From positions 1-44,060 of the forward strand of contig JAHYJE010000030.1 in NCBI GenBank assembly GCA_019429105.1: DNA of 44,060 bases. Reading direction: 5' to 3'. Below the pieces are notes generated by a model. The model had not been told where the DNA came from and did no database searches. It saw only the letters and a list, made by a program, of their open reading frames with translations. This DNA comes from Syntrophobacterales bacterium. Lineage in GTDB: Bacteria > Desulfobacterota > Syntrophia > Syntrophales > UBA5619. Positions within the stretch are counted from its first letter, which is position 1, and every line of letters begins with the position of its first letter. Shown one piece after another: positions 1 through 44,060 of this stretch. The position numbers were made by a program, and so were the translations under genes.

Positions 1-503
1 TCTATGGCCTCTTCAATTCCATGAACCGCAAACGAATCCGTTCTGGCCATAATTACAAGATCGTCGTCTATCCTGGCATCAACGGCACCCCTGATCTTGA
101 CAATCATTTCATCGGCTGGAATGACCTGTTTCCCCTCCATGTGTCCGCACCGTTTTGGAAAGACCTGATCTTCTATGAAAAGTCCTGCCACACCAGCCCG
201 CTCAAACTCTCTGACGGTTCTCGCCACGTTGGTCACATTCCCATGCCCTGTGTCAGCATCGACAAAAAGCGGAATATCAACAGCTCCCACGATATAATGC
301 GCATGGTTTACCATCTCCGTCATAGTCAGCAGCGATACATCCGGTTTGGCAAGAAGTGAGCCAGAAGCAGGGTACCCACCAAGGGTTACGGCCTTAAAGC
401 CAGCCTGTTCAACAATTGTTGCGGAGAGAGAATCGTAGGCTCCAGGAAGTAACAGGATATCCTTGTCGAAGATCAGTTTTCTAAACAAAGTGGTCTTTTT
501 CAT
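1..503 (-). CDS. Isocitrate lyase/PEP mutase family protein (partial, C-terminus off window)
   Basis: The minus-strand frame starts at the ATG at 503-501 and stays open to the left edge, giving 167 residues. It shows the hallmarks of the PEP mutase/isocitrate lyase TIM-barrel superfamily: GAYDSLSA near residue 21, the Mg-binding DADTGHGN at 82-89, and EDQVFPKRCGHMEGK at 111-125 with the family cysteine at C119. The variant CGHMEGK resembles oxaloacetate decarboxylase, dimethylmalate lyase and carboxyPEP-mutase-like members more than true isocitrate lyase, so it probably cleaves or forms a C-C bond in a 2-oxo or 2-hydroxy dicarboxylate. The exact substrate cannot be read from this part. It lies 47 bases downstream of the XRE-cupin gene on the same strand, so the regulator probably controls it. 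Confidence 0.85.
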   Translation of the reverse strand, partial: MKKTTLFRKLIFDKDILLLPGAYDSLSATIVEQAGFKAVTLGGYPASGSLLAKPDVSLLTMTEMVNHAHYIVGAVDIPLFVDADTGHGNVTNVARTVREFERAGVAGLFIEDQVFPKRCGHMEGKQVIPADEMIVKIRGAVDARIDDDLVIMARTDSFAVHGIEEAI

Positions 504-550
504 CAATATACCTCAAAATGGGTTTATGGGGAGTTACACAACCGTGCACC

Positions 551-1138
551 CTATTTTATGGATGCGAATACTACCAGCAGTTTCCCCTTTTTATCTCCAA
601 CACTTCGGGAGTAATGGGGCTTATTGGAATTATAGCAATAGCAATCGCCTTCACTAACCTCATAAATTTTGCCATCGTAAAAGAATTCCTGACGTCCCTC
701 AAGGACATAGACAAGTTCCTGCCCTTCATGCGTCAAAGTCTCTGTTGGAAACTCAAACCCTGTGGTCACGATGAACCCGTCCATGAGTCTGTCCATCTTT
801 TTGTAATTCAGGGATTCGTATATATATCCAAATTTGCCAAAGAAACGGGGAACATTCTTTCTTTCGGAAGGCCTTACGAGGGAAAAATCATACTCCGCTT
901 GGCGAATTTCCCCACTCAGAAGATAAAATACATCAACATTCAGGACATAGGCTATTTTTGCCAGGGTACTGATTGGCGGTTCACGTTTCAGGGTTTCGAT
1001 CTGGCTAAGGTAACTTTTAGCAAACCCTGTTTTCTGAGCCAAATCATCAAGTGTCATTTTTTTATTATGTCTTATCAGTCTGATACGTCTTCCGATGACG
1101 TCGCATATTTCCTTTGCATTTTCTCCGGTGGTCTTCAT
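551..1138 (-). CDS. XRE-family transcriptional regulator with C-terminal cupin domain
   Basis: The 195-residue protein has an N-terminal helix-turn-helix of the Cro/CI type at about residues 16-70 (IRLIRHNKKMTLDDLAQKTG followed by a KSYLSQIE recognition helix). A small cupin domain spans about residues 115-193, with THEGQELVYVLEG and the second motif GDCYCYNSNKPH. This HTH-cupin layout is typical of regulators that sense a small metabolite in the cupin and control an adjacent catabolic gene; here the neighbour 47 bases downstream is the PEP-mutase family enzyme. No Shine-Dalgarno sequence precedes the ATG, and a strong sigma70-like promoter lies so close that the message should be nearly leaderless. 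The inducer is unknown. Confidence 0.9.
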   Translation of the reverse strand: MKTTGENAKEICDVIGRRIRLIRHNKKMTLDDLAQKTGFAKSYLSQIETLKREPPISTLAKIAYVLNVDVFYLLSGEIRQAEYDFSLVRPSERKNVPRFFGKFGYIYESLNYKKMDRLMDGFIVTTGFEFPTETLTHEGQELVYVLEGRQEFFYDGKIYEVSEGDCYCYNSNKPHYSRSVGDKKGKLLVVFASIK

Positions 1139-1147
1139 AGTGAATAA

Positions 1148-1176
1148 TAAATATGCTAAAAGCGAACAAATGTCAA
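1148..1176 (-). promoter_or_regulatory. Sigma70-type promoter for the XRE-cupin gene
   Basis: On the minus strand, TTGACA (1176-1171), a 17-base spacer and TATTTA (1153-1148) form a near-consensus promoter. The -10 box ends only 9 bases before the ATG at 1138, so transcription should start at or within a few bases of the start codon. Confidence 0.7.
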
Positions 1177-1604
1177 CAAAAAAATATGCGGCCTAAAAGG
1201 AGCCCTTGTTTTTTGCGTTACGCTTCGCTAATGCATCTTCCATCGCTGGTTACCGGCTTATCGCCGGTATGACGAAACGGCGCATTTTTCAATAAAGTTC
1301 TCGTACCGACGTGGTCCCATTGGAGCCGCTAAAAATATAAAGGAGAGAAGAATGCCGCTTCCATGCCTTGCCGATCAGCGCGCTTGCGCCGGACACATTT
1401 TCACCCCTGCTGGACAAACTCGCCCGGTTGATTAAATCATCCTTTACAAAAGGAGCGGGAATCCGGTAAAGGTGCACGACACGGGATTGTGCCGCCGCGT
1501 CGCGCCGGAAGATAGTGGACGCATATTGGGAAATATCGTTTCCCCCTGAACTTGCGCGCAGAGGCAGGGAGATTTATGATTTCGAGGAAAAGCAGAAGGG
1601 ACCT
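1177..1604. other. Gene-poor stretch, no convincing CDS
   Basis: About 430 bases hold no ORF with family resemblance. A 27-codon frame starts at 1352 after AGGAGAGAAGA, but it has no recognisable features. The frame of the next gene is open upstream of its chosen ATG, back to an ATG at 1515, without a better ribosome site. One REP-like hairpin lies at 1251-1269. Confidence 0.5.
1251..1269. repeat. REP-like hairpin
   Basis: TACCGGC and GCCGGTA form a perfect 7-base stem around the loop TTATC, followed by TGACGAAA. It resembles the extragenic CCGGC...GCCGG-ATGACG repeats common in deltaproteobacterial genomes. A related element with the same ATGACG tail lies at 19343-19370. Confidence 0.5.
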
Positions 1605-2051
1605 ATGTTCACCAGTATAAAGCAAAAGACGGGGATATTGCTTCTGGTCGCCTTGACCTGCTGCTCGGCATTCACTGCGCTCTGGCAAAATGCCCGCTCC
1701 TATGGGGACGCGCCGGCAACTGATCCGGTTACCGTCCACGAAGGCAGAATCCTTTCGCTGAAAGAATTCCTGCCTGCTTCCGGCTCGGTCGGTTACATCA
1801 CAGCCGTTGAAAACGACCGGATATTTGCCGCCGAAAGGACCTTTTCCAATGTCGAGTTTCTCGGCCAGTATGTCCTGACGCAGTACACGCTCGCCCCGAT
1901 TGTTGTCCGCAACAGCCCCGCTTACCCGCTTGTTGTCGGCAACTTCATTACAGGAAAGCCGGATCAGGAATTTCTGGATAAAAACCACCTGCTTTTGGTT
2001 CGCAACCTCGGCGACGGCCTGATCCTCTACCGGAAGGGGGAAAAACTGTGA
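1605..2051 (+). CDS. Membrane-anchored protein of unknown function, coupled to GT39-like gene
   Basis: The start at ATG 1605 is preferred over the upstream in-frame ATG at 1515 because AGAAGG lies at a good distance before it. The 148-residue product begins with a hydrophobic segment (about residues 9-26, GILLLVALTCCSAFTALW), so it is exported or anchored by one N-terminal helix. The rest is a small domain with no motif I can assign. Its TGA stop (2049-2051) overlaps the GTG start of the membrane glycosyltransferase at 2048, which implies translational coupling and a joint role, perhaps in transferring sugar to a lipid or protein on the periplasmic side. Function not recognised. Confidence 0.65.
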   Translation: MFTSIKQKTGILLLVALTCCSAFTALWQNARSYGDAPATDPVTVHEGRILSLKEFLPASGSVGYITAVENDRIFAAERTFSNVEFLGQYVLTQYTLAPIVVRNSPAYPLVVGNFITGKPDQEFLDKNHLLLVRNLGDGLILYRKGEKL

Positions 2052-3589
2052 CCCTCCTCCTTTTTTTCGCCTCGCTTTTCCTGTCTGCAACAACCGGTTT
2101 TTTTTTGGTTCGCATCCTTCTTCCCAAGCCGGACGGGGGAAATGCCTCCTTCCCCTTACAGTTTTTTCTGGGAACGGGAATTGGCGTCGGCATCAGCTCC
2201 TGCATCTATTTTCTCTGCATGATAACGGGCATAATTGGCCTCGCACCACTGCTCGACATCCTCCTGTGCCTGCTGCTTATCTCTTTCTCGTTGCAGAAGA
2301 CAGCCAAGCCCCCGCGCGGCGAGAATCTTGAAAAAATGCCCTGCAGTGTCCCTCCCGCGAAAACGAGACTGGAAAAGCTGTTGATTGCCGTTTTTTCCCT
2401 TCAGGCGTTGGCCTCTGGCGGGGCATTTTTCTTTGCCTTTTTGAAAGAGCCCCACGGTCGCTGGGATGCCTGACTGATCTGGAACATGCACGCCCGCTTT
2501 CTTGCCCGGAGCGGCGATGCCTGGCGCGAGGTATTTTCGCTCCCGATGGACTGGAGCCACTGGGATTACCCGCTGCTGCTTCCGCTTTCGCTCGTCCGGA
2601 GCTGGCGCTACACCGGCCTCGAATCAATCTATGTCCCCGCGGCCTTTGCGTTTATCTTCTTTTTGCTGACGGCGGGGCTGCTTCTTGCCGCGGTAAGTTT
2701 TCTCAAAAACCTCTCCGGGGGACTCCTGGCGGGAATGATCCTGATCGCCACCCCCTTTTTCATCCTGATGGGAATCTCCCAGTTCGCCGACGTTCCCTTT
2801 TCGTTTTTTGTTCTGGCGACGATCGTTCTACTATTTTTCCAGGAACGCTTTGCGGAGAAGGGATTTGGCCCGCTGCTCCTCGCGGGGCTCGCCGCAGGCT
2901 TGTCCGCCTGGACAAAAAACGAGGGGATTATGTTTTTCCTGGTTGTCTTGTTTGTCCTTTTGACGGCAACCGCCTTTAAGGGGGGCTGGAAAGGGGCCGC
3001 GACGAGCTGCGGCTGGTTTCTGGCCGGGGCGCTGCCGGTTCTGCTTTTCGTGATCTACTTCAAAATGCAGCTCGCGCCGGCTAACGACCTGACAACGGGA
3101 CTCGCCGCCGGGGAAACGATATGGTCAAAACTTACCGACGGGGGTCGCTATGGAGCAATCGCCCGGGACTTTTTCATCACGGGGATCAACTTCACCAAGG
3201 GGCCGGTCGATCTGCGTGTCGGCATGAAACTTGCCCCCGGCGCTGTCAGCATCCTGCTGCCGGCCGCCTGGCTCTGGTTTGCGGGCATCAATCACGACCA
3301 ACGGAACCAAAGCGGCGTCATCTGCACCTCTGCCATTTTGATCCTGATGCTGAGCGGATACTTTACCGTTTACCTGCTCACCCCGCTCCCCCTGGAATAC
3401 CATATCGCGACGTCGCTCAATCGCCTGTATATCCAGTTATGGCCCTCCATTATCTTTCTGTTCTTTATGATCGCCAACCCGCCGGACGGCAATTGGGGAG
3501 GCTTGAGCAAAAAAACTGCGGCGTCAGTCAGAGCGCCGGCAAGGAAAAATTTGTCGTCAAAACGCAAGCAGGGGCGCATAAAGGGCTGA
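2048..3589 (+). pseudogene. Membrane glycosyltransferase (ArnT/PMT-like, GT39/83 type), interrupted by in-frame TGA
   Basis: Two open segments (2048-2473 and 2486-3589) share one frame and are separated by a single TGA at 2471-2473. Joined, they make a 513-position polytopic membrane protein rich in Phe and Leu helices, of the size of dolichyl-phosphate-mannose/ArnT-type glycosyltransferases. The break falls in GRWDA-stop-LIWNMHARFLAR, where relatives usually read WDAW..W..HARFL, so the codon was most likely TGG (Trp). The start is the GTG overlapping the previous stop. The C-terminus is basic (ARKNLSSKRKQGRIKG). Possible explanations are a recent nonsense mutation, a sequencing error, or read-through. 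TGG encodes Trp and TGA ends genes elsewhere in the window, so a changed genetic code is ruled out. Confidence 0.75.
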
Positions 3590-3630
3590 ACATGCGGCAT
3601 CGCCCCTCCCCCAACTGATTAAGACTGAAG

Positions 3631-3650
3631 GGACGCGCTCCGTCGCGTCC
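3631..3650. repeat. GGACGCG hairpin
   Basis: GGACGCG and CGCGTCC pair around the loop CTCCGT. There is no T-tract, so it is not a clear terminator. A similar GGACGCGC hairpin lies between gspN and gspC at 32685-32706, which suggests a dispersed repeat. Confidence 0.4.
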
Positions 3651-3683
3651 GGGACGGCCTTTATGAACGTTAACCTTGATGAA

Positions 3684-3824
3684 CTCGTAAAAAGTCAATT
3701 TTCCCCTCCCCTGGCGGGAGGGGATGAAGGGGAGGGGAAAAGAACAGACGGCAATACAGTAGCTTATCACCCCCACCCTAACCCTCCCCCATCAAGAGGG
3801 AGGGAAGTTGGGACTTTTTACGAG
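3684..3824. repeat. MITE-like element with 13-base terminal inverted repeats
   Basis: CTCGTAAAAAGTC at 3684-3696 and its exact reverse complement GACTTTTTACGAG at 3812-3824 bound a 141-base segment with no gene. Inside are nested inverted repeats: a TTTTCCCCTCCCC arm with its GGGGAGGGGAAAA mate, and a second CCCTCCCCC...GAGGGAGGG pair. The structure resembles a non-autonomous miniature element that folds into one long hairpin. It separates the broken membrane glycosyltransferase from the GT2 gene. Just downstream, TTAAACTTCGTTTT occurs twice in tandem. Confidence 0.6.
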
Positions 3825-3875
3825 GCCGTTAAACTTCGTTTTGTGAACATTAAACTTCGTTTTCAGGTGAGGTAA

Positions 3876-4571
3876 ATGGAAAAGATACTCTCTGTCATTA
3901 TCCCCGTTTACAATGAAAAAACGACGATCCTTCCCGTTATTGGACAGGTCCTGAACCTCGATTTTGTAATGGAGGTAATCGTCGTTGACGACGGCTCGAC
4001 GGATGGAACCGCCGAATTGCTCAGACAGACAGCCTTCGACAGTCGCGTCAAAACCGTTTTTCACGGCCGCAATATGGGTAAAGGGGCGGCATTGCGCACC
4101 GGATTTGGCCATGTCACGGGTAAAATCGCGACGATCCAGGACGCCGATCTGGAGTATGACCCCCAGGAGTTTGTCGAAATGATCAAACCGATCAATGCCG
4201 GTGTCGCCGATGTCGTTTACGGCTCCCGCCTTTCCGGGGGAAAACCGCAGCGCGTCCACCTCTTCTGGCACAAACTGGGGAACGGCTTGCTCACCCTTTT
4301 GACCGATGTCCTCTACAACACCACGCTCACCGACATGGAGACCTGCTACAAGATGTTCCGCCGGGAAGTTATTGAAACAATAAAGATAAAATCGAACGGT
4401 TTCTCCGTCGAGCCGGAACTGACGGCAAAGATCTGCAAAAACAAACGCTGGCGGGTTTATGAAATTCCCATCTCCTACTACGGCCGCAGCTATGCGGAAG
4501 GGAAAAAAATCACCTGGAGGCATGGCATCTCCGCGCTGTTTACACTCTTGAAGTACCGTTTTATGGATTAA
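3876..4571 (+). CDS. Glycosyltransferase family 2, polyprenyl-phosphate sugar transferase type
   Basis: The 231-residue protein is a cytosolic GT-A fold enzyme with IIPVYNE near residue 8, VVDDGSTDGT at 37-45, NMGKGAALRTG at about 66-76 and the DXD-like metal and nucleotide site QDADLEYDP at 88-96. This set and length match DPM1-like polyprenyl-phosphate mannosyl- or glucosyltransferases without C-terminal membrane helices. Such enzymes make the lipid-linked sugar donor for membrane GT39/GT83 transferases, and a broken gene of that kind lies just upstream, so the two probably formed one pathway. GAGG lies 7 bases before the ATG. A clear terminator follows at 4792. Confidence 0.88.
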   Translation: MEKILSVIIPVYNEKTTILPVIGQVLNLDFVMEVIVVDDGSTDGTAELLRQTAFDSRVKTVFHGRNMGKGAALRTGFGHVTGKIATIQDADLEYDPQEFVEMIKPINAGVADVVYGSRLSGGKPQRVHLFWHKLGNGLLTLLTDVLYNTTLTDMETCYKMFRREVIETIKIKSNGFSVEPELTAKICKNKRWRVYEIPISYYGRSYAEGKKITWRHGISALFTLLKYRFMD

Positions 4572-4638
4572 CCAAATTTCCGGTTGACAGCCAGTCGCTT
4601 TTGTTCTAAGGTCGGCCAACTTTTTCCAGGGGAACAAG

Positions 4639-4761
4639 ATGAAAACGCACACAAAGATGACAGGGGAATGCAGGAAGCAAAGCGGACCTGGTACGGGTCT
4701 CCTGCTTGGCCTCGTCCTTCTCGGGCTGGGTCGCGCCCAGCACCCGTCGCTTTCAGGATAG
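4639..4761 (+). CDS. Possible small membrane protein (40 aa)
   Basis: A short frame begins with ATG 4639 after AGGGGAACAAG, a good ribosome site. It encodes 40 residues: a basic N-terminus (MKTHTKMTGECRKQ) followed by a Gly/Leu-rich hydrophobic stretch (GTGLLLGLVLLGLG, about residues 18-31) long enough to be a weak membrane helix. It lies between the GT2 gene and the terminator. No family is recognised. It could be real or chance; the start signal and hydrophobic core favour translation, but conservation is unknown. Confidence 0.35.
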   Translation: MKTHTKMTGECRKQSGPGTGLLLGLVLLGLGRAQHPSLSG

Positions 4762-4791
4762 AGTACTGCCCCCCACAAGTTAACGTATCCT

Positions 4792-4829
4792 AAGGCCATG
4801 GGTTTGCAATCCATGGCCTTTTTGTTTTT
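4792..4829 (+). terminator. Rho-independent terminator after the GT2 gene
   Basis: AAGGCCATGG and CCATGGCCTT form a perfect 10-base stem around GTTTGCAAT, followed on the plus strand by a T-rich run (TTTGTTTTT). It should end the glycosyltransferase transcript and insulate the por operon downstream. Confidence 0.85.
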
Positions 4830-4851
4830 GGAGAATATGCCGTCAATATTT

Positions 4852-4878
4852 CCCTTCTCCCCCGGGGGAGGGAAAGGG
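4852..4878. repeat. C-rich/G-rich hairpin in the por leader
   Basis: CTCCCCC and GGGGGAG are adjacent and self-complementary, extended by CCCTT and AAGGG across a three-base bulge. The same CCCTCCCCC/GGGGGAGGG signature recurs at 38775-38795 and inside the element at 3684-3824, so it is likely a dispersed extragenic repeat rather than an operon-specific site. Confidence 0.4.
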
Positions 4879-4927
4879 CAGAGGAAGAGCAGGACAACAA
4901 AGATGAATTATTCTAAGGGAGAACAAT

Positions 4928-5506
4928 ATGTATGAAGTTATCTGGCATGGCCGCGGCGGTCAGGGGGTAGTCATCGCCGCGCAGATACTGGCCGAATCTG
5001 CCTATCTGCACGGGTTCAAAGGCGTCACCTCCGCCCCCACCTTCGGCCCCGAAAGGCGCGGGGCGCCGCTTACGGCCTCAACCCGCATTTCCGATACCCC
5101 GATCCGAACATTTTCGCAGATAGGGATGGCGGACATCGCCGTCGTTCTCGACCCGTCGCTGTTTGACGTGGTTGACATCACGGGCTCGCTGAAGCCGGGG
5201 GGTTTGCTGATTGTCAACACCGCCAAGAGCGCGGAGGAAATCGGCAGGGACGGCAACACGGCCACGCTGGATGCGGCGGAGATTGCCATCCGGTTTCATC
5301 TCTTCAAGGAGGGGGCGCCGATCGTCAACACCCCGATGCTCGGCGTCTTTGCCAAGGCGTCGGGGCTGGTGTCGCTTGCCGCTATGGAAAAGGGGCTCAA
5401 ATGGAAACTGTCCGGAACGGCGGCGACCACAAACATTGCCGCGCTGAGGGCGGCATTCGAAGAGACAATAAATAGGGGCAGCGCCCCTATTTCGCGACCG
5501 AAATAA
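4928..5506 (+). CDS. porG: 2-oxoacid:ferredoxin oxidoreductase, gamma subunit
   Basis: First gene of a four-gene operon. The 192-residue protein shows the gamma-domain pattern of pyruvate/2-ketoisovalerate ferredoxin oxidoreductases: WHGRGGQGVVIAAQILAESA at the N-terminus, SAPTFGPERRGAP and later NTPMLGVFAK. This subunit packs against the alpha chain and takes part in the CoA-dependent oxidative decarboxylation of 2-oxoacids with reduction of ferredoxin. AGGGAG precedes the ATG. The last residues (about NRGSAPISRPK) are encoded by a palindromic repeat starting at 5470 and match no family feature, so the original stop was probably lost or replaced when the repeat arrived. The substrate (pyruvate or a branched 2-oxoacid) is not settled by sequence. 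Confidence 0.9.
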   Translation: MYEVIWHGRGGQGVVIAAQILAESAYLHGFKGVTSAPTFGPERRGAPLTASTRISDTPIRTFSQIGMADIAVVLDPSLFDVVDITGSLKPGGLLIVNTAKSAEEIGRDGNTATLDAAEIAIRFHLFKEGAPIVNTPMLGVFAKASGLVSLAAMEKGLKWKLSGTAATTNIAALRAAFEETINRGSAPISRPK

Positions 5507-5524
5507 GGTTTCTGTCCCTATTTT
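5470..5524. repeat. Palindromic repeat, AAATAGGG family, overlapping the porG 3' end
   Basis: AAATAGGGGC (5470-5479) and GCCCCTATTT (5483-5492) form a hairpin. A further CCCTATTTT at 5516-5524 preceded by TTTCTGT matches the copy at 21794-21818. The element contains the porG stop codon TAA and the gap to porD. Confidence 0.6.
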
Positions 5525-5538
5525 AAGAAAGGTAAGCT

Positions 5539-5835
5539 ATGGAAATAAAAGACGACAATATCTCGGCCATGTGCCGGCCGGCCATCGGCGAAGCCGGACG
5601 AACCGGCGACTGGCGCGACTCAACCCCGGTTATCGACCCGGCCAAGTGCATCGCCTCGCTGAAGAATCGCCCCGCCTGTTATCTTTGCTGGCTGTACTGC
5701 CCGGAAGGGGTGGTCATCACCGGCAACCCCATCCGGATCGATCTCGATTACTGCAAGGGGTGCGGGATTTGCGCCGAGGAGTGCCCCGCCCGGGCGATTG
5801 CGATGGTCATGCACGAGGAGGCGAAAAATGAGTGA
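5539..5835 (+). CDS. porD: 2-oxoacid:ferredoxin oxidoreductase, delta (2x[4Fe-4S] ferredoxin) subunit
   Basis: The 98-residue protein carries two cysteine clusters. The second is canonical, C72-x2-C75-x2-C78-x3-C82 followed by Pro (YCKGCGICAEECP). The first reads C37-x9-C47-x2-C50-x3-C54, ending in CWLYCPEG as in other PorD chains, but with seven extra residues between the first two cysteines where C-x2-C is usual. It should pass electrons from the alpha/beta active site to ferredoxin. The 3' end overlaps porA by 8 bases (ATGAGTGA), which indicates coupled translation. Confidence 0.9.
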   Translation: MEIKDDNISAMCRPAIGEAGRTGDWRDSTPVIDPAKCIASLKNRPACYLCWLYCPEGVVITGNPIRIDLDYCKGCGICAEECPARAIAMVMHEEAKNE

Positions 5836-7033
5836 AGTCAAAATTCTAACCGGAAATCAGGCGGCGGCGGCCGCCGTCAAGCTCTGTAAGGTGCAGGTAA
5901 TCTCGGCCTATCCGATCACCCCTTCCACCTCGCTTACCGAAACGCTTGCCGAATGGATCGAGCGGGGAGAACTGAAGGCCGAGTATGTCCGGGTGGAAAG
6001 CGAACATTCCGTCATGACCGTCTGCGTTGCCGCCGCCACCGTCGGCGCCCGCGTCTTCACCTCGACCTCTTCGCACGGCCTCCTCTACATGCACGAACAA
6101 CTCCACTGGGCCGCCGGCTCCCGCCTGCCCATCGTCACCTGCGTCGTCAACCGCGGCGTCGGCGCCCCCTGGTCGATCTTCAACGACCAGCAGGACTCGA
6201 TCGCCCAGCGGGACACCGGCTGGATTCAGCTCTACTGCCGGGACAATCAGGAGATCATCGACACCGTCATCCAGGCCTACCGGATCGCCGAGCAGGCCTA
6301 CTGCCCGGTTATGGTCTGTTACGACGGCTTCGTCCTTTCCCACACGATGATGCCTGTGGAAATCCCCGACGCCGAAAAGGTGAATGCATTTCTGCCCCCC
6401 TACAAACCCCATACGTTTCTCTCCCCGGAAGAGCCCCGGAATATCAATCCCGTCATCTTCCCCAGCCAGAGAAGAGACGACCTGGGCATCCTCCGGGATG
6501 GCTACATGGAGTTTCGCTGGAAACTCCAGAACGCGCTGGAGGGGGCAAGGGAGATAATCGTTGCGGCCAATCGCGAATACGCGGAGAGCTTCGGTCGCGA
6601 CCACGGCGGGATGCTCTGGAGTTACAAAACAGACGATGCCGAGGTCTGTATCGTCGGCATGGGTTCGCTCGCGTCCGAGGCGACCGCTGCGGCAGACCTC
6701 CTCCGGGAGGGGGGAATCCGCGCCGGCGTGGTCGGCATCAGGGCTTACCGGCCGTTTCCCCGCCAGGAGGTGCGCGAAGTTCTCAAAAAGGCGCCCGCCA
6801 TTGTCATCTTTGAGAAGAACGTCAGCTACGGATACGAAGGCGCCCTTTCAGCCGATCTCAAGGCGGCCCTTTACGGCACGGGGATAGACGCGCCCGTGCA
6901 TAACTACATTGCCGGCCTGGGCGGCCGCGATGTGAAAGCCGCTGAACTTGCCGAAGCCGTCCGGGCTTCGCTTGCCGATATCGCAAGCGGAACGCGGGAA
7001 CGGCAGACCTGGCTTAACTGTGTAACGGAGTAA
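5828..7033 (+). CDS. porA: 2-oxoacid:ferredoxin oxidoreductase, alpha subunit
   Basis: The start at ATG 5828 overlaps the porD stop; the longer frame from 5798 would run further into porD and lacks family sequence. The 401-residue protein begins LTGNQAAAAAVKLCKVQVISAYPITPST, the typical alpha-chain N-terminus, followed by RVESEHSVM, STSSHGLLYMHE and the NRGVGAPWSIFNDQQD region. The C-terminal third (CIVGMGSLASEATAAADLLR, then RPFPRQEV) is the transketolase C-like domain. Together with the beta chain it forms the thiamine-diphosphate active site that converts a 2-oxoacid and CoA to acyl-CoA and CO2. In a syntroph-like anaerobe the enzyme could also run in the reductive, CO2-fixing direction. 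Confidence 0.93.
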   Translation: MSEVKILTGNQAAAAAVKLCKVQVISAYPITPSTSLTETLAEWIERGELKAEYVRVESEHSVMTVCVAAATVGARVFTSTSSHGLLYMHEQLHWAAGSRLPIVTCVVNRGVGAPWSIFNDQQDSIAQRDTGWIQLYCRDNQEIIDTVIQAYRIAEQAYCPVMVCYDGFVLSHTMMPVEIPDAEKVNAFLPPYKPHTFLSPEEPRNINPVIFPSQRRDDLGILRDGYMEFRWKLQNALEGAREIIVAANREYAESFGRDHGGMLWSYKTDDAEVCIVGMGSLASEATAAADLLREGGIRAGVVGIRAYRPFPRQEVREVLKKAPAIVIFEKNVSYGYEGALSADLKAALYGTGIDAPVHNYIAGLGGRDVKAAELAEAVRASLADIASGTRERQTWLNCVTE

Positions 7034-7037
7034 AAAA

Positions 7038-7937
7038 ATGCCGGAAAAACTCTTTAATGTCAATCAGAAGGAATACATACTGCCCGGGAACCGCTCCTGT
7101 CAGGGCTGCGGTCTGTCCCTTGCCTACCGCTACATCCTGAAGGCTCTCCGGGAAAACACCATAATGACGATCCCCGCGAGCTGTCTTACGGTTCTGCACG
7201 GCCTCTACCCGACGACCTCGGTCAATGTGCCCTGCCTGAACTGCACCTTTGCCAGCACCGCCGCCTCGGCCTCCGGTCTCGTTGCCGGCCTCGCGGCGAT
7301 GAACCGCACCGACACGACGGTGGTCGCAATGGCCGGCGACGGGGGCACCTTCGATATCGGCTTACAGGCCCTCTCCGGCGCTGCCGAACGGGGGACTGAT
7401 TTCATTTATGTCTGCTACGATAACGAAGGTTATATGAATACGGGCACTCAGCGCTCCAGCGCCACGCCGATCGGGGCGCTGACGACGACCACCCCGGTGC
7501 TGACGAAACAGCAGAACAAAAAGGACATGATGAAGATCATGGAGGCCCACGACATCCCCTATCTGGCAATGATGTCCCCCTCCTACCCGGTTGACCTCTA
7601 CGACAAGTTTGTCAAGGCCAAAAGGATAAAGGGAACCAGGTACATGCAGATATCCGCCCCCTGCCCGCCCGGTTGGGTATTTCCACCAAAGGATACCGTC
7701 AAGCTCGGCCGACTTGCCGTCGAGACCAGCGTCGTTGTCCTTTACGAGATCGAGGACGGCAAGTTCCGCCTCACCGGCCGCAGCAAAACGCTCGCGGAAA
7801 AGGGGACCCGCGCGCCGCTTGTGCAGTACATCGAAAAACAGGGACGTTTCAAGAAGATGAGCATGGAACAATTAGGGAAAATGCAGAAATGGGTGGACGG
7901 CAAGTGGAACGAATATCTGAAGCGGGCCGAAGGATAA
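7038..7937 (+). CDS. porB: 2-oxoacid:ferredoxin oxidoreductase, beta (TPP-binding) subunit
   Basis: The last gene of the operon lies four bases after porA. The 299-residue protein has the PorB layout: candidate [4Fe-4S] ligands C21 and C24 (CQGCG), C49 and C209, and the thiamine-diphosphate motif GDGGTFDIG at 100-108 with the downstream YDNEGYMNTG containing N129. This chain binds ThDP-Mg and the proximal cluster. Length and motifs fit the standalone beta chains of four-subunit enzymes, as in archaea and deltaproteobacteria, rather than the single-chain pyruvate synthase. It converges on waaA with a small hairpin between them. Confidence 0.93.
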   Translation: MPEKLFNVNQKEYILPGNRSCQGCGLSLAYRYILKALRENTIMTIPASCLTVLHGLYPTTSVNVPCLNCTFASTAASASGLVAGLAAMNRTDTTVVAMAGDGGTFDIGLQALSGAAERGTDFIYVCYDNEGYMNTGTQRSSATPIGALTTTTPVLTKQQNKKDMMKIMEAHDIPYLAMMSPSYPVDLYDKFVKAKRIKGTRYMQISAPCPPGWVFPPKDTVKLGRLAVETSVVVLYEIEDGKFRLTGRSKTLAEKGTRAPLVQYIEKQGRFKKMSMEQLGKMQKWVDGKWNEYLKRAEG

Positions 7938-7943
7938 CAGACA

Positions 7944-7966
7944 GTTTCGGCGCCGGGCGTCGAAAC
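7944..7966. terminator. Hairpin between convergent porB and waaA
   Basis: GTTTCGGCG and CGTCGAAAC pair (one G-U) around CCGGG in the 38-base gap between two convergent genes. The T-tract is weak on both strands, so a bidirectional terminator is plausible but not certain. Confidence 0.45.
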
Positions 7967-7975
7967 TTGAATCTT

Positions 7976-9265
7976 TCAAAGCGCCTGCCTGACAAGCTCG
8001 GCATAGCGGGCTGAGGCGCCGCGGGCCGTCGCAATCGCCCGCCGCCCCGCTTCCCCCTTTTCGTGGAGAAGTACTGGATTATCAAGCAGCCCGCAGATGC
8101 CGGCGTAGAGTTCCTCCGCGCTGTGGATGGTTATTCCGGCCCCCGCCGCGCCAAGCAGCGTTTCCTCGTCGCGAAAATCGTCCATATAGGGGCCATGAAA
8201 GACGACCTTCCCCCAGGCGGCGGCCTCAAGGATGTTCTGCCCGCCCTTTTTGACCAGGCTTCCCCCGCAAAAAACAACCGTGGCGAGGCTGTATATCTTG
8301 AAGAGTTCGCCGATCACATCGACAAGAACAATTCGTTCGCCTTCCCGCCTCTTGCCGGCGTTTATCTGCGACATCCGGATAAAATCCATAAAACCTGCCC
8401 GGCGCAGCAGCTCGGCAACCGCCGCCGCCCGTTCGACATGACGCGGGACAATGATCAGCATAAGCTCGGGACGGTACTCCCGCAACCGGCGATAAACATC
8501 CAAAATCACAGCTTCCTCCCCTTCATGCGTGCTGCCCGCGACGAGGATTTTGGCGCCGGTCTCCATCACGAGGCGGCCGGCTGTTTCTTTCTGCAATTCC
8601 GGAGTGGCGGCGGCGGCGAAACCGTCGTATTTGGCATTTCCCATAACTGTTATATGGGAACGGTCCATCCCGAGGTGCCCTATTCTTTCCCCATCAACCG
8701 CGGAAATCATTCCGGCTTTGTCAATCCCGCCGAAGACCCCCTTCCAGAAAAAACAGGTCTGGTAGTAACGGGCAAAGGAACGGGGCGAGAGCCTGCCGTT
8801 GACCATGACCACGCGGGTCCCCCGCCTGCGGCAGAGCCCGATGAAATTGGGCCATACCTCCGTTTCCACCGGGACAAAAACATCGGGACGTACATAATCC
8901 AGAACCTTTTTGACCACGCAGGGGATATCAAGGGGATAGTAGATGAGCGTGGCGCCCATGGCCAGTTTTTCGGCCATCTGCCGCCCCGTTTCCGTACTTG
9001 TCGAAAGCACAATGCCGGCTTCGGGCATAAGGGCATAAAGCTCCCGAATAATCGGGGCTGCCGCCGTCACCTCGCCGACGGACACCGCATGCACCCAGAT
9101 CCTCGGCCTCCCCGTAAAAGATTTTAAGTCATCGGTGTGGCTCAAGCCCAATTTCGGCCCCAGTGAGCGGCGGTACTTCCCCGTCAGCAACATCTTCAGG
9201 CCATAATAGGGAAGGGCGAAAATGGCGAAAAAAAAGAGCAGCACGTTGTAGGCTAACGACCACAT
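7976..9265 (-). CDS. waaA: 3-deoxy-D-manno-octulosonic acid (Kdo) transferase
   Basis: The 429-residue GT30 enzyme has an N-terminal hydrophobic anchor (residues 4-26) facing the inner membrane. The acceptor-side region VHAVSVGEV carries the catalytic base Glu65, followed by STSTETGRQMAEK, PVETEVWPNF and the C-terminal donor domain with AGSTHEGEE, VPRH and GGSLVKKGGQNILEAAAWGK. It adds Kdo to lipid A precursor, which implies an LPS outer membrane. Length and motif order match the WaaA family. No convincing Shine-Dalgarno sequence precedes the ATG (TTGTTTTAA), so expression may be low or start elsewhere, but no closer in-frame start looks better. Confidence 0.93.
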   Translation of the reverse strand: MWSLAYNVLLFFFAIFALPYYGLKMLLTGKYRRSLGPKLGLSHTDDLKSFTGRPRIWVHAVSVGEVTAAAPIIRELYALMPEAGIVLSTSTETGRQMAEKLAMGATLIYYPLDIPCVVKKVLDYVRPDVFVPVETEVWPNFIGLCRRRGTRVVMVNGRLSPRSFARYYQTCFFWKGVFGGIDKAGMISAVDGERIGHLGMDRSHITVMGNAKYDGFAAAATPELQKETAGRLVMETGAKILVAGSTHEGEEAVILDVYRRLREYRPELMLIIVPRHVERAAAVAELLRRAGFMDFIRMSQINAGKRREGERIVLVDVIGELFKIYSLATVVFCGGSLVKKGGQNILEAAAWGKVVFHGPYMDDFRDEETLLGAAGAGITIHSAEELYAGICGLLDNPVLLHEKGEAGRRAIATARGASARYAELVRQAL

Positions 9266-9478
9266 TTAAAACAATCACCCAGCGAACAATCAGAAAAATG
9301 GTAAAGCAAGACGTTCCCCTTCCAAAAATCAATTACCGGCCTGCCGCATATCACGGCTATCGGTGAATCGCAAGGAAGCAACGTCCACGGTGAATTTGCT
9401 CTCCGCAAAAATATCTGATTTTATTTATGTAACTAACAGCCGCATAATATTTATTTTTTTGCCCTGGTGCATGTTGCC

Positions 9479-9507
9479 TTGACATATAACCGCCTTCTTT
9501 CTATACT
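9479..9507 (+). promoter_or_regulatory. Sigma70-type promoter upstream of rpe
   Basis: TTGACA (9479-9484), a 17-base spacer and TATACT (9502-9507) give a near-consensus promoter directed at rpe. The leader to rpe is about 165 bases and includes the small frame at 9570. Confidence 0.75.
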
Positions 9508-9569
9508 CGTAACACCTCGAGGATCATATTTGGTGAACCTGAGATTAGCTAAAAAGGGGGGATATAATA

Positions 9570-9623
9570 ATGACAGACTGGGAATATTCTTTGATTATTG
9601 AGGCAACTTCAATAGCAGCGTGA
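9570..9623 (+). CDS. Possible 17-residue leader peptide upstream of rpe
   Basis: ATG 9570 is preceded by a very strong AAGGGGGG site at the right spacing and opens a 17-codon frame (MTDWEYSLIIEATSIAA) ending at TGA 9621-9623, 55 bases before the rpe ATG. It lies downstream of the promoter at 9479, so it would be on the rpe message. It could be a translated leader or a chance frame with a good ribosome site. No attenuator hairpin is evident. Confidence 0.3.
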   Translation: MTDWEYSLIIEATSIAA

Positions 9624-9678
9624 ATTAGGAATGACGGTCGTTATTCAAGCTCGCAACGAAAGCAACAGGAGAAGCAGG

Positions 9679-10350
9679 ATGAAAATTATTGCGCCATCGA
9701 TACTTTCCGCGGACGGCAGCCGACTCGGCGAGGAAATCGCCGCGGTGCAGGCAGCAGGGGCCGACTGGCTCCACATAGATGTCATGGACGGCCACTTTGT
9801 CCCGAATATCACCATCGGCCCAGGGCTGATCTCCTCCCTGCGCAAGGCAACGACCCTGCCCTTTGACGTCCATTTGATGATCGAAAATCCCGAGCGCTAC
9901 GTAGCAGCCTTCGCGCAGGCGGGGGCCAACTGGCTCACCGTCCATGTCGAAGCGACGGCGCATCTGCATCGGCTGCTTGGCCTGATCCATGAACAGGGGC
10001 TCAAGGCCGGCGTTTCGGTAAACCCGGCCACGCCTCTTTGTCTGGTCGAACCAATCCTGCCGGAGATCGATCTGCTGCTGATTATGAGCGTCAACCCCGG
10101 CTTCGGGGGGCAGAAGTTTATCGAAAGCTCCCTTGCCAAAATCCGCGCGGCCAGGGAGCTGCTCAAAAGCACGGGGTCCCCGGCGCTACTGGAGGTAGAT
10201 GGAGGGGTTTCCCTGAATAATCTTCGTACCATTGCCACTTGCGGCGCAGATGTTTTCGTCGCCGGAAACGCGATCTTCAAAAGCGATAGCTATCAGACAA
10301 CAATCGGCGCGATGAGAAACATCCTCGCCGCGCCGCTTGTTGCCGTATAA
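9679..10350 (+). CDS. rpe: Ribulose-phosphate 3-epimerase
   Basis: The start at ATG 9679 is preceded by AGGAG seven bases upstream and gives 223 residues, the normal size; the upstream ATG at 9631 in the same frame has no ribosome site. The TIM-barrel enzyme interconverts ribulose 5-phosphate and xylulose 5-phosphate in the pentose-phosphate pathway. Diagnostic stretches are APSILSAD at 5-12, HIDVMDGHFVPN at 32-43 with metal ligands His32 and Asp34, DVHLMIENP with His65, MSVNPGFGGQKF and the second catalytic Asp in LEVDGGV. It converges on the acyl-CoA dehydrogenase gene, with only 12 bases between stops. Confidence 0.96.
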   Translation: MKIIAPSILSADGSRLGEEIAAVQAAGADWLHIDVMDGHFVPNITIGPGLISSLRKATTLPFDVHLMIENPERYVAAFAQAGANWLTVHVEATAHLHRLLGLIHEQGLKAGVSVNPATPLCLVEPILPEIDLLLIMSVNPGFGGQKFIESSLAKIRAARELLKSTGSPALLEVDGGVSLNNLRTIATCGADVFVAGNAIFKSDSYQTTIGAMRNILAAPLVAV

Positions 10351-10362
10351 ATCCGCCTGCCC

Positions 10363-11505
10363 TTATCTTGCCTGCAGATAGCGGCCGATCGTCATGATCT
10401 CCGCCTCTTTCGTCCCCTCGTACAGCTCGAGGATTTTGGCGTCCCGATACCACTTCTGCACCGCGTAGTCCTCGATATACCCGTAACCGCCGTGCAGCTC
10501 GACGGCGTAATTGGCGCAGAAGACCGCAGTCTCGCCGCCGAAAAATTTCGCCATCGCGGCCAGCATGTAATCGGGACGTCCCTCGTCGATCAGCCAGGCC
10601 GCTTTATATACAAGCCCCCGCAGCGCCTCGATCCTGATTGCCATTTCGGTCAGCTTCTTCTGCGTCAGTTGGTAGGCGCCCAACGGCGCGCCAAAGACGG
10701 TGCGCTCTTTTACGTATTTGATGCTCGTCTCCAGACAGGCCTCGGCCAGCCCCAGGGCCTGGGCGGACACCATCACCCGGGTGGTATCAAAAAAATGCAT
10801 CAACTGCTTGAAACCGTTGCCTTCTCTTCCGACCAGGTTCGTCTGGGGAACACGCACATCCTCCAGGGCAATCTCCGCCGTGGCGCTGGCGCGGATCCCC
10901 ATCTTGCCGTGGATCTTGTTGCGGGTTACCCCCGGGGCGTCGGCCGGGATGACAATCAGGCTGAAACTGTTGTGCTTTTTCTCCTCCGGATTGGTGATGC
11001 ACTGGGTGACCATGAAATCGCATACCGTGCCATTGGTGATAAACATCTTGTTGCCGTTGATCACATAGTCGCTGCCGTCTTTCACCGCCCGCGTCTTGTA
11101 TCCGGCGACATCCGTCCCGGCATTCGGCTCCGTAAAGGCGCCGGCGCTTACCTGCTCGCCCCGGCAGACAGGGGGAAGATAGCGTTTTTTCTGTTCTTCC
11201 GATCCGTACTGGTAAATGGCCTCGCAGCCAAAAGACGCGGAGGTAATATTGAGGCCGATGCCCATGTCGAATTTGGAAAGTTCCTCGGTAATAATGGCAT
11301 TGCCGAGAATGCCGGCATTGGCGCCCCCGTATTCCTCCGCTATCCAGGCGCCGACCAGGCCGTTTTCCGCCGCCTTTTTGCGAATCTCCGGCGTGTATTT
11401 CTCCTCCAAGTCGCATTCCTGCGCCACCGGCGCCAGTTCCGCCTGGGCAAAACGATAGGCCATATCCTTGAGCATCTTCTGTTCTTCGGTAAATTCAAAA
11501 TCCAT
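10363..11505 (-). CDS. Acyl-CoA dehydrogenase
   Basis: The 380-residue flavoprotein has the full acyl-CoA dehydrogenase fold: N-terminal helical domain, the middle motif GAFTEPNAGTDVAG at about 122-135 (acyl-CoA and FAD binding), and the C-terminal domain ending in QKWYRDAKILELYEGTKE. The catalytic base is Glu363 in YEGT, the position used by short- and medium-chain enzymes. It oxidises acyl-CoA to 2-enoyl-CoA and passes electrons to ETF. A strong AAGGGAGAG site precedes the ATG. The hydroxyacyl-CoA dehydrogenase gene lies 89 bases upstream on the same strand, so the two probably form a beta-oxidation operon. Chain-length or cyclic specificity cannot be read. Confidence 0.93.
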   Translation of the reverse strand: MDFEFTEEQKMLKDMAYRFAQAELAPVAQECDLEEKYTPEIRKKAAENGLVGAWIAEEYGGANAGILGNAIITEELSKFDMGIGLNITSASFGCEAIYQYGSEEQKKRYLPPVCRGEQVSAGAFTEPNAGTDVAGYKTRAVKDGSDYVINGNKMFITNGTVCDFMVTQCITNPEEKKHNSFSLIVIPADAPGVTRNKIHGKMGIRASATAEIALEDVRVPQTNLVGREGNGFKQLMHFFDTTRVMVSAQALGLAEACLETSIKYVKERTVFGAPLGAYQLTQKKLTEMAIRIEALRGLVYKAAWLIDEGRPDYMLAAMAKFFGGETAVFCANYAVELHGGYGYIEDYAVQKWYRDAKILELYEGTKEAEIMTIGRYLQAR

Positions 11506-11594
11506 TTTGTCTCTCCCTTCCCGATTTCATAAAAGCCGGGGAACCCTTCCCAGTTGCAGCGCCGCCGGCAGCAGAGACCTGCTATTCGGATATT

Positions 11595-12452
11595 TCACTT
11601 CGCCGTGTAATCATAGACCCCTTTGCCCGACTTCCGGCCGAGACGGCCGGCGCGAACCAGTTGGACAAGCAGCGGCGCGGGAATGTATTTGTCCCCCAGC
11701 TCCTTATGCAGCCCTTCCATAACATGGAGCAGCGTATCGTTGCCGATCAGATCCGACAGGGCCAGCGGTCCAATCGGATGATTGCAGCCAAGCACCATTC
11801 CCTTGTCGATATCCTCCGGAGTCGCCAGCCCCTCGCCAAGGACAAAAAAGGCCTCGTTGAGCATCAGACACAATATCCGGTTGACAACAAACGCCGGGGC
11901 CTCCTTGACGACTATGCACTCCTTGCCGAGCTTTTCCCCCCAGGTCTTCGCGACAGCGAGGGTTGCCTCGGACGTCTCATAGCCGCGGATGATCTCCAGC
12001 AGGCGCATCACCGGAACCGGGTTAAAAAAGTGCGTGCCGATGAAACGATCCGGCCTTTTGGTAATCGCCGCCATCTCGGTTATACTGAGTCCTGAAGTAT
12101 TGGTGAAGAAAAGACATTTATCGGAAACTATCGCCTCTAACTCTGCATAGACCTGCTTTTTGATGTTCATGACCTCAACGACGACCTCGACGACGACATC
12201 CGCATCGGCGGCGGCCTCCTTCAGATCCAGCACCGGTTTTATGCGCCCCAGAATCTCATCGGCCTGCGCCTGTGTCTTCTTCCCCTTCTGGACATCACGG
12301 GCAAGATTCTTGCGGATATTGTTCATGCCGTTGTCGATAAAGCGCTGCTCGATATCCCGCATCTTGACCTGAAAACCCGCCTCCGCGCATACCTGGGTGA
12401 TACCATTTCCCATCAGCCCGGCGCCCAAAACACAAATATTCTTGATCTCCAT
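11595..12452 (-). CDS. hbd: 3-hydroxyacyl-CoA (3-hydroxybutyryl-CoA) dehydrogenase
   Basis: The 285-residue protein is the short single-function type. It has an NAD-binding Rossmann start, CVLGAGLMGNGI at 7-18, then the catalytic region FIGTHFFNPVPVMRLLEII with His141 and Glu153, and a C-terminal helical domain (NHPIGPLALSDLIGNDTLLHVMEGL). It oxidises 3-hydroxyacyl-CoA to 3-oxoacyl-CoA with NAD, or the reverse. The length matches Clostridium Hbd and PaaH2-type enzymes and excludes the large FadB fusion. GGAGGTAGG precedes the ATG. It is the first gene before the acyl-CoA dehydrogenase. Confidence 0.94.
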   Translation of the reverse strand: MEIKNICVLGAGLMGNGITQVCAEAGFQVKMRDIEQRFIDNGMNNIRKNLARDVQKGKKTQAQADEILGRIKPVLDLKEAAADADVVVEVVVEVMNIKKQVYAELEAIVSDKCLFFTNTSGLSITEMAAITKRPDRFIGTHFFNPVPVMRLLEIIRGYETSEATLAVAKTWGEKLGKECIVVKEAPAFVVNRILCLMLNEAFFVLGEGLATPEDIDKGMVLGCNHPIGPLALSDLIGNDTLLHVMEGLHKELGDKYIPAPLLVQLVRAGRLGRKSGKGVYDYTAK

Positions 12453-12606
12453 CTGCTTCCTACCTCCCTATTTTTATTTCGGATTGAATCAATTCAGGCA
12501 TAGTGATATGAAAGACTCCCGTCGTTTGCTGTAATCGGGATTACGCTCGGAGGCGTATAACACAGCCGGCGCGGGCATACAACAAATTAATGATTCCGGA
12601 AACACG

Positions 12607-13152
12607 ATGCGCATAATCATTGACGGCTATAATTTGATCCGGCAGTCCAGCTTCCGGCAGTATGAACGGATAAGCCTGGAAGCGGGACGCAAGGCGCTCA
12701 TCCGCAGCCTTGCTGCGTACCGAAAAAACCGCGGCCACTCGATTACCGTGGTCTTTGACGGCTGGATCGGCGGCTCGCCGAACGAGGAGCGCGACCGCTC
12801 CGAAGGGGTGGAAATCATCTATTCCCGCATTGGAGAAAAGGCCGACGAGGTGATAAAAAGGCTTGCCGAGACGGGGCAAGAGGAGATAACGGTTGTCACC
12901 TCGGATCGAGAAATCGCCACTCACGCCGCCCATCGGGGCAAAAGCGTAATCTCCTCATCAACCTTCGAGGCCCTGTTGGAGGAAACACCTTCATCGGCGG
13001 AGGAGGCCAAAGTGGCACTCCCTTTTCAAGACCAGCTCTACAAAAGAAAAATAGACGAAGACGAGGATGACGACAAGACGAAAAAGAAGGGCCCGGCGCG
13101 CCGACTCTCCCGGCATAAACGGCTTGCCCTCGCCGCCCTCAGGAAACTTTGA
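12607..13152 (+). CDS. NYN-domain (YacP-like) putative ribonuclease
   Basis: The 181-residue protein is of the YacP/Rae1 type. The NYN (PIN-like) nuclease core shows MRIIIDGYNLIR with Asp6, VVFDGW near residue 50, and TVVTSDREIATHAA with a further acidic pair, which together build a metal-dependent RNase site. The C-terminal 50 residues are first very acidic (IDEDEDDDK) and then strongly basic (TKKKGPARRLSRHKRLALAALRKL), as expected for RNA or ribosome contact. The relative Rae1 of Bacillus cleaves mRNA on the ribosome; activity here is inferred. It overlaps the convergent holA 3' end by 14 bases. Confidence 0.85.
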   Translation: MRIIIDGYNLIRQSSFRQYERISLEAGRKALIRSLAAYRKNRGHSITVVFDGWIGGSPNEERDRSEGVEIIYSRIGEKADEVIKRLAETGQEEITVVTSDREIATHAAHRGKSVISSSTFEALLEETPSSAEEAKVALPFQDQLYKRKIDEDEDDDKTKKKGPARRLSRHKRLALAALRKL

Positions 13153-14542
13153 GCCCGGGGCGGCAGGAGGAAACAAGAAAACGCTCCAGGAGCAACGGCT
13201 GCGGGAGGTTGGTTGATTTGAGTTCCAGATCGGTCTGGGCGAGCAGCCCCAGATAAGCGATCAGTTCCCGGCGGGTGAAACGCGCCGCATTCTTTAGCGC
13301 CTGAAAAACAACAAACGGGTGCTGCGAGACGAGATCGAGCTGATCCTCCGCTTGCGGCTGCTTCAGGGACGGATAGATAAGCCTCTGGAAACGCCCGTAG
13401 TCCGTCGTATTGGCGTTGAATGATTTGAGTCGTCCCGCATCGATCAAAAGCCTCGCCTGCAGCAGCAGCCGGATTTCCCTGGTCAGCATCGCAAAGATCA
13501 TCAGCGGCGCCTCGCCCTGTTCAAGCAGCTCCCGCAGCGCTGTAAGAGCGTCTGGCAGTTTTCTTGCAGAGATAGCCCCAGTCAGTGCGAAGATCACATC
13601 CTCCTTGGTCCTGCCGACGACGGCCTCCACATCGGCAGCCTCGATCACGGCATTCTCGCCGGCGTATGTAATCAGCTTCTCTATTGCCCCCAGCGACTCC
13701 CGCAGACTGAACCCGGTTTTTTTCCCGAGAGTTTCCCAACCGCCGCCGGAAATCTTTTTCCCGCTCCTGGCAAGGCTGGCGGCGGCCAGTTCCATAACCG
13801 TTTGCTGCTGTTTCAGCTCTTTTTTTATCTTCTCGAAAACGAGAATCCGCCCGACGGCGGCAATTGTTTTAAATAGCTTTTTTCTACGATCAGCCCCGGG
13901 CGCCGTCAAAATGAGATGATTGGCCGCCGGCATGCCCCCGGATAAAATCCTCTCCAGTCGCTCTGCTTCATCCGGCCTTTTGACAACGGGCGCGGCTTTT
14001 CTGTCAACCGCAATTTCCACAATCCGGGGAAGCCACGCCTCCCTTTGCCCCCCGTCGTCGCCGGGAACCAGTTTCTGCCACCCTTCGTCATCCATTTTCC
14101 GCCAGCCTCCGTCCCGAAGGTCATCCAGTTGCAAACCGGCAAGCGCCAGAAACTGCATGAACTCGGCAGTGGCCCGCACCGGGTCGGATTCCAGGCGCTC
14201 CCGTATTCGGGAAATGAGCTGGGGAAGATTATTTTTAGAGTCAAAAAGGCGGGTATTTTTAACGATCACGACTTTTCGCCCCGGCAAAAGCGGCGGGGTA
14301 ATCAGCGCTTCGCAAAGGGCGCCCACATCCTCGTGCTCGCCGTCTGTCGCAAAGAGATTGAAATCACGCTCTTTGACAACGGGAAGCAGCGTATCGACAA
14401 TCTTGTCCAGGGCATCCTGAAGCTGGAATTCCTCTTCTCCGTAGAGCAGAAAGCACGGAGGCGCCGCCTTGCCCCTGGCAAGTTCGGCGATGACCTCTTT
14501 GAAGGACGAAGCCTCAACGGCATCTTCTTTGTGAGCAGCCAT
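13139..14542 (-). CDS. holA: DNA polymerase III, delta subunit
   Basis: The protein is a clamp-loader delta subunit. Domain 1 begins PPCFLLYGEEEFQLQDALDKI (about 28-48) and contains ITPPLLPGRKVVIVKN at about 81-96; the later parts carry RSGKKISGGGWETLGKKTG, DVEAVVGRTKEDVIFALTGAI and the C-terminal collar helices (PLMIFAMLTREIRLLLQARL). At 467 residues it is about 120 longer than E. coli HolA; the excess lies at roughly residues 101-200, between the pseudo-Walker region and HLILTAPGADRRKK. It opens the sliding clamp during loading. Its 3' end overlaps the convergent NYN gene by 14 bases; the LOG-family gene lies just upstream in the same direction. Confidence 0.9.
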   Translation of the reverse strand: MAAHKEDAVEASSFKEVIAELARGKAAPPCFLLYGEEEFQLQDALDKIVDTLLPVVKERDFNLFATDGEHEDVGALCEALITPPLLPGRKVVIVKNTRLFDSKNNLPQLISRIRERLESDPVRATAEFMQFLALAGLQLDDLRDGGWRKMDDEGWQKLVPGDDGGQREAWLPRIVEIAVDRKAAPVVKRPDEAERLERILSGGMPAANHLILTAPGADRRKKLFKTIAAVGRILVFEKIKKELKQQQTVMELAAASLARSGKKISGGGWETLGKKTGFSLRESLGAIEKLITYAGENAVIEAADVEAVVGRTKEDVIFALTGAISARKLPDALTALRELLEQGEAPLMIFAMLTREIRLLLQARLLIDAGRLKSFNANTTDYGRFQRLIYPSLKQPQAEDQLDLVSQHPFVVFQALKNAARFTRRELIAYLGLLAQTDLELKSTNLPQPLLLERFLVSSCRPGLKVS

Positions 14543-14607
14543 AAGAAAAGCGACGCTTTACTGGTAAGGAGGCGTTCAGGCGCAAACCGGGACGTCTATT
14601 GGGGTTT

Positions 14608-15261
14608 CTATATGATTACGTACTTCTCGATATACCGGAAAACATCCTCCGGCTCGTCTATAACCTGAATAAGGTCGAGATCGTGGGCGGAAATTTTGCC
14701 GGCTGGCAGCATCGTTTCCCGAAGCCAGTCCACAAGCCCCCGCCAGTATTCGCTCCCCATCAGGATAACGGGGAAACTCTTTATCCGTTTCGTCTGGATC
14801 AGGGTCAACGCCTCGAAGAGTTCGTCCATAGTTCCAAAACCGCCGGGCATGATTACATAGGCGACGGAGTACTTGACGAACATGACCTTGCGAATGAAAA
14901 AGTACTTGTAGTCAATACTTACGTTGGCGTAAATATTAGGCTTTTGCTCATAGGGCAGGCGGATGTTCATCCCCACCGACTGCCCGCCGGCCTCCGCCGC
15001 CCCCTTGTTTCCCGCCTCCATCACGCCGGGTCCGCCGCCGGTTATTACGCCAAACCCGCCTTTCGCAAGCAAACCTGCGAGCTTCTCGGCCTTCTCGTAA
15101 TAGACATCGCCGGGCTTCGTTCGGGCCGAGCCGAAAATGCTGACCGCGCGCTTGGCCCCGGTAAGGGTCTCGATGGCATCCACAAACTCCGCCATGATCC
15201 GGAATATGCGCCATGACTCCTCAATGGAGAGGGCATCCACTACATATTGTTTTTCAGCCAT
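14608..15261 (-). CDS. LOG-family (TIGR00730) nucleotide 5'-monophosphate phosphoribohydrolase
   Basis: The 217-residue Rossmann-like protein has both signature motifs of the LOG/lysine-decarboxylase-like family: GGGPGVMEAGNKGA at 75-88 and PGGFGTMDE at 139-147. Members release the base from nucleoside monophosphates (cytokinin-type riboside monophosphates or AMP); many bacterial copies are still annotated as lysine decarboxylase, which is wrong for this motif set. The natural substrate here is unknown. It starts 19 bases after rpsU and is followed by holA, so the three look like one minus-strand transcription unit. Confidence 0.88.
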   Translation of the reverse strand: MAEKQYVVDALSIEESWRIFRIMAEFVDAIETLTGAKRAVSIFGSARTKPGDVYYEKAEKLAGLLAKGGFGVITGGGPGVMEAGNKGAAEAGGQSVGMNIRLPYEQKPNIYANVSIDYKYFFIRKVMFVKYSVAYVIMPGGFGTMDELFEALTLIQTKRIKSFPVILMGSEYWRGLVDWLRETMLPAGKISAHDLDLIQVIDEPEDVFRYIEKYVII

Positions 15262-15280
15262 TATTTTCGTTTTTCTTTTC

Positions 15281-15472
15281 TTAAAAAATCTTGCGTCTCT
15301 GCACCTTGGCCAGGCGCCGACGCGCCTCGATGGCCTTGCGCTTGCGCTTCACCGAAGGTTTTTCGTAGGCGCGGCGCAGTTTCAATTCCTTAAACAGCCC
15401 GCTCTTGGAAAGCTTGTTCTTCAGGATCTTCAATGCCTTTTCTACATCGTTGTCAAATACCTTTACTTCCAA
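15281..15472 (-). CDS. rpsU: 30S ribosomal protein S21, TTG start
   Basis: The 63-residue product begins LEVKVFDNDVEKALKILKNK and continues with KLRRAYEKPSVKRKRKAIEARRR, the conserved S21 sequence. S21 proteins normally start exactly at M-E-V-K-V, so the TTG at 15472-15470 is chosen; AAGGAGAAGG lies directly upstream. The longer frame from an ATG at 15511 adds 13 residues (MPITSFKRKGEGT) not seen in S21 and would bury the ribosome site. S21 joins the small subunit near the anti-Shine-Dalgarno region and helps initiation. It is the first gene before the LOG gene and holA. Confidence 0.92.
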   Translation of the reverse strand: MEVKVFDNDVEKALKILKNKLSKSGLFKELKLRRAYEKPSVKRKRKAIEARRRLAKVQRRKIF

Positions 15473-15652
15473 AGTTCCTTCTCCTTTTCGTTTAAATGAC
15501 GTTATCGGCAACTATCGAGCGATCCGCAAGATAGCCGCTTGCACCGGAACACCTGTAATGAAAATACGGATTTTCTCTTTTTTGCTGAAAAACCGCTAGC
15601 GGAGGGCTGTAAATTCAAAAAATAACGCCGGGCGCCAGCGGAAAAGCGGCAT

Positions 15653-15697
15653 AAAAAAAGGCAGCACGGCCCCTCGCCTTTTCAGGCTGTGCCGTAA
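15653..15697 (-). terminator. Possible terminator after hisC
   Basis: On the minus strand an imperfect stem (GGCACAGCC with GTGCTGCC, bulged) is followed by seven Ts, 30 bases past the hisC stop. It would separate the hisC transcript from rpsU. Confidence 0.35.
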
Positions 15698-15724
15698 ACC
15701 GCCATTTTTTCAATTATTTGTGGA

Positions 15725-16798
15725 TCACGCCCCTAACTGTTGTAAAATTTCTTTCAGTTTTTTTATAAAAATACCGTTTTCTTCAGGCGTACCGACGGTA
15801 ACGCGCATGAAGTTCTTAATCCTTCCGGGCATATTGAAGTTCTTGACAAGAACTCCTCCCGCTAAGAGTTCGCTGTATATACGATCGGAATCGAAATCGC
15901 AACTAAAAAAAATGAAATTTGCATCGGAACGCCACGGCTTTATCCCGGCTATTGCCAGCAACTCGGCATAAAGCTCCTCCCGCCAGAGGCGAATCTCTTC
16001 TGCCTGTTTCAGGAATACCTCTTCATGATCGAGGTAGAAACCGGCAGCCGCCTGGGAAAGCGCACTGAGATTATAGGGAAGCCGCACCTTGTTTAGCTCG
16101 TAAACCAGTTCGGGGCTGCCGACGAGGAGGCCGAGGCGGGCCGCGGCAAAGCCTATCTTCGACAGGGTGCGAAGAATCACCAGATTATCGTATTTTGCAA
16201 GGAGCGGCAAAAATGTTTGCCCGCAAAAGTTTTGGTACGCCTCGTCAACAACGACAATGCCGGGGAAACTTTCAATGATCGCTGCAATGCGGTCACGGCT
16301 GAAGCAATTTCCGGTGGGATTGTTGGGCGAGGCCAGAAAGGCGAGGGCCGGGGGGTGCGCTTTGCTCTGCGCGCTCATCGCGGCGACGTCAAGATCAAAC
16401 GCGCCGTCGAGCGGGACCTCCACAACCCGGCACCCGGCATTAACCGGAGAGATGCGGTACATAGCAAAAGTCGGCGTCGGAATCATGACCTCAGCCCCCG
16501 GACGGGCCACCGCACTGCAGAGAATCTGAATCAGTTCGTCTGAACCGTTGCCGATAATGACCTGCTCCGGCTTAACGCCGAAACTTTCGGCAAAGCGGCC
16601 AGACAAGCTTGGCGCGCCCGCCTCCGGATAGCGGTTGAGGAAAATTTCCGCAAGCCGGGCCGCAAACTCCGCCCGCAACCCTGCGGAAATCGTCAGCGGA
16701 TTTTCATTCGCATCGAGCTTGACCGGATACCGGGCGTTTTCTACCGGATACGCCTGATGGGCAAGCACCTCTTCCTTGATTACGGATTTTATATCCAT
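15725..16798 (-). CDS. hisC: Histidinol-phosphate aminotransferase
   Basis: The start at ATG 16798 (MDIKSVIKEEVLAHQAYPVE) is chosen; the frame is open to 17011, but the extra N-terminus is only the antisense-shifted reading of the gcvH-like gene. The 357-residue PLP enzyme is a class II/I-beta aminotransferase with KLDANENPLT, GNGSDELIQILC, FLASPNNPTGN at about 160, the VVVDEAYQNF aspartate that contacts the PLP ring, and LRTLSKIGFAAARLG with the Schiff-base lysine (in TLSK). It converts imidazole acetol-phosphate plus glutamate to histidinol-phosphate. It is not in a his operon here: it follows the GcvH-like gene by 49 bases. Confidence 0.93.
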   Translation of the reverse strand: MDIKSVIKEEVLAHQAYPVENARYPVKLDANENPLTISAGLRAEFAARLAEIFLNRYPEAGAPSLSGRFAESFGVKPEQVIIGNGSDELIQILCSAVARPGAEVMIPTPTFAMYRISPVNAGCRVVEVPLDGAFDLDVAAMSAQSKAHPPALAFLASPNNPTGNCFSRDRIAAIIESFPGIVVVDEAYQNFCGQTFLPLLAKYDNLVILRTLSKIGFAAARLGLLVGSPELVYELNKVRLPYNLSALSQAAAGFYLDHEEVFLKQAEEIRLWREELYAELLAIAGIKPWRSDANFIFFSCDFDSDRIYSELLAGGVLVKNFNMPGRIKNFMRVTVGTPEENGIFIKKLKEILQQLGA

Positions 16799-16847
16799 TG
16801 CGTCTTGTTTTTCCAATTCTGCGGCTGTTTTGAGCCGATAACGCCGG

Positions 16848-17246
16848 CTAATCGAGATCGCCCTCCTGGAGCACAAAATCCTGGTAAGCCGCGGCATCGA
16901 GGAGATCGTCCAGTTCTGACTGATCCTCCATCTCCACCACCAGCAGCCAGCCGGTATCATAGGGATCGCTGTTGATAACGCCCGCATCGTCGGTAATATC
17001 GTCATTGACATTCATCACAACGCCGCTTACCGGGGCTATCAGGTCAATTGTGACCCCGGAAGATTCAATGCTCCCGAACGGCTCGTTCCATTCGACGTAC
17101 GAGTCCGTTTCGGGAAGATCCAGCGAAACAATCTCTCCCAGTTTATCCTGGCCATGATCCGTAAGACCGATCGTTGCCAGATCACCATCCACCCGTACCC
17201 AGAAATGCTCGCGACTGTACAGCAGATCATCCGGAAATATTTTCAT
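16848..17246 (-). CDS. GcvH-like protein lacking the lipoyl-attachment lysine
   Basis: The 132-residue protein has the size and fold pattern of the glycine-cleavage H protein: YSREHFWVRVDGDLATIGLTDHGQDKLGEIVSLDLPE at the N-terminus and APVSGVVMNVND after the hairpin. In true H proteins the turn reads ES-V-K-A with the lipoylated Lys; here it reads ESSGVTID, with Gly64 (codon GGG) where Lys should be. The rest of the barrel and the acidic C-terminus (GWLLVVEMEDQSELDDLL) are kept, so it is not a decayed gene but probably a non-lipoylated paralogue. AGGATG precedes the start. No gcvT or gcvP is near; neighbours are an M24 peptidase and hisC. Function unknown. Confidence 0.88.
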   Translation of the reverse strand: MKIFPDDLLYSREHFWVRVDGDLATIGLTDHGQDKLGEIVSLDLPETDSYVEWNEPFGSIESSGVTIDLIAPVSGVVMNVNDDITDDAGVINSDPYDTGWLLVVEMEDQSELDDLLDAAAYQDFVLQEGDLD

Positions 17247-17315
17247 AATTCATCATCCTGTTTTTGTAAGAAACTCCCCTTAAAGTCATCGCCCCGAAGA
17301 AAACAAACAAGGAGG

Positions 17316-18392
17316 CTAAAGCTCCACAAGACCAACGCCCGGGGTAGTCAAAACCTCGCAGCTATCCTTCCCCACAAGCGCCATATCCTCGATCCTGATG
17401 CCCCATTCCCCGGGGAAATAAACCCCCGGCTCGACCGTAACCACCATCCCGGCCTCCAAGATTTCCGCTCTGCCCGCCGACAGCCGGGGCGGCTCGTGAA
17501 TCTCCAGCCCCACGCCATGACCTGTGCCATGGGAAAAATACCGGGCAAGCCCGTTCTCAGCGAGAAAAGATCGGGCAACTTCGTCTATCTCGCCGCAGGA
17601 AACGCCCGCCCGGATTGCCCCGAGAGCGCGGTCATGAGCCTCCCTAACGAGCTGGTAAGCCTCCCGCTGTTCGGGCGAGGGAGAACCGACACAAAAAGTC
17701 CGCGTCTCATCCGAATGGTATCCGTTAACAACCGCGCCATAATCGATCAGGACAAAATCCCCGGCAGCCACCCTGCGCCTTCCCGGGGTTGCGTGGGGAA
17801 GGGCCGCATCCGGTCCCGTCGCGACAATCGTCTCGAAGGACATCCTTTCCGCGCCGCCCCGACGCATCCGGTATTCAAGCTCGTAGGCGAGCTCCGCTTC
17901 CGTGACGCCCGGTTTAATCAAACTAATTACATCTGTCAATGCTTTTTCTGCTACCCGGATTGCCTTTTTTATCTCGCCCACTTCGGCATCGTCCTTGACG
18001 GCCCGCAGTAAATCGAGGCTGCTGCCCAAGGGCTGAAGCGTTGCCCGCGGCAGCGAATCCCGCAGTCGCAGATATTCTCCATAGGTAACGACTGAAGACT
18101 CAAAACCTATGCAAATGGCGCCCCGCTTTTGAAAAACGGCGGATATTGCCTCTGTCCGGTTTTTGAACTCGCTTATTTCCAGATTCTTTGTCTCAAGTCC
18201 AGCCTGCGTTATATAACGACCATCCACCAGCAGGGTCGTCCAGTCAGGGCCAAGCAGCAGCGCCCCGTCGCCGCCGGTAAACCCGGTCAGATAACGGATA
18301 TTGCTTTCGTCGAAAATAATCAGACAATCCGCTTCCGCAAGGCTGCGAAGACGCCCTGCTCGCTTTTTATAGACATCCGGTTCAGGCTGCAT
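17316..18392 (-). CDS. Xaa-Pro aminopeptidase family protein (M24)
   Basis: The 358-residue protein has an N-terminal creatinase-like domain (NIRYLTGFTGGDGALLLG) and a C-terminal pita-bread catalytic domain. All five di-metal ligands are visible: Asp217 (LIDYGA), Asp228 (YHSDETR), His292 (HGTGHGVG), Glu321 (VTVEPGVY) and Glu335 (GIRIEDM). It should remove an N-terminal residue ahead of proline in the cytoplasm using Mn or Co. The length fits the short PepQ/YpdF-type bacterial enzymes. Its start overlaps the TPR gene's end by 11 bases, so it is co-translated with it; the GcvH-like gene follows after 69 bases. Confidence 0.92.
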   Translation of the reverse strand: MQPEPDVYKKRAGRLRSLAEADCLIIFDESNIRYLTGFTGGDGALLLGPDWTTLLVDGRYITQAGLETKNLEISEFKNRTEAISAVFQKRGAICIGFESSVVTYGEYLRLRDSLPRATLQPLGSSLDLLRAVKDDAEVGEIKKAIRVAEKALTDVISLIKPGVTEAELAYELEYRMRRGGAERMSFETIVATGPDAALPHATPGRRRVAAGDFVLIDYGAVVNGYHSDETRTFCVGSPSPEQREAYQLVREAHDRALGAIRAGVSCGEIDEVARSFLAENGLARYFSHGTGHGVGLEIHEPPRLSAGRAEILEAGMVVTVEPGVYFPGEWGIRIEDMALVGKDSCEVLTTPGVGLVEL

Positions 18393-19062
18393 GGCGACAT
18401 AAATTCCCTATATTTTCCAGCCAGCGCTCAAGCTCAATTATGACGCCCGCATTTTTTTGCCCGCCCGCCTGCTTGCCAAGACGGGCGCGGACATCCTGCA
18501 GCAGCGCCCCCGCCCGCTCGTTTTGGGGATCGCGACCGGTTATCTTCTCCAGCATCTCTTCAGCCATCGGGAGATGGCCCTGGCGGATATAAAGCTCGGC
18601 CAGGGTCACTGTCCCAAAATCGGGGAACGTGTCAGAGTTTTCCCCCTCCGGCTCCTCTCGTTCATAGCCCTCCGCTTCGGCAAGCGCCCCTATTTCCTTC
18701 AGTCTATCTGCCGAATCGAGCGCCGGAGCCGAGGCCGGATTCAGGGCGGTGAACTTTCGATAAAACAGCTCCGCTTCGTCTGCGAGCCCTTTTTTTGTGT
18801 AAAGATCGCCCATGCAGGCATAGAGGCGGGAAAGGCCGGACAGGATGTCCTCCATTTCGCCAAGCAGATCGCGGGCCTCGTCTATGCGCCCCTGCTGCAG
18901 CCAGACGCGGCAAATCGCAATCCGGGCATCGAGATCATCGGGAATCCTTTTCAGCCTTGCCTGCGCCAGATTAAGCACGACCTGCGACTCGTCGCGCTCG
19001 AAATAGGGCTCCATTTCGGCAAGAAACGACCTTCGTCCCTGGTTGCTATTCTCGTTATTCAT
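18382..19062 (-). CDS. TPR-repeat protein of unknown function
   Basis: The 226-residue soluble protein has no signal peptide. It shows tetratricopeptide-like helical pairs: VVLNLAQARLKRIPDDLDARI, VWLQQGRIDEARDLL, LYACMGDLYTKKGLADEAELFYRKFTALNP, and TLAELYIRQGHLPMAEEMLEKITGRDPQN. It is likely a scaffold or partner-binding protein. Its 3' end overlaps the aminopeptidase start by 11 bases; it is the first gene of the TPR, M24 peptidase, GcvH-like and hisC series. A TTGACA lies upstream at 19168-19163 on the minus strand, but no good -10 box goes with it. Confidence 0.8.
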   Translation of the reverse strand: MNNENSNQGRRSFLAEMEPYFERDESQVVLNLAQARLKRIPDDLDARIAICRVWLQQGRIDEARDLLGEMEDILSGLSRLYACMGDLYTKKGLADEAELFYRKFTALNPASAPALDSADRLKEIGALAEAEGYEREEPEGENSDTFPDFGTVTLAELYIRQGHLPMAEEMLEKITGRDPQNERAGALLQDVRARLGKQAGGQKNAGVIIELERWLENIGNLCRHAA

Positions 19063-19464
19063 GCATCGTCTTCCAACGGGTTATTGTTCCATCTCGGCGC
19101 AAAGCCCAAAAGGCGCCGTGAATATCCTCTGCAAAAACGAGCTAACACAGCCTGTAACAACGTGTCAAGAGACTAATAACTATCACTCTTGTCGAAAGCT
19201 GGCCGCAAGAAGAGGAATTTTATCGATTGACTTACGGAAGGCCGACAGTATAGGGTGTCGCCATCAGGACGCGGATTTTACGACGACGATGCGACGGGAT
19301 CTTTCGGCAACGCCCCGCGAGACCTCAGAAAAATGTCCCCCCCGTCATTTCCGCGCAGGCGGGAATGACGACTTGGTCGGGATGCGGATAAATTCGAAGG
19401 TCTTCCCGCTCGCCTTGCAAAAAGCGCACGAGGCGCCCCCATGAGCATTCCAGTCCTATTCTCG
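19063..19464. other. Intergenic stretch with one REP-like hairpin
   Basis: About 400 bases between divergent genes. A plus-strand frame spans 19043-19444, but it overlaps the TPR gene start, runs through a repeat and shows no family features, so I do not call it. The REP-like hairpin at 19343-19370 is the only structured element. Confidence 0.5.
19343..19370. repeat. REP-like hairpin (CGTCATT..CCGC/GCGGGAATGACG)
   Basis: CGTCATTTCCGCG and its near-complement CGGGAATGACG surround a short loop. This is the extragenic CGTCATTCCCGC-type palindrome widespread in proteobacterial genomes; the ATGACG end is shared with the hairpin at 1251. Confidence 0.6.
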
Positions 19465-20166
19465 ATGAAGAAAAATATCCTTTTCGGGGTGATTGCCGCG
19501 GTTATCATAGCCGGCGGGGCGGCCTTTTTTTATTGGCAGAACGAAGCGCCGAATGTGCAAACGAAGACCAACTTACAGCCAGCTTACCGAACGCAAATAG
19601 ACGGTTTGCGGTTTTACGAGCTGTACCACGGCCGACGGGTGATCTCAATCACTGCCGACAGATTCGCCATCGGGAAGGGAAAACTTGGGTTTTTCAGCAC
19701 CGGCCTTACCCGAAAGGCGACGATTCAAAATACGGTCATCGAGATTTATACCGCTATACCAACCACCGTTGCGCCTACCGGCAAACTGTCTCCGCATCCT
19801 GGAAAAACTCCTAATTTCACGCGCCTGTTTGCCGCCGAAACCTTCTCCGCCCTCCTGCCCGTGCGCAATATCGCGGAAATAGAAATCACGCCCGTCACAA
19901 TCAGGCTCCGCGATGACGATGCCGTACTCACAAGCATTTTCGCAGTCAAAGCGGTCCTTCTCTTCCGGGAAAAGCAGATACGCTTCACGGGCCAGGTGCG
20001 GGTCGCATCCGGAGACGCGGAACTACTGACGGAAGAGCTTGTCTTCATTCCGGAAACCTCCCTGCTGCAAACGGACCAGCCCTTCCTCCTGAAGCGGGGC
20101 AGCGTCGCCCTCCGAGGCGCCCGCCTCACAACCGACATCTTCCTGAAACCGGGCACAGCCAAATAA
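19465..20166 (+). CDS. Membrane-anchored LptC-like periplasmic protein
   Basis: ATG 19465 gives 233 residues beginning MKKNILFGVIAAVIIAGGAAFFYW, a short basic start and one transmembrane helix. An in-frame ATG at 19441 would add eight residues and has only a weak GAGG upstream, so the start is uncertain. The periplasmic part is beta-rich (IDGLRFYELYHGRRVISITADRFAIGKGKLGFF, then VTIRLRDDDAVLTSIFAVKAVLLFREKQIRFTGQVRV) and resembles the YrbK/LptC beta-jellyroll of LPS transport in pattern and size. That assignment is structural inference, not a motif match. No lpt genes are adjacent; it stands alone between a repeat region and hipBA. Confidence 0.55.
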   Translation: MKKNILFGVIAAVIIAGGAAFFYWQNEAPNVQTKTNLQPAYRTQIDGLRFYELYHGRRVISITADRFAIGKGKLGFFSTGLTRKATIQNTVIEIYTAIPTTVAPTGKLSPHPGKTPNFTRLFAAETFSALLPVRNIAEIEITPVTIRLRDDDAVLTSIFAVKAVLLFREKQIRFTGQVRVASGDAELLTEELVFIPETSLLQTDQPFLLKRGSVALRGARLTTDIFLKPGTAK

Positions 20167-20240
20167 TGGTTCCCGATCAGAATCGTTGCGGGAATGACAA
20201 GAATGGGGAGGGGTTTTGCATTTGCCTCAACAGTTAGAAA

Positions 20241-20260
20241 ATTAGTGGCTGCCGACAATT
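20241..20260. repeat. Degenerate half of the GGGGACAGCCACTAAT palindrome at the hipA stop
   Basis: ATTAGTGGCTG followed by CCGACAATT matches one arm of the palindromes at 24825 and 25390 (ATTAGTGGCTGTCCCCAATT) with a few changes in the centre. On the minus strand it encodes the last HipA residues (SIVGSH) and the TAA stop. Confidence 0.5.
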
Positions 20261-21453
20261 GAGCACGCGGCCAGTCCGGTTTCCCAAGCCGCGAGCATTT
20301 TCCCTGCAACGTCCCGAAAAACCGGGCGGTCTTCTGCATATTGCCGCACATCCGTTCTCGTCTGACCAACTGCTCCCAATACGGCGTCGAAGATTTCCCG
20401 GATCGTCCGCTGGGACAAACCGCAGTGGACGACGCCGAAATTGCGCAACTTGGCGCCTGGCCACCACTTTTTCGATCCGCCCAGCGACAGGGCCGGGATA
20501 TCCCGAGGGAGGTAGGCGGCCGTAGTCACTATATCGTAGATCGGCGCAAGGCGAATATCGCCGCCGGTCTCATCATCATAAATAATGCCGTAGTTTTTCA
20601 GGTGCGCATCCCCGTTTCGCAGCGCCGTCGAAAGAACAAGCGATTGGAAAAAGGCCTCCTGTGCGCCAGCACGGTGCTGCGGCGATACGAACTGGGCAAT
20701 GGACCGAGCAATCCGCTCGTAGGTGCTGTCGTATTTACGATCCGCACCGAGTCCCTGCAGGACGCACATGTCCTCGAAACCAAAGCATTTTCCATCCGCA
20801 CCGATGTCGAAGCGCTTCATAACGAAGAGACGCCCGTCGTCTGTGAGGTGAAATTCCGGCGTCTGCAGGCCGGAGCGCCCGGCTGCAAGCATGCAAAAGT
20901 ATTCGTTCGCCGCCAACTGGGGATAATCGTCGCCCCACGATTTCACAACATAAGAGGAGGAGCGGAACGTAACCCTGTCCCGGAGGTCGATCATAGCCTT
21001 TGGCTGAACGCCGGAGATGCCGGACCGAAGGAGAAACCGCGCCATAAGCTCTCGGAAAAGTTCTGCCGTATCGGGATATTTGAGGATAGACTCTAACTCC
21101 GCCGGCTTCGGCAAGGGCCCCCCGGCAGCTTCAGGAAACGGCTCGCCCTCCGACGACACGAAGCGGTTTCGACCTATCTGGTAGCCCCCGAGGATCTTCA
21201 GAAGGGAGATATCGTCCGTCCGGGCGATCTTGGCGATCGCCTGCCGGATGGCGATCAGCATAGCGCCCTCAGGAAGATTCATCTGAAAAATCGGATGCAG
21301 GGCGCTTTCCGTCCAACTCTGCAGGCGGACGGGCATGGTCAGGGAAACCACCGGCGAGGACGCCGCATCGGGATTATAGGCAAACACGTACGGATCCGGC
21401 CCCTCCAAGACGCCGACATTTTTCCCATGCATCCAGACATTCAGCCTGCTCAT
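20242..21453 (-). CDS. hipA: HipA-family serine/threonine kinase toxin
   Basis: The 403-residue kinase has the N-terminal HipA domain and the catalytic C-terminal fold. Visible sites are the Ser147 loop SGISGVQPKA (the autophosphorylated serine region), the ATP-contacting lysine in SYVVKSW (Lys171), FVMKRFD, the catalytic NGDAHLKN with Asp282, and the metal Asp307 in LAPIYDIV. In E. coli HipA phosphorylates glutamyl-tRNA synthetase and causes dormancy; the target here is not known. It overlaps hipB by 4 bases (ATGA). Its C-terminal SIVGSH and stop fall in a degenerate copy of the GGGGACAGCCACTAAT palindrome, so the natural end may have been altered. Confidence 0.93.
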   Translation of the reverse strand: MSRLNVWMHGKNVGVLEGPDPYVFAYNPDAASSPVVSLTMPVRLQSWTESALHPIFQMNLPEGAMLIAIRQAIAKIARTDDISLLKILGGYQIGRNRFVSSEGEPFPEAAGGPLPKPAELESILKYPDTAELFRELMARFLLRSGISGVQPKAMIDLRDRVTFRSSSYVVKSWGDDYPQLAANEYFCMLAAGRSGLQTPEFHLTDDGRLFVMKRFDIGADGKCFGFEDMCVLQGLGADRKYDSTYERIARSIAQFVSPQHRAGAQEAFFQSLVLSTALRNGDAHLKNYGIIYDDETGGDIRLAPIYDIVTTAAYLPRDIPALSLGGSKKWWPGAKLRNFGVVHCGLSQRTIREIFDAVLGAVGQTRTDVRQYAEDRPVFRDVAGKMLAAWETGLAACSIVGSH

Positions 21454-21695
21454 GGCGCCCTGTCCTTTTTCAATTCTTCCAAGGTCGGCGGAGCGCCCCG
21501 AGAACGAACATTAAACTCCAAGTCGAGAAAATCCAGCACCCGAAAAACCTTCCGAATACCGATTTCCGGAATCACGCCGCCTTCCAGCCGCCCCAAGGAG
21601 GCGCGCCCAATTCCGACCGCTTTTGCAACCTCCGCCTGGGTTAGTCGCCGTTTTTTTCTTGCCTCCCGAATTGAGCGACCCAGTACAAACAGCAT
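21450..21695 (-). CDS. hipB: HipB-family XRE antitoxin
   Basis: The 81-residue protein is one Cro/CI helix-turn-helix: LGRSIREARKKRRLTQAEVAKAVGIGRASLGRLEGG (about residues 5-40). A short C-terminal tail (NVRSRGAPPTLEELKKDRAP) probably contacts the toxin. It should neutralise HipA and repress the operon. AAGGGG precedes the ATG. The 3' end overlaps hipA by ATGA, the usual coupling for this pair. A TATAAT box and an 18-base near-palindrome lie upstream and fit autoregulation. Confidence 0.93.
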   Translation of the reverse strand: MLFVLGRSIREARKKRRLTQAEVAKAVGIGRASLGRLEGGVIPEIGIRKVFRVLDFLDLEFNVRSRGAPPTLEELKKDRAP

Positions 21696-21736
21696 CTCCG
21701 TTTCCCCTTAGACATTAATTGTGTCATATATAGAAC

Positions 21737-21777
21737 ATTATATCGATATTTTGCTGTGGTGCTTAATATATGAAGCA
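21737..21777 (-). promoter_or_regulatory. hipBA promoter with candidate HipB operator
   Basis: On the minus strand a perfect TATAAT lies at 21742-21737. Seventeen bases upstream, the -35 position falls inside TGCTTCATATATTAAGCA (21777-21760), an 18-base near-palindrome (16 of 18 positions symmetric). An operator over the -35 box is what autorepression by HipB would need. Confidence 0.55.
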
Positions 21778-21793
21778 TTATAAGAAATCAAGT

Positions 21794-21818
21794 AGAAATA
21801 GGTTTCTGTCCCTATTTT
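21794..21818. repeat. AAATAGG hairpin repeat
   Basis: AAATAGG and CCCTATTT pair around TTTCTGT. The unit AGGTTTCTGTCCCTATTTT is also found at 5506-5524, just after the porG stop. Confidence 0.55.
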
Positions 21819-21843
21819 ACAAACAGGCAAGTCAAGAATTTTT

Positions 21844-21872
21844 TTGACATTGCCGGCTTCCTGGGGTATTCC
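21844..21872 (+). promoter_or_regulatory. Candidate promoter for the acyl-CoA ligase
   Basis: TTGACA (21844-21849), 17 bases and TATTCC (21867-21872) lie about 50 bases before the ligase ATG. The -35 is perfect and the -10 is weak. Confidence 0.45.
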
Positions 21873-21920
21873 CTACTGAAAAATCCGGAAATCGTAATTT
21901 CTTGTTTATGGGGGCAGGCT

Positions 21921-23498
21921 ATGGAATGTGTGCGAAAGACTATCTGGCAGATGGTGGGGGAAATCGTCGAGCGCTACCCCGAGAGGGATGCCCTGATCCA
22001 TCGGGAACGCGGGGTGCGTTGCAGCTATCGCCAGTTGGGGCTGGCTGTGGAGCAGACGGCCCGGGGAATGATCGCGCTGGGGCTCGAAAAGGGAGACCGG
22101 ATTGCCCTGTGGGCCCCGAACATCCCGGAGTGGATCATCGCCTTTCTCGGGATCGCCGCAATCGGGGGGGTAGTTGTTCCCGTCGATCCCGGAGCGCGGG
22201 AAGACGATCTGCGCTACCTTCTGGAGCAGTCAGAATGCCGGGGCATCATCATGGCCGCCGGGATGGAGGGACAGGAATATGTGGAGATGCTTCGCAGTAT
22301 CAGGGATAAGTTGCCCCTCCTGCAGCAGACAATTGCCATCTCCGCGGAAATTTTCCCCAATATGCTCCCGTGGACGGAGCTTGCCGGGCGCGGGGCAAGC
22401 GTGGCGCCGGAGCGTTTTCAAAGCGCCGCCGCCGCGGTTCATCCGGAGGAACCGGTCGCCATCATGTTTACCTCCGGCACAACGGGCCGGCCCAAGGGGG
22501 TAACGCTGGCTCACCTCGGACTCCTCAACAAATCAATTTTTTCCAACGAGCGTCAGGGCTTGACTCATGCCGACCGGGTTTGTCTCTTCTTTCCCCTTTT
22601 TCACATGTTCGGAAATACCTGCATCGCCCTTTCGAGCCTGATTCAGGGAGCGGCGCTGATCATGCCAGCCGCGGCCTTTGACCCCCCGAAAATTCTCCAA
22701 GCCATTCGGGAAGAAGGCTGCACGGCCATTTACGGCTCTCCCTCCATGCTTATCGCCCTGCTGGAAAACCCGGCATTCCGCAAGGAGGAATGGGCCCTGG
22801 TCAAAAGAGGCGTCCTCGGCGGAGCGCCCTGTCCCGTCGAACTGATGCGGAAACTGGTGGAAGACGTGGGCGTCTCCGGAATCGCCGTGGCCTATGGAAC
22901 TACCGAGGCCAGTTCATGGCTGACCATGACTCATCCGGACGACCCCGTGGAGCTGCGGGTGGGGACGATCGGCACCTCCCTTGCATGCAACGAAGTCAGG
23001 ATTGTTGATCCGCAGACCGGCGAAGCTCTGGCGGCGGGAATCCCCGGAGAAATCTGCACCCGCGGTTTTCTGATGCAGGGATACTACCGGATGCCGGGGG
23101 CAACAGCAAACGCCATCGACCATGACGGCTGGTACCATACCGGGGATCTGGGGCGGATGGATGAACGGGGCTATATATACATCACCGGACGGCTGAAGGA
23201 TGTGATCCGCAGAGACGGGCGGGAAATCTATCCATCGGAAATAGAAGATGTTTTGTACAGACATCCGGAAATCGCCGAGGCGCAGGTCTTCGGCTTTCCT
23301 CATCCGGAAAAGGGGCAGGAGGCGGCAGCCTGGGTGCGGTTGAAGGAGGGCTCGCTCCTTACTGAACAGCAGGTGGCTGACTACCTGCAAGCAACCGTCG
23401 CTCCCGACAAAATGCCAGGCAATATCAAGATCGTAGCGAGCTTTCCGATGACCAGAAGCGGCAAGGTGCAGAAGTTCAAACTCGCCGAATTAATATAG
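21921..23498 (+). CDS. Long/medium-chain acyl-CoA synthetase (AMP-forming)
   Basis: The 525-residue ANL-superfamily ligase activates a carboxylic acid with ATP and CoA. Core motifs are FTSGTTGRPKG at 183-193 (P-loop), YGTTEAS at 325-331, GWYHTGDLG at 403-411 and the hinge GRLKDVIRRDG at 423-433, then IYPSEIE. The catalytic lysine for adenylation is Lys515 in RSGKVQK near the C-terminus. The hinge reads IRRDGRE where most FadD proteins have I..GGEN, a modest deviation. It would feed acids into beta-oxidation such as that encoded by the acyl-CoA dehydrogenase and hbd pair elsewhere in the window. Substrate length cannot be read. The stop TAG lies in ATATAGGGACG, a possible eroded repeat edge. 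Confidence 0.92.
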   Translation: MECVRKTIWQMVGEIVERYPERDALIHRERGVRCSYRQLGLAVEQTARGMIALGLEKGDRIALWAPNIPEWIIAFLGIAAIGGVVVPVDPGAREDDLRYLLEQSECRGIIMAAGMEGQEYVEMLRSIRDKLPLLQQTIAISAEIFPNMLPWTELAGRGASVAPERFQSAAAAVHPEEPVAIMFTSGTTGRPKGVTLAHLGLLNKSIFSNERQGLTHADRVCLFFPLFHMFGNTCIALSSLIQGAALIMPAAAFDPPKILQAIREEGCTAIYGSPSMLIALLENPAFRKEEWALVKRGVLGGAPCPVELMRKLVEDVGVSGIAVAYGTTEASSWLTMTHPDDPVELRVGTIGTSLACNEVRIVDPQTGEALAAGIPGEICTRGFLMQGYYRMPGATANAIDHDGWYHTGDLGRMDERGYIYITGRLKDVIRRDGREIYPSEIEDVLYRHPEIAEAQVFGFPHPEKGQEAAAWVRLKEGSLLTEQQVADYLQATVAPDKMPGNIKIVASFPMTRSGKVQKFKLAELI

Positions 23499-23568
23499 GG
23501 ACGCTTCCCATACTAAATCCTGAGTCGCGCCGCTGCCCACAAATATGATTCGCTATCAACGATAGTTG

Positions 23569-23596
23569 AAAAATAGGGGCGGTGTCTCTATATTTT
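23569..23596. repeat. Degenerate AAAATAGGGGC palindrome
   Basis: AAAATAGGGGC and TCTCTATATTTT form an imperfect inverted repeat of the same family as 5470 and 21794. It sits between the ligase and the ATPase genes. Confidence 0.45.
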
Positions 23597-23653
23597 GTGT
23601 GCAAATCAGATTTTCAACTTGCCTTTTACACATTATTGGTCTATCATGCCCCC

Positions 23654-24826
23654 ATGATTACTCGTGACATCACGGAAGAACTGCTCCGTTCCGCCGCGGA
23701 GTACCCGGTGGTTACCGTTCTGGGGCCGCGCCAGTCGGGAAAAACCACGTTAGCGCGTCTGACGTTTCCGGACAAGCCGTACTTTTCGCTGGAGGATCCG
23801 GATATCCGCATGGCGGCGGAAACCGATCCGCGCGGATTTCTTGCTCAGATGCCGGAGGGAGGCATCCTCGATGAGGTGCAACGGCTTCCCGCACTTCTCT
23901 CCTATCTGCAGGGAATAGTTGACAAAACCCGAAAACGCGGGCTGTTTATCCTGACCGGCAGCCATCAACCGCAACTTCACGAAGCAATCAGCCAATCGCT
24001 GGCGGGGCGGACGGCCATGCTGGCATTGTGGCCTTTTTCGCTGCATGAACTTCGCTCTTACGGACCCGCACTGGATCCCTTCGACTTGATCCACCGCGGA
24101 TTTTTCCCCAGGCTTCACGAAGAGGCTATGGAACCGCGCCGGTTTTTCAATGGCTACCTGCTAACCTGCGTTGAGCGCGATGTGCGCGCCTTGATCCAAG
24201 TACGCGACCTTTCGCAGTTTCAAAAATTCCTCGTCCTGCTGGCCGGACGGCTGGGACAGGTTGTCAATTTAGCATCACTTGGCAATGATGTAGGCGCTTC
24301 CAGCACCTCAATCAGAAATTGGCTATCCGTGCTGAAGGCCTCGTATATTGTGTTCGAACTCCCTCCGTTTTTCAAGAACGTTCAAAAGCGGGTAATCAAA
24401 TCGCCCAAAATATTCTTTACCGATGTGGGGCTCGCCGCCTTTCTGCTCGGCATCCACACCGCCGAGCAGGCCTCGCGCGATCCTTTGCGCGGAAATCTTT
24501 ACCAAAACCTGATTATCGCGGACATAGTGAAAAGCGCACTCAACAAGGGCATAAGACCTGAAATTTATTTTTTCCGGGACTCCCACGGCAACGAGGTCGA
24601 TCTTCTCATCCGCGAAAACGGAGCGCTTACACCTGTAGAGATAAAATCGGCCGCGACATTTTCCAGGGACTTCATCAGTAAGATCGAATGGTTCCATACG
24701 TTGGAGGGGTCACGCGCAAAAGCAGGCGCCGTTCTCTACAATGGCGAGCAGCCATTCAACGTCCGCAATGTTCGTGTTTTCAATCCGCTTCGTGAGGAAG
24801 ATCTCTGGAAAACGCTTACCGATTAA
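23654..24826 (+). CDS. AAA ATPase with DUF4143 domain
   Basis: ATG 23654 gives 390 residues starting MITRDITEELLRSA, the usual start for this family; the frame is open further upstream into a repeat and is not used. The N-terminal ATPase shows Walker A GPRQSGKT at 24-31 and a Walker B-like GGILDEVQRLP, then the sensor LTGSHQ. The C-terminal DUF4143 part has HGNEVDLLIRENGALTPVEIKSA, a PD-(D/E)XK-like nuclease pattern. These proteins are widespread, often in mobile or accessory regions, and have no settled role; they may bind or process nucleic acid. The TAA stop is immediately followed by TTGGGGACAGCC of the palindromic repeat. A truncated relative lies at 43552. Confidence 0.88.
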   Translation: MITRDITEELLRSAAEYPVVTVLGPRQSGKTTLARLTFPDKPYFSLEDPDIRMAAETDPRGFLAQMPEGGILDEVQRLPALLSYLQGIVDKTRKRGLFILTGSHQPQLHEAISQSLAGRTAMLALWPFSLHELRSYGPALDPFDLIHRGFFPRLHEEAMEPRRFFNGYLLTCVERDVRALIQVRDLSQFQKFLVLLAGRLGQVVNLASLGNDVGASSTSIRNWLSVLKASYIVFELPPFFKNVQKRVIKSPKIFFTDVGLAAFLLGIHTAEQASRDPLRGNLYQNLIIADIVKSALNKGIRPEIYFFRDSHGNEVDLLIRENGALTPVEIKSAATFSRDFISKIEWFHTLEGSRAKAGAVLYNGEQPFNVRNVRVFNPLREEDLWKTLTD

Positions 24827-24870
24827 TTGGGGACAGCCACTGATAAGTTTATTAGTGGCTGTCCCCAATT
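24825..24870. repeat. 46-base palindromic repeat (copy 1), AATTGGGGACAGCCACT family
   Basis: Left arm AATTGGGGACAGCCACTGAT and right arm ATTAGTGGCTGTCCCCAATT form a nearly perfect 22-base stem. The element starts within the stop codon of the DUF4143 ATPase and its right half overlaps the end of the cohesin-like gene on the other strand. Copy 2 at 25390 is its inverse, with one base different. Confidence 0.85.
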
Positions 24871-25373
24871 ATGGTGATTTTGCCTGATTTTGCCTTGCAG
24901 GGGATATCTTTCAGGTCATCGCCCATCAATTGCACGTCCGTCGTTTCGATCAGGGTTTCGCGATTATCGGTCAAACCCTTTTTCAGCGAGAAAAAAAGCG
25001 TAAGCAGGGTGACATCCTTGCCGGATATGCCCCGGGCGGCCGCCATGACTACGATCAGTTTGCCCGGGGTCTTGTCGTTGATGACGTGCATCATCGAATC
25101 TGTGCTTTTGGAACGGGCGCCCCCTTTAAACGTGAGCAGTTCCTTGTTATAATTGATGACAAGTTTGACGCCGGCGAGGCGGTCCACCTGATCGACGACC
25201 AGCGGAACGCGGAGATCCTCACCCGGGCGAGCCCGCTGTTCGGTAATCGTCAGCTCCGCTCCAAAAACGGGAAAACCCCCAAAAACGAGCGCAAACACAA
25301 ACCCCAGCAGCGCGCCCGTCCGTAAAAAACGGGGGGTCGGTCGTCCTGTCTGTCGGCGCTCATTTCCGTTCAT
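24852..25373 (-). CDS. Secreted cohesin-like domain protein at the end of the T2SS cluster
   Basis: ATG 25373 is preceded by AAAGGAGTGG and gives 173 residues. The N-terminus is a long signal peptide (basic start, then ALLGFVFALVFGGFPVFGA, likely cut after FGA). The mature part is a single beta-sandwich with cohesin-like features: GEDLRVPLVVDQVDRLAGVKLVINYNKELLTFKG, then KLIVVMAAARGISGKDVTLLTLFFSL and ITIIG. Cohesin folds bind partners such as dockerins in clostridia; here a role in anchoring or accompanying a secreted substrate is inference. It follows gspE by 60 bases, with a 46-base palindrome on each side. Its last residues IIGDSH and TAA stop come from the repeat. Confidence 0.75.
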   Translation of the reverse strand: MNGNERRQTGRPTPRFLRTGALLGFVFALVFGGFPVFGAELTITEQRARPGEDLRVPLVVDQVDRLAGVKLVINYNKELLTFKGGARSKSTDSMMHVINDKTPGKLIVVMAAARGISGKDVTLLTLFFSLKKGLTDNRETLIETTDVQLMGDDLKDIPCKAKSGKITIIGDSH

Positions 25374-25389
25374 ATTCCACTCCTTTATT

Positions 25390-25435
25390 AATTGGGGACA
25401 GCCACTAATAAACTTATTAGTGGCTGTCCCCAATT
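25390..25435. repeat. 46-base palindromic repeat (copy 2), inverse of copy 1
   Basis: AATTGGGGACAGCCACTAAT and ATTAGTGGCTGTCCCCAATT are perfect mates around the AAACTT centre, opposite in orientation to the AAGTTT centre of copy 1 at 24825. It fills the gap between gspE, whose TAA stop (25436-25434) overlaps it, and the cohesin-like gene. Confidence 0.85.
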
Positions 25436-27173
25436 AAACGGCTTCCTCGATGTCTTCCTCCCGCTTCAGGATACGGGTCACGCGGAACACCTCCTCGATC
25501 GTCGTCGTCCCCTCCCGCACCTTTTTGGCGCCATCGGCAAGCAGCGTCGCCATTCCGCGCCGGACGGCCTCGTCCTGAATCTGGTTGGAATCGGAAGTCT
25601 TCAAAATCATTCGTTTCATGGCATCATCGAGGATCAGCACCTCGAAGATCGCCGTCCGCCCCCGGTAGCCGGTATTCATGCAGGCCGCGCAGCCGGTTCG
25701 CCGGTAAAATACCGTATCATCATGGTTTTTTCTGCCCATCCCCAGATTGACAAGCGACTCCTCGTCGGGAATGTAGGCCTCCTTGCACTTCGGGCAAAGC
25801 ACCCGGACAAGCCGCTGGGCAATAATCGCAATGACCGACGAGGTGACAAGGTACGGCTCGATCCCCATGTCGATCAGGCGCGTGACCGCCGAGGACGCGT
25901 CGTTGGTGTGGAGCGTCGAAAAGACGAGATGGCCGGTAAGCGACGACTGAATCGCGATCTCGGCGGTCTCCCGGTCGCGCACCTCGCCGATCAGGATCAC
26001 GTCCGGGTCCTGACGGACGATGGAACGCAATCCCTGGGCAAAGGTCAGGTCGATCTTCGGGTTCACCTGGATCTGGCCGATCCCCTCGATCTGGTACTCG
26101 ACGGGGTCTTCGATCGTGATGATGTTCACCTCCGGGCTGTTGATGCTGGAAAGCGCCGCGTAGAGGGTCGTCGTCTTGCCGCTTCCGGTCGGCCCGGTGA
26201 CAAGGATAATCCCGTAAGGAGATTTAATTAAGCTATTGAAAGAATTAACTTTTTCATCATCCATCCCCAGATCGGAGAGCCTCAGCACCGACGAGGTCTT
26301 GTCCAAGAGTCTCAATACGACCCGCTCGCCGAAAGAGGTGGGAATCGTCGAAACGCGGATGTCCACGCTCCGGTCGGCGATCTTGATTTCGATCCGGCCA
26401 TCCTGGGGGAGCCTCTTTTCCGCGATATTGAGGCTAGCCATGACCTTGACGCGGGAGACGAGCGGCGAATGGATCTTGCGGGGAAGACTCAGGATGTCGT
26501 AGAGGATGCCGTCGATCCGGTAGCGCACCCGCACGTTTCCCTGGTACGGTTCGATATGGATGTCGCTCGCCCGATCCTTGACCGCCCCGGAGAGCAGCAG
26601 ATTGAGCAGCTTGATGATCGGGGCGTCGCTGGTTTCGTCAAGCAGATCGCCTTTTTCCTCGATCTCGGAGATGAGGCTGTCCGTCGATTCGCCGGAAATC
26701 TCCTCGAAAAACTCCTTCGCCGTGCTGCGGCTGAGGTCATAGGCGATGTTGATCGCCGCCATGATCTCCTCCTGCGTTGCCAGCACCACCGCCCGCTCCG
26801 GCAAATTCAGAACCCGGCAGATATCGTCAATCGCCTGAAAATTATAGGGATCATTGACGGCAATCACCGTTCCTTGCGGCGTATTGATAAGCGGTACCGC
26901 CTTTTGTTTTTTCAGGTGCTGAATCGGAAAATGGGCGGTGAAATCCGTGTCGATGTGGTCAACCGGGAGTTTTTTCCAGAACGGAATCCCCCACTCCTCA
27001 CCCAACGCCTTGAGGAGACTGCTTTCGGTCAGAGCCTTCTTCTGCAGGAGGAAATCGACCATACCGCCGCCGTTTTCCCAAGACGCACTATGCGCCGCGG
27101 CAACAAGCTCCGGCAAGACGCCGCAGGCGGCCAGCCGCCCGTCCAGACTGCTGTCACTTCCGGGCACGGTCAT
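25434..27173 (-). CDS. gspE: Type II secretion ATPase
   Basis: ATG 27173 overlaps the gspD stop (ATGA); the longer frame to 27449 only re-reads gspD. The 579-residue cytoplasmic motor has an N-terminal MshEN-like domain (about 10-150), then VKDRASDIHIEPY, Walker A GPTGSGKT at 327-334, the Asp box IITIEDPVEY, Walker B DVILIGEVRD at 391-400 and the His box GHLVFSTLHTNDA. The zinc site is Cys460, Cys463, Cys495 and Cys498 (CPKC and CAAC). It powers pseudopilus growth by ATP hydrolysis. The TAA stop abuts the 46-base palindrome. Confidence 0.96.
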   Translation of the reverse strand: MTVPGSDSSLDGRLAACGVLPELVAAAHSASWENGGGMVDFLLQKKALTESSLLKALGEEWGIPFWKKLPVDHIDTDFTAHFPIQHLKKQKAVPLINTPQGTVIAVNDPYNFQAIDDICRVLNLPERAVVLATQEEIMAAINIAYDLSRSTAKEFFEEISGESTDSLISEIEEKGDLLDETSDAPIIKLLNLLLSGAVKDRASDIHIEPYQGNVRVRYRIDGILYDILSLPRKIHSPLVSRVKVMASLNIAEKRLPQDGRIEIKIADRSVDIRVSTIPTSFGERVVLRLLDKTSSVLRLSDLGMDDEKVNSFNSLIKSPYGIILVTGPTGSGKTTTLYAALSSINSPEVNIITIEDPVEYQIEGIGQIQVNPKIDLTFAQGLRSIVRQDPDVILIGEVRDRETAEIAIQSSLTGHLVFSTLHTNDASSAVTRLIDMGIEPYLVTSSVIAIIAQRLVRVLCPKCKEAYIPDEESLVNLGMGRKNHDDTVFYRRTGCAACMNTGYRGRTAIFEVLILDDAMKRMILKTSDSNQIQDEAVRRGMATLLADGAKKVREGTTTIEEVFRVTRILKREEDIEEAV

Positions 27174-29893
27174 TTCTCCTCCGCCGCTGAATCGCCGCTT
27201 CCGGTTTGCACCGCAGCATTGCCGGATGTCCCGGTGGGAGTCGCAACCTCGATGACCCCAGTGGAGGCGCTTGCCCCGGTCTTTTTCGCCGGCGTGTTTT
27301 TGATCGTCCCCTCCTGGATGGTTTTCATATACTCTTTTTTGTCCTCCTGAATCGCCGCGGCATCTTCCGGAGTGCGGATAATCCGCGGGGTGATGAAGAC
27401 AAAGAGGTTGGTTCTTCTGGCGCTGTTCGAACGCGTTTTGAAGAGCCACCCCAGAATCGGAATATCTCCCAGCAGGGGAACCTTGTAGTTGCCCTTCGTG
27501 GACTCTTCCTCGATCATCCCGCCGAGTACGACGGTTTCCCCGTCCTTGACGGTAACGGTGGTCTTGGCGGTGCGCTTTAGCGTCGTCGGGGCCAGAATAT
27601 TGACCCCCGAACCCACATCAGCCGTTTTGCTGTCCACTTTTGTTACCGTCTGATCGAGTTTCATCCGGATGAAACCGTCCTTGTTGATCTGCGGGGTCAC
27701 CTTGAGCGTCACGCCAACGTCCTTGTATTCGTAGCTGCTGTAGTTGGTGGTCGATGTCGTCGTCGTGTCCTGGCGAGTTACGTAGGGGATGTTCGAGCCG
27801 ACGGTAATTTCCGCCTCCTCATTGTCCAGCGTCAGGAGCTGCGGCGTGGAGAGAAAACGGAAATCCGTATCGCTCTGATAGGCCTGAATAAAAGCAGCGA
27901 GGTTGGGAAACGAAATCGTCGTTGCGACGCCCGCCACAGTGGTCGTGGCGACGTTGATCATCTGCCCGACAACCCCCAATGACAACCCGGCCGGCAATCC
28001 CTTCCCGGAGACAAGATTCTGAGCAATGCTATAGGATCCGCTGTCGCCGCTGACGCCGCCGACGATCGCCCCTGTCCGGTCCCTGTACGAACCGGAGTTC
28101 GCCCCCTGCCATTCGACCCCGAGCTTGAATCCCTTATCGGCGTTTACCTCCATGATCAGCGCCTCGAGATAGACCATCGGTCTGGAGATGTCCAATTTTC
28201 GGATCACATCCTCGAGAACCAGATAATCCGCAGTATCGGCGGTGATGATGAGTGAGTTTGTTGACTTGTCCGCGACGATCTGGACGTTTTTGGAGATCGG
28301 CGCCGCGGCGGCCGCCGGGGCCGCCGGCGCACCAGCGGCCGTTTTTGCCTGCTGGGGAAGACCGGTCAAAACCTTGACCAGATCCTCGGCCTTCGCGTTC
28401 TGCAGGTAATAGACGCGGATCATCCCGGCCCCGCGCGGGATATCCTTGTCCATGAGGTTCAAAAGTTCCCGGATTCTTGCCATGTCGTTTTCCGCGGCCA
28501 GGATAATCAGCGCGTTGGTCCGATCATCCGCGACAACTTTGACCGGGGAGATGGCCGCCCGGCCGGGAACGGCATGCTTCTGAAAGATCAGCGTCAGGGA
28601 TTTGGCCATCTCCATCGCCGAGGCGAACTTCAAAGGAACGTAGGAGATGAGTTCCCCGACCCCCTCCACGTCGAGGGCGGTCACGATCTCCTGGAGCCGC
28701 TTGATGTTGGAGAGGACATCGGTAATGATCAGCATACCCGCCGGCGGGTAGGAAAGAACAACGCTCGTCTTGGAGATCAGGGGGTCGAGCACCTTCTTCA
28801 TATCGTCGGGGGTCGCGTGCTGAAGGGTGAGGATCTGCGTCACGATCTTGTCCTCGGGCGCAATACTCTCCCTTTTGAGCCGCAGCTCCAGGTTCTTCCC
28901 CCGGGCTTCCAAGGCGGGGATCACCTTGATCACCTCGCCCGCCTCGACCGTGGCAAAACCGTAGATATCGAGCACCGATTCAAACACCTTGTAAACCTCG
29001 GAAACGGCAATCTTTTTCGGGGAGATGACCGTCACCTTGCCCCTGACCTTGTCGTCAACGACAAAGTTCCTGCCGGTAAGTTCGCTGACAAACTTAATAA
29101 AGACAGTTATATCCACATTGTCAAAGTCAATTGTCACATACCGGCCCGACCCGGCCGGAGCGCCCCCGGACAATGCCGGCGGAGCGGAAGCCTGGCTGGG
29201 GGGCTGCGCATTGCCGACGTTTGTCGGCGGCTGAACCTGCGAATCCGGTACGGGAACTGGTTGCCGGGCGGCAGGGGAGGCCTGTCCCGCCGCCGCTGGT
29301 TGATTAGCCGGCGACGCCGCTACTCCGGAGGCGGGCGGCTGCACCCCGGGGGACGGTACTTCCCCGAAGCGCGGACCTCGTTCCTGACTCTGTACCGGCG
29401 TCGGAATCGCGCTTGCGGGGGTGCGCGGCGCCTGTGCACTTCCCGTAACCGGCGCGGGAGGAGCGACAACCGTTGGCGTCCCGGTCGCAGCCTTGACTGG
29501 CGATGCCGGAGCGACTGTTTTTACCGCTTTCTCGGCCTTCGCCGCGGCTTTCTTCTCGACGACGGCTTTCGGCGGCGCACTCGCTGCCGGCGCCGGTGTG
29601 GTTGTGACCGGTTTTTCCTCACCCGCGATGCGGGCGGCGCCGGCAATGCCCGGCAGTAAAACAAACAGGGCGGCAAAAATCACGCAGGCCGCGACAAGTT
29701 CGGAATACCTTGATTTATTGGCAACGGTGTTCCCCCCAGGCAACATCCGCCTGGTCTGTCTTAAAAGAGCGGAAAACGGCCTTAACAGGGATGAAGATTT
29801 TTCCCGCTTCCGGAGACCTTCCAGACTCTCCCCGGCGCTCTTTCTCCCTCTGGCAACTGCAATTCGTTCCTCAATTATGTTTAATGATGGCAT
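27170..29893 (-). CDS. gspD: Type II secretion outer-membrane secretin
   Basis: The ATG at 29893 overlaps the stop of the upstream TPR gene by one base, giving 907 residues. A signal peptide-like helix lies unusually far in, at about 66-87 (AACVIFAALFVLLPGIAGAA), so a later start such as Met50 (MLPGGNT) is possible. A Pro/Ala-rich linker covers about 91-250. Then come the N0 domain (RYVTIDFDNVDITVFIKFVSELTG), several N domains with DDRTNALIILA and DKSTNSLIITA, and the C-terminal secretin with VGSNIPYV, VTVKDGETVVLGGMI and KVPLLGDIPILGWLF. It forms the outer-membrane channel for folded exoproteins. Confidence 0.95.
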   Translation of the reverse strand: MPSLNIIEERIAVARGRKSAGESLEGLRKREKSSSLLRPFSALLRQTRRMLPGGNTVANKSRYSELVAACVIFAALFVLLPGIAGAARIAGEEKPVTTTPAPAASAPPKAVVEKKAAAKAEKAVKTVAPASPVKAATGTPTVVAPPAPVTGSAQAPRTPASAIPTPVQSQERGPRFGEVPSPGVQPPASGVAASPANQPAAAGQASPAARQPVPVPDSQVQPPTNVGNAQPPSQASAPPALSGGAPAGSGRYVTIDFDNVDITVFIKFVSELTGRNFVVDDKVRGKVTVISPKKIAVSEVYKVFESVLDIYGFATVEAGEVIKVIPALEARGKNLELRLKRESIAPEDKIVTQILTLQHATPDDMKKVLDPLISKTSVVLSYPPAGMLIITDVLSNIKRLQEIVTALDVEGVGELISYVPLKFASAMEMAKSLTLIFQKHAVPGRAAISPVKVVADDRTNALIILAAENDMARIRELLNLMDKDIPRGAGMIRVYYLQNAKAEDLVKVLTGLPQQAKTAAGAPAAPAAAAAPISKNVQIVADKSTNSLIITADTADYLVLEDVIRKLDISRPMVYLEALIMEVNADKGFKLGVEWQGANSGSYRDRTGAIVGGVSGDSGSYSIAQNLVSGKGLPAGLSLGVVGQMINVATTTVAGVATTISFPNLAAFIQAYQSDTDFRFLSTPQLLTLDNEEAEITVGSNIPYVTRQDTTTTSTTNYSSYEYKDVGVTLKVTPQINKDGFIRMKLDQTVTKVDSKTADVGSGVNILAPTTLKRTAKTTVTVKDGETVVLGGMIEEESTKGNYKVPLLGDIPILGWLFKTRSNSARRTNLFVFITPRIIRTPEDAAAIQEDKKEYMKTIQEGTIKNTPAKKTGASASTGVIEVATPTGTSGNAAVQTGSGDSAAEEK

Positions 29894-30681
29894 CAGTTTC
29901 TTACCCCTCCATCCATTCCCTTAAATTTAGGCGATGCTACCACCTTTTTCATATCGGCATCCTTTTTTACCCAACTCATCACTTCTTTGTCTATGGATAT
30001 CGCAATCTTGAGATACCAGAGACTTTGATCAATATCATTTTTCTGCGCGTAAAGACAGGCCATGTTGTAATACGGATCGACATAGTCCCTCTTCAGTAAA
30101 ACCGCCCGGCGAAACAGGGCCAGCGCCTTGTCGCTTTTCCTTTCGGACAGATAAACAACCCCGAGATTGTTCAGCGCCTCGACATTATCTTCATCAAGGG
30201 TCAATATTTCCCCGTAAAGGGTCTTGGCCGTGCTGAAATTGCCGCTGCGCTGGGCTAGCGCTGCCTCTTCCTGACGACGCTTTATCTCCACAGCCTTTTT
30301 CTCGTCCTGCACCTTCTTGCTTGCGGCGGCCGCAGGCTTTGCCACGCTCGTCTTCCGGGCGGCGTCATCTGCCGCGAGAACCGCCGCCGGCTTTGGCATC
30401 GGGAGCGCCTCTTGTTTCCCCGTCGAACCGGCGAACGCCGTTCCCCGCTCTGCCGATGACACCGGGGGCTTTGGAGCAACGGACACCGGCGCCAAAAAGA
30501 ATTTCACGGCCAGCAGCGTCCCTGCGGCAACAATTACGATAGTCGCAGCAAAAATCGCCATCGGTTTTTGCCACGGGCGCCTCCGCCTTGCGGGAGGGAG
30601 GGAAGCTGCATAATCCACCTTCCCATAGCAATTATCTTTTTCTGCTTGCGCCTTGCGGAGCGCCTCGTTGATATAACTCAT
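29893..30681 (-). CDS. GspB-like inner-membrane protein with TPR domain
   Basis: The 262-residue protein starts MSYINEALRKAQAEKD, the N-terminal signature of GspB/ExeB proteins, followed by a transmembrane helix at about 42-63 (AIFAATIVIVAAGTLLAVKFFL) and an Ala/Lys/Pro-rich linker. Instead of the usual GspB periplasmic domain, the C-terminal half is TPR: FSTAKTLYGEILTLDEDNVEALNNLGVVYLSERKSDKALALFRRAVLLKRDYVDPYYNMACLY by pattern in two or three repeats. It lies between gspA and gspD, the place of gspB, and overlaps gspD by one base. It probably helps GspA pass peptidoglycan or place the secretin. Confidence 0.8.
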   Translation of the reverse strand: MSYINEALRKAQAEKDNCYGKVDYAASLPPARRRRPWQKPMAIFAATIVIVAAGTLLAVKFFLAPVSVAPKPPVSSAERGTAFAGSTGKQEALPMPKPAAVLAADDAARKTSVAKPAAAASKKVQDEKKAVEIKRRQEEAALAQRSGNFSTAKTLYGEILTLDEDNVEALNNLGVVYLSERKSDKALALFRRAVLLKRDYVDPYYNMACLYAQKNDIDQSLWYLKIAISIDKEVMSWVKKDADMKKVVASPKFKGMDGGVRN

Positions 30682-30737
30682 TTTTCTTCCCCGTCAAGCT
30701 GTTTGATGGCCCGACGATCCCTCAAAAAATCCCCCGC

Positions 30738-31661
30738 TCAAAGCCACGGCCACTGGAAGTAGCCGATTATAATCAGCATTGTCCAGAGAAGCAGGGCCGC
30801 GGCAATTTCCAGCCGCAGCCGCGTCTGCTGTCCGGAGGTCCGGGCCAGGTAACCGGCGCCGAGGTCGCGAATCGCCGCCCGGACGCTGCGCCGGTCGACC
30901 GTCCGCTTGTCCCTGCTATAGGCAACCAACAGCGCCCGGTCGCAGATCGCGTTGATTCTCCTCGGTATTCCCTCGGAGGCTCGGTAAATATAGCCATAAC
31001 TCGCCGGCGAAAACAACTCATCAGGGTTCCCGGAGGCAGCGGCAAGCCGATGCTCCAGGTAACCGCGCACATCCTTTCTGCCCAGCGGCTTCAGGTCGTA
31101 ACGGACGGTTATCCGCTCGTTCAACTGGCGAAGCGACGGCAACGACAGCATCTCCTGCAACTCCGGTTGCCCCAAAAGCACGATCTGCAGCAGTTTCTCG
31201 CTGGCCGTCTCCAGATTCGACAGCATTCTGACCTGTTCCAGCGTCTCGCGGGGCAAATTCTGCGCCTCATCGATGATCAGGACGGCGTTTTTCCCCCGGG
31301 AAAAATTTGCCAGCAAAAAAGCGTTGAGCGCGTCTATATATCTTTTCTTTGTTCCTCGGCCGCTCCCTATTTTTATTCCAAACTCCTGGTTCACCGTTTT
31401 GAGGAGTTCGAGATCGGAGAGGGCCGGATTGAAGATCAGCGCCGTCGCTACTGAATCGCCCAATTCCGAGAGCAGAAACCGGCAAAGGGTTGTTTTTCCA
31501 GTCCCTATCCCCCCGGTGAGCGCCATGAAGCCCTTTTTCTCATGTATCCCGTAAAGCAGGCAGTTGAGCGCCTCCCGATGCCGCGGGCTCAGATACAGGT
31601 AGCGCGGATCCGGAGAGAGGGTAAACGGGTTTTCCTTCAGCCCGAAGTATGCCTCGTACAT
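30738..31661 (-). CDS. gspA: GspA/ExeA-type AAA ATPase
   Basis: The 307-residue protein begins MYEAYFGLKENPFTLSPDPRYLYLS, the ExeA/GspA start. Walker A is GGIGTGKTT at 50-58, Walker B VLIIDEAQN at 127-135, followed by an AAA lid. A single transmembrane helix lies at the C-terminus (about 284-303, IAAALLLWTMLIIIGYF). In Aeromonas, ExeA and ExeB let the secretin assemble through peptidoglycan. The periplasmic peptidoglycan-binding part of classical ExeA is missing here, which ends shortly after the helix. It lies 56 bases before the GspB-like gene. Confidence 0.9.
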   Translation of the reverse strand: MYEAYFGLKENPFTLSPDPRYLYLSPRHREALNCLLYGIHEKKGFMALTGGIGTGKTTLCRFLLSELGDSVATALIFNPALSDLELLKTVNQEFGIKIGSGRGTKKRYIDALNAFLLANFSRGKNAVLIIDEAQNLPRETLEQVRMLSNLETASEKLLQIVLLGQPELQEMLSLPSLRQLNERITVRYDLKPLGRKDVRGYLEHRLAAASGNPDELFSPASYGYIYRASEGIPRRINAICDRALLVAYSRDKRTVDRRSVRAAIRDLGAGYLARTSGQQTRLRLEIAAALLLWTMLIIIGYFQWPWL

Positions 31662-31731
31662 TATCTAAAACCCCAAAACAGTGGCGTTCTCCTCCTCTTG
31701 CCCGCTCAATGATCGGCGCAGCGCCGTTTCC

Positions 31732-32637
31732 TTACCGAAACTGGAAGCTCAGCGTCTGCGGCTTCCCGCCCCGCTGCAGCGAAAGGGTCGCGCCCGCAGC
31801 CCTCTTCAGCGTATTGAGAAACGAGATCATGTCATCCGCCGTCTGGATTCTGTTTCCGTCCACACCCAGGAGAATGTCCCCGTTGACTATCCCCAGTCGC
31901 TGGTACATGCTGCCGGGCTGAATATTGGTTATCATGAAGCCGTCGGCCACCCCGCCCTTGAAGTAGGGGCGCACCTGCGCCTGGCGGAGCAAGCTCCCCA
32001 TGTCGGCCAGAGCCGCGGAAATCTCGCTGCGGTTGATGACCATTCCCCCACCCGGCGTCGCAGCCACGGGCGAAGCGGGAAGCGGTTGAACGCCAGCCGC
32101 CGGCAGTACCGGCGCCTCGGTTTTATCGGCCATCTTCAACGTCCGTTCCTGGTCGTTTACCAGGACGTCCAGCGCGTTTCTTTTGATCCGGAGAACCCTG
32201 GCGCCGGAAATTACATCGCCGATCTTGACCAGTCGCTGTTTGTGCGCGCTTTTTTCCTCGATTACCGCAAAACCGTGCTTCGCGTCGCCGGCGACCGTGC
32301 CCCGCAGATCGAAAAGCAGGGCGATATCCTGCTGCGGCGCCGGCTTGTTTTTCGCCTGCTTTTCCTCGATAGTCTCGGCCGTTGTGCCAAAAATATTTCT
32401 TTCGGGGATAGCGTTATAAGCACCCAGCGGCTCGCGAAGCGCGGCGACGGCTGCGGGCGCCCTGATTTCCAGAGCGGGGGGCGGCGTCATGCGGAGCAAC
32501 TGGAGCGTCAGGGCCTGGTAAAATACGCCCACCGTCTGATAGAGCAAAACGGCCATCACGGTCAAAATAATCGTCCGCCGGGAGAAAAACCCCTGGAGGT
32601 CGGAAAGCGAAAAACGAAAATAATGAGCCCAGTCCAC
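31732..32637 (-). CDS. gspC: Type II secretion inner-membrane protein GspC
   Basis: The 301-residue bitopic protein has a cytoplasmic N-terminus, one transmembrane helix (about 22-42), a homology region (YNAIPERNIFGTT, then IALLFDLRGTVAGDAKHGFAVIEEK and VKIGDVISGARVLRIKRNALDVLVN), a Pro-rich linker and a C-terminal PDZ domain (about 215-301, PGSMYQRLGIVNGDILLGVDGNRI by pattern). GspC links the inner-membrane platform to the secretin N0 domain and takes part in substrate choice. Upstream of gspA by 70 bases. Confidence 0.92.
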   Translation of the reverse strand: MDWAHYFRFSLSDLQGFFSRRTIILTVMAVLLYQTVGVFYQALTLQLLRMTPPPALEIRAPAAVAALREPLGAYNAIPERNIFGTTAETIEEKQAKNKPAPQQDIALLFDLRGTVAGDAKHGFAVIEEKSAHKQRLVKIGDVISGARVLRIKRNALDVLVNDQERTLKMADKTEAPVLPAAGVQPLPASPVAATPGGGMVINRSEISAALADMGSLLRQAQVRPYFKGGVADGFMITNIQPGSMYQRLGIVNGDILLGVDGNRIQTADDMISFLNTLKRAAGATLSLQRGGKPQTLSFQFR

Positions 32638-32684
32638 GTCTGCAAGTCCCTTAAAAGTAACAAAAATTATCTACTGATAGCTGC

Positions 32685-32706
32685 GGACGCGCCTTTAAGC
32701 GCGTCC
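32685..32706. repeat. GGACGCGC hairpin between gspN and gspC
   Basis: GGACGCGC and GCGCGTCC form a perfect 8-base stem around CTTTAA in the 88-base gap. There is no T-tract on the minus strand, so it may slow or stabilise the message rather than end it. It resembles the hairpin at 3631. Confidence 0.5.
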
Positions 32707-32725
32707 CTCCATTTTATTCCTCATG

Positions 32726-33562
32726 TTACATCAGCTTCACCGTGGGATTGCCCCATACGCCGCCGATCGTCATCGGCATCCGCCGACCGCCGGCCCCTTG
32801 CAGCTCGACCGAACCGGTCAAATCCAGCCGGCTTTCTTGCAAATCGGCGGCGAGCAGGATGTTTCCCTTCAGCGTGATGCGAAGTTTGTCGCCGTTTACC
32901 GTCAGACTGGTTATTTTCAGCGCGCCGCCCTTCAGCTCCATTTTCAGGTCAATCCGGCTGAAAGCGATTTTGTCAAATCCGGCAAGATTATCCAGGAGCT
33001 GATAGTTCCCGTTCGTCAGCGTTGCCTCAATTTTACCGGCGACGTTCTTCAGCGGCCCGGCATCGCCGGTCGCCGTAAAAGAACCCTTCAGGGTTCCGGA
33101 AAGCTGACTGGCAAGAATATCCTGAAGCAACAAACACTTTTCCAGCCGCAGCCCTTCAAACCGCACAGTTGACAAAAACGGACCACGCGACGAAAAGGCC
33201 TTCGCCAACTCCCCGCTGCCCTTGATTTCGCCCCCGTACAGAGTTGCCGTCGCCGCAACCGCAGCCTTCCCCTGAATCACGGAAAGCCAGCCGGGGGCAA
33301 ACGCCAGGCGATTGATATGCAGAACCGCCTCGGGACGGCCGCGAAAACCGATGGTAAGATTTTCCATTGCCATGCCGGGCGGAATCGTGGGGCCAATGGA
33401 GTCGAGGACAAAGAGCAACTCCGGGTAGCGGGACGCAACGGATGCCTTCAGATAATTTTTTACGGCATCGCCCGGAAAACGCAAGTACAGGAAAATAAAC
33501 AGCATCAGGACGCCTGCCAGTGCGTATCCGAAAAAGGCCCGGCTGATTTTGAAGAGCTTCAT
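32726..33562 (-). CDS. gspN: Type II secretion protein GspN
   Basis: The 278-residue protein has one N-terminal membrane helix (about 9-27) and a beta-rich periplasmic domain with NLTIGFRGRPEAVLHINRLAFAPGWLS and later GGALKITSLTVNGDKLRITLKGN, ending VELQGAGGRRMPMTIGGVWGNPTVKLM. The pattern and the place after gspM match GspN, an accessory subunit present in some T2SS and in many deltaproteobacteria. Its exact role is unsettled. Its start overlaps gspM by ATGA. Confidence 0.85.
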   Translation of the reverse strand: MKLFKISRAFFGYALAGVLMLFIFLYLRFPGDAVKNYLKASVASRYPELLFVLDSIGPTIPPGMAMENLTIGFRGRPEAVLHINRLAFAPGWLSVIQGKAAVAATATLYGGEIKGSGELAKAFSSRGPFLSTVRFEGLRLEKCLLLQDILASQLSGTLKGSFTATGDAGPLKNVAGKIEATLTNGNYQLLDNLAGFDKIAFSRIDLKMELKGGALKITSLTVNGDKLRITLKGNILLAADLQESRLDLTGSVELQGAGGRRMPMTIGGVWGNPTVKLM

Positions 33563-34116
33563 CGGGCGCGTCCCTCCCCACTCGGGTTCTGATAGGTATA
33601 AACCTGGATCTCCGCGACCAGATATTCCGGCGCCTCCTTCATCTTGCCGATCGACAGCCGCCGTATCCGCACCATCTGTTCCGGCGATTCCACATTATAT
33701 AAAAAATCGGTCAGTTGTTTGCTCGTCAAATTCTCAACCTTTATTTCCACGGCAGTTTCCTCGTAGGCGCCCACCGCGGTCGGCTTCAGCGGGTTGATCG
33801 ACTTTATGTGCGCCTTCAGTCCGTTTTCACTCGCCTTTCTTTCCAGATAGGAAAAGAGGGCAAACCCAGGCAACCGCCTTTCGACAACGTCTTTTATTGC
33901 CTCTGAAGAACGCCTGAGAACAGCATACTCCCGACCAAGCGTCGCCAGCTCCCGGAGGGTCTTTTCGTTGGTCGCGATCGACGTCCGCACCCTCTGGCGC
34001 GCGTCTATCCAGGGGAAAACGGCAAACTGCATGATCACCGCCCCCGCAACGAAGATCAACCCAATCGTCAGGGCCCGCTTCTGACTTTTTGTCAACTGCT
34101 CCCAGAACTGCTTCAT
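33559..34116 (-). CDS. gspM: Type II secretion protein GspM
   Basis: The 185-residue bitopic protein starts MKQFWEQLTKSQKRALTIG with a transmembrane helix at about 15-35, a coiled-coil segment (TSIATNEKTLRELATLGREYAVL by pattern) and a C-terminal ferredoxin-like domain (AVEIKVENLTSKQLTDFLYNVE, RIRRLSIGKM). It pairs with GspL in the inner-membrane platform. It overlaps both gspL (upstream) and gspN (downstream) by ATGA. Confidence 0.9.
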   Translation of the reverse strand: MKQFWEQLTKSQKRALTIGLIFVAGAVIMQFAVFPWIDARQRVRTSIATNEKTLRELATLGREYAVLRRSSEAIKDVVERRLPGFALFSYLERKASENGLKAHIKSINPLKPTAVGAYEETAVEIKVENLTSKQLTDFLYNVESPEQMVRIRRLSIGKMKEAPEYLVAEIQVYTYQNPSGEGRAR

Positions 34117-35642
34117 CTTTTTCGGACCACCTTGAGATTAAACTCCACCCCTTTTCCCTCCTTCAGCAGGCTGGTGGAACCAACCGTCACCGTCTTTACG
34201 TATTTTGAGCCTTCCAGCTTCTTTTTGAACGCCTCCATCGCGTCGAAATTGGGGGCCTCTCCCTTCAAAACAACCTCGTTTCCCTCTATGGAAAACGACG
34301 AAAGCGTAATCTCCGGCTGGGCCGAGACCGAAACGTCTCTGAAGATATCAAGCGCCGCAGCCGACGACACATCGCCGATGCCAGCCATCAGCTTTTTTGC
34401 CTCGGCAATCTTGCCCCGGAGTTGCACAACCGGATCGACAATCCTGGTTGCCTCAGGGTCTATCCGCTTGAACTCGGTGAGCACATCCTTCTTGAGACGG
34501 GAGAGCTGAAGGCGCAGGGCGTAATCTCCCAGCCCGAACTCAAAGCCGGACAGGAGGATGATCACCCCGGCTGCGATCGCTGATTTTTTCAGGATGCCGC
34601 GCAGATCTCCCGACCCCGCCCGTGTTTCCTGCTCGCGTTTCAGGAAGTTGAAGCCCGTTCCCTTGCCGAGGGGCCGGGCCGCCAGGGCCAGGGCCTGATC
34701 CATAACGGCCGCATCCCAGGAAGAACTCAGATCTGCGGCGATTCCGAAGCCCCCCTCTGCCAGCAAATCGGTTTTTTCGACGGGAATTTCCAGTAAACGG
34801 GACAACCCTGCGGCAATGCCGGGCGCTTGGGAACCGCCTCCCGTCAGGATTATACGGGTGGGAAATTCGGGAATCTGACCCTTCTGTTGCAAAAAGGCGA
34901 TGGTATTTTTCAGCTCGGTAAAAAATGGTTGAAGAACCTTTGCGAGCGCCTCGAGTCCCTCTTCGGTAATATCACCTTTTATCTTAACTTCTTCCGCCGC
35001 TTCCATATTGATCACGCCGGACCTGGCAATGGCCTCCGTCATTTTCTGGCCGCCGAAATAAAAATGACGAATATGAAAAATGCCCGTCTTGCCGAAAAAA
35101 ACAGCCGTCGTATCCTGAAGGCCGACATCCAAAAGCAAGGCGCCGGTCGGAAAATCAGGCTGCCGGGCAAGAAAGGAGGCAAGCGGCACAGCGTCAATAT
35201 CGAGCACCGCCGTTTCGTGAACGTATGGGGATAGCAGCTTGCGGCGGTCGTCGATCAGAGCCCTTTCGGCAATCGCGGTAAACAATTTGGACTGTTTTGC
35301 CCGTTCCGCAAACGTATAGTCGATCAAAACCGCGTCAAGGGGCTGCTGGATGAACGGCTCCACGGCAAAGGACACTGTCTGACGGATCTTCCGTTCTTCG
35401 CGAAACGGCAATTGGATATTGCGAAATGAAAAAAGAGCAGCGGGAAGCGCCGATACACAGATCGCACCGGCAAAGGTCTGGTCGGAAAAAAGCTGCTCCA
35501 GGGCCCCGGCAAGCCCCCCGGCATCGGCAATCCCGATGCGGCAAAAGCCCGCTATTTCGCCCCCGCCCCGGAACCCCCGGTTGAGCAACACCGCCTTGAC
35601 GCTCCCTGCGCCAATATCGAGACCCAAAAATTTTTCCGGCAT
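34113..35642 (-). CDS. gspL: Type II secretion protein GspL with PilM-like actin fold
   Basis: The 509-residue protein has an N-terminal actin-like cytoplasmic domain with LGLDIGAGSVKAVLL at 6-20, LLLDVGLQDTTAVFF at about 169-183 and ILTGGGSQAPGIA at about 265-277, closer to PilM than to classical GspL in keeping these phosphate-binding loops. A transmembrane helix follows at about 353-372 and a periplasmic ferredoxin-like domain at the C-terminus (SSFSIEGNEVVLKGEAPNFDAMEAFKKKL). GspL binds GspE and GspM and couples ATP use to the platform. It overlaps gspK by one base (TAATG) and gspM by ATGA. Confidence 0.92.
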   Translation of the reverse strand: MPEKFLGLDIGAGSVKAVLLNRGFRGGGEIAGFCRIGIADAGGLAGALEQLFSDQTFAGAICVSALPAALFSFRNIQLPFREERKIRQTVSFAVEPFIQQPLDAVLIDYTFAERAKQSKLFTAIAERALIDDRRKLLSPYVHETAVLDIDAVPLASFLARQPDFPTGALLLDVGLQDTTAVFFGKTGIFHIRHFYFGGQKMTEAIARSGVINMEAAEEVKIKGDITEEGLEALAKVLQPFFTELKNTIAFLQQKGQIPEFPTRIILTGGGSQAPGIAAGLSRLLEIPVEKTDLLAEGGFGIAADLSSSWDAAVMDQALALAARPLGKGTGFNFLKREQETRAGSGDLRGILKKSAIAAGVIILLSGFEFGLGDYALRLQLSRLKKDVLTEFKRIDPEATRIVDPVVQLRGKIAEAKKLMAGIGDVSSAAALDIFRDVSVSAQPEITLSSFSIEGNEVVLKGEAPNFDAMEAFKKKLEGSKYVKTVTVGSTSLLKEGKGVEFNLKVVRKR

Positions 35643-36592
35643 TACTCCACTCTCCAGGCCAGGGCGGCAACCTTTGTTCTGCCCGCATTCCTGTTAACTA
35701 TCGCGGTAATCTGTTTTGTCATCCTTCCCTGCACGCCCACCGCCTTAATCTGAAAGTTGTCGCTTTTAACCGTGATGCTTCCCGCCGGGAGATTAGCGCC
35801 GGACGCTTCCGGAACTCCGCTATGCCAGCCGGGATTGGCGAGGGGGTTTTTCGGGTCGCGGCGATACCGGTCCAGCGCCTCCACCGCCTCGCTTGTCATC
35901 TGCGCCGACAGCGCCAACAGCACCGGCTTGGGTGCGGTATTGATGTTGATCTTCCCGTCGCCGAACACGGTCAAACAGTTGACAAGGCCGTAAAACCGTT
36001 CCGACCCGTAAAACAGCTCACGGGTGACCCCCTTTATCATCATTAATTCTTCAATGCAATCAAGAGAAGCGTTTTTCACCATGCCCTCCCGGCCCCTGCC
36101 GGTTGTCTCGCTGTCCGCATCGATCCAGTCCTTGATGGCGTCGGCGATTTCCTCCGCCACTCCCTCCTCCAGGCGAAAATGAGGGCCGGTCAAAAGGCGC
36201 AGCAGCATGTCCTTGATGGGGCCATTGTAGGCGTTCCCGCTCACCAGCAGGTTTATTGGAATTCGGCCGCCGATGTCTTCAATCGTCAGTTTGAACGAGG
36301 CCTTGTCGAAAAATTCCGCCGCCCTGAGAGAAAACATTTCGGTATTCGCCCAATCCTCTGTCAGGGCGTCATACTGGTTCTTGTCGTTCAAAAGCAGCGC
36401 CTCTCCGGCATAAAGGACTGATTCTGCGACATATCGCAACTGCGCCTGATCGCTCAGATTGGCCGCCTCATAAACCTCTGAGCGCATATCGCGATTCAAC
36501 TGAACCGTCAGCGCCACGATGATGCTTACCATCAAAATTACAACGATCAGGGCTATGCCCCGCTGATTGGTCATGTGCCCATCGCCCCTCAT
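35642..36592 (-). CDS. gspK: Type II secretion minor pseudopilin GspK
   Basis: The 316-residue protein has the class III-type leader QRG followed by IALIVVILMVSIIVAL at about 13-28, without the Glu at +5, as is normal for GspK. The large periplasmic domain contains FKLTIEDIGGRIPINLL, AIKDWIDADSETTGRG and INTAPKPVLLALS, all typical of GspK. It caps the pseudopilus tip with GspI and GspJ. Coupled to gspJ by ATGA and to gspL by TAATG. Confidence 0.93.
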   Translation of the reverse strand: MRGDGHMTNQRGIALIVVILMVSIIVALTVQLNRDMRSEVYEAANLSDQAQLRYVAESVLYAGEALLLNDKNQYDALTEDWANTEMFSLRAAEFFDKASFKLTIEDIGGRIPINLLVSGNAYNGPIKDMLLRLLTGPHFRLEEGVAEEIADAIKDWIDADSETTGRGREGMVKNASLDCIEELMMIKGVTRELFYGSERFYGLVNCLTVFGDGKININTAPKPVLLALSAQMTSEAVEALDRYRRDPKNPLANPGWHSGVPEASGANLPAGSITVKSDNFQIKAVGVQGRMTKQITAIVNRNAGRTKVAALAWRVE

Positions 36593-37236
36593 CGAACCGC
36601 TGTCACAGGCAGATATACCCGGGTCATGAACGGATAGGGATGGTCCGGATTTTTGGGATTTACCAGAAACAGGCGGATTTCAACAATCGTCGGGGCCTTC
36701 TTCCTCTGACTTTCTTCGCCCGCCTCGGAATCCCATGTTTCGTATTCCTTCCCCTTGTCGTCGAAAAAAATGCAGGTCAGGCCGGCAATCCGGTCGCACA
36801 AAAGAAACCTCCGGGGGGGCGGCGCCTCCTCCCCCAGATCCCGGCTCAACGAATCGCTGCGATAGAGGGCAAACCCTTCGCCTTCTTTTTCTTCTTCAAC
36901 ACTGTACTCGATAACGGCGATGCCGCCCGGCTGCTCCTCCTTCCCGAAGACGACGTGGGCGGCGGAGCGGAAAATCATGCCGGTAAACTCGTTGTCCCGC
37001 AAGGAATACTGCTTGGCAGAAAAGGGGAAAGCCCTTTTCCAGGGAGAGACCGCTTCCAGATCCCGCGTCATGCGATCCAAGGCCGCCCGCGCCATGCCGT
37101 AAAGCTCGGCATCCTTTTTCGTTTCCGCGATGATGCGGAAGGTGCCCGTATAGGAGGCATAAACGGTGGTCATAACTATCCCGAGGATTAAAATGGCAAG
37201 CAGAATCTCGATCAGCGTAAAACCTTTTTCTCTCAC
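36589..37236 (-). CDS. gspJ: Type II secretion minor pseudopilin GspJ (GTG start)
   Basis: The start is GTG at 37236-37234, overlapping the gspI stop TAG by one base. The 215-residue product carries the leader MREKG cut before FTLIEILLAILILGIVMTTVYA, with Glu at +5. The C-terminal domain includes AELYGMARAALDRMTRDLEAVSPW and IVEIRLFLVNPKN, as in GspJ. It is a tip pseudopilin. Confidence 0.92.
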   Translation of the reverse strand: MREKGFTLIEILLAILILGIVMTTVYASYTGTFRIIAETKKDAELYGMARAALDRMTRDLEAVSPWKRAFPFSAKQYSLRDNEFTGMIFRSAAHVVFGKEEQPGGIAVIEYSVEEEKEGEGFALYRSDSLSRDLGEEAPPPRRFLLCDRIAGLTCIFFDDKGKEYETWDSEAGEESQRKKAPTIVEIRLFLVNPKNPDHPYPFMTRVYLPVTAVR

Positions 37237-37655
37237 TAAATCAACACCTTGTAGAGAATCAAGCGGTATGTGTTGCGTTTGGCCAGCCGACTGTTGACCA
37301 CGGTCACAACAAACTTTTTGATGAGCTTAATTTCCGTATCCTCTATCGTCACCTGCCATTTATAATCGGGAAATTCTTCCCCGAAATCGCCGCTTTCGGC
37401 CCTGCTCCCGAGGGCGTCCAACTGTACCATTCTGCCCTGGGCGAGCAGCGCGGCCGTGGTGAGAAAACGCGAGTCTCCCGCCATCGAAATGCTCTGCGAC
37501 TGCGATCGGTAAACCGCGACTAAGGCGATTGCCAGAATCGCCATCGCGATCATCACCTCCAGGAGCGTAAACCCTCGCTTCCGCAATAGAGCGCCGGGCC
37601 TACCGGCCAAAGGTCTGTCCTTCTTCAGAAAATGTATAATCGACGTATTTTTCAT
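37236..37655 (-). CDS. gspI: Type II secretion minor pseudopilin GspI
   Basis: The leader KRG precedes FTLLEVMIAMAILAIALVAVYRSQ. The frame is open to ATG 37655, which would overlap gspH by 56 bases with no ribosome site; a TTG at 37610-37608 has AAGGA at the right distance and is a likelier start (LAGRPGALLRKRG), cutting the overlap to 11 bases. The mature domain is about 110 residues, normal for GspI, with SISMAGDSRFLTTAALLAQGRMVQL. It helps form the tip complex with GspJ and GspK. Confidence 0.88.
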   Translation of the reverse strand: MKNTSIIHFLKKDRPLAGRPGALLRKRGFTLLEVMIAMAILAIALVAVYRSQSQSISMAGDSRFLTTAALLAQGRMVQLDALGSRAESGDFGEEFPDYKWQVTIEDTEIKLIKKFVVTVVNSRLAKRNTYRLILYKVLI

Positions 37656-38193
37656 AAACAGTAACCGTATTCAGAAACGGCTGGAAAACAACGGTGAACT
37701 CCCGATCATTTTTTTTAAGATGAATAACCGCCGGGTCAACATACCCCTGGCGATGAAAGCGGATTTCGGCGTTTCCTTCTGTTTGTTTTTCCTCACCGGG
37801 CCGAATGAAATCGGTTATTTTCAACCCCTCGGCAAAAGGGGACGCCTTTTTACGGATTTCCGCCAGTTTTTCCGGAGTGGTGTCGGCGCTGTAAACCCAA
37901 AACCCTGGATGGTCAAGGTCCAGATGCAGGATATAGTCAACCTGCTCGCGAATCGCCTCATTTTTCAGCTCACGGGCCGCGCCAACGAGCCGCCGCGCAG
38001 TCGCTTTCAGAGCGTCGGAAAAGACGGCCTCCCGGACGCGGGGCACGGCAATTACCAGCATCATCCCGATTAACAGGACAACAACGGACAGTTCTATCAG
38101 CGTATAGCCCCGGTTGGTCGCTTTATGAATATTAATTTTCGCCTTCCCAGCTATTGATGTCCCGATTCTTCCCCTCCCCGCCGGGTTCTCCAT
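37600..38193 (-). CDS. gspH: Type II secretion minor pseudopilin GspH
   Basis: The leader TNRG precedes YTLIELSVVVLLIGMMLVIAV. The protein is up to 197 residues from ATG 38193; this start lies inside gspG without a clear ribosome site, and a non-ATG start nearer the gspG stop is possible. The globular domain has DALKATARRLVGAARELKNEAI and a C-terminal beta-sheet (FTVVFQPFLNTVTVYEKYVDYTF). GspH is thought to join the pseudopilus tip to the GspG shaft. Confidence 0.85.
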   Translation of the reverse strand: MENPAGRGRIGTSIAGKAKINIHKATNRGYTLIELSVVVLLIGMMLVIAVPRVREAVFSDALKATARRLVGAARELKNEAIREQVDYILHLDLDHPGFWVYSADTTPEKLAEIRKKASPFAEGLKITDFIRPGEEKQTEGNAEIRFHRQGYVDPAVIHLKKNDREFTVVFQPFLNTVTVYEKYVDYTFSEEGQTFGR

Positions 38194-38578
38194 CGGCGCC
38201 GCGAGAACTCAAATCGTAATCCCCGTGGACCCCGGGGCAAAGATAGATAAAGTCGTAATCCCAGGGATCCTTCGGCACCTTTCCCTTTTCCAGATACCCG
38301 CCCTGACGCCAGTTGCCAGCCTGGGCGCCGACCGTCGGCGGCTCCACCAGGGCTTGCAGCCCCTGCTCCGTCGTCGGGTAGTTCCCGGTGTCCAATTTGT
38401 AAAGTTTCAGGGCGGTTTCGAGACTCTCAAGCTGGATTCTCGCCTTCGCCTGCCTCGCCTCGTCCGGCCGCCCCATAATCCGGGGGACAATCAGCCCCGC
38501 CAGGATGCCGAGGATAACGATCACGACCATCAGTTCGATCAGGGTAAATCCCTTTTGACTGCGTCTTTCTTTTCTCAT
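38132..38578 (-). CDS. gspG: Type II secretion major pseudopilin GspG
   Basis: ATG 38578 is preceded by GAGGAAG and gives 148 residues; the upstream in-frame extension lies in repeats and is rejected. The leader MRKERRSQKG is cut before FTLIELMVVIVILGILAGLIVPRIMGRPDEAR, the most conserved pseudopilin stretch. The C-terminal part has LETALKLYKLDTGNYPTTEQGLQALV and KDPWDYDFIYLCPGVHGDYDLSSRGADG, with the calcium-site loop of GspG. It builds the pseudopilus shaft. Needs a prepilin peptidase, which is not in the window. Confidence 0.96.
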   Translation of the reverse strand: MRKERRSQKGFTLIELMVVIVILGILAGLIVPRIMGRPDEARQAKARIQLESLETALKLYKLDTGNYPTTEQGLQALVEPPTVGAQAGNWRQGGYLEKGKVPKDPWDYDFIYLCPGVHGDYDLSSRGADGEPGGEGKNRDINSWEGEN

Positions 38579-38647
38579 TTTCACTTCCTCTTTATCTTGC
38601 AACCATCTATCGCCCCTAACGGGGCTTGTTCCCCATTGCCCTAACCC

Positions 38648-38779
38648 AGCTTCCCCGAAGTGCCTGTGCCGGGAAAAACTTCGGCCCCCTGTGTTCCCCA
38701 TTCCCTCCCCAAGCTTCATCGAAGTGCCTGTACCGGGAGAAACTTTGGCCCCCTGGCAGGGCTTGTGCCCTATTCCCTC
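38648..38779. repeat. Tandem 64-base degenerate direct repeat between gspF and gspG
   Basis: Copy 1 starts AGCTTCCCCGAAGTGCCTGT at 38648 and copy 2 starts AGCTTCATCGAAGTGCCTGT at 38712. Both continue with CCGGGA, AAACTT, GGCCCCCTG and end near ATTCCCTCCC. The units occupy most of the 249-base gap and encode nothing. Confidence 0.65.
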
Positions 38780-38795
38780 CCCCAGCGGGGGAGGG
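38775..38795. repeat. CCCTCCCCC/GGGGGAGGG hairpin
   Basis: A perfect 9-base stem around AGC, between gspF and gspG. Same family as 4852-4878. On the minus strand it lies just after the gspF stop and could reduce read-through into gspG. Confidence 0.5.
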
Positions 38796-38827
38796 TCAGG
38801 GTGGGGGGGTGACCAGGCATCTTTTCG

Positions 38828-40057
38828 CTACCGGACGAGCTGGTTCATCTCAAAGATGGGAAGGAGGATCGAAACCACAATGAATCCCACCACGGCCCCC
38901 ATCGCGAGGATCATTGCCGGCTCCAGAAGCGACGTGATCATGACGATATTGGCCTCCACCTCCTTCTCGTAGGCATCGGCAACCTTGAACAGCATCTTTT
39001 CGACATTGCCGCTCTGCTCGCCGACGGCTATCATCTCGACAGCAATCGGGGGAAAAAACTGGTTTTTTGCCAACGGGACGGAAAGGCTCTGCCCCTCTTC
39101 GACATCCTTCGCCACCCTTCTGATCTCGTTGGCGATTAGACGATTGTCAACGACGTTTCTGGCTATTTCGAGTGCCGACAACAGCGGCACACTGCTCTGG
39201 AGGAGCGTCCCCAGCGTGCGGCTGAACCGTGCGACGGCGATCTTGCGATTGAGACCTCCGAAAAGGGGGATGTTCAGCTTCAGCCGGTCCCAGAAATTGC
39301 GCCCCGCCTCCGTCTTTTTGATCGAGGAGCGCAAGGCGACAACCCCGGCGCCGACCGCCAGGGCGATTATCCACCAGAATGATTTCAGAAATCCGCTGAC
39401 CACGATGAGAAAAACGGTTATCATCGGCAGCGTCTGGTGCATCTCGCTGAAGATATTCGTGATATTGGGGACGACAAAGGTCACCAGAAAAAACAGGACA
39501 CCGCTGCCGATGAAAAACATGAAAAGCGGGTAGGCCAGGGCGGTGCGGATTTTGGTTCTCATCTCCTGCTGATTTTCCTGAAAATCAGCCAGCCGCTCCA
39601 GCACCAGATTGAGCGTCCCCGACGCCTCGCCCGCGCGCACCATATTGAGGTAAAACGGCGGGAAGATCTTGGGAAAATGGGAAAGGGCGCCGGTCAGGCT
39701 GTTCCCCTCATTGACCTCTTCGCGAATACGGACAACGGTCGAGCGCAGAAGCTGATTGCGGATCTGGGGCGCCAGCGCCGAAAGGGAAGGCACCAGGGGC
39801 AGCCCCGCCCCGATCAAGGTCGCGAGCTGCCGCGTCATGACAGAAAGCTCCTGGAGGCCTACCCGTTGGAAAAGGCCTGTAGCGGTCTTGCCGGCAGCGG
39901 TTTCATTATTTCTGCTTCCGGAAGCTTCGCCAATGGCAACGGGAAAAACACTGCTCTCCCGCAGCTTCTGGCGCGCTGCCGCAATGCTGCCGGCATCGAC
40001 AACCCCGCTTTTTCTGCGGCCGCCGCAATCGAGCGCTGTGTATTCATAAACCGGCAT
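38828..40057 (-). CDS. gspF: Type II secretion inner-membrane platform protein GspF
   Basis: The 409-residue protein begins MPVYEYTALDCGGRRKSGVVDA and has two repeated cytoplasmic T2SSF domains: one with LSVMTRQLATLIGAGLPLVPSL near 70, the other with VARFSRTLGTLLQSSVPLLSAL near 275. Three transmembrane helices occur near 175-195, 225-245 and the C-terminus (MILAMGAVVGFIVVSILLP by pattern). It is the platform core that interacts with GspE and GspL. First gene of the minus-strand cluster; it is separated from gspG by repeats, unlike the tightly overlapping genes that follow. Confidence 0.95.
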   Translation of the reverse strand: MPVYEYTALDCGGRRKSGVVDAGSIAAARQKLRESSVFPVAIGEASGSRNNETAAGKTATGLFQRVGLQELSVMTRQLATLIGAGLPLVPSLSALAPQIRNQLLRSTVVRIREEVNEGNSLTGALSHFPKIFPPFYLNMVRAGEASGTLNLVLERLADFQENQQEMRTKIRTALAYPLFMFFIGSGVLFFLVTFVVPNITNIFSEMHQTLPMITVFLIVVSGFLKSFWWIIALAVGAGVVALRSSIKKTEAGRNFWDRLKLNIPLFGGLNRKIAVARFSRTLGTLLQSSVPLLSALEIARNVVDNRLIANEIRRVAKDVEEGQSLSVPLAKNQFFPPIAVEMIAVGEQSGNVEKMLFKVADAYEKEVEANIVMITSLLEPAMILAMGAVVGFIVVSILLPIFEMNQLVR

Positions 40058-40130
40058 GGAAGCCTGCTTCCCTTTCCCATAGTCATTGCGCAGACCTCTA
40101 ACACAATGTCAATCTTATTTCAAGAAAGGT

Positions 40131-40184
40131 AATCGGGGTCAGAGTCATATTTCTCCAGAGAGAAATATGACTCTGACCCCGATT
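40131..40184. repeat. Perfect 25-base-stem palindrome, GGGGTCAGAGTCATATT family
   Basis: AATCGGGGTCAGAGTCATAT plus TTCTC forms the left arm and pairs with no mismatch to GAGAA plus ATATGACTCTGACCCCGATT across a CAGA loop. It lies between gspF and the acylase gene. It has no T-tract, so it is a mobile-type palindrome rather than a standard terminator. Confidence 0.9.
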
Positions 40185-40226
40185 AACTCCGCGCCCCGCC
40201 GACTGGCGAGGCGCGGCATATCATGT

Positions 40227-42644
40227 TTAAAAGAGTGGGAAATCCCGATAAATGAAATTGTCATACGCAGGCGTCATCGTGAAGAAATTTGCGTCAAACG
40301 CAGGCGCCCCACCGCCGCCTACCCGGATATCCCCGGATTCTCCCAGGGGGAACATGCTCTTGATTTTTAACGGCCCGGCGCTGCCGTATTCAAGAACATG
40401 GGCATAGGTGGAACGGGACGAAAACGGAGTCTTATTAGCCCAGACATTCCCCAGCATGTCGTGGTTGAATGGAATAAAGCCGCGCATGGCCGCGCCCCAG
40501 GGCTGTGCTCCCAATGTCACAAGCACATTGTCGAGGGCCTTGACGATAATCGCGTTGGCGGTCTGCGGCTTGGCGCCATCGGCATTCTGGAACCAGTTGT
40601 AATAGTTTGTGACTCCCCCGGTGCGCAGGCCATGCAGCAACGTGTTGAAGAGCACCCCGTTGACCTTTGCCTTTTGAATCGTCGTGTTGGCGTCAAGCTC
40701 TTCGAACGTGAGATTAATAACCTCCTTTATCCACGCGTCCATCAGCATCCAGGCATCGGCACGATCCGTTCCCGCGGCCCAGGAGGCTGAGCCTCCATCC
40801 ACGAAATGGCCGTCCCATGCGGTCAGCAGGGCCAGCGCGGCTGTCCGGGCCGCAACCGGCGCATCAGGGGCCGCATTCACCGCCGTGGTGAAATACGAAG
40901 AAACATACTTCCAGGGATTGCCCCCGCCGCCGAAGGAATCCGTCGTGGCGATATTGAGGGCAAGATCCTTGACCTGGTCATAGGTAAGATTGTTATTCGC
41001 CGCCAGGTAATCATCAACCACATGAGCGCGATGGAAGGGTCCGAAGGAGTAGCTGGCGTTATTCCAGGAATTGGGATAGCCCGCACGCGCCTTATTGTTC
41101 CAGCCGCAATAATATCCCTGGCTTGTGTTGCGATCGGTTGAACGCGGAATCAGGTTTGCCGAATCCCACTCAAGGGCTGCGCCGACGCGCTGCGGCATCC
41201 GCCATTCGCCGCCATAGGGACGTACGGGATCCCTGCCCGACATCCAGTAGGCGATGTTGCCGTCCCTGTCAACGTATGTATAGTGCTGCGATAGAGGCAC
41301 ATTCTCAATTGCCGCCCCGAACTGATCCATGCTGGTCGCCCGGGCCAGGCCAAGATACGCCTTGATAACCTTGAATTCATATCCCCAATGGGAATACTTC
41401 CAGGAAATGGGGGGCGCCGCGTTGATAACCGGCCCGTGAGACGTCCGGTATATCGGCAGGGAGACATCCGCCGCGCCGGCGACCTTGATCGTCTCCGTCC
41501 TGTGCAGGGTCACCGCCGCCGCCGGCTCCATATAGTAATCCACCGTGTGGGCATGACCCACTTGCATGGACCACGCGTGGTGCGGCGTACGCCCGATGAC
41601 GATGGCCGGAAGCCCCGTGATTATCATCCCGGAGACATTCAAGCCGCCGGCTTTTATAGAACCCTCGCCGATGATTGAGGGAACCGAAAATCCCATCTGC
41701 GGGCCGGAGTAGAGCATCGGATTGCCGGTCGCCGTTTTGGTCCCCTTGATCGCCCAGGCATAACTGCCCATCTTCACGTAAGCATTTATCTTTTTCAGGT
41801 TATCGTCGATCTGTTCCCGCGTCTCGGAGATGCTCGCGGCAACCGCGCGCAGATCGGGGAGTGAGGACGGCGGGTTATCCATTAGCGGCGTCCGCGCTGC
41901 CTGGCTTGCGGCAAGGGGAACTTTGGCTGGATTGGGGATATAGGTCAAGGCGCTGGGATCGTCAAGCCATCGCAGGTCCTCGAACATCTTTGCACCGGTG
42001 GCAGCTCCATATTGGGCCACAAGTCCCTGGTACAAGGCAGCATTATCGATCTGGCCTGATTTTTGCGCCTCTACGTCAAAGTTTCTCATCATCAGCACAG
42101 CCCACGCCAGTACATCCTTGTAATTCCAGTCTTCCAGAGTTGCGCTTGTCATCCCTACCGCTGAAAACTCGAAGGGAAGCAGGGAAGGATCTTTGCGAAT
42201 CTCGGCAATGCGCCGGTTAAAACCTGCCACATAACCATTGATGACATCCTTCTCCTCGGCGCCCAGCGCAGCAAAACCATCAGCCAGTTCCTGGTCGGAA
42301 TAGCCGGTGGTGCGCACCAGCGTGTCCTGACTCACATAAGCAGCGCCGAATATCTCGGCCAGTCTCCCCCGGGCGGCTCGCCTGAAGGTTTCCCCCTGCC
42401 AGAGCCGGTCCTGCGCAACGGCATAGCCCATCGCCTCAAACACATCGTAGAGACGGTCCTGCTCCGCCCCGGCGATGAACCAGACGCCTTGCGCATCGCG
42501 CGTCGTCGTAACCGTCGATGCCCGCGGCGCCGGATCGCTGTCGGAACAACCAGAAAAAATTATGATTGGAAAAATAAGAATAATCAACCAGATAAGCCAG
42601 TGAAAAGACGCTTTGTTCAATGTCTGAAAATTTTTTTCTCTCAT
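40227..42644 (-). CDS. Penicillin-acylase family (S45) Ntn-hydrolase, predicted lipoprotein
   Basis: The 805-residue protein starts with a signal and lipobox (IIIFSGC, Cys33), so it is anchored to a membrane from the periplasmic side. The S45 pattern is clear: VWFIAGAEQDRLYDVFEAMGYAVAQDRLWQ, the autoprocessing site KMGSYAWAIKG with nucleophile Ser294 after Gly293, then YSGPQMGFSVPS, RTPHHAWSMQ and NIAYWMSGRDP. Most relatives have SNAW; Tyr295 replaces Asn. After self-cleavage the beta chain would begin at Ser294. Family members remove acyl groups from beta-lactams, N-acyl-homoserine lactones or other amides; the substrate here is unknown. A very strong AAAGGAGGG precedes the ATG. RAYT lies upstream on the same strand. 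Confidence 0.9.
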   Translation of the reverse strand: MREKNFQTLNKASFHWLIWLIILIFPIIIFSGCSDSDPAPRASTVTTTRDAQGVWFIAGAEQDRLYDVFEAMGYAVAQDRLWQGETFRRAARGRLAEIFGAAYVSQDTLVRTTGYSDQELADGFAALGAEEKDVINGYVAGFNRRIAEIRKDPSLLPFEFSAVGMTSATLEDWNYKDVLAWAVLMMRNFDVEAQKSGQIDNAALYQGLVAQYGAATGAKMFEDLRWLDDPSALTYIPNPAKVPLAASQAARTPLMDNPPSSLPDLRAVAASISETREQIDDNLKKINAYVKMGSYAWAIKGTKTATGNPMLYSGPQMGFSVPSIIGEGSIKAGGLNVSGMIITGLPAIVIGRTPHHAWSMQVGHAHTVDYYMEPAAAVTLHRTETIKVAGAADVSLPIYRTSHGPVINAAPPISWKYSHWGYEFKVIKAYLGLARATSMDQFGAAIENVPLSQHYTYVDRDGNIAYWMSGRDPVRPYGGEWRMPQRVGAALEWDSANLIPRSTDRNTSQGYYCGWNNKARAGYPNSWNNASYSFGPFHRAHVVDDYLAANNNLTYDQVKDLALNIATTDSFGGGGNPWKYVSSYFTTAVNAAPDAPVAARTAALALLTAWDGHFVDGGSASWAAGTDRADAWMLMDAWIKEVINLTFEELDANTTIQKAKVNGVLFNTLLHGLRTGGVTNYYNWFQNADGAKPQTANAIIVKALDNVLVTLGAQPWGAAMRGFIPFNHDMLGNVWANKTPFSSRSTYAHVLEYGSAGPLKIKSMFPLGESGDIRVGGGGAPAFDANFFTMTPAYDNFIYRDFPLF

Positions 42645-42667
42645 TTTGCTTCCCTCCTTTTTTAAAA

Positions 42668-42688
42668 CGGGGTCAGAGTCATATTATT
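42668..42688. repeat. GGGGTCAGAGTCATATTATT copy at the RAYT 3' end
   Basis: The copy spans the RAYT stop codon: on the minus strand ATATGACTCTGACCCC supplies the TGA. It is a direct repeat, 20 of 21 bases, of 43500-43520 upstream of RAYT. Confidence 0.75.
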
Positions 42689-43377
42689 CCCCTTGTTTCC
42701 TTCTCCGGCCGCCCTGGTTTTCCCGGCCGCACCCGCCGGGTCAGCACACGTTCAATCTCATCCTTGAACAGATCGCTCCCCACTACTCCGCCGCGATTTG
42801 TCTCGCTGCGGATAAGCTTGATATCAGAGTTGTCTATATGTTCAAAAAGCCCCCGATACGCTTTGGCCCGCTCCTTTTCATCTTTCCCCAGCGCTGAGAA
42901 AACCGGATGATCGACAAGCAAATTACTCGGCAGGCCTTGTGCATGAACGCGATAGCTCGACCACCGATAGCCCTCTGCCTGCATCACCATGCCTGCGCGT
43001 ACGGGATTTAGTTCGATGTAGCGATAACAGGAAAGCAGGTAGCGCTCGGAATCAATCAGGCTTGATTTATACCGCCCCTCCCAAAGAGTTCCTGTGCGTT
43101 TGTAAACGGTATTTACATGGCCGACGTAATTCCGGCCGAGAGATTGCATCAAGTTTGCGACAGCCCCCGTTTCCGCGGGAGTGAGCAACAGATGAACATG
43201 ATTGGTCATAAGCACATAGGCGTGAAGGGCGCATTCGTACTTCGCTGCCGCTTTGCTCAGGCATTGGAGATAATACTCGTAGTCCTCGTCCGCAAAAAAA
43301 CAGGCGGTCCGGTTGTTGCCGCGCTGGATCACATGCATCGGGACTCCGGCAATGTCAATCCTTGGTAAACGGGCCAT
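42679..43377 (-). CDS. REP-associated tyrosine transposase (RAYT, IS200/IS605-like Y1 family)
   Basis: The 232-residue protein has the Y1 transposase layout: RLPRIDIAGVPMHVIQRGNNR at the N-terminus, the HUH metal motif NHVHLLL with His60 and His62, GRNYVGHVN with candidate nucleophile Tyr84, GTLWEGRYKSSLI and YIELNPVRAGMV. These match RAYT proteins that nick and mobilise REP-type palindromes as single-stranded DNA. AAGGAAG precedes the ATG. The gene is bracketed by direct copies of GGGGTCAG..CATATTATT, and its own stop lies in one. The C-terminal tail (RPGKPGRPEKETRG) is basic and may bind the repeat. Confidence 0.92.
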   Translation of the reverse strand: MARLPRIDIAGVPMHVIQRGNNRTACFFADEDYEYYLQCLSKAAAKYECALHAYVLMTNHVHLLLTPAETGAVANLMQSLGRNYVGHVNTVYKRTGTLWEGRYKSSLIDSERYLLSCYRYIELNPVRAGMVMQAEGYRWSSYRVHAQGLPSNLLVDHPVFSALGKDEKERAKAYRGLFEHIDNSDIKLIRSETNRGGVVGSDLFKDEIERVLTRRVRPGKPGRPEKETRGII

Positions 43378-43495
43378 GGGACTTCCTTACGAAAGATACG
43401 TTAAGTATTAAGGAACGGCCAGTAATAATATTTCTCTGATTGTTATCTTTTAGATCATCTACTTTAAAAAGGCAAGGGCGAAAAACCGGGGTGAA

Positions 43496-43588
43496 AAACC
43501 GGGGTCAGAGACATATTATTTGCGAACTTGCTGAAACCTCACGAGCGTAAATTACACAGGTAGAACAATCTGTCTCTGACCCCGGTTT
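43496..43588. repeat. Inverted pair of GGGGTCAGAGACA arms
   Basis: AAACCGGGGTCAGAGACA at 43496-43513 and its exact complement TGTCTCTGACCCCGGTTT at 43571-43588 bound a 93-base element. The left arm continues as CATATTATT, matching the copy at 42668. The right arm codes for the C-terminal end of the DUF4143 remnant. A short duplication GAAAAACCGGGGT lies just left of it. Confidence 0.8.
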
Positions 43589-44019
43589 ACCCGGTTTACC
43601 ATAGTTGCCGACATGGCAAAGTACAGCGGGATAAAGGTAATTCTCTTGTCCGGCAGCTCCGCGTACTGTCGCGTTGAAAGAACTATACCGTTGCCGCTGT
43701 TAGCGTAGCTTTTCAGAAAAAGGTGCAGGCTCTTCAAACTTCCTGAAGCATTGCTTTTAACCTCGACAGGATGCACAACGCCCTCTCTAACGGCGAGAAA
43801 ATCCACCTCCGCCATGCTGTTTCTTGCCTGCCGATCCCAGTAATAAAGCTCTCCTTGCTGGGCAATGAGCATTTCCTGACCCACAAACTGTTCCGCCATT
43901 GCGCCCCGATATACCTGGAGTAGATCTGCTTGTGTGTCACCGCCGACAAAGAATGAACCCACCCACCGCCGATAAACGGACCCACCTGATCGGTTTTTTG
44001 TTAACTCAGTCGCCCTCAT
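43552..44019 (-). pseudogene. C-terminal remnant of a DUF4143 ATPase
   Basis: The 155-residue frame has only the C-terminal part of a DUF4143 protein: VYRGAMAEQFVGQEMLIAQQGELYYWDRQ, then MAEVDFLAVREGVVHPVEVKSNASGSLKSLHLFL. Complete relatives are about 380-450 residues with an N-terminal AAA ATPase, as at 23654. The first 35 residues do not resemble the family, so a deletion or frameshift probably removed the front; a frame entering from the right edge ends with TGA overlapping this ATG. The last residues (about VNRGQRQIVLPV) are coded by the repeat at 43571-43588. Confidence 0.6.
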
Positions 44020-44060
44020 AAAGAGACCCGCCTTTTATTTTCGATCCGCAAGAGATACTC

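Follow-up and report, generated by a model that had tools for sequence, protein, structure and literature searches.

The gcvH-like gene in the 44,060-nucleotide stretch of Syntrophales DNA analysed here (contig JAHYJE010000030.1 of assembly GCA_019429105.1; hereafter, the window) encodes a protein with the fold of the glycine cleavage system H-protein, but with glycine at position 64, where the lipoyl lysine should be. It belongs to a Syntrophales family of H-proteins, here termed H1, in which the lysine has been lost at least six times and whose lysine-less members have remained under strong purifying selection. Our preferred explanation, to which we give a probability of roughly two in three, is that H1 was ancestrally a dedicated lipoyl/octanoyl carrier that also had a lipoate-independent protein-binding role, with the latter alone being left in the window lineage.

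The H-protein fold of the window protein

The window protein passes the curated cut-offs for GcvH, i.e. those of PF01597 GCV_H (E 5.4e-35, 120 bits against 22.2), NCBIfam PRK01202 (138 bits against 117) and TIGR00527 (124.5 bits against 115.85), so that standard annotation would name it GcvH. An AlphaFold model built from an alignment of 76 homologues (pLDDT 90.1, superseding a model from a shallower alignment with pLDDT 72.6) has the hybrid barrel-sandwich fold of H-proteins; Foldseek gave TM-scores of 0.87-0.93 with the pea, Thermus and E. coli H-proteins, the value for the pea protein (1htp) being 0.93. An earlier, sequence-only reading of this DNA, which had placed a glycine at the lipoyl site of an otherwise intact fold, was thus correct on both counts: residue 64 is encoded by GGG and lies in the hairpin motif EPFGSIES-S-G64-VTIDLIAPVSG. 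The lipoyl lysine of the ES-x-K motif is replaced by glycine both in the window protein and in that of its genus-mate. Only two lysines are present, K2 and K35, and with none from residue 36 to 132 we reject a shifted lysine arising from misalignment; there is no cysteine anywhere in the 132 residues and no lysine in the lipoyl hairpin. The window protein is GcvH by homology, but not by the lipoyl lysine that defines GcvH.

Table 1. Features of the window in the region of the gcvH-like gene
Feature	Position	Strand	Basis or remark
TIGR00730 (LOG-like) Rossmann-fold protein gene, farther downstream in the conserved cluster	14608..15261	-	synteny
hisC-like class I/II aminotransferase gene, downstream of gcvH	15725..16798	-	PF00155; ORF with internal ATG start
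gcvH-hisC gap, 49 bp	16799..16847	-	site of the ~840 bp LipM/LplA-like ligase gene in most relatives
gcvH-like gene, H-protein fold without lipoyl lysine	16848..17246	-	ORF, 132 aa, ATG start
Codon 64, GGG (Gly), lipoyl-lysine site	17055..17057	-	first base 17057, last base 17055
M24 (Xaa-Pro) peptidase gene, next gene upstream of gcvH	17316..18392	-	PF00557, E 1.9e-76; synteny
TPR protein gene, first co-directional gene of the cluster	18382..19062	-	PF14559; synteny

We define H1 as the Syntrophales operon H-protein, by monophyly and by synteny with the M24-gcvH-(lipM)-hisC cluster, and both the gene tree and the gene order place the window protein within it. Within the order Syntrophales, represented by Syntrophus, Smithella and MAGs akin to them, 149 relatives were surveyed; most have an H1 orthologue, with 44-89% identity. 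In the gene tree, H1 is split with support of 100/99 from the GcvP-linked H-proteins, two of which were included (from G086 and G100), and genomes bearing GcvP have a second H-protein beside gcvP (e.g. at G023 C9:118861, G038 C13:85658 and G086 C57:16294). H1 is therefore distinct from the H-protein of the glycine cleavage system.

The usual gene order in Syntrophales is TPR protein, M24 peptidase, gcvH, LipM/LplA-like ligase, hisC and LOG-like protein (Table 1). The co-directionality of the window gene with those for the TPR protein, the M24 peptidase and HisC had been pointed out before; what had been overlooked is that most orthologues keep the lysine and that the gene missing before hisC is the ligase gene. 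The latter adjoins H1 at 109 of the 127 scorable orthologous loci and is absent from 18, including the window, in whose gcvH-hisC gap no remnant of it is apparent. Its product is a member of the lipoate-ligase/octanoyltransferase family, putatively acting by LipM-type transfer or LplA-type ligation, and has a CF..PS.YE motif that we take to resemble that of LipM. PADLOC gave no match in the cluster, for which we reject a role as a defence system. Elsewhere in the window (20242-21695, minus strand) lies a possible toxin-antitoxin pair, in which one ORF (403 aa) resembles HipA and the other a small HipB-like protein with an HTH.

Loss of Lys64 and of the lipoylation machinery

Lysine is present at site 64 in 117 of 128 Syntrophales H1 orthologues, and the 11 that have lost it have six different residues in its place. 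Glycine occurs in the window protein and in its genus-mate (G001), where it is encoded by GGC in a protein that is 89% identical; arginine is found in G030, G106 and G040, as well as in G046, where it is accompanied by an inserted residue; asparagine in G038 and in G054, a single-contig genome of 3,179,300 bp; aspartate in G003, a MAG labelled S. aciditrophicus SulCav_AS07-7; alanine in G060; and serine in G065. The gene tree requires at least six changes of Lys64, at least five of them forced by supported branches. The shared glycine with a different codon and the independent substitutions in other lineages lead us to reject both a sequencing or assembly error and a lone mutation, either of which would have undone the sequence-only reading. 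The non-Syntrophales loci that were read from the named collection all have the lysine.

In three orthologues (in G026, G036 and G058) an insertion makes the hairpin one residue longer, but the lysine is kept, and they were scored as Lys-bearing; at these loci (L178, L162 and L161, respectively) the insertion displaces the lysine relative to the conserved glutamate. A separate observation concerns a subclade of the window's own family without the ligase gene (L005-L012), in which EWNEPFG replaces ER/QDEPFG at gcvH residues 52-54. This change beside the hairpin, which is found also in members of the subclade that still have the lysine, may mark a switch away from lipoylation.

Loss of the lysine is associated with loss of the adjacent ligase gene, which is absent from 9 of 11 Lys-less loci compared with 9 of 116 Lys-bearing loci (Fisher p 1e-7, 127 scorable loci). 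To allow for relatedness, irreversible-loss likelihood models were fitted on a tree inferred after removal of the hairpin columns; dependent loss was favoured over independent loss (LRT 13.3, df 2, p 0.0013), the rate of lysine loss being ~11-fold higher under the dependent model once the ligase gene is gone. Independent-pairs tests, for which supported branches supply at most three usable pairs, gave no significance. Among the 102 genomes with complete data, the lysine is lost in 7 of 15 without LipA versus 4 of 87 with it (p 8e-5), and in 9 of 22 without GcvP versus 2 of 80 with it (p 9e-6); neither p value allows for relatedness, and both are influenced in part by draft genomes. Most of the genomes are draft MAGs, for which calls of absence are uncertain at below 95% completeness.

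The window genome assembly (G000; 3.10 Mb, scored as 100% complete) gave no profile match for LipA, for the catalytic domain of LplA/LipB/LipM (PF21948), for GcvP (PF02347), for GcvT (PF01571) or for a 2-oxoacid dehydrogenase E2, within the limits of profile searches, which could miss very divergent enzymes; control genomes gave matches for all five profiles. The earlier remark that gcvT and gcvP are not near the gene was therefore an understatement, since neither was found across the whole genome. A second, ordinary gcvH, for which a search had been recommended, is not among the PF01597 matches either; the remaining matches are a biotinyl-type domain protein and, from a cluster encoding a membrane complex, two GcvH-like domains. 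The only strong candidate for an L-protein (C41:9233-10603) scores 367 bits against a dihydrolipoamide dehydrogenase cut-off of 409 bits. The window genome thus has no known route of lipoylation and no known client that we could find, and salvage of external lipoate is rejected for it on the same searches, which found no LplA/LipB-type catalytic domain. We regard it as almost certain that H1 is not lipoylated in this organism.

The two other GcvH-like domain proteins (L002:1309-2004 and L003:1249-2040, on contig C9:12832-14350) are encoded beside an NrfD-like membrane subunit, and the first consists of an HmcD-like N-terminal segment fused to the GcvH domain. Neither domain has a clear ES-x-K motif, a lysine occurring one position later in L002; the proteins resemble GcvH_rel_desulf at scores below its cut-off and could be subunits of a respiratory membrane complex. 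The genome of the genus-mate, which has no LipA or lipoate ligase, matched the 2-oxoacid dehydrogenase acyltransferase domain weakly, in a split alignment within one 334-aa frame (G001:C94:9341-9979).

Loss of the lysine and of the machinery do not coincide in every genome. Two Lys-less H1 loci, L191 (G038:C1:156761-157147) and L179 (G106:C80:3409-3795), are in genomes that encode LipA and LplA-type enzymes, as well as GcvP and a separate H-protein for it, and two further genomes with Lys-less H1 (G003 and G030) keep LipB-LipA and a 2-oxoacid dehydrogenase. These exceptions imply that loss of the lysine concerns the carrier role of H1 rather than lipoate in general. In G045 (97% complete) and in several less complete genomes, the machinery was not found and the lysine is kept.

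Selection on lysine-less H1 and competing explanations

Pairs of Lys-less H1 sequences have dN/dS values of 0.036-0.060, no higher than those of Lys-bearing pairs (0.07-0.20, at small dS), and on these values we reject a pseudogene. For the pair formed by the window genome and its genus-mate, dN is 0.059 in gcvH and 0.19 in the adjacent M24 gene, with dS ~1 for both, i.e. gcvH is ~three-fold more constrained than its neighbour. Lys-bearing H1 has 23 columns with conservation of 97% or more, and among these column 64 alone collapses in the Lys-less set; four other near-invariant columns change in one or two Lys-less sequences, mostly conservatively. Glu61 and Gly75, at -3 and +11 relative to the lipoyl site, are presumably recognition determinants for lipoyltransferases on the H-protein, but are invariant in 11/11 Lys-less H1 sequences, implying that their conservation is not due to lipoylation alone. 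H1 is also retained in 12 of the 14 surveyed genomes in which neither LipA nor an LplA-type enzyme was detected. No orthologue was detected in 8 of 110 surveyed genomes (G051, G073, G022, G031, G037, G052, G082 and G103), from which it appears that the function of H1 is dispensable in some lineages.

These observations suggest the following scheme. Ancestral H1 would have been a substrate of the LipM/LplA-like octanoyl/lipoyl transferase encoded directly downstream, with the group borne on Lys64, as the synteny and the ES-x-K motif indicate. As far as profile searches can tell, the window lineage has since lost LipA, the ligase gene, its 2-oxoacid dehydrogenases and the glycine cleavage system; Lys64 has been replaced, and H1 has stayed under strong purifying selection. 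Selection of this strength on a Lys-less protein suggests that it still has a function needing its folded surface, but not lipoate, and it is very probable that H1 has a selected function of this kind; its most likely mode would be that of a regulatory or structural subunit that binds another protein. Such a function was probably, though with less assurance, already present in the Lys-bearing orthologues. The more general proposition, that in the H-proteins of this clade a lipoate-independent role as a binding or regulatory subunit, perhaps of the M24 peptidase next door or of some other conserved enzyme, predates the loss of lipoylation, with the carrier role being secondary and sheddable, such that Lys-less H1 proteins isolate the second function, seems to us evenly poised.

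As to a binding partner, the M24 gene is directly upstream of gcvH at all 11 Lys-less loci, including that of G040, where it still adjoins gcvH though hisC and the ligase gene are both gone. The M24 peptidase is a candidate because its gene is the only linked one that is constant in every Lys-less genome; this is an argument from gene linkage, and we consider the assignment doubtful.

The alternative that fares best, albeit an improbable one, is that H1 became functionless when the pathway was lost and is in early decay, too little time having passed for its ORF to be broken. The lysine has indeed been lost where the ligase and the pathway have been lost, and in two of the genomes without H1 (G051 and G073), which gave no match for LipA, LplA-type enzymes or GcvP, the gene is gone altogether. 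Decay is, however, contradicted by dN/dS values of 0.036-0.06 at dS ~1, and the intact ORFs, the greater constraint on gcvH than on the M24 gene and the absence of any other collapsed near-invariant column also speak against it.

The sequence-only reading had proposed that a conserved, non-lipoylated H-like protein would be either a different kind of carrier or a regulatory subunit. Conservation in the lysine's absence is supported, with loss in at least six lineages, dN/dS of 0.04-0.06 and lipoylation enzymes not found in the genome, but the two proposed roles fare differently. A carrier with a different group attached elsewhere than at Lys64 would account for the kept lipoyl-hairpin fold and the invariance of Glu61 and Gly75; we nevertheless think it very unlikely, since the substitutes Gly, Asp, Ala, Arg, Asn and Ser have no reactive group in common and are not themselves conserved, and the hairpin offers no alternative lysine or cysteine. 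A binding or regulatory role is the better fit, with a partner that is at present only a candidate. Similarly improbable is that H1 is a dedicated partner, as an apo-scaffold or chaperone, of LipA, of the ligase or of a 2-oxoacid dehydrogenase E2: although LipA and LplA-type enzymes bind H-protein in solved complexes (8ugo and 3a7a), no such partner was found in the window genome, nor in three others with Lys-less H1 (G046, G054 and G065), which contradicts the proposal for these genomes, barring a highly divergent partner. Least likely of all is that the gene is kept for an operon (co-translation) or RNA-level role, as the constant M24-gcvH order and the position of gcvH between co-directional genes might suggest, because selection acts on the amino acids (low dN at dS ~1).

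Relation to known H-protein systems

H-proteins are usually treated, and annotated, as mere lipoate arms. One that is kept after its lipoyl site, ligase, LipA and known clients have gone is a natural separation-of-function experiment, and the Syntrophales clade makes a role of the H-protein beyond lipoate a testable question, including in culture, as Syntrophus aciditrophicus appears to carry the variant, if G054 is strain SB. The open-access literature, to which our search was confined (subscription papers being outside its scope), yielded no description of a Lys-less GcvH and, for S. aciditrophicus, no account of either GcvH or lipoate.

Among GcvH homologues that NCBI curates as other than ordinary GcvH, chlamydial TIGR03077 (not_gcvH) and NF045810 (GcvH_rel_desulf) do not include the window protein, which scores 69.1 bits against a cut-off of 144.05 for the former and 40.8 against 150 for the latter. 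The GcvH-L protein of SirTM/macrodomain operons (5a35) resembles it in being an H-fold outside the glycine cleavage system, but is a weaker structural match (TM 0.75, 23% identity), and we recognised no macrodomain or sirtuin gene beside the window gcvH. LbpA of the sHdr sulfur-oxidation system is likewise homologous to GcvH without serving glycine cleavage, and keeps the lysine in all 95 aligned sequences (PMC6067878); it is encoded with hdr-like genes, whereas H1 lies beside those for the TPR protein, the M24 peptidase and HisC and in the window has no lysine, so the window protein is not an LbpA.

A parallel to the Lys-bearing proteins is the LipM-GcvH-LipL relay of Bacillus subtilis, in which LipM is described as GcvH-specific (PMC10332631); Lys-bearing Syntrophales H1 genes likewise adjoin a LipM/LplA-like gene, as expected of a carrier that its product modifies. 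The window genome, which has lost the ligase gene as well as the acceptor lysine, falls outside relays of this type. With GcvH itself (PF01597, TIGR00527) the window protein shares fold, length, the cut-offs passed and the conserved residues other than the lysine, but it differs in having no lipoyl lysine and in belonging to a genome in which P, T and E2 partners and lipoylation enzymes were not found. The presence of gcvH thus implies neither lipoylation nor glycine cleavage.
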